Positions 1 through 24,000 of a stretch of 24,000 bases of DNA are shown in pieces. The notes under the pieces were generated by a model, which was given only the letters and a program-made list of their open reading frames with translations, was not told the origin of the DNA and made no database searches. The position numbers were made by a program, and so were the translations under genes. Numbering within the stretch: position 1 is the stretch's first letter; each line of letters starts with the position of its first letter. The stretch comes from a virus: positions 1-24,000 of the IMG/VR virus record IMGVR_UViG_3300005577_000084; one strand, given 5' to 3'.

Positions 1-26
1 AACTGCCTTTGCGTCCTGTCGGCTAA

Positions 27-53
27 GGGTTGCGTATCGCTCAACCCGGTTGA
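27..53. repeat. Overlapping alternative palindromes
   Basis: GGGTTG (27-32) can pair with CAACCC (42-47). The same CAACC bases can instead pair with GGTTGA in the 13-base palindrome TCAACC-C-GGTTGA (41-53). The two folds exclude each other. The palindrome could be a repressor operator or part of an RNA switch. No function is shown by the sequence alone. Confidence 0.4.
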
Positions 54-230
54 CTGTGCTTTCACTCTGGGATCAATTACACCATAGTTTCTGTCTCTTG
101 TGGTGGTATTTTCGCAACAAACCTGTAATAGTTTGTGCTCCAAATCCCTAGCCAGTTGGTTATGGAATGGCAACCCAGCAGTATACCATAAGTGGGCGTC
201 CTTGTGTATTGTAAAAATACAACACCAATC

Positions 231-267
231 TTGCTATCATTTTAGGAGCATGTTTTGCTATCATTTT
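231..267. repeat. 13-base direct repeat
   Basis: TTGCTATCATTTT occurs at 231-243 and again at 255-267, spaced 24 bases start to start (a little over two helical turns). Spacing of this kind suits a protein that binds two sites on one DNA face. No gene overlaps it. Confidence 0.6.
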
Positions 268-403
268 TATAGCAGACAGACATGCGACATTGTTTTGAAG
301 TGCACAAGGAAGGAGGGGGTGGGGGGAAAACTTGGGTGGAGGGAAAATTTCGTAATGCACTTTCCTACGGTAGCACATATTTTTGAACATGAGGACGTTA
401 AAC

Positions 404-518
404 GGCCTAGAAGGCCTCTAAAGCCTTTCAGGCAGGGGTAGTATGTCTTTTTCATTTTAGGGCCCTTCCTGGGCCTTTTAAGGGCCTTGTAGGCCTATTC
501 CCTGTGCTCGGCTAGGCC
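404..518. repeat. Cluster of GGCC / AGGCCT palindromes
   Basis: GGCC occurs seven times in about 115 bases (404, 413, 461, 472, 483, 492, 515), three times as the six-base palindrome AGGCCT. One pair forms a longer stem: 459-467 with 480-488, nine pairs including one wobble. No T-run follows, so it does not look like an intrinsic terminator. The cluster contrasts sharply with the AT-rich DNA that begins just after it. Confidence 0.55.
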
Positions 519-542
519 TCGCATAACAGAGACAAGGGAACA

Positions 543-572
543 AAAGAAAGAAAGTAACACAAAGAAAGAAAA
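543..572. repeat. Purine-rich AAAGAAAG repeats
   Basis: AAAGAAAGAAAG at 543-554 and AAAGAAAGAAAA at 561-572 form two nearly identical purine-only tracts 18 bases apart. They sit at the left edge of the AT-rich hairpin region. Confidence 0.5.
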
Positions 573-582
573 TAAATTATAA

Positions 583-601
583 AAGACATTGTAAATGTCT
601 T
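583..601. repeat. Perfect inverted repeat (hairpin 1)
   Basis: AAGACATT (583-590) and AATGTCTT (594-601) are perfect 8-base arms around a 3-base loop. First in a row of palindromes in this non-coding tract. Confidence 0.65.
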
Positions 602-603
602 AA

Positions 604-625
604 TACAACATTAACTTATGTTGTA
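604..625. repeat. Perfect inverted repeat (hairpin 2)
   Basis: TACAACAT (604-611) and ATGTTGTA (618-625) are perfect 8-base arms with a 6-base loop. The ten bases 611-620, TTAACTTATG, recur exactly at 851-860 in another hairpin. A perfect TATAAT follows at 627-632, but I see no good -35 in front of it. Confidence 0.65.
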
Positions 626-654
626 ATATAATTAATATTAAGGGTATCATATAA

Positions 655-676
655 AAGGTACTTTGTCAAGTACCTT
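655..676. repeat. Perfect inverted repeat (hairpin 3)
   Basis: AAGGTACTT (655-663) and AAGTACCTT (668-676) are perfect 9-base arms with a 4-base loop. Read on the - strand, the loop and inner arm spell TTGACA (669-664), a perfect -35 hexamer. The matching -10 seventeen bases on, TACCCT, is poor, although preceded by an extended TG. Confidence 0.7.
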
Positions 677-708
677 GTTAAAATATTTACATTTTTGTTA
701 AATATTTA
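675..708. repeat. AT-rich direct repeat
   Basis: TTGTTAAAATATTTA (675-689) is repeated with one base deleted at 695-708, a 20-base offset. Tandem AT-rich repeats beside palindromes are typical of DNA-unwinding elements in replication origins. No DnaA box is visible, so an origin is only a possibility. Confidence 0.5.
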
Positions 709-714
709 TATTAT
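686..714 (+). promoter_or_regulatory. Candidate sigma70-type promoter for the late operon
   Basis: TTTACA (686-691, 5 of 6 to the -35 consensus), a 17-base spacer and TATTAT (709-714, 5 of 6 to the -10). Transcription would start near 721 and give a structured leader of about 270 bases before the first gene. A second, weaker pair follows: TTGTAC (730-735), 17 bases, TAAAAT (753-758). AT-rich DNA gives chance matches, so confidence is limited. Confidence 0.4.
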
Positions 715-716
715 TC

Positions 717-735
717 GTACAACTAAGTATTGTAC
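717..735. repeat. Perfect inverted repeat (hairpin 4)
   Basis: GTACAA (717-722) and TTGTAC (730-735) are perfect 6-base arms with a 7-base loop. The right arm coincides with the possible -35 at 730-735, so this could be an operator over a promoter. Confidence 0.5.
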
Positions 736-779
736 AAAAGTTAAAAGTATGGTAAAATATTAGCAATGTTGTTTTCTTT

Positions 780-878
780 GTAACTATAGTCTTGCAGACT
801 AAGTTACCTTCCTTGTTCACTTAAGGCACCGTTCCGGTGCATGTGCCGCTTTAACTTATGCGGCAATTAAGGTGGTAA
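780..878 (+). ncRNA. Candidate structured leader RNA
   Basis: Three stem-loops lie in a row. The first pairs GTAAC (780-784) with GTTAC (803-807) and, above a small internal loop, TAGTCT (787-792) with AGACTA (796-801). The second is GCACCG (826-831) with CGGTGC (835-840), triloop TTC. The third is TGCCGC (844-849) with GCGGCA (860-865). An outer helix, CTTAA (820-824) with TTAAG (867-871), would close the last two into a three-way junction. TTACC (804-808) could alternatively pair with GGTAA (874-878), opening the first stem, so two exclusive folds exist. It lies downstream of the promoter candidates and upstream of the first gene. It matches no RNA family I recognise. Confidence 0.4.
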
Positions 879-994
879 TGTTTAAACTTTTTCTTGTTTT
901 CTTACTCAACATCCTGTTCCGGAGCGAAGCGACGACACTGTTAAACCTAACATTTCCTGTCAATTTCGTCACACTTTCAACAACAATTTAATGT

Positions 995-1144
995 ATGATT
1001 AAAAAGAGTGGAAAAGGCTACGTTGTAAAATCGGAGTCGGGTGGGAAGAACCTGTCCAAGCCTGGAATTTCCAAGGCAGCTGCTGTTAAACGACTCCGAC
1101 AAGTTGAATGGTTTAAAAATCATCCAAAAAGTAAGAAAGGCTAA
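995..1144 (+). CDS. Small basic phage protein (49 aa)
   Basis: A 49-residue, strongly basic protein (12 Lys, 2 Arg, only 2 Glu) with the pattern SGGKNLSK...KAAAVKRLRQVEWFK. It recalls the small Lys-rich phage proteins with a KRLRQVE(Y/W)FK-like end that often sit near terminase genes. Their role is unknown, and nucleic-acid binding is plausible from charge alone. The ATG at 995 has no clear Shine-Dalgarno; an overlapping ATG at 991 encodes only three codons before a stop. The stop at 1142-1144 is one base from the small-terminase ATG at 1146, whose AAGAAAGG ribosome site lies inside this gene, so the two are probably translated together. Confidence 0.65.
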   Translation: MIKKSGKGYVVKSESGGKNLSKPGISKAAAVKRLRQVEWFKNHPKSKKG

Positions 1145-1145
1145 A

Positions 1146-1826
1146 ATGGCTCTCTCAGACAACCCTGAAAGACAGGGACAACCTTCAGGCCCCGTCAGGG
1201 CAATTACCAAAGAAGGAAAGTGGTGGAGTGATAGCCAGAAAATTGAGGCTGTCAAAACTTTCCTGATGACTGGTAATGTTGCTATGACTGCCAGAATCCT
1301 GAAAATTCCCGAGTTTACCCTCCGTAAGTGGACTAAAAGTGTTTGGTGGCACGAAATACTGGACGACCTAAAACAAGAAGAAGAGCTTGTCCTTTCTGCC
1401 CGTTTGAAGAAAATTGTAGACAAAAGCTTTGATGTTATTGAAGACCGTCTTGAGAATGGTGACTTTGTCTATGACCAAAAATCAGGTCAAATGCGCCGTA
1501 AGCAAGTAGCTATGCGGGATGCTCACAAAGTAGCCATTGACCTTGTAGACAAGCGGGAAAAGTTGCTTGGTAAGAATGGTGTGAAGGTGAGTGAAGAAGC
1601 TGTGGCAGATAAGTTGCTCAAGCTGGCAGAGAAGTTTGCTGAACTTGCTGGAGCCAAGAAACTTGAAACTAACACTATTGACACTACAGTTGAAGAAGCT
1701 GTTGTAAAGGATCAGGATGAAGTGGTTCAAAATAGCCGGTTTCCCAGTGAAGTTTGCGATGACGACTTCGAAGGAGGAACTGACGAAATGGAGTTTGAGG
1801 AGAGATATCGACCCTCCCAATCTTGA
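1146..1826 (+). CDS. terS: Terminase small subunit (DNA recognition)
   Basis: A 226-residue protein expected to recognise phage DNA and hand it to the large terminase. Residues about 32-64 (KIEAVKTFLMTGNVAMTARI, then LRKWTKSVWW) form a helix-turn-helix of the kind found at the N-terminus of small terminases. Residues about 75-170 are charged helix, suited to ring formation. The acidic tail (about 180-220) fits a segment that contacts the large subunit. I place the start at ATG 1146, six bases after AAGAAAGG; an in-frame GTG at 1041 would overlap the preceding small gene and adds unconvincing sequence. The last 110 bases overlap the next gene in another frame. The assignment rests on the HTH and on position before the large terminase. 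Confidence 0.8.
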   Translation: MALSDNPERQGQPSGPVRAITKEGKWWSDSQKIEAVKTFLMTGNVAMTARILKIPEFTLRKWTKSVWWHEILDDLKQEEELVLSARLKKIVDKSFDVIEDRLENGDFVYDQKSGQMRRKQVAMRDAHKVAIDLVDKREKLLGKNGVKVSEEAVADKLLKLAEKFAELAGAKKLETNTIDTTVEEAVVKDQDEVVQNSRFPSEVCDDDFEGGTDEMEFEERYRPSQS

Positions 1827-2073
1827 GGGATGTGAAGGGGTCACTGGAGAGAGTGGAGCTGAAATCATTGTGTGGATTGATCCAAATGGACGAGATGTAG
1901 TTAATACAATTATCCATGAAAGTGTCCATGTCTTTCAGAAATTCTGTGCCTATATTGCCGAAACAAACCCAGGTTCAGAATTTCAAGCTTATACAGTTGC
2001 TCACATTTCTTGTACCTTTCTTACTGAATTTAAAAGGATTGAAGATGCCCTACATGACAAATGGAAAACGTGA
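1717..2073 (+). CDS. Putative zinc metallopeptidase-like protein (HExxH)
   Basis: A 118-residue protein with HESVH at 67-71, the HExxH zinc and catalytic signature, and Glu88 in SEFQAY, 17 residues later, as a possible third ligand. The block GESGAEIIVWIDPNGRD just before the motif, then EFQAYTVAHIS, resembles small phage proteins of the form HEAVHVWQ...EFEAYAIQ that I recall as uncharacterised. The substrate is unknown. No secretion signal or membrane segment is present. The start is uncertain: ATG 1717 has AAAGGA at 1706-1711, whereas ATG 1759 would drop 14 residues and has a weak site. Either choice leaves a long overlap with terS, and the end overlaps the HNH gene by 29 bases. Confidence 0.65.
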   Translation: MKWFKIAGFPVKFAMTTSKEELTKWSLRRDIDPPNLEGCEGVTGESGAEIIVWIDPNGRDVVNTIIHESVHVFQKFCAYIAETNPGSEFQAYTVAHISCTFLTEFKRIEDALHDKWKT

Positions 2074-2347
2074 TTATAAACGTGAATATGCTTTATATGC
2101 AAGCAGGCCCGAACAAATTAAAGCCCGTTCTGAGCGCACTGTAGCTCGTAGACAGGCAAATGCTGCTGGTACAACCCACAAGGGAGATGGCAAGGATATT
2201 GACCATATTAAGCCCCTGTCTAAGGGTGGATCGAATGCAAAGAGCAATCAGCGTGTTGTGAGTGAAAGTGCCAATCGTAGCTTTTCTCGAAATGCTGATG
2301 GTAGTATGAAGAGTCAACAAAGTCGCAGAGAGCGAAAAGGACGATAA
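2045..2347 (+). CDS. HNH endonuclease near terminase
   Basis: A 100-residue basic protein with an HNH-type core: Asp53-His54 in DIDHIKPLSKGGSN, Asn68 in SNQRVV and Asn77 in SANRSF. This is the DHxxPLSxGGSNxxxNxRxV type of HNH nuclease found in many tailed phages. HNH proteins encoded beside terminase genes are known in some phages, such as HK97 gp74, to assist genome cleavage during packaging; position suggests, but does not prove, the same here. It could instead be a homing nuclease. ATG 2045 is chosen because AAAGG lies about eight bases upstream (near 2033) and because the in-frame sequence before it is the out-of-frame reading of the HExxH gene. The C-terminus is Arg/Ser/Lys-rich and probably binds DNA. 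Confidence 0.75.
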   Translation: MPYMTNGKRDYKREYALYASRPEQIKARSERTVARRQANAAGTTHKGDGKDIDHIKPLSKGGSNAKSNQRVVSESANRSFSRNADGSMKSQQSRRERKGR

Positions 2348-2348
2348 A

Positions 2349-2831
2349 ATGATTTCACGTAGATTTGAAGGAAACCCGTTTCATAGTGGTTTAAATGTTC
2401 AATGGGGAGGGGGATTGAAAAATCCTTATATTTCTTTTCATTGGGTACACGTTTTTGGCCAAGAGTTAAAAAGGTTTTCAATTCGTCTACGTTTTTGGAG
2501 TTGGGCTAATCCAGTGAATATTACTAATGGAGCTGGATATCAATTTGTTTATGGAACTAAAAAGCGTTTAGGACCTAAATTCTTTTTTAATAAAGTTCAA
2601 TACAATATTGTTGAAGAACATCTTAAAAATACTCTGTCTCATCAAATCTCTTATAAAGACTTTGAGCTTCTTCAAGCTCATAAAGAAGATGTTCAACGAG
2701 AACAGCAAAGAATGAAATGTCGTTTAGAAGCTCATGCCAAAGCGATGATTGGTACTCCAACATGGTGGCAACGACAAGAAGCTATCAAACTAGGTCTTGA
2801 CCCCGATAATAAAGATATTTATGAAACTTAA
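2349..2831 (+). CDS. Unknown protein between HNH and large terminase
   Basis: A 160-residue protein I do not recognise. The first 90 residues are rich in aromatic residues (Trp, Phe, Tyr) with alternating hydrophobic positions, suggesting beta strands. Residues about 95-150 are charged and helical (FELLQAHKEDVQREQQRMK). It has no signal peptide or membrane segment. The start at ATG 2349 is one base after the HNH stop and seven bases after AAAGGA (2336-2341). The end overlaps the large terminase start by 11 bases (ATGAAACTTAATG). Its place between the terminase subunits suggests a role in packaging, but that is context only. Confidence 0.7.
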   Translation: MISRRFEGNPFHSGLNVQWGGGLKNPYISFHWVHVFGQELKRFSIRLRFWSWANPVNITNGAGYQFVYGTKKRLGPKFFFNKVQYNIVEEHLKNTLSHQISYKDFELLQAHKEDVQREQQRMKCRLEAHAKAMIGTPTWWQRQEAIKLGLDPDNKDIYET

Positions 2832-4344
2832 TGCTCAGATTATCGAAGGCTTTGTGGGCAGTGTCTTAGGTAGCCGTTTCGATGGAAAGTCTGAGTCTGC
2901 TCAATTTCATAAAGAATGTTGGGAGCTTTGCACAGGACCTGATAGGTTTATTGCTATGGCTGCTCCCCGTGGACACGCTAAGTCGTCCGCAATTACGTTA
3001 GGTTATGGCCTAGCAACTCTGTTATTTCGAGAGCGAAAATTTATGTTACTCGTCTCTGATACAGAATCGCAGGCCGCCAACTTCCTTGGACTCTTTAAAG
3101 CAGAGCTTCAGGAAAACACAGATTTAATTGAACTGTTTGATTTAAAACTAAATGACAAAGGACAAGTTCAATTTATTAAGGATAGCGAAACTGACATTAT
3201 TGTAGCTTTTAATGATGGAACAAAGTTCCGAATTATTGCTAAGGGTAGTGAACAGAAACTTCGTGGTTTAATCTGGAATGGTTCTCGTCCCGATATCATT
3301 ATGTGTGATGATATTGAAAACGATGAGCTAGTTATGAATAAAGATCGCCGAGACAAGATGCGTAAGTGGTTTAAAAACGCTTTGCTTCCTTGTCGGAGTG
3401 ATAATGGCGTAGTAAGAATGGTTGGCACTGTCCTGCATATGGATAGCCTGCTTGAACGCCTGATGCCTAACCCTTCTGATAAACAGACAGTGACCGATCA
3501 GGATGGTTTGCGTCAATGGAGTCGTAGAAAAACCATGTGGAAATCGGTTAAATACCGTGCCCATAATGAAGACTTTTCCATTTTGCTGTGGCCTGAGAAA
3601 AAGAGTGCTGATGAATTCAAAATGCTCTATCAGGAAGCTGTCGAAGATGGAAGTTTGGATGGTTATTCACAAGAATATTTGAATTATCCTCTGGATGAAG
3701 GAACTGCCTTTTTCCGACGTACTGATTTTCAGCCTATTAAACCAGAGGAAAAGGATATTCCTCTCAACTATTACATTACAGCTGACTTGGCTATTTCCGA
3801 AAGTGAAAAAGCTGACTATTCTGTATTTTTAGTAGCAGGAATTGATGAAAATAAGCGAATTCATGTTAAAAACGTCATTCGTGAACGTCTAGATGGGCGT
3901 GAAATTGTGGACACTTTCATCACTTTACAGCGTATTTATGATCCTGTCGCTATGGGTGTTGAAGATATGCAAATTAGTAAGTCTATTGGGCCCTTCTTAC
4001 GAGAAGAAATGCTCAATCAAAACTGCTTTATTAGCCTTCATACCCTAAAACATGGTGGTAAAGACAAGCCTTTTCGTGCTCGTACCATCCAAGCTCGTAT
4101 GAGAGCAGGTGGTGTTAAGTTTGACAAACAAGCTGACTGGTTTCCTAAGTTTGAAGATGAACTTCTCACCTTCCCTCGCGGTAAATCCGACGACCAGGTT
4201 GACGCTTTCGCTTATTTAGGCATGATGTTGGATGTTCTTATTGAAGCTCCCACTGCTAAAGAAGCCTCAGACCTGGAATATGAACTTGAAATGTCTGGTA
4301 GTGACCTAGCTGAAATGGGACGTAGCGAGCTGACTGGTTATTAA
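2821..4344 (+). CDS. terL: Terminase large subunit (ATPase and nuclease)
   Basis: The DNA-packaging motor, 507 residues. The N-terminal ATPase has Walker A at about 48-56 (APRGHAKSS), Walker B at 159-166 (IIMCDDIE) and a coupling motif at 202-206 (GTVLH). The C-terminal RNase H-like nuclease that cuts the concatemer shows its acidic residues in ITADLAISE (Asp322), MGVEDM (Glu381) and GKSDDQVDA (Asp457/458 and Asp461). Length is normal for the family. I start at ATG 2821, inside the end of the preceding gene; an in-frame TTG at 2797 would add eight residues. No strong Shine-Dalgarno is seen, so translation is probably coupled to the upstream gene. Confidence 0.95.
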   Translation: MKLNAQIIEGFVGSVLGSRFDGKSESAQFHKECWELCTGPDRFIAMAAPRGHAKSSAITLGYGLATLLFRERKFMLLVSDTESQAANFLGLFKAELQENTDLIELFDLKLNDKGQVQFIKDSETDIIVAFNDGTKFRIIAKGSEQKLRGLIWNGSRPDIIMCDDIENDELVMNKDRRDKMRKWFKNALLPCRSDNGVVRMVGTVLHMDSLLERLMPNPSDKQTVTDQDGLRQWSRRKTMWKSVKYRAHNEDFSILLWPEKKSADEFKMLYQEAVEDGSLDGYSQEYLNYPLDEGTAFFRRTDFQPIKPEEKDIPLNYYITADLAISESEKADYSVFLVAGIDENKRIHVKNVIRERLDGREIVDTFITLQRIYDPVAMGVEDMQISKSIGPFLREEMLNQNCFISLHTLKHGGKDKPFRARTIQARMRAGGVKFDKQADWFPKFEDELLTFPRGKSDDQVDAFAYLGMMLDVLIEAPTAKEASDLEYELEMSGSDLAEMGRSELTGY

Positions 4345-4358
4345 TTTAAAGGAATACA

Positions 4359-6398
4359 ATGGCCGATAGAGTAAAACTGGCAAACTATATTGATGACGTC
4401 AATATTGCCGAGAGTTTAGATGATGAGACTCTCCACAAAATTGGTAGTGAAGTAGCAGCTGGTTTTGATCTCGACCTTGGTACACGGGTTGATTGGGACC
4501 GAGCTATGGAGGATTGGTTGAAGCTGGCTAAACAGACAGTTGAACCTAAAACCTACCCGTGGCCTAAGGCCAGCAACATTAAATACCCGCTGCTTTCAAC
4601 TGCTGCAATGCAGTTTGGAGCACGGGCTTATCCGTCTTTGGTTCCCTCCAATGAGCAGGTTGTAAAAGCCCGAGTCATTGGTAAAGACCCTTCTGGTGAA
4701 AAGTTGGATCGGGCCGAACGTGTCTCTCTCTACATGTCTTACCAACTCATGGATGAGATGGATGGGTGGGAAGAGGACATGGATAAGCTTCTTATTATGC
4801 TGCCTATTGTCGGCACCGTGTTTAAGAAGACGTATTGGGATAAGGTTAAGAAAACCAACTGCTCCCGTCTGGTCCTGCCCAAGAATCTTGTGGTGAATTA
4901 CTGGACCCATTGTCTTGAAACTTCAGAACGTATTACTGAAATTATTGAGATGAGTCCTCGCGTTCTTAAAGAACGTCAAATGGCTGGTTTGTTCTTAGAT
5001 ATTGATTTAGGACAAGCTCCCCAACCTCAAGAAACAATCAATACTAAGTTGGTAAATGCTCAGCCTGCACAGGATGACACGACTCCGTATACAATTTTAG
5101 AGCAGCATACCTATCTAGATTTGGATGGGGATGGGTATAAAGAGCCTTACATTGTTACAGTTCATCGTGAATCTACTAAGGTGCTTCGCATTGTAGCTCG
5201 CTATGATGTTGAGTCTTTTGTGTGGAAAGAAGGTACTGAAGATAGTGACAATCCAGTTCTTGTAAAAATTGAACCTGTTCATTATTACACCAAGTTTGGG
5301 TTTATTCCCAATCCTGATGGTGGTTTTTATGACATGGGTTTTGGTTGCCTTCTGGGCCCGTTGAATGAAAGCGTCAATACTCTCATCAATCAGCTGGTTG
5401 ACTCTGGTACGTTACATAACATGCAGAGTGGTTTCCTTGGAAAGGGCTTACGCCTGAAACTTGGTGAAGCTCGTTTCACTCCAGGCGAGTGGAAGAGTGT
5501 TAATGCTACAGGCGACGATCTTCGTAAGCAAATCTTGCCCCTGCCAACCAAGGAACCGAGCTCTGTTTTATTCCAACTGATGGGTGCTCTCATCACTTCT
5601 GGTAAAGAACTGGCTTCCGTTGCTGAAATCTTTGTGGGTAAGATGCCTGGACAAAACACCCCTGCCACTACGACAATGGCCTCCATTGAACAAGGTATGA
5701 AGGTGTTTACGGCTGTCTATAAGCGTATTTTCCGTAGCCTTTCTGAAGAATTCCGTAAGTTGTATCGTCTCAATTCCTTGTATCTTAACAAGGATGAGTA
5801 TGTGGCAGTGCTCGACATTCAGATTGGACAGGATGATTTCAACACTAAAGATCATGATATTTTCCCGGGTGCTGATCCTCAAGCTATTTCCTCTACTGAA
5901 AAGTTGATGAAGGCTCAAGGCCTCATGGAACTGCTACCTTCTGGTCTGCTCAATCCTGTGGAAGTTATCAAGCGTGTTCTGGTGGCTCAAGAACAGCCCA
6001 ACTATGAGCAGCTGCTGAATCCTCAAGTGCTTGAATCTGGACAACCTCCACCTCCTCCGCCTGATCCAAAACTGCAAGAAATGCAGATGAAGAGTCAGCT
6101 GGAACAGCAAAAGATTGACCAGAAGGGGCAACAACAACAGCATCAAATGCAACTGGAAGCAGCCGATAAGGCTACCCAAATGCAAATGAAGGCTGCAGAG
6201 CATGCTCAAGATATGCAGCATAAAGCTCAGATGAACAATCTTGAAGCTGCTATTGCTCAGCATAAGCAAGCTATTTTCTCCGTTGAAGGTCAGCAAAAGC
6301 TCAATCTTCAAGCTGCAGAAGGTAGACAGAAACTTACTCTTAAAGAACAAGAGTCTCGCCAGAAACAAAAGAATATGGCGAATAAAGGAACTAAATGA
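4359..6398 (+). CDS. Portal protein
   Basis: The dodecameric ring at the capsid vertex through which DNA enters and leaves; 679 residues, in the P22-like portal size range. Near the N-terminus, YPWPKASNIKYPLLSTAAMQ and FGARAYPSLVP (about 67-96) form the conserved core start of this portal family. Residues 254-260 read DLDGDGY, an EF-hand-like acidic loop often present at this point of these portals. After a proline run near 563-568, residues about 573-675 are almost entirely Gln/Lys/Met-rich helix, expected to form the internal barrel seen in P22 portal. AAAGGA (4348-4353) precedes ATG 4359. Its stop overlaps the next ATG (ATGA). Confidence 0.93.
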   Translation: MADRVKLANYIDDVNIAESLDDETLHKIGSEVAAGFDLDLGTRVDWDRAMEDWLKLAKQTVEPKTYPWPKASNIKYPLLSTAAMQFGARAYPSLVPSNEQVVKARVIGKDPSGEKLDRAERVSLYMSYQLMDEMDGWEEDMDKLLIMLPIVGTVFKKTYWDKVKKTNCSRLVLPKNLVVNYWTHCLETSERITEIIEMSPRVLKERQMAGLFLDIDLGQAPQPQETINTKLVNAQPAQDDTTPYTILEQHTYLDLDGDGYKEPYIVTVHRESTKVLRIVARYDVESFVWKEGTEDSDNPVLVKIEPVHYYTKFGFIPNPDGGFYDMGFGCLLGPLNESVNTLINQLVDSGTLHNMQSGFLGKGLRLKLGEARFTPGEWKSVNATGDDLRKQILPLPTKEPSSVLFQLMGALITSGKELASVAEIFVGKMPGQNTPATTTMASIEQGMKVFTAVYKRIFRSLSEEFRKLYRLNSLYLNKDEYVAVLDIQIGQDDFNTKDHDIFPGADPQAISSTEKLMKAQGLMELLPSGLLNPVEVIKRVLVAQEQPNYEQLLNPQVLESGQPPPPPPDPKLQEMQMKSQLEQQKIDQKGQQQQHQMQLEAADKATQMQMKAAEHAQDMQHKAQMNNLEAAIAQHKQAIFSVEGQQKLNLQAAEGRQKLTLKEQESRQKQKNMANKGTK

Positions 6399-6619
6399 AC
6401 TTAGATGAATTCAATGCTTGGAAAGCACATCCAACTACAAAGGAAGTGTTTGCTGCTATCCGAGCATTAATTTATGAAGGGCAAGTGGAACTTGGTGCAA
6501 CAGCAGGAGTTGATCCTATTGTTGACCGATATAAGGTTGGTAAAATTAACGGCCTTGAAACCATCTTGTTTCTAGAATTAGACGACATATCCTCAGAAGG
6601 AGAAAATGATAATGATTGA
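6395..6619 (+). CDS. Small conserved protein downstream of portal
   Basis: A 74-residue acidic protein (MNLDEFNAWKAHPTTKEV at the start, ending DDISSEGENDND). It recalls small proteins encoded between portal and scaffold or capsid genes in other podoviruses, with no known function. The predicted structure is mostly helical. The start codon overlaps the portal stop (ATGA) and the end overlaps the GroES-like gene by 14 bases, so it is part of one translationally coupled run. An assembly role is possible from position only. Confidence 0.65.
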   Translation: MNLDEFNAWKAHPTTKEVFAAIRALIYEGQVELGATAGVDPIVDRYKVGKINGLETILFLELDDISSEGENDND

Positions 6620-6941
6620 ACCTGTAGCCCACCGTATTGTAGTTAAGCCTTATGCCATTGAAGAACATGATGAAGCATATAAGGCAGCTAAGCGAATGGG
6701 TCTTGATTTGAGTTTAGAAAAAACTGTAAATCGAGAACAAGCCGCTGTTGATCGAGGAACTGTTGTTTCTTTTGGTCCAACAGTGTTTAAAGATTTTGGT
6801 ACTGATAATCCTCTTACTATTGGCGATGAAATTGTTTATGCTCGCCATGCTGGTAAGCAGGTGGAAGACATTTATACCAAAGATAAGTTCGTCATCATCA
6901 ATGATGAGGACGTTGTAGCAATTTTCCGCAAGGCGGAATAA
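6606..6941 (+). CDS. GroES-like co-chaperonin
   Basis: A 111-residue Cpn10-fold protein. The family pattern is clear: a first strand HRIVVKPY, a loop, then AAVDRGTVVSFGPTVF, PLTIGDEIVYARHAGK and a final FVIINDEDVVAIF. The segment between strands (about 18-46) is longer than the GroES mobile loop, as in the T4 co-chaperonin gp31, which replaces host GroES so that GroEL can fold the phage capsid protein. Here it lies immediately before scaffold and capsid genes, so help with capsid folding is a sound inference. No GroEL gene is present, so it would use host GroEL. AAGGAGA is just upstream; ATG 6606 or ATG 6612 could be the start. Confidence 0.85.
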   Translation: MIMIEPVAHRIVVKPYAIEEHDEAYKAAKRMGLDLSLEKTVNREQAAVDRGTVVSFGPTVFKDFGTDNPLTIGDEIVYARHAGKQVEDIYTKDKFVIINDEDVVAIFRKAE

Positions 6942-6963
6942 CTTTCTTAGAAAAGAGGCTTAA

Positions 6964-7710
6964 GTGGCTGAACAAGAAGACAACCAACCCCAATATACTG
7001 AAACCGAACAACGGGCCATGGAACAAGGCTGGGTGCCGAAGGACCAATGGACTGGTGAAGGAAAGTGGCGTGATGCCGAATCTTTCCTTGATCGAGGTGA
7101 GCTGTTTGGTAAAATTGATGCACAAAACCGTGAGATTAAGTCTACGCGACAAGCTCTGCAAGCTCTTCAACAGCATTATGCTAAAATGTCTGAAGTAGAG
7201 TATAAGCGCGCCCTCGACACCTTGAAGAAGGAAAAGAAGGAAGCTCTGCTTGAGAACGATGCTGATGCTGTTTTGGAAGCTGACGAGAAGATTGCTGCGC
7301 TGCGCGAAGTGAAGCAACAAGCTCCAGCTGTGCAACAAGAACCTGAACAACTCCATCCGGAATTTGTGAATTGGGTAAACCGTAATCCTTGGTATTCAAG
7401 CAATGCAGCTATGGCTGGTGCAGCTGACCGTATTGGTAATATGCTGCGAGCACAAGGTATGGCTCCTTCTGAAATTCTCCGAGAAGTGGAGAAGGAAATC
7501 AAGAAGGAATTTGCTCACAAGTTTACGAACCCCAATCGTGAAAAAGCCCCCTCTGTTGAAGGCGGAGGCACGCAGAGTGGTGGTACTCGAAATGATCGTA
7601 TTCAACTTTCTGAAGTTGAAGAGCAAGTTATGAAGAAGCTGGTAGGCAGTGGTGTTCTTACCAAAGAACAATACATCGCTGATATCCGCAAAGCACGAGA
7701 GAGGCAATGA
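6964..7710 (+). CDS. Scaffolding protein (capsid assembly)
   Basis: A 248-residue, highly charged helical protein placed between portal and capsid genes. The N-terminal block EQGWVPKDQWTGEGKWRDAE, followed by SFLDRGELFGKID, resembles scaffolding proteins of podoviruses. Residues about 45-115 are coiled-coil-like (Glu/Lys/Ala/Gln). The C-terminal part ends in a basic helix (KEQYIADIRKARERQ), matching the capsid-binding helix of P22-type scaffolds. It would act as the internal assembly core and leave the mature head. Translation starts at GTG 6964 with an AGAGG-like site about six bases upstream. The stop overlaps the next start (ATGATGA). Confidence 0.82.
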   Translation: MAEQEDNQPQYTETEQRAMEQGWVPKDQWTGEGKWRDAESFLDRGELFGKIDAQNREIKSTRQALQALQQHYAKMSEVEYKRALDTLKKEKKEALLENDADAVLEADEKIAALREVKQQAPAVQQEPEQLHPEFVNWVNRNPWYSSNAAMAGAADRIGNMLRAQGMAPSEILREVEKEIKKEFAHKFTNPNREKAPSVEGGGTQSGGTRNDRIQLSEVEEQVMKKLVGSGVLTKEQYIADIRKARERQ

Positions 7711-8120
7711 TGACCCAAATGAAAGAAGCAATCGCTAAGGCCCCTAGTGGGCGTGTTCGCCGCACTGGTTTGAGTCGGCGTAATGTGCTTACCGCAGAAG
7801 GTAAGGAACCGGGCTATGTGTATCGGTTTGTTAATGATTCGGAAGACCGAGTGCAAGAATTCCTAGATCGTGGATACGAAATTGTCCCATCTAGCAAAGT
7901 GAAGGTTGGCGACAAACGTGTCGACCGCGCTGGAAGTGAGGGTTCTGTCTCTCAAACTTCTGTTGGTGGCGGTAAGAAGGCTATTTTGATGCGACAGCGT
8001 GAGGATTATTATCATGAAGACGCTAAAGCAAAACAAGATTATGTCAACGATACGGAACGCGCAACCCGGGAAAAAGCTACTGAAGGAACTTACGGAAAGC
8101 TTGATGCTTTTTACAAGTAA
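7707..8120 (+). CDS. Conserved phage head-module protein, function unknown
   Basis: A 137-residue protein. The core RRNVLTAEGKEPGYVYRFVN, then RVQEFLDRGYEIV, a KVGDKRVD stretch, LMRQREDYYHEDAKAKQ and an acidic/basic helical end, recalls a protein found between scaffold and capsid genes in many podoviruses. I know no established function. Tyr-rich N-terminal and helical C-terminal halves suggest a small two-part fold. ATG 7707 overlaps the scaffold stop, with GAGAGAGG just upstream; a second ATG follows at 7710. Its region after the stop can base-pair with the next gene's ribosome site (8116-8169). Confidence 0.7.
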   Translation: MMTQMKEAIAKAPSGRVRRTGLSRRNVLTAEGKEPGYVYRFVNDSEDRVQEFLDRGYEIVPSSKVKVGDKRVDRAGSEGSVSQTSVGGGKKAILMRQREDYYHEDAKAKQDYVNDTERATREKATEGTYGKLDAFYK

Positions 8121-8169
8121 TTTCTCTTGGTAATTTTCCTGTTTGTTTATTTTCTTTTGGAGAATTACT
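8116..8169 (+). promoter_or_regulatory. Possible long-range stem masking the 8171 ribosome site
   Basis: AGTAATTTCTC (8116-8126), which contains the stop codon of the gene before, can pair with GAGAATTACT (8160-8169), which contains the GGAGA ribosome site of the gene after. Ten pairs form with one bulged T and a 33-base T-rich loop. If formed, it would tie translation of the second gene to ribosomes ending the first. The long loop makes it weaker than the similar element at 18189-18227. Confidence 0.3.
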
Positions 8170-8170
8170 A

Positions 8171-8797
8171 ATGTCTAGTGTTTCGCGTATTAACGGATTT
8201 CGGTACGTTAAGAACGTTGTAGGCGGTTCTATGACTGCGCAGGCTGAAACCTGCTTTGTCCCCGCCTCTGACGCGACGGTCATTATGGTTGGTGATGCTG
8301 TTCAGTTGCTGGGTGATGCCCGCAATCCGACTGGTGTTCCCACGGTGACGCGTCAAGCTACTGCTACGGGTGTTCCGTATGGTATTGTGATTGGTATTGG
8401 TTTTGAGGGTATGGGTGATGTGCAGAACGTTCCTCCGGTGAATGATCTGAATACGCCTGTTTATCGTCGTGCTAACACCGATCGTTATCTGCTTGTGATT
8501 ACTGATCCGAATGCAGTGTTTGAAGTTCAACTTGCTGGTGCTGGCCCTGCTGCTGCAACGGCAACGGCTAACGTTGGTCTGAATGGTCAATTCCTTTTGA
8601 CTGCTGGTAACACCTCGTCTGGTGCTTCTGGTATGCAGCTGGATTCGGCTGGTTTGGCGACTACGGCTACTCTTCCTCTGAAGATTGTTGGCTTCCCCTA
8701 TCGTCCTGATAATGTTCCCGGTGATGCATTCTTCTCGTACTACGTGAAGCTCAACGGTTCGACCCTCAGCAACGGTACTGGCCAAGTCGGCGTCTAA
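8171..8797 (+). CDS. Probable capsid decoration / virion protein
   Basis: A 208-residue protein immediately before the major capsid gene. The N-terminal RINGFRYVKNV, then CFVPASDATVIMVGDAVQLL, PVYRRANTDRYLLVITDPNA and VFEVQL, resembles a widespread small virion protein of tailed phages. The Gly/Ala/Thr-rich, beta-prone composition fits a capsid-surface or cement protein. The identification as decoration rests on gene position and composition. The start ATG 8171 has GGAGA about eight bases upstream; that ribosome site may be masked by a stem starting at the preceding stop. The stop is 19 bases before the capsid gene. Confidence 0.65.
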   Translation: MSSVSRINGFRYVKNVVGGSMTAQAETCFVPASDATVIMVGDAVQLLGDARNPTGVPTVTRQATATGVPYGIVIGIGFEGMGDVQNVPPVNDLNTPVYRRANTDRYLLVITDPNAVFEVQLAGAGPAAATATANVGLNGQFLLTAGNTSSGASGMQLDSAGLATTATLPLKIVGFPYRPDNVPGDAFFSYYVKLNGSTLSNGTGQVGV

Positions 8798-8816
8798 TTT
8801 TTAGGAAAGGTAGAAT

Positions 8817-9725
8817 ATGTCTATCATTAATTCTGGTAGTTTTGCCAAGGCCCTCTGGCCTGGTGTAAACGCTTGGTACGGAAAGTCGTACAACGACTAT
8901 CCTGTTGAGTATACTGATCTGTTTGATACTTACAAGTCTAACAAGGCTTTTGAAGAAGACGTCGGTATCTCTTCGTTTGGTCTGGCTGTGCAAAAGCCTG
9001 AAGGTGCTCCGATTACGTATGACGGTGAGCGTCAAGGGTTCATTACTCGCTACCAACACGTTGTGTTTGCGCTCGGCTTCATCATCACTCGTGAAGTGAT
9101 GGAAGACGACCAATACGACATTGTCGGTCAGCGTAAGGCTAATGCCCTCGCCCGTTCGATTCGTCAAACGAAGGAAATCTTCGGTGCTAACGTGTATAAT
9201 CGTGCATTCAATGCTGCCTTTACTGGTGGTGATGGTGTGTCGATGATTAACGCTGCTCATCCGAATATCGCTGGTGGTACTTGGTCCAACCAAATTGCTA
9301 CCGCTGCTGACCTTTCGGAAGCTGCTCTTGAACAAGCACAAATTGACATTGCTGCTTTCACGGATGATCGTGGTCTGCTCATTGCAGCTCGCCCCGCCAG
9401 CCTGATTGTGCCGCGTCAACTGCTGTTTGAAGCAAACCGTATCCTGTATACGGATGGTCGTGTTGGTACTGATGCGAATGACCTCAATGCTCTTAAGAAG
9501 CTTGGTGTTATTCCGAAGTGTGTTACCAACCATTACCTCACCGACAACGATGCATGGTTTATCCGTACTGACGTTAACGATGGTATGAAGTATTTTGAAC
9601 GCCGTGCCGATTCGTTCGACATGGATAATGACTTCGATACCGACAATGCCAAGTTTAAGGCTATGTCGCGTTATTCGTTTGGTTGGACTGATCCTCGTGG
9701 TATCTACGGTAGTCCTGGGGCCTGA
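8817..9725 (+). CDS. Major capsid protein
   Basis: The main shell protein, 302 residues. It carries the blocks of a well-known podovirus capsid family: WYGKSYNDYPVEYTDLF, KAFEEDVGISSFGLA, ITRYQHVVFALGFIITREVM, SIRQTKEIFGANVYNRAFNA, LEQAQIDIAAFTDDRGL and a C-terminal FGWTDPRGIYGSPGA. These proteins are expected to adopt the HK97 capsid fold. A strong AGGAAAGG (8803-8810) precedes ATG 8817. Lysine and leucine codons lean to AAG and CTG/CTC, unlike the AT-leaning gene after it, fitting high expression. The stop overlaps the start of the endonuclease VII-like gene. Confidence 0.93.
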   Translation: MSIINSGSFAKALWPGVNAWYGKSYNDYPVEYTDLFDTYKSNKAFEEDVGISSFGLAVQKPEGAPITYDGERQGFITRYQHVVFALGFIITREVMEDDQYDIVGQRKANALARSIRQTKEIFGANVYNRAFNAAFTGGDGVSMINAAHPNIAGGTWSNQIATAADLSEAALEQAQIDIAAFTDDRGLLIAARPASLIVPRQLLFEANRILYTDGRVGTDANDLNALKKLGVIPKCVTNHYLTDNDAWFIRTDVNDGMKYFERRADSFDMDNDFDTDNAKFKAMSRYSFGWTDPRGIYGSPGA

Positions 9726-10102
9726 TGAATAAATCACATACTAAGGAATCCTGGGCTCAGTATATGAGGGATTATCGAAAGAAAAATCCTTCAAAGATGA
9801 AAGCAATTGATTTAAAGAAACGTTTTGGTATTTCTCTTGAAGATTACACATCGTTATATGAAAAACAAAACGGGGTTTGTGCGATTTGCCAATTACCCGA
9901 AAAATCAGTTGATTATCGTACTGGAGAAGTACGTTCTCTAGCTGTAGATCATTGTCATACAAAAGGACACATTCGTGGTCTTTTATGTTCTGATTGTAAT
10001 ACAGCTTTAGGATTACTAAAGGACAATCCTGAATTGCTGATTAAAGCAGCAAAGTATGTGACAGAAAGGAATTTATATGATTCTCAAAAATCAGGAGCAT
10101 AA
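9725..10102 (+). CDS. Endonuclease VII-like HNH nuclease, copy 1
   Basis: A 125-residue protein of the recombination endonuclease VII type. Zinc ligands are Cys52/Cys55 (CAIC) and Cys88/Cys91 (CSDC). The catalytic beta-beta-alpha part is DHCH at 75-78 with IRGLLC and Asn92. The leading YTSLYEKQNGVCAIC and trailing lysine-rich helix are typical. T4 endonuclease VII resolves branched DNA before packaging, but small free-standing relatives in phage structural modules are often homing nucleases. The ATG overlaps the capsid stop (ATGA). Codons are more A/T-rich than in the capsid gene. A second relative lies at 11227-11589; the two look like independent insertions or a duplicated type. Confidence 0.85.
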   Translation: MNKSHTKESWAQYMRDYRKKNPSKMKAIDLKKRFGISLEDYTSLYEKQNGVCAICQLPEKSVDYRTGEVRSLAVDHCHTKGHIRGLLCSDCNTALGLLKDNPELLIKAAKYVTERNLYDSQKSGA

Positions 10103-10104
10103 TC

Positions 10105-10533
10105 ATGGGTATTAAACAAGTTGATTTGGTAACCATCCTGTCCAGCGGCCCCTCGCCGCTGAATCCTCCGGGTAAACCGGTATATACGAAGGTGTTCCAA
10201 GTTACTCGTTCTAATACCGTCTCGACTTTGAAGGCTATGCTTCCTGCACAAGCTTCCATCCTTAGCATTGAGCAAAAGGTGGGAGCTGTCAGTAATGCTG
10301 GCACTACTGCTTCGGTTACTCTGACGGTGACGAGTAATTCTGGTACGCTGTCTACCGGTTCGGTGAATGAACTCACGGCGGGAACTTCGGATACGTTGGT
10401 CCCTATGACGAATCTGCCGAACATCGAGCCAGTGCCTTTAGCGGGCGACATTTCTATCTCTGCAGTTTATGCAGAAACGGGAACTCCTGCTACCCTTGGC
10501 GGGCCGTGGAATTTTGTAGTTACGTACACGTAA
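10105..10533 (+). CDS. Unknown, probable virion protein downstream of capsid
   Basis: A 142-residue Thr/Ser/Val/Pro-rich protein with almost no charged clusters, predicted beta-rich (ASVTLTVTSNSGTLSTGSVN). It looks like a small virion component such as a head-tail or surface protein, but I cannot name a family. AGGAG (10093-10097) is seven bases before ATG 10105. The stop is followed at once by a strong intrinsic terminator, so it ends the capsid transcription unit. Confidence 0.65.
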   Translation: MGIKQVDLVTILSSGPSPLNPPGKPVYTKVFQVTRSNTVSTLKAMLPAQASILSIEQKVGAVSNAGTTASVTLTVTSNSGTLSTGSVNELTAGTSDTLVPMTNLPNIEPVPLAGDISISAVYAETGTPATLGGPWNFVVTYT

Positions 10534-10536
10534 TTT

Positions 10537-10562
10537 AAAAAGGGGCCTTTGTGCCCCTTTTT
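10537..10562 (+). terminator. Intrinsic (rho-independent) terminator
   Basis: AAAAAGGGGC (10537-10546) and GCCCCTTTTT (10553-10562) are perfect 10-base arms around a 6-base loop; the 3' arm supplies the T-run, extended by CTTTTT. It lies between the stop at 10531-10533 and the next gene's ribosome site. Genes continue on the same strand, so it probably reduces rather than ends transcription into the tail genes. Confidence 0.88.
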
Positions 10563-10578
10563 CTTTTTAAGGACTTTT

Positions 10579-10860
10579 ATGGCTTCTCCTACCTCACAGA
10601 GTACAGGACTATTAGCAGTAAATACGTATAATGGTTTGTATGTTGGTAAGAACATCATCAATGGTGTTATTGCCCAACCCGGCGCAACTGTCACCGTTTG
10701 GGATAGTTTAACGGCTGGCAGCGGTAATGTTGTAGTTCAGATTGTTAATGCGGGCACAAGCTCTTTAGACCATGTGTTTAATCTTGGTGTTCGTTGTGAT
10801 ATTGGGCTTAGTATTACTGTTTCTGGTGCCCCAGGCACCGTATATTTTGGTGCGAATTAA
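10579..10860 (+). CDS. Small beta-rich protein, unknown
   Basis: A 93-residue protein, Gly/Val/Thr/Asn-rich with few charges, probably all beta (ATVTVWDSLTAGSGNVVVQI). I do not recognise a family; position suggests a virion part. ATG 10579 is preceded by TAAGGAC. The 14 bases TAAGGACTTTTATG at this start recur exactly before the gene at 16002. The next gene begins nine bases after this stop, in the same reading frame and without a ribosome site, so a single TAA separates the two products. Confidence 0.65.
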   Translation: MASPTSQSTGLLAVNTYNGLYVGKNIINGVIAQPGATVTVWDSLTAGSGNVVVQIVNAGTSSLDHVFNLGVRCDIGLSITVSGAPGTVYFGAN

Positions 10861-10869
10861 TTAATTTTT

Positions 10870-11217
10870 ATGCCACAGAATCGACTAATTCTCGGCGACT
10901 GGAATGCTATATGTGATATCTGTGGCCTGAAACTAAAAGCGTCACAGTTGAGGAAAGACTGGCGTGGTTTAATGGTTTGTAAAGAAGACTATGAACAGCG
11001 TCATCCTCAAGACTTCTTACGAGTTAGGGCAGATGATCCAAGTGTTCCATGGACTCGTCCACAAGGAGCAAACCAATTTACTGGCCCAGCATGTTTTGTT
11101 TGGGATATTGAGGCATTTGCTGGCTTAGCTACAGCTGGATGTGCCCAAGCTGGTAAAGTTTTACCCTTCACTTCTATTCAATTGTGGGCATTAAAATTCC
11201 CACCTCCCGCAGCTTAA
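10870..11217 (+). CDS. Conserved phage protein with partial zinc-finger motif
   Basis: A 115-residue protein. Cys15 and Cys18 (CDIC), then LRKDWRGLMVCKEDYEQRHP with Cys37 and nearby Asp40 or His45, look like a small zinc site. The block GDWNA-CDICG...GLMVCKEDYE-RHPQDF is one I recall from many phage genomes as an uncharacterised protein near capsid or tail genes. The second half carries RADDPSVPWTRP. No Shine-Dalgarno lies before ATG 10870, and the sequence between the upstream stop and this ATG is only nine A/T bases in the same frame, so translation probably depends on re-initiation after the preceding gene. Confidence 0.72.
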   Translation: MPQNRLILGDWNAICDICGLKLKASQLRKDWRGLMVCKEDYEQRHPQDFLRVRADDPSVPWTRPQGANQFTGPACFVWDIEAFAGLATAGCAQAGKVLPFTSIQLWALKFPPPAA

Positions 11218-11226
11218 AGGAATTCC

Positions 11227-11589
11227 ATGGCTGATAAAAAGAAAGAGCAAGCAAAGCGAGCACAAGAAAAATATAGGCAAACAGAAAAATATCTTTGTAC
11301 TATGTGGAAAAATCATTTACGACGAAAATACCACATGACTATAGAAGATTATGATTCTTTGCTAGTAGCTCAAAATTATGCTTGTCGTATTTGTGGAAAG
11401 ATTGGAGCTGATCGAGGATGGTTAACTAAAAGACAACGGATAAATTTATTTGTTGATCATTGTCATATCACAGGTAAAATCAGAGGCCTTCTTTGTCACA
11501 ACTGTAATGCCGGTTTAGGTATGTTTACAGATTCTATAGATACCCTGAGCAATGCAATTGCTTACCTAAAGGAGAATTCCCTTGAGTGA
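11227..11589 (+). CDS. Endonuclease VII-like HNH nuclease, copy 2
   Basis: A 120-residue protein with the same architecture as the copy at 9725-10102: a basic helical start, YDSLLVAQNYACRICGK (Cys53/Cys56), VDHCHITGKIRGLLCHNCN (Asp77, His78, Cys79, His80, Cys90/Cys93, Asn94) and a C-terminal helix. Outside this core the two differ a good deal, so they are not a recent duplication. Homing activity or DNA branch resolution are the alternatives. AAAGGAA precedes ATG 11227. The end overlaps the next gene, which starts at TTG inside its last codons. The A/T-rich codons stand out against the fibre gene that follows. Confidence 0.85.
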   Translation: MADKKKEQAKRAQEKYRQTEKYLCTMWKNHLRRKYHMTIEDYDSLLVAQNYACRICGKIGADRGWLTKRQRINLFVDHCHITGKIRGLLCHNCNAGLGMFTDSIDTLSNAIAYLKENSLE

Positions 11590-12655
11590 TACCTTATTTA
11601 CTGACGCAACTTCTACCACGCCTGGGACGACCATTGTGTCGTCTTGGTTGAATGATGTTAACACTGCAACGTATGACCGTCTGACGTCTGTTGCAGGAAC
11701 TAATACAATTACGGCTACTGGCCCTACTTCTATGACGGCGTATGCCGCAGGCCAGAATTTCTATATTGTCCCAGCAGCTTCCAATACTGGCGCTGTTACC
11801 TTGAACATTAATGGGCTTGGTGCTAAGAATGTCACCAAGTACGGCACTACGGCTCTTGTTGCTGGCGACATGCTGATCAATGGTGTGTACGAGGTCAGCT
11901 ATGACGGCACCCAGTTCCAACTGATTAATCCCAGTACATTTAACTTATCGCAGGTTGTTCCCATTACGAATGGCGGCACTGGGGCTACCACGGCTTCCCA
12001 AGCGCTGATTAACTTAGGAGCTATAGGACGGCTCATCGCAGTTCAAGTATTCACTGCAAGTGGTACGTACACTCCAACAGCTGGAATGAACAGTGTGATT
12101 GTCGAGGCTATTGGAGGAGGCGGGGGCGGAGGTGGCGCCGTGGTCACGGGTGCGGGCCAACTCAGTGGAGGGACAGGAGGCGGAGGAGGTGCTTACACTA
12201 GAGGGCGTTTTACTTCTCCAGGCACTCAAACTGTCACTATTGGTGCGAAGGGAATTGGAGTCACGGGGTCTAATGGCACCGCTGGTACAGCAACATCGTT
12301 TGGGGCACTGCTCACTGCTCCAGGCGGAGGTGGAGGCCAGGCCAGCCCTGCCTCTACCATTCTAGTGGTTGTTGGAGGTACTGCAGCGGCGTTAGGCACT
12401 GGTGGTAATATCAGTGCTTCCAGAGGCAAGCATGGTGGTTATCTTGCCACAGGGGCGGCATTTGGTGCTCCAGGTGCTGATGGTCCTTGGGGAGGAGGTG
12501 CTCCAATTAATGGCGCAAATGCGGACGGGATAAGCGTAGCGGCCACTGACTATGGTGCTGGAGGTGGTGGTTCCGCCAATAACGCCTCACAAGTCACCAC
12601 CAGAAAAGGCGGCGACGGTGGGGGCGGTCTTCTTATTGTATATGAATACAGTTAA
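11582..12655 (+). CDS. Glycine-rich tail fibre / receptor-binding protein
   Basis: A 357-residue protein, probably a trimeric fibre or adhesin tip that touches the host. Residues about 1-125 are beta-rich with Ser/Thr/Asn repeats. About residue 127 the fibre motif NGGTGATTASQALINLG appears, a hallmark of phage tail fibres. From about 157, FTASGTYTPTAGMNSVIVEA leads into a glycine-rich domain (runs of up to eight Gly) ending in LLIVYEYS; similar domains form the polyglycine sandwich tips of some adhesins. The start is TTG 11582, with AAAGGAG six bases upstream, overlapping the preceding stop. No enzymatic tailspike motif is visible. Confidence 0.8.
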   Translation: MSDTLFTDATSTTPGTTIVSSWLNDVNTATYDRLTSVAGTNTITATGPTSMTAYAAGQNFYIVPAASNTGAVTLNINGLGAKNVTKYGTTALVAGDMLINGVYEVSYDGTQFQLINPSTFNLSQVVPITNGGTGATTASQALINLGAIGRLIAVQVFTASGTYTPTAGMNSVIVEAIGGGGGGGGAVVTGAGQLSGGTGGGGGAYTRGRFTSPGTQTVTIGAKGIGVTGSNGTAGTATSFGALLTAPGGGGGQASPASTILVVVGGTAAALGTGGNISASRGKHGGYLATGAAFGAPGADGPWGGGAPINGANADGISVAATDYGAGGGGSANNASQVTTRKGGDGGGGLLIVYEYS

Positions 12656-12665
12656 GGGTAAAGGT

Positions 12666-13037
12666 ATGTCTATGTCATTAGAATCAGGCGTCGTGGGCGC
12701 CATTGTAGCGAAGGTCGGTGCAGCAAAAGCTCTCGGCCTTGGAGCAGCCTTGATTGGGGCTGCAATCATGTGTGTCTTCCGTCCCCCGAAGACACGAAAA
12801 GAACTGTTCTATCAAGGAGCAGTTGCTCTTGGTAGCTCCATGCTATTTGGTGGCTTTGGAGTGGCCCTTGTAGACAGCTGGCTCCATCTAGGAGTGGATA
12901 CACTTACAGTGCCTGTCCATGGCCTTATTGGTGCCCTTAGTTGGGGTATCTTTGGTGGCCTTGCCCATTTTAGGGATGAGAAGCTGGCCAAGGACCCTCT
13001 ACAGGCGATAAAAGATGTTAAAGACTCTATTAAGTAA
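12666..13037 (+). CDS. Holin-like membrane protein
   Basis: A 123-residue protein with three hydrophobic segments (about 8-37, 48-70 and 82-102) separated by short charged turns (RPPKTRKE) and ending in a charged cytoplasmic tail (RDEKLAKDPLQAIKDVKD). It lies directly before the Rz/Rz1 spanins, which suggests a class I type holin that opens the inner membrane and releases the endolysin. I recognise no specific holin family, so the role is inferred from topology and neighbours. ATG 12666 (MSMS) or ATG 12672 could be the start; AAGGG and AAAGG sites suit them respectively. The end overlaps the Rz start by 23 bases. Confidence 0.6.
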   Translation: MSMSLESGVVGAIVAKVGAAKALGLGAALIGAAIMCVFRPPKTRKELFYQGAVALGSSMLFGGFGVALVDSWLHLGVDTLTVPVHGLIGALSWGIFGGLAHFRDEKLAKDPLQAIKDVKDSIK

Positions 13038-13365
13038 TTGGAAATGGTATGCAGCAGGCTTTTTATTGGTTTTGTGGAGCTTGGGTGTTTGGCATCTTAG
13101 TGCTCGAATTACTGAGAATAGTTACTTGCAACTTCAGTTAAATCAGGCAAACGCATTCATTACTGCTAACACACAAAATGAAGCATTGCGTGCTGATATT
13201 TCCAAAACATTACAAGAAGCTTTGGCTAAATACAGCGCAGATAACAAACAAAACATAAAGGATATTTATGATGGTTTGGCTAAAGACCCTCGCTATAAGT
13301 CTTGTCGTGTCACTGACAGCGTGCGCAACGCATTACAGAGACAGCTCGACAGTCAAGCCAAGTGA
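13015..13365 (+). CDS. Rz: Inner-membrane spanin subunit (Rz-like)
   Basis: A 116-residue protein with one N-terminal membrane anchor (about 11-28, WYAAGFLLVLWSLGVWHL) followed by a periplasmic Gln/Asn/Ala-rich helix (30-90) and a C-terminal DPRYKSCRVTDSVRNALQRQ, a layout shared by Rz-type i-spanins. Together with Rz1 it fuses inner and outer membranes after the wall is cut. Cys97 could form an intermolecular disulfide. The ribosome site is weak, and the start lies within the end of the holin gene, so translation is probably coupled. The Rz1-like gene begins within it in the +1 frame. Confidence 0.82.
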   Translation: MLKTLLSNWKWYAAGFLLVLWSLGVWHLSARITENSYLQLQLNQANAFITANTQNEALRADISKTLQEALAKYSADNKQNIKDIYDGLAKDPRYKSCRVTDSVRNALQRQLDSQAK

Positions 13366-13516
13366 AGATTCTATGCAGGAGTGTCCTCGTGTGGAAAGCA
13401 AAGCACCGGAAGATTTTGGCCAATCTCTTGAGCTAAACAGTGCTTTGCTTTCTATGTATGATGAATGCCGGTTGCGTCATCGTGCACTCCGTGAGTTTGA
13501 ATTAAAAAGGAAATGA
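13268..13516 (+). CDS. Rz1: Outer-membrane spanin lipoprotein (Rz1-like)
   Basis: An 82-residue protein with a lipoprotein signal: Lys near the N-terminus, hydrophobic TLAISLVVS and lipobox LTAC with Cys19 as the lipidated residue. The mature part is short and has no further membrane segment. Its first 98 bases lie inside the Rz gene in another frame, the arrangement typical of overlapping spanin pairs, and it then extends past the Rz stop. AAAGGA (13257-13262) serves ATG 13268 or ATG 13271. The mature protein is longer than in the fully embedded lambda Rz1. An outer membrane is needed for this protein, so the host is Gram-negative. Confidence 0.82.
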   Translation: MMVWLKTLAISLVVSLTACATHYRDSSTVKPSEDSMQECPRVESKAPEDFGQSLELNSALLSMYDECRLRHRALREFELKRK

Positions 13517-13517
13517 T

Positions 13518-14243
13518 ATGAGTACCTCCGGAAATACCATTAAGGTTTTAACTAGAGACGAAATTATTGGTTCGGCTCTGAGGAAATTGGTTGTTATTGA
13601 TGAAACTCAAACTCCAAGTTCCCAACAAATTACTTTTGCCGCAGAAGCTCTTAATCTTCTTGTTGCAGAATTTCGGACCTTGGGTATGTCTGTGTGGGCT
13701 CGTGCAGATATGACTATTCCGTTAGTATCTGGACAAAAAACTTATACTATTGGAGTTGGGCAAACAATCAATAGTCCGTATCCGATGTATATTTACAACA
13801 TGGTGCTGCAACAGCCGCCATATGACACTCAAATTGAAGTAATGCAAAAAGCTAAAATAGATTTTAATTTACTTCCTGTTGGATCAAGTGGGGTGCCAGT
13901 AGCTTATACTTATCAACCGCAGGTTAATGTTGGTCAGTTGTCTGTTTGGCCTACCCCCGACTCCAGTGTTCCTGTGGGCACACGCCTAGTTTTAACTTAT
14001 CAACGACCCATAGAAGTATTTGATATTGCTACTGACAATCCTGATTTTCCTCAAGAATGGGGAAATGCCCTTATCTATAATCTTGCCTTGGCTTTAGCAG
14101 ATGAGTATGGTGTTGCAGCCGACAAACAAAATCGTATTGAAAAAGCCGCAGCCAATCATTTATCTGCGGCTTTATCTAACAGTACTGAGCAGGGAAGTTT
14201 ATTTATGATGCCCGACTGGCAACAACGTGAGGGGAGATTTTAA
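13518..14243 (+). CDS. Head-tail adaptor, P22 gp4-like
   Basis: A 241-residue protein. The N-terminal LTRDEIIGSALRKLVVIDE, then SSQQITFAAEALNLLVAEFR and LGMSVWARADMTIPL, is the characteristic helical start of P22 gp4-like adaptors, which bind under the portal and begin the tail. A beta-rich middle (about 70-165, including LSVWPTPDS) and a C-terminal helical region (NALIYNLALALADEYGV) follow. Adjacency to a gp10-like gene supports this, as gp4 and gp10 are partners in closing the packaged head. AAAAAGGA precedes ATG 13518. The stop overlaps the next start (TAATG). Confidence 0.82.
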   Translation: MSTSGNTIKVLTRDEIIGSALRKLVVIDETQTPSSQQITFAAEALNLLVAEFRTLGMSVWARADMTIPLVSGQKTYTIGVGQTINSPYPMYIYNMVLQQPPYDTQIEVMQKAKIDFNLLPVGSSGVPVAYTYQPQVNVGQLSVWPTPDSSVPVGTRLVLTYQRPIEVFDIATDNPDFPQEWGNALIYNLALALADEYGVAADKQNRIEKAAANHLSAALSNSTEQGSLFMMPDWQQREGRF

Positions 14244-15754
14244 TGGCGTTTACTAAAACTCCTACTGAACAAACGGAGAAAACAGTATTTGTTCCGTTGA
14301 TGCACGAATGGAATACTCGTAACATAAGCAATGCCAAAGACGTTGACAACGTAAATTGCTTATTCGAGCCAGTGAGAAACCAAGCTACTGGGGATAATTA
14401 CTATGAGATTCTCAAGCGTGACGGGATTAAAATCAGCACGTCTACTGGGCTTCCCCCTAGTGAAATCTATGGTGCTTACTACTGGGCTTCTCGCGGTAGC
14501 GGTGCTGGTACTCCCACGCCTTGGTATGTAGTGATTGGCGCATTTGGTGTTCGAGCTTACGGAGTTAACTGGAATCTAGAAGCTTCCCCTGCGTTCGCTT
14601 TTCAAAACACCACTATTGGTGTGGCGGAATTCTTGTTTGATACGGGTGATTCCGCTCTGTTTATTACCGATGGCACAAACGCAGCGCTGTTCTACAGCTT
14701 TGGTAATATCGTTGCAGTTCCTGCTGCTCCTAGCCCACATCGACCATATCCAGTGTTTCTGGATGGTTATTTATTTTTGGCCGACATTTACACAGGATCA
14801 ATTTATAACTCACAACTAAATGATCCTACAGTGTGGCCTGCAGGTAACGTGATTACGGCGGAAAGTTATCCAGACAAAGTTCTGGCACTCGCTAGATCAG
14901 GGCAGTACGTCGTCGCCTTAGGTGGAGCCTCTGTGCAGTACTTCTATGATGCTGCGAATCCAACGGGTACTCCACTTGCGGCCCAGACCACGGTGCTGCA
15001 AATCGGATTTCTTGGTGGATTAGTGTCCTATAAAGAAGACCTGTATTTCATTGGAACTTCCAGAAATGGTGTGGCCAATCTGTATTCAATTACTGGTCTT
15101 AAGGCCACAGCGCTTTCTGATGTGTCATATACACGATGGGCAGACACTATTCCTAGTACTAGCACAAATGTGACGACGGACAACATGCTGGGTTTTATTT
15201 TGGTGCTGAATGGGCATGCCTGTTACACCACTAATAATCTTGGTACATCCCCAGCCAATCCAAATCTTACATATGTGTATGACCTTGATACGCAACTGTG
15301 GAGTAGACTGAGTTACCAGAATGGCACTAATATGGACCTGCGCTCTGCGTGTACAACGATCTATGGCCCTTCTGGACTGCGCTCTGTGGTAACATTTAGA
15401 GGGTCTACAGGTATTTTTGAATTTAACGCAGACACATATCAGGATGTAGGAGTGAACTACACAGTGTCGTTCATAACGCCTAATCTTGATTTTGGAACAT
15501 ATCGCAAGAAGTTCGGCAGCCGAATAATGGTCCACGCTGACCAGACTTCTTCCGCCAGCAACGCGTTTATCAGCTGGTCTGACGACGACTACCAATCCTT
15601 CTCCACGCCTCGCGCCATTAATATGGCTGGTCAGTATAAGCAGGTTTTCCGCCTAGGTTCTTTCAGGAAACGTGCATTCAAATTTACTTATTCTGATAAT
15701 TTCCCAATGCGTTGGGAGACATTAGAACTAGATTATTCGCAAGGGAGTTCTTAA
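14243..15754 (+). CDS. Tail hub / DNA stabilisation protein, P22 gp10-like
   Basis: A 503-residue protein rich in beta strands, likely a beta-propeller-like tail hub. Shared family features are an early NVNCLFEPVRN, an FLDGYLFLADIYTGSIYNS block, NDPTVWPAG, ITAESYPDKVLALARSGQ and VVALGGASVQYFYDAANPTG, and a late tandem of beta strands ending in MRWETLELDYSQG. In P22, gp10 binds gp4, seals the head and anchors the tail needle. No needle gene (gp26-like) is recognisable nearby. The start ATG 14243 shares its first base with the gp4-like stop, and GAGGGGAG lies upstream. Confidence 0.82.
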   Translation: MAFTKTPTEQTEKTVFVPLMHEWNTRNISNAKDVDNVNCLFEPVRNQATGDNYYEILKRDGIKISTSTGLPPSEIYGAYYWASRGSGAGTPTPWYVVIGAFGVRAYGVNWNLEASPAFAFQNTTIGVAEFLFDTGDSALFITDGTNAALFYSFGNIVAVPAAPSPHRPYPVFLDGYLFLADIYTGSIYNSQLNDPTVWPAGNVITAESYPDKVLALARSGQYVVALGGASVQYFYDAANPTGTPLAAQTTVLQIGFLGGLVSYKEDLYFIGTSRNGVANLYSITGLKATALSDVSYTRWADTIPSTSTNVTTDNMLGFILVLNGHACYTTNNLGTSPANPNLTYVYDLDTQLWSRLSYQNGTNMDLRSACTTIYGPSGLRSVVTFRGSTGIFEFNADTYQDVGVNYTVSFITPNLDFGTYRKKFGSRIMVHADQTSSASNAFISWSDDDYQSFSTPRAINMAGQYKQVFRLGSFRKRAFKFTYSDNFPMRWETLELDYSQGSS

Positions 15755-15993
15755 TGCCTTTGATTGTTCCTCCACCTCCGCTTGAAGGAGTGCTAGACGA
15801 AGTGGCATGGCAACAGTTCTTCGCTCTCGTCCGGCAATATATCAATGCTCCTGTGTTCTTTGCCCAGTCTACTGATCCCGGCACGGCTGGCGTTCCAAAT
15901 GGTACATGGTCGGTATGGAAGAACACAACTTCAGGTGTTGTCAAACTATGGGTAAATGACGGAGGTGTCATGAAATCCGTAACATTAACGTAA
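15754..15993 (+). CDS. Small tail-region protein, unknown
   Basis: A 79-residue protein with a proline-rich start (MPLIVPPPPLEGVLDE), a short helix (VAWQQFFALVRQYIN) and a beta-rich end (NGTWSVWKNTTSGVVKLWVN). The end resembles short beta modules found in phage structural proteins, perhaps a small tail or baseplate-like part. No known function. ATG 15754 shares a base with the gp10-like stop and has AAGGGAG at 15741-15747; an earlier in-frame start at 15712 would overlap the gp10-like gene without support. The next gene starts nine bases after the stop. Confidence 0.65.
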   Translation: MPLIVPPPPLEGVLDEVAWQQFFALVRQYINAPVFFAQSTDPGTAGVPNGTWSVWKNTTSGVVKLWVNDGGVMKSVTLT

Positions 15994-16001
15994 GGACTTT
16001 T

Positions 16002-17204
16002 ATGCCACTTTCTGATTTATGGACGTCTCCTGATTCTCAAACAGGATCGTATAACAATCAACCACAATCAATTGCTTCTTGGTGGCAAACTGGAAATAAT
16101 ACTGGGGCAGGATTACAAAGTGTTCCTGGAGCTTTTTATAGCCCCATTGCTCGGCAAGCTTTTACGGGCTTGCCCGATGCACTTCCTAATCAAACACGAG
16201 TAGGTACTATGGATCAAGCTCAACAGTTTGATGCTGGTGGCGTAGATAGGGGTGTAGCTCAGTATAATCCCAATGACTATTCTAGACTTTGGGGTGGTAG
16301 TTCCTATCAAGTAAACCCTTTTCAAGGTGCAGGTTTAGATACAGCATTACAAGCTCAAATTTTAGCAGGTGATCGTGGTGGTATTAATCATGGATTATCT
16401 GCATTTGTTGGTGGGCTAAATCCAAACACACTGTTCAATTCAAATTACAATTCTGAGGGCTATGAACACCCATCCGATACGGCAGAACGCAATGCACAAT
16501 GGCAGAACATTGCGAACCTTGCCCAGGGTCTTGGAATTGATCCTAGGTCGTATGGCTCGAAAGAAGCCATGTATAATGATCTTCAGAATCGCACCAACGA
16601 CTACTACACTGTTGGCGGTCTTACCCAGGCAACTGCAGGTAAAGCTGGAGGCAATCTAGCACAACGTACTTTATACAAGTTTAATCCGAATGGTGGAACT
16701 TTGGATGCGGTAACCCGTCCTGTTAACTATGTAGACTCCAACTCTGATAAAGGTTTTATTGGAAGAGAAGGCCTTACGGCTTTATCTATGATGATGCCTA
16801 TGTTTGGGGGTTGGGCTGGTGCTCTAGGAAATGGTGTATCAGGCACATTGTCTGCTGGAGGAGGTTTAGGCCTCACTAGTGGCCTAGCTGGTACTATTGG
16901 TACTGGGGCTACAAATTTGCTAACTAATGCCGCAATGAATTCTCTTGTTAATGGTGGTGGTGTTCAAGGATTACTTGGTGGACTTGGACAGGGGCTAATT
17001 GGAGCTGGGGTAAATAGTCTTGCTGGTGGCAATGGCCTGAGTAATCTATTCAATACGGCCGGGGCAGGCCAAGTTATGAATGTCAATCCAATGACATACT
17101 ATACACAAGGCTTAAGCCGTTTGGGCTTAGGTGGTTCTCCTTTAGGGCAAGGTATTCAAGCTGCTAATGGTCTAAGAACTCTTGCAAATCTCTTTAGGAG
17201 TTAA
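16002..17204 (+). CDS. Candidate internal virion (ejection) protein 1
   Basis: A 400-residue protein, first of four consecutive long genes where P22- and T7-type phages encode proteins carried in the head and injected with the DNA. The N-terminus MPLSDLWTSPDSQTGS is nearly the same as that of the next gene. The middle is Asn/Gln/Tyr-rich and soluble (LAQGLGIDPRSYGSKEAMYN). Residues about 255-345 are Gly/Ala/Leu-rich and hydrophobic (MMMPMFGGWAGALGNG), suitable for membrane insertion. No enzymatic motif is visible. Start ATG 16002 follows TAAGGAC. The ejection role is inferred from order, composition and neighbours. Confidence 0.62.
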   Translation: MPLSDLWTSPDSQTGSYNNQPQSIASWWQTGNNTGAGLQSVPGAFYSPIARQAFTGLPDALPNQTRVGTMDQAQQFDAGGVDRGVAQYNPNDYSRLWGGSSYQVNPFQGAGLDTALQAQILAGDRGGINHGLSAFVGGLNPNTLFNSNYNSEGYEHPSDTAERNAQWQNIANLAQGLGIDPRSYGSKEAMYNDLQNRTNDYYTVGGLTQATAGKAGGNLAQRTLYKFNPNGGTLDAVTRPVNYVDSNSDKGFIGREGLTALSMMMPMFGGWAGALGNGVSGTLSAGGGLGLTSGLAGTIGTGATNLLTNAAMNSLVNGGGVQGLLGGLGQGLIGAGVNSLAGGNGLSNLFNTAGAGQVMNVNPMTYYTQGLSRLGLGGSPLGQGIQAANGLRTLANLFRS

Positions 17205-17206
17205 AT

Positions 17207-18190
17207 ATGGCTTTATCTGATCTGTGGTCTTCTCCAGATTCTATGACTGGGCTCATTAATAGTGGGGCCAATCTTTTTGGTGCTTGGCAGGGCATGAATA
17301 CTGCTAACAATGTAAATAGTCAAGTTGGCAGTTTGTTAGCACAACAACAAGCTCAGGCACAAGCGCAAGCTCAAGCAACGGCTCAGCAGCGTCAACAAGC
17401 TCTTGATGCTTACAACGCAGCTCGTGGAAACGTAGATGCTCAAAACGCTGGACTGACTGGTGATATTGGAACGATGACCAGCAATTTAAATGCTTTGTCT
17501 GATCCAAATAGTCCTTACATGCAAATGGCCCGGCAAGCTATCGAACGTAAGGACGCAGCTGCAGGCCGACGCTCTCAGTGGGGGGAACGTGAAGTTCAAC
17601 TTGCCGCTACTCTTGCCGATTATGTTGGTAAATATTCTCCTGGGATTCAGGCGGCTATTACTAATGCTCGCAATCAAATCAATGCGAATAATCTTGGTCT
17701 TGCTACTATCTTTTCTAATATGAATAACACTGCTAACAGTGGTGCAAATTCAGCAATGACTGCTTTAGGTAATGCTGCTACGGGTGCTAACAGCACAGGC
17801 CGTGCTGCCCAAAACTCTGCTACAAACAACACTACTGGGTTAATTAATTCAGGTGCTAGCTTGCTTGCAAGGTTGTTTGGTGGGGATAATAGCGGAGGTA
17901 GTCTTTGGGGAGGCGGCATCACGGGTGATCTGTTTGGTAGTGGTGGCTACACTCCTTGGGGTGATGGCTCTTTGTATGGGAATAGCTTCCAACCTTTAAG
18001 TGACTATGGTACTGGCCTGAGTTTAGGAAATAGCTCCACATATGGAGCACTACCACAAGGAAACTATTTCTCGGGGAACGCTGGAGGTTTATTTGGAACT
18101 CCTAGTCTAAGTCTTGGGGATGGCTACCAACCTACTATGTGGGATGGTCAAGGAAATCTAACCCTTGATAATGACATTATTTGGGACTAA
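17207..18190 (+). CDS. Candidate internal virion (ejection) protein 2
   Basis: A 327-residue protein starting MALSDLWSSPDSMTGL, matching the preceding protein in 12 of the first 15 positions. Residues about 44-65 are almost pure Gln/Ala (coiled-coil-like), followed by a helical region to about 215 with a conserved-looking ERKDAAAGRRSQWGEREVQL. Residues about 230-327 are Gly/Ser/Tyr/Trp-rich and probably disordered. Such low-charge, Gln/Ala and Gly-rich internal proteins are common in podovirus heads. AGGAG precedes ATG 17207. Its stop codon is part of a stem that covers the next gene's ribosome site. Confidence 0.62.
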   Translation: MALSDLWSSPDSMTGLINSGANLFGAWQGMNTANNVNSQVGSLLAQQQAQAQAQAQATAQQRQQALDAYNAARGNVDAQNAGLTGDIGTMTSNLNALSDPNSPYMQMARQAIERKDAAAGRRSQWGEREVQLAATLADYVGKYSPGIQAAITNARNQINANNLGLATIFSNMNNTANSGANSAMTALGNAATGANSTGRAAQNSATNNTTGLINSGASLLARLFGGDNSGGSLWGGGITGDLFGSGGYTPWGDGSLYGNSFQPLSDYGTGLSLGNSSTYGALPQGNYFSGNAGGLFGTPSLSLGDGYQPTMWDGQGNLTLDNDIIWD

Positions 18191-18227
18191 GGTTCCTTTG
18201 AAATACACTCTTACTAAAAGGAGCCTT
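18189..18227 (+). promoter_or_regulatory. Stem-loop pairing a stop codon with the next ribosome site
   Basis: AAGGTTCCTTT (18189-18199) pairs with AAAGGAGCCTT (18217-18227): 11 consecutive pairs with one G-T wobble and a 17-base loop. The left arm begins in the UAA stop (18188-18190) of the upstream gene. The right arm contains the AAAGGAG ribosome site of the gene at 18229. A ribosome ending the upstream gene would melt the stem, so this looks like a translational coupling device. Only three T residues follow, so termination is less likely. Confidence 0.6.
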
Positions 18228-18228
18228 T

Positions 18229-19362
18229 ATGGCTGATGTAAATCTTCCTAGTTTTGGTGATTTAAGTCAGATGGAGTTTATGTCTCCTCTGGCTTACCAA
18301 CAAGCCCAAAATCAAATTGGGCTTGCCAACCAGTTTCAACAACAAAATCTTGCTCTTGGTCAACAAGACCTGCAAACTAAAACCCTAGCGAATGCTTATA
18401 GCGAAGCTGCCAATCCGTTAAGGTTACAAGGACTTTCTCTTGGTAATACATCACAACAGAATGCCAACACCATTAGTAGCCTGAATGCCAACGATGCTCT
18501 GGCTTTGGCACCTGAGCAGCGTGCTGCTAAGAGACAAAAGCTTTTACAAGAAGCTTCTGATGCAGATTTGAAAAAACTCATGTCAGACGCTGAAAGAGAG
18601 TATATGAGTGATGATCCGGTGGTGTCTAAACGTGGCGAGAATAAGTTAATGCATACTAAGGCAGAACTTACTCGCCGCAATGCTGCTCAAGATGCTTATA
18701 CTCGTGCAGCTGATATTGCCAATGCACGGGCTGATGCTTTGAAGTATAGTGCAGATACTCGGCTGCAAGGTACTCAAGAAACCAACGCTAGTCGTGAACG
18801 TATTGCTGCCCAAAAGGATGAAACTATTCGACGTAAAGCCGAAGGCAATCCAAAAACAGCAGAAGCTGCGGCTATTAAATACCAAATGGATTCTGACATG
18901 GAAAATGATCCTGTTGAGAAAGCCCGTTTGGCTGCGTTAGCTAAGCAATATGGTGCTTATTCTATGGCATTGAAGAATGCTCAAGCTGGCACAAAGCCGG
19001 ATATGGCTCAGTTTGGTTTTAGTACCAATCCTGTAAATATGGGTGTAGGCTCTACCAATCCTTCTCCACGTCCAACTCCGGGAGGCAATAGTGGGTTGGC
19101 TGGTGGTGGTGCCAATGACCAACAAAATATTCTGTTACAAGAATATCAAAAAGCTACTGATCCAAATGATCGTGCAGCTATTCAACGAGAACTTGCCCGC
19201 GCCGGTTACAAAGGCCAGCTTCCGGGTTCGCAACCTGCGGGACAACCTTCTCAGGCCCCTGCTGGTCCCGCAAACACTGCTCCTGCTGTAGGTACTGTGT
19301 ACAAGGGTTATCGCTTTAATGGCGGTGATCCCAGCAAAAAGGAGAACTGGATTAAGGAATAA
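18229..19362 (+). CDS. Candidate internal virion (ejection) protein 3
   Basis: A 377-residue protein, mainly long helix: Gln/Asn-rich (20-75), then charged Ala/Lys/Glu/Arg-rich coiled coil (about 90-245), then a Gly/Pro/Asn-rich linker (about 270-360). The extreme end, VYKGYRFNGGDPSKKENWIK, resembles a short C-terminal peptide seen in phage internal and structural proteins. The charged coiled coil suits a component of an ejected trans-envelope tube, but I see no direct proof. The ribosome site AAAGGAG is inside the stem at 18189-18227. The giant gene follows two bases after the stop. Confidence 0.62.
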   Translation: MADVNLPSFGDLSQMEFMSPLAYQQAQNQIGLANQFQQQNLALGQQDLQTKTLANAYSEAANPLRLQGLSLGNTSQQNANTISSLNANDALALAPEQRAAKRQKLLQEASDADLKKLMSDAEREYMSDDPVVSKRGENKLMHTKAELTRRNAAQDAYTRAADIANARADALKYSADTRLQGTQETNASRERIAAQKDETIRRKAEGNPKTAEAAAIKYQMDSDMENDPVEKARLAALAKQYGAYSMALKNAQAGTKPDMAQFGFSTNPVNMGVGSTNPSPRPTPGGNSGLAGGGANDQQNILLQEYQKATDPNDRAAIQRELARAGYKGQLPGSQPAGQPSQAPAGPANTAPAVGTVYKGYRFNGGDPSKKENWIKE

Positions 19363-19364
19363 AC

Positions 19365-22300
19365 ATGTCTGATATGCCGTGGGATGATTTTGCTAGTGCT
19401 TCGTCTAATAATGATGCTGCTCCTTGGGAGGAGTTTAAATCTGGTGAAGCCCCTTGGGAGGCTTTTGCTCCGCAACAAGAAGAAGCTCCTTATAGCAATG
19501 AACATCTACGTACTAAATATGTAGAGCCCGAAGGACTTGGAAAGAAAGCTTTGGGTGTTGCGGAAGCTGGGGGCACGCTAGCCTCTGGCTTTTTAGCTCC
19601 CTTAGCTGGTGTGCTTGGTGGGGGTATGGCTGCACTTAATAATGTGACGGCTGGACGTCCTGCTAATTTCCGAGACACCGCAGAATCCATTGCAAATGCA
19701 TTAACCTACCAGCCCCGTACTGAAACTGGTCAAAACATTATGGAAGCCTTGGAGCCTGCTCTTATTGGAATGCAGGCCCTTGGTCCTACGGGCTATCATG
19801 TCCCTGCTTATGTACCTCCCGCCATTGGTATGGCACGGGGGAAGGTGGCTGCTCTTCGTGCAGGGGAAATTCCCACGGGTGAAGTGAAGCTTATTCCGAA
19901 GGACCGGGCAAATGAAGTGCCCGCTCCAAAGGAAATGCTTACACAGCAAGCAGAAATGTTTCCTGAAACTCTTGCCAATCCGGAAGGCCAAGCATCGCCG
20001 TATAATGCAGGCACTGTTGGTACTACGGAACCTCTTCGTTTCCGCCAAAGCCAGCAGCGTGAGCTGCAGCTGGACAATCCTGAAACTTTACAAGTTACAC
20101 GAGAAGGTGTAGCTATTCCTGAAAGTCAAGCTGAACCTGCATTACAAGCCCGTGAGCGCCAACAAGATGCCTTAATGAAGGAGATGGATGCACAGCTGGA
20201 AGCTCAGAAACAAGCTGACCTTTTGGCTGCGGAACAGGCTAATTTGTTTGAGCCCTACACTAACAGCCACCGTGCTTATGACCAACTGGGAAATGAGCGG
20301 CGTCCGCTGACGTTTGAAGAGTACAAAGCTACTGTTGAAAATCTGTCAAAGGAAGAAACCACTCGCTACCAAACCCCTGAGGATTTACGTGCTGGGTATG
20401 AGCAATACAAGGATTCGTTAAAGCAGGATGGGCTATTTGATAGCTCCAGCCATGTCTACGATACTCCGCCTTCTGCTAAACAAATTGCAGCGGCTGAAAA
20501 GCCCAGTGCGATTAAGGCTGTAGCATCTCGTGGTATTGACATTGTAGATGGTGAGAATGGTATTCAAGCTGTTAAGAATGGCAAAGTCATTGGACGTCTA
20601 GAACCGAACATTACGCCTGAACAGGCTAAGATGATTGGGGAACCAGCCTCGGTTGACATTGTTAAGGTTGATCCACTGTTTCAAGGACAGAAGGTTGGTG
20701 CTGCTCTATACGAACGGTTTTTTGAGAAGTATGATGGGAACATTGTTCCTTCTGGAAAAACTACCCAAGATGCTTGGAATGTTTGGAAGAGTCGTTATCC
20801 TGATAAGGTAGATGAGTTTGTCCGTGCCGAAGCTGCACGTATTAACAGTGGTGCTCCTATGGAGCAAGTGCTGTCTAATGTAACAGACAAGAAAATTGCC
20901 CAGCTTATTAGTGATGCTGTTTCAGAAGCAATGAAAGCCCCCACAGTGTCAAACTGGGAGGCTCGTAGGCGGGCGGGTAAGAAACAAGGTGGCTTCATCT
21001 TAATGCCTGGGAAGAACAGGGATCAACGTACCATTCGTGAGAAGCTTCCTGAAATCTTTCCTGAAACGCTGTCCCCTGAAGAATGGCTGGCTAAGAATCA
21101 AGCTGCTGCTGACACTAAGCCTCTACTCAATCCCTTTACGAAGGGCGGGTTGTACCAAGCTCTGAAAACAGGTAATCCCCTTATTAAGCGTGTGACTGAA
21201 CGGTTCCGTGAGGCAACTCAAACGTCACAAGCTATGATTAGGGACATTATTCATGACAGCATGGCTCCCGCATGGCGTAGTTTGAGCAAGGCTGAATTCA
21301 TTAAAGTTGCAGACCTTCTACAGGATGCTTCCAAGAAAGAAGCTAACATTGACCTAGCTTCAATGAAGCAAGCGGGTTTTTCTGACAAGGCTATTCAAGT
21401 TGTTCGTCAACATCAAGATATGATGAAACAAATGGAAGGCCCCTTAGGGGAAACTGCAGCAGCCAATGGGCTTGGTCCTGTGCACATGCGTGTAGCTTAT
21501 GCTGCTGCAATGGCTGAAGGAGATTTCCGCAAGCTTGTATATTCTGGTGATAAAGTCATTGGTGTGCTGGGTTCTAACACCCGTAGAGGTTTAGCTAAGC
21601 AAGTAGAAAAGTATCAAGAACTCCATCCTGATGTTAAGATTGGTGAAGAGCGTTATTTTGGGGGTTCTAAGGGCCGCTCTGGCACTTCTGAAGGTTTCCA
21701 ACAAATGCTGGAGTTCCTGTCTCAGAATGATCCAGAAATTAAGAAGTTTGTTCAATATGCAAATGACCTGGTTACTAACCGAGACTACATGAATGTCAAG
21801 AAGCACACTCTGGAAAAGAAAGGTGTCTTTGGTATGCAAGGTGATAGGCCTTTTGAAACTGCTTATCAAAATGCTCGGGACTTTGCTGATTCACAGATTC
21901 GCTATGCAGAAAATGTGATTAAGTGGAGTGAGATGACTAAGGCTCTGGAAGACACTAAGAAGGTGATGGGTGGGGTTGATATGCCCAACGCAAAAGCCTA
22001 TCTTGAGCAATACATTGATGGAGCTTTGGGTAAGAACCCGTCTGCTGTTGGCAAAGCTGTAGACTCGCTTACTGCAGAAATTGGTAAGTCCCTGGGTATT
22101 GGCACGACGCTAGGTAGCCGCTTTTTGAGTGGTGTCAAAGCAGTCACTAATGCTAAGCTGCTAGGTCTGAACCCCATGTTCATTGCTACTAACATTTTAC
22201 AGCCTTTTAAAGTGATGCCAGAAATGATGAGTTTCTTAAAGGCGCGTGGAATGGACAAGGGCTTTGACTTTGGTACAGGTTATGCTGCTCTTGGTGAAGC

Positions 22301-23588
22301 TTTCATTAAGATGGTGAAACTGGAACTTGGTGGTAAAGTTGATGGCATCACACAAGGTGCTCTCGACTATGCGAACAAAAACCATGTGTACAGTTCTGAT
22401 TTGTTTGAGAACAGTAATAGTACTCGACGTGGGTTTGGTTTTTATGGAAACAAAACTACACAGTTTGGTGCTCAGCAGGTTGAAAAGGTGACCCGACAAG
22501 GGGTGTTCTTAGCTATGACTGACCTACTCCACAAGAGTGGTGTTACTCCTAAGCAGGGACTTTATGAAGCCGCGCACAATTTGACAGATATTGCAATGAA
22601 CAATTACAATACTGCTGAGGCTCCTCTGGCTTACAATGCTTTGGGTGGGGCAGGGCGTATGTCTTACAACCTTATGTCTTACAAGCATAATGAACTGAGT
22701 CGTTTGGCCCTGTTTGCTCGTGAGCTTCCTAACAATGGAAGTGGGCGTGCTTTAGCAGCCAACCTCATGTCTCAAATTGCTTTTGCTGGCCTAATGGGCA
22801 CTATTGGATATACTGAAGCTGACTGGCTTACTCGCAAAATCAGTGAGAAGTTTGGGAAGCCTACGAGCTTGTCTAAAATCCTTCTGGAAAACCATGACAA
22901 GGTTGCAGACTATATGAAGTTTGGTATGTTCAATGGTGTAGGTTTGGACATGACGTCTCGTTTAGGGCTTGGTAGTGTGGCTCCTCAAGACTTAGCTTCG
23001 GCAGTTATGCCGGGTTTGTCTAGCATGGTGCAACAAGCTGGTGCCTATGGGGAAGCCATTAAAGACCCTTCAGAGTACAATCTGAAGAATGCTGTACGAG
23101 AAACTGCTCCAATTTCTATGGCTGGTCCCATTGATCGGGCATGGTTCTCTGGGAAAAGCCCTTCGGGAACTGAACTTTCTATGAATCGAAACAGAGTGAC
23201 AATGAATGCAGAACGCAATGATACTGACAAGCTGTGGAAGTCTGTAGGAGGTACTGGTGTCAATGAAGCTCGCCAGAAAAAGCTAGACTGGGAAAATCGG
23301 CAGACAGATCAGTTCTACACTGAGAAGCGTAAAGATGCTGTCTTGGACATGAAGAAGGCTATGTTTACTAACAATACAAACATTCCTCTATCTCAAAACA
23401 AGGACTTTCAGAAAGCTGTTAAACAGTATGTGAAGAACCAAGGGGACGTTTCCAACTTTGGTGACATGGTTGAGAGGATGGGTATGGACTTAAATCTAAC
23501 CCAAGATCAACTAAACAAACTGAAGAATGCTGGGAGCACTTCCATTACCAATCTCCATCGCTTGCTTCGTGCAACAGAAAGGGAATAA
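19365..23588 (+). CDS. Giant internal virion protein with GNAT-like domain
   Basis: A 1407-residue protein, the largest here, in the size range of the large internal proteins of T7/SP6-type phages. Order: three PW(D/E)xF repeats (5-9, 20-24, 30-34); a hydrophobic Gly/Ala segment (72-91); a Gln/Glu-rich helical part (about 200-300); a GNAT acetyltransferase-like part (about 385-490) with VDIVKVDPLFQGQKVGAALY, Q442-x-x-G445-x-A447 fitting the acetyl-CoA loop, and TTQDAWNVWKSRYP after it; then a long helical region with some hydrophobic stretches (near 1133-1150). I see no lytic transglycosylase or protease motif. AAGGA precedes ATG 19365. The stop overlaps the lysozyme start (TAATG). Large polyvalent-type phage proteins that combine injected and enzymatic domains are known, and this may be one. 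Confidence 0.75.
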   Translation: MSDMPWDDFASASSNNDAAPWEEFKSGEAPWEAFAPQQEEAPYSNEHLRTKYVEPEGLGKKALGVAEAGGTLASGFLAPLAGVLGGGMAALNNVTAGRPANFRDTAESIANALTYQPRTETGQNIMEALEPALIGMQALGPTGYHVPAYVPPAIGMARGKVAALRAGEIPTGEVKLIPKDRANEVPAPKEMLTQQAEMFPETLANPEGQASPYNAGTVGTTEPLRFRQSQQRELQLDNPETLQVTREGVAIPESQAEPALQARERQQDALMKEMDAQLEAQKQADLLAAEQANLFEPYTNSHRAYDQLGNERRPLTFEEYKATVENLSKEETTRYQTPEDLRAGYEQYKDSLKQDGLFDSSSHVYDTPPSAKQIAAAEKPSAIKAVASRGIDIVDGENGIQAVKNGKVIGRLEPNITPEQAKMIGEPASVDIVKVDPLFQGQKVGAALYERFFEKYDGNIVPSGKTTQDAWNVWKSRYPDKVDEFVRAEAARINSGAPMEQVLSNVTDKKIAQLISDAVSEAMKAPTVSNWEARRRAGKKQGGFILMPGKNRDQRTIREKLPEIFPETLSPEEWLAKNQAAADTKPLLNPFTKGGLYQALKTGNPLIKRVTERFREATQTSQAMIRDIIHDSMAPAWRSLSKAEFIKVADLLQDASKKEANIDLASMKQAGFSDKAIQVVRQHQDMMKQMEGPLGETAAANGLGPVHMRVAYAAAMAEGDFRKLVYSGDKVIGVLGSNTRRGLAKQVEKYQELHPDVKIGEERYFGGSKGRSGTSEGFQQMLEFLSQNDPEIKKFVQYANDLVTNRDYMNVKKHTLEKKGVFGMQGDRPFETAYQNARDFADSQIRYAENVIKWSEMTKALEDTKKVMGGVDMPNAKAYLEQYIDGALGKNPSAVGKAVDSLTAEIGKSLGIGTTLGSRFLSGVKAVTNAKLLGLNPMFIATNILQPFKVMPEMMSFLKARGMDKGFDFGTGYAALGEAFIKMVKLELGGKVDGITQGALDYANKNHVYSSDLFENSNSTRRGFGFYGNKTTQFGAQQVEKVTRQGVFLAMTDLLHKSGVTPKQGLYEAAHNLTDIAMNNYNTAEAPLAYNALGGAGRMSYNLMSYKHNELSRLALFARELPNNGSGRALAANLMSQIAFAGLMGTIGYTEADWLTRKISEKFGKPTSLSKILLENHDKVADYMKFGMFNGVGLDMTSRLGLGSVAPQDLASAVMPGLSSMVQQAGAYGEAIKDPSEYNLKNAVRETAPISMAGPIDRAWFSGKSPSGTELSMNRNRVTMNAERNDTDKLWKSVGGTGVNEARQKKLDWENRQTDQFYTEKRKDAVLDMKKAMFTNNTNIPLSQNKDFQKAVKQYVKNQGDVSNFGDMVERMGMDLNLTQDQLNKLKNAGSTSITNLHRLLRATERE

Positions 23589-24000
23589 TGAGAACATCAT
23601 TAGCAGGCCGTGAGGCCATTACCCTCAGAGAGGGAGAAGAGTTAGAAGCCTACCAAGATGGAGGTGGTGTCTGGACCATTGGTGTTGGGCACACACGAGG
23701 GGTTTACAAAGGACAGAAAATTACACAAGCACAAAGCCAGAAATTTTTACAAGAAGATTTGGCTCTTGCTGAAAATGCTGTAAACCTTTTTGTCATTGTA
23801 CCTCTAAACCAAAACATGTTTGATGCCTTGGTAAGCTTGGTGTTTAACATTGGTGTTGGGGCCTTCCAGAAGTCTACCCTTGTAAAACTCCTGAATATGG
23901 GACTGTACAAGGATGCAGCCAATGAGTTTCCTCGTTGGAACAAAGACAATGGAAAGGTTGTGGATGGACTCACCAATCGACGTCTCAGTGAACAAAAACA
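23588..24000 (+). CDS. GH24 lysozyme / endolysin (partial, runs off window)
   Basis: The first 137 residues of a T4/P22-type lysozyme that cuts peptidoglycan. The catalytic pattern matches the family spacing: Glu15 in LREGEELEAYQD, Asp24, then Thr30 in VWTIGVGHT, equivalent to Glu11, Asp20 and Thr26 of T4 lysozyme. Later family blocks are VPLNQNMFDALVSLVFNIG, then STLVKLLN and the GLTNRRLSEQK region near the usual C-terminus, so little is missing. No signal or SAR anchor is seen at the N-terminus, so it should stay in the cytoplasm until a holin opens the membrane. ATG 23588 overlaps the stop of the giant gene, and the nearest lysis partners lie at 12666-13516. Confidence 0.92.
   Translation, partial: MRTSLAGREAITLREGEELEAYQDGGGVWTIGVGHTRGVYKGQKITQAQSQKFLQEDLALAENAVNLFVIVPLNQNMFDALVSLVFNIGVGAFQKSTLVKLLNMGLYKDAANEFPRWNKDNGKVVDGLTNRRLSEQK

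Follow-up and report, generated by a model that had tools for sequence, protein, structure and literature searches.

A putative divergent control region with a pairing-conserved 5′ hairpin in a lineage of mostly uncultured phages

The hairpin-rich interval 540–875 of the viral record IMGVR_UViG_3300005577_000084, analysed within positions 1 to 24,000 of that record (hereafter the window, 24,000 nucleotides), is probably the central part of the only divergent control region in a phage lineage, and its hairpins would act mainly in RNA. This grading applies to the reading as a whole, that is, a promoter pair together with a protective 5′ hairpin, for which we infer the promoter activity, the start sites and the protective role. 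Host sigma-70 RNA polymerase would start leftward at a promoter PL into the replication arm and rightward at a promoter PR into the terminase/virion operon. Two options raised in the preliminary description of this DNA are thereby combined: the late control region is supported by the divergent promoter pair, and the structured leader by an arm-swapped, position-conserved hairpin where the rightward transcript would begin.

Genome context and hairpin density

The window belongs to a viral record in which the genes right of the interval encode terminase and then virion proteins, with an endolysin gene at the right end. The main landmarks are:

1146–1826, + strand: putative small terminase subunit, an early gene of the rightward operon, upstream of terL and kept beside it in relatives
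2797–4344: large terminase terL (phrog_38)
4359–6398: portal (phrog_1216)
8817–9725: major head protein

The product of 1146–1826 gave an HTH-like Pfam match slightly below the cut-off. Two endonuclease VII-like genes (9725–10102 and 11227–11589) lie within the virion operon, and directly before the endolysin lies the gene (19365–23588) of a 1407-aa protein for which neither PHROG nor Pfam gave a match.

Relatives of the large terminase (roughly 50–73% identity) and of the portal were found in many IMG/VR contigs, and a search for the large terminase in bacterial genomes found none. The comparison set comprised about 40 related viral contigs (loci labelled L###), the nearest named phages being Alcaligenes phage vB_Af_QDWS535 (OK172329) and Caudoviricetes sp. 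MW202796. Both of the latter have one divergent intergenic region, from which replication/nucleotide genes run leftward and virion genes rightward until the two arms meet at a convergent point, and in both the orientation switch occurs at the place equivalent to the interval. The interval 540–875 is the right half of the lineage's only divergent intergenic region. Upstream of the small terminase, the aligned relatives share the order G-rich element, AT-rich stretch, leftward promoter, rightward promoter, hairpin and first gene, with a GCTCGGCTAGGGCCTCGCAT-like block between the G-rich element and the AT-rich stretch in close relatives.

The hairpin cluster in 540–875 is real. Every hairpin listed previously (583–601, 604–625, 655–676, 717–735, 780–807, 826–840 and 844–865) was found at its coordinates, although folding describes the one at 780–807 better as 12 pairs, interrupted by a single bulged A, around a 3-nt loop, and a further hairpin of 9 pairs, absent from the earlier list, was detected at 681–707. 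There are eight non-overlapping perfect hairpins (stem of at least 6, loop 3–12) in the interval, whereas 2000 dinucleotide-preserving shuffles of 540–875 averaged 1.74 and reached at most 6; with stems of at least 8, four were counted against 0.18 expected from the shuffles. When hairpins were counted in 336-base sliding windows, all top values fell between 351 and ~990 and the remainder of the 24 kb was far lower, the densest stretch being 540–875 with the adjoining 350–540. The earlier remark that hairpin density far exceeds that of nearby coding DNA is borne out. The purine repeats (543–557 and 561–575, offset 18) and the AT-rich repeats (681–696/700–715, offset 19; 725–737/745–757, offset 20) were likewise present, and the interval is non-coding as described, with no recognisable gene inside and a possible 37-codon ORF (878–991) starting just after it. 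A DNA search of the interval against named phages gave no match, a tRNA search found none, and Rfam returned nothing at the gathering threshold. The single hit of a relaxed Rfam search, a sub-threshold match to an unrelated flavivirus element, was taken as chance.

The promoter pair and its hairpins

The predicted promoters, the inverted repeats over their −35 positions and the first hairpin of the late transcript are:

641–669, − strand: PL, leftward promoter; TTGACA (669–664), 17-nt spacer, extended −10 TGA-TACCCT (hexamer 646–641)
731–758, + strand: PR, rightward (late) promoter; TGTACA, 16-nt spacer, extended −10 TGG-TAAAAT (hexamer 753–758)
655–676: inverted repeat of 9 pairs across the PL −35 box; a possible operator, the repeat itself not being kept in relatives
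717–735: inverted repeat of 6 pairs across the PR −35 position; a possible operator, the repeat itself not being kept in relatives
780–807, + strand: late-transcript 5′ stem-loop; folding gives 12 pairs, a single bulged A and the loop UGC

Back-to-back −35/−10 pairs between divergent operons, the layout of a divergent sigma-70 region, were found, PL having a consensus −35 and PR being degenerate in the window and of consensus type in relatives. The PL element, TTGACA-17-TACCCT or TATACT, recurs at the equivalent place in relatives, and the TACCCT form of its −10 was also seen in L098, L082, L043, L046, L102, L107, L111 and L007. The PR of the window aligns with the strong promoter of the relatives (TTGACA/T-17-TGNTATAAT) and has kept the TG, but is degenerate and weaker. 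Overall, the family promoters are near-consensus sigma-70 promoters with an extended −10 and spacers of mostly 17 nt. Under fixed criteria, 26 of 43 family regions had a divergent extended −10 pair, whereas 100 shuffling rounds of all 43 gave none; the window itself is scored as without a pair.

Downstream of the PR −10, the relatives have a conserved AT(T)NNGTATA and behind it, in most of them, a hairpin 8–16 nt past the −10. That of the window (780–807) begins ~21 nt past the −10 and ~15 nt past the predicted start. The arms vary among relatives, for example GGCATC..GATGCC, GCTGCTA..TAGCAGC, GCACACA..TGTGTGC and CGTCTAC..GTAGACG. A rightward 5′ hairpin with a stem of at least 6 was present in 15 of 24 regions (window included), compared with 1.9 expected and a maximum of 6 in 500 shuffles, and the mean folding energy at this place was −9.5 against −6.3 kcal/mol. 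The controls were 105 promoters of unrelated phages, picked by a common −35/−10/+1 pattern; in sorting them, four loci with a small-terminase match were assigned to the family, while distant terminases (22–30% identity) were not. A 5′ stem-loop occurred in 14 of 22 testable relatives and in 13 of the 105 control promoters (Fisher p 1.6e-6), and a 5′ hairpin at a fixed position in 12 of 22 and 9 of 105, respectively (p 4e-6), with the kinship of the relatives ignored in both p values.

Covariation of the arms in relatives, proposed earlier as a check on the hairpins, was observed at the equivalents of 780–807, where the arms are compensated. L098 and L086 align here without gaps around a common loop TTTCT, and three of the seven pairs have changed on both sides while none is broken, compared with 21–43% paired when the register is slid by 1–3; this comparison involves two sequences and a weak shuffle control (46/500). 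A stem-loop with conserved pairing was found near the predicted transcript 5′ end, and the alignments indicate that this hairpin is kept in related phages by position and pairing while its letters change. About one-third of the relatives have no stem of at least 6 at this place, and so the hairpin is not essential to the lineage. The same check failed for the hairpins over the −35 boxes (655–676 and 717–735) and for 826–865: no conservation was found in the relatives, nor any counterpart of 826–840 and 844–865.

The two inverted repeats both sit on −35 positions and both contain GTAC, as might be expected of operators through which a phage regulator would switch PL and PR between early and late transcription. 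In several relatives, a long inverted TGTCAAGTAC...GTACTTGACA is made up of the two −35 boxes and the bases flanking them, L051 being the clearest case with a nearly perfect palindrome, and the motif TTCYTGT is over-represented between the promoters of the relatives (window 664–736), with 10 occurrences against 0.7 expected and 0 on the opposite strand. We nevertheless consider the operator explanation rather doubtful: the repeats 655–676 and 717–735 are not kept in relatives, whereas the promoters are, part of the symmetry follows from two facing −35 boxes, and no regulator gene was identified within the window.

The remaining elements of the two leaders are:

826–865, + strand: two leader hairpins (826–840 and 844–865), predicted to be closed by a short stem covering the ribosome-binding site of the ORF at 878
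878–991, + strand: small ORF of 37 aa with a hydrophobic, signal-peptide-like start and an AAGGTGG ribosome-binding site
604–625, − strand: first stem-loop predicted in the leftward RNA, with 8 pairs and a loop of 6; it starts ~15 nt beyond the PL −10
583–601, − strand: next stem-loop predicted in the leftward RNA, with 8 pairs and a loop of 3
543–575, + strand: two purine tracts AAAGAAAGAAAGTAA / AAAGAAAGAAAATAA of a repeat family; pyrimidine-rich UUCUUUCUUU in the leftward RNA

The rightward leader (765–880) has a folding energy of −33.9 kcal/mol, 3.2 standard deviations below shuffles (z −3.2). No Pfam match was obtained for the 37-aa ORF behind it; at the equivalent place, L010 and L012 carry longer, apparently secreted small ORFs with a signal-peptide-like start. 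The leftward leader with 604–625 and 583–601 folds with a z of −2.4, and L034, L046, L058, L073 and L087 have GC-containing hairpins at a comparable distance from PL. Leftward hairpins were present in 27 of 27 cases, with 22 expected from the AT-rich background; as a conserved set they are inseparable from that background and were rejected, and the case for 604–625 and 583–601 as conserved leftward stem-loops is only suggestive. Purine tracts alike to those of the window were seen at the equivalent place in L094, L012 and L059.

The G-rich element and the replication origin

The left part of the intergenic region is marked by one element:

315–335, + strand: G-rich element GGGGGTGGGGGGAAAACTTGG, left of 540–875; no other non-coding element of the intergenic region is as well conserved in the family

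It lies left of PL in most family loci, and nearly all of its 34 distinct matches are followed by a CGTAATGCAC-like block. In the window (315–390), GGGGGTGGGGGGAAAACTTGG and a CGTAATGCAC...TACGG block behind it are deeply conserved in the family and might serve in packaging (cos/pac) or as an origin element. As cos/pac evidence, contig ends were considered and discarded: three ends lie 52–62 nt from the G-rich element, without a common sequence. In one contig with an end near this element, the other end is near replication genes.

The preliminary description had also offered a replication origin for 540–875, in which the AT-rich hairpin stretch would serve as unwinding element and structured initiation site, and had named a GC-skew switch as a check. 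Such a switch is present in the relatives, together with the gene-orientation boundary. In both complete circular relatives, and in most of the partial ones, cumulative skew has its minimum in or near the intergenic region and its maximum at the convergence of the two arms. The minimum lies at or within several hundred bases of the intergenic region in most relatives and elsewhere in a few partial contigs. Moreover, the hairpin stretch is the most AT-rich place in many relatives. However, the skew switch is expected from gene orientation alone, and the perfect DnaA boxes, where present, cluster 160–400 nt to the left of the G-rich element, at a distance from the hairpin stretch. An origin within 540–875 itself is thus unlikely, as the DnaA boxes and the skew minimum point several hundred bases to the left, within the same intergenic region.

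Perfect DnaA boxes TTATCCACA were found 19 times in the intergenic region of the relatives, compared with 0.7 expected. Wherever the G-rich element was matched they are always left of it (L103, L072, L051, L067, L111, L049 and MW202796), often in clusters. The skew minimum falls on the boxes in L103 (2650 against 2643/2667) and in MW202796 (18036 against 18015, the only perfect box of that genome), and near the boxes in L072 and L051. The close relatives L086 and L095 have no perfect box at that place and carry short direct repeats instead. A box cluster at or near the skew minimum of the wider intergenic region was seen in several relatives and not in all. The earlier statement that DnaA boxes are missing is true for 540–875, the boxes of the relatives lying at or beyond the equivalent of the window's left edge. 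Only ~314 bases of the window precede its G-rich element, which would place an origin at or outside the left edge. Judging from the boxes and the skew minimum of the relatives, the replication origin is probably next door to 540–875, left of the G-rich element. Besides AT-richness, no origin mark was found in the hairpin stretch, the AT-rich part of which could act as an unwinding element. Very AT-rich 250-base stretches were also noticed near the DnaB/primase genes at ~13700 in MW202796 and ~31750 in OK172329, a possible second regulatory or origin site.

Proposed mRNA protection and known systems

In E. coli, a 5′ stem-loop stabilises mRNA and impedes RppH and 5′-tethered RNase E (reviewed in PMC3997798). 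By analogy, the hairpin 780–807 near the 5′ end of the late transcript may hinder RppH-type 5′-end conversion and attack by 5′-tethered RNase E, which would yield a longer-lived late transcript, possibly exceeding 20 kb, and 604–625 with 583–601 may protect the leftward transcript likewise. Taken alone, this protection step is about evenly balanced in our estimate. As pairing and place are kept and sequence is not, a protective role fits better than a sequence-specific protein site. More tentatively, the late mRNA throughout the lineage may bear an 'anonymous' 5′ hairpin, selected for position and pairing while the arm sequence turns over almost freely. Such a hairpin would serve as a generic RNA cap, within a single hub that includes the origin, the two promoters and possibly the packaging site.

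The stem-loops that follow immediately on both promoters of a long operon, and a folded leader hiding the ribosome-binding site at 878, would also suit cis-acting antitermination or attenuation elements (put/nut-like) through which RNA polymerase would be modified to read the long late operon, although we consider this quite improbable. Put and nut elements need conserved sequence, whereas the hairpin arms vary freely among the relatives; neither a conserved element sequence nor a meaningful Rfam match for put/nut elements was found, and no terminator-like T run follows 780–807. The put RNAs of phage HK022 are stem-loops directly downstream of the two early promoters, and the likeness lies in that placement; the difference is that the arms in the present lineage are not conserved in sequence and have no Rfam match. 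Finally, several hairpins have 6–8 pairs and 3-nt loops, as promoters of an N4-type virion RNA polymerase would, but this identity is hardly credible given that the loops are not conserved, host-type promoters are present instead, and no RNA polymerase match was obtained among the window proteins tested, the 1407-aa protein included (the left arm lies outside the window).

Reading 540–875 as a divergent promoter region with a protective 5′ hairpin turns an odd hairpin patch into a readable control hub of a mostly uncultured phage lineage, for which a literature search found no description of the intergenic control region. It yields testable start sites and an origin location next door, and the natural set of arm-swapped 5′ hairpins separates pairing from sequence in mRNA protection.

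Compared with oriC-like DnaA-box origins, the lineage is alike in the box clusters at or near the skew minimum of several relatives and differs in that no boxes occur in 540–875 or in the window's part of the region. The 5′-terminal stem-loops of E. coli ompA and papA (PMC3997798) resemble the window hairpin in lying close to the (here predicted) 5′ end and in that pairing matters and sequence does not; the window hairpin differs in starting ~15 nt past the predicted start. Methylophilales phage MEP401 (Zobellviridae) has, according to the available part of its description (PMC10580990), two oppositely transcribed units, and shares with the present lineage the division into replication and virion arms. 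A promoter pair, 5′ hairpins and DnaA boxes do not appear in that part of the description, and the likeness is one of gene layout. Divergent promoter regions and protective 5′ stem-loops are both already known kinds, of which the present region is a new member.
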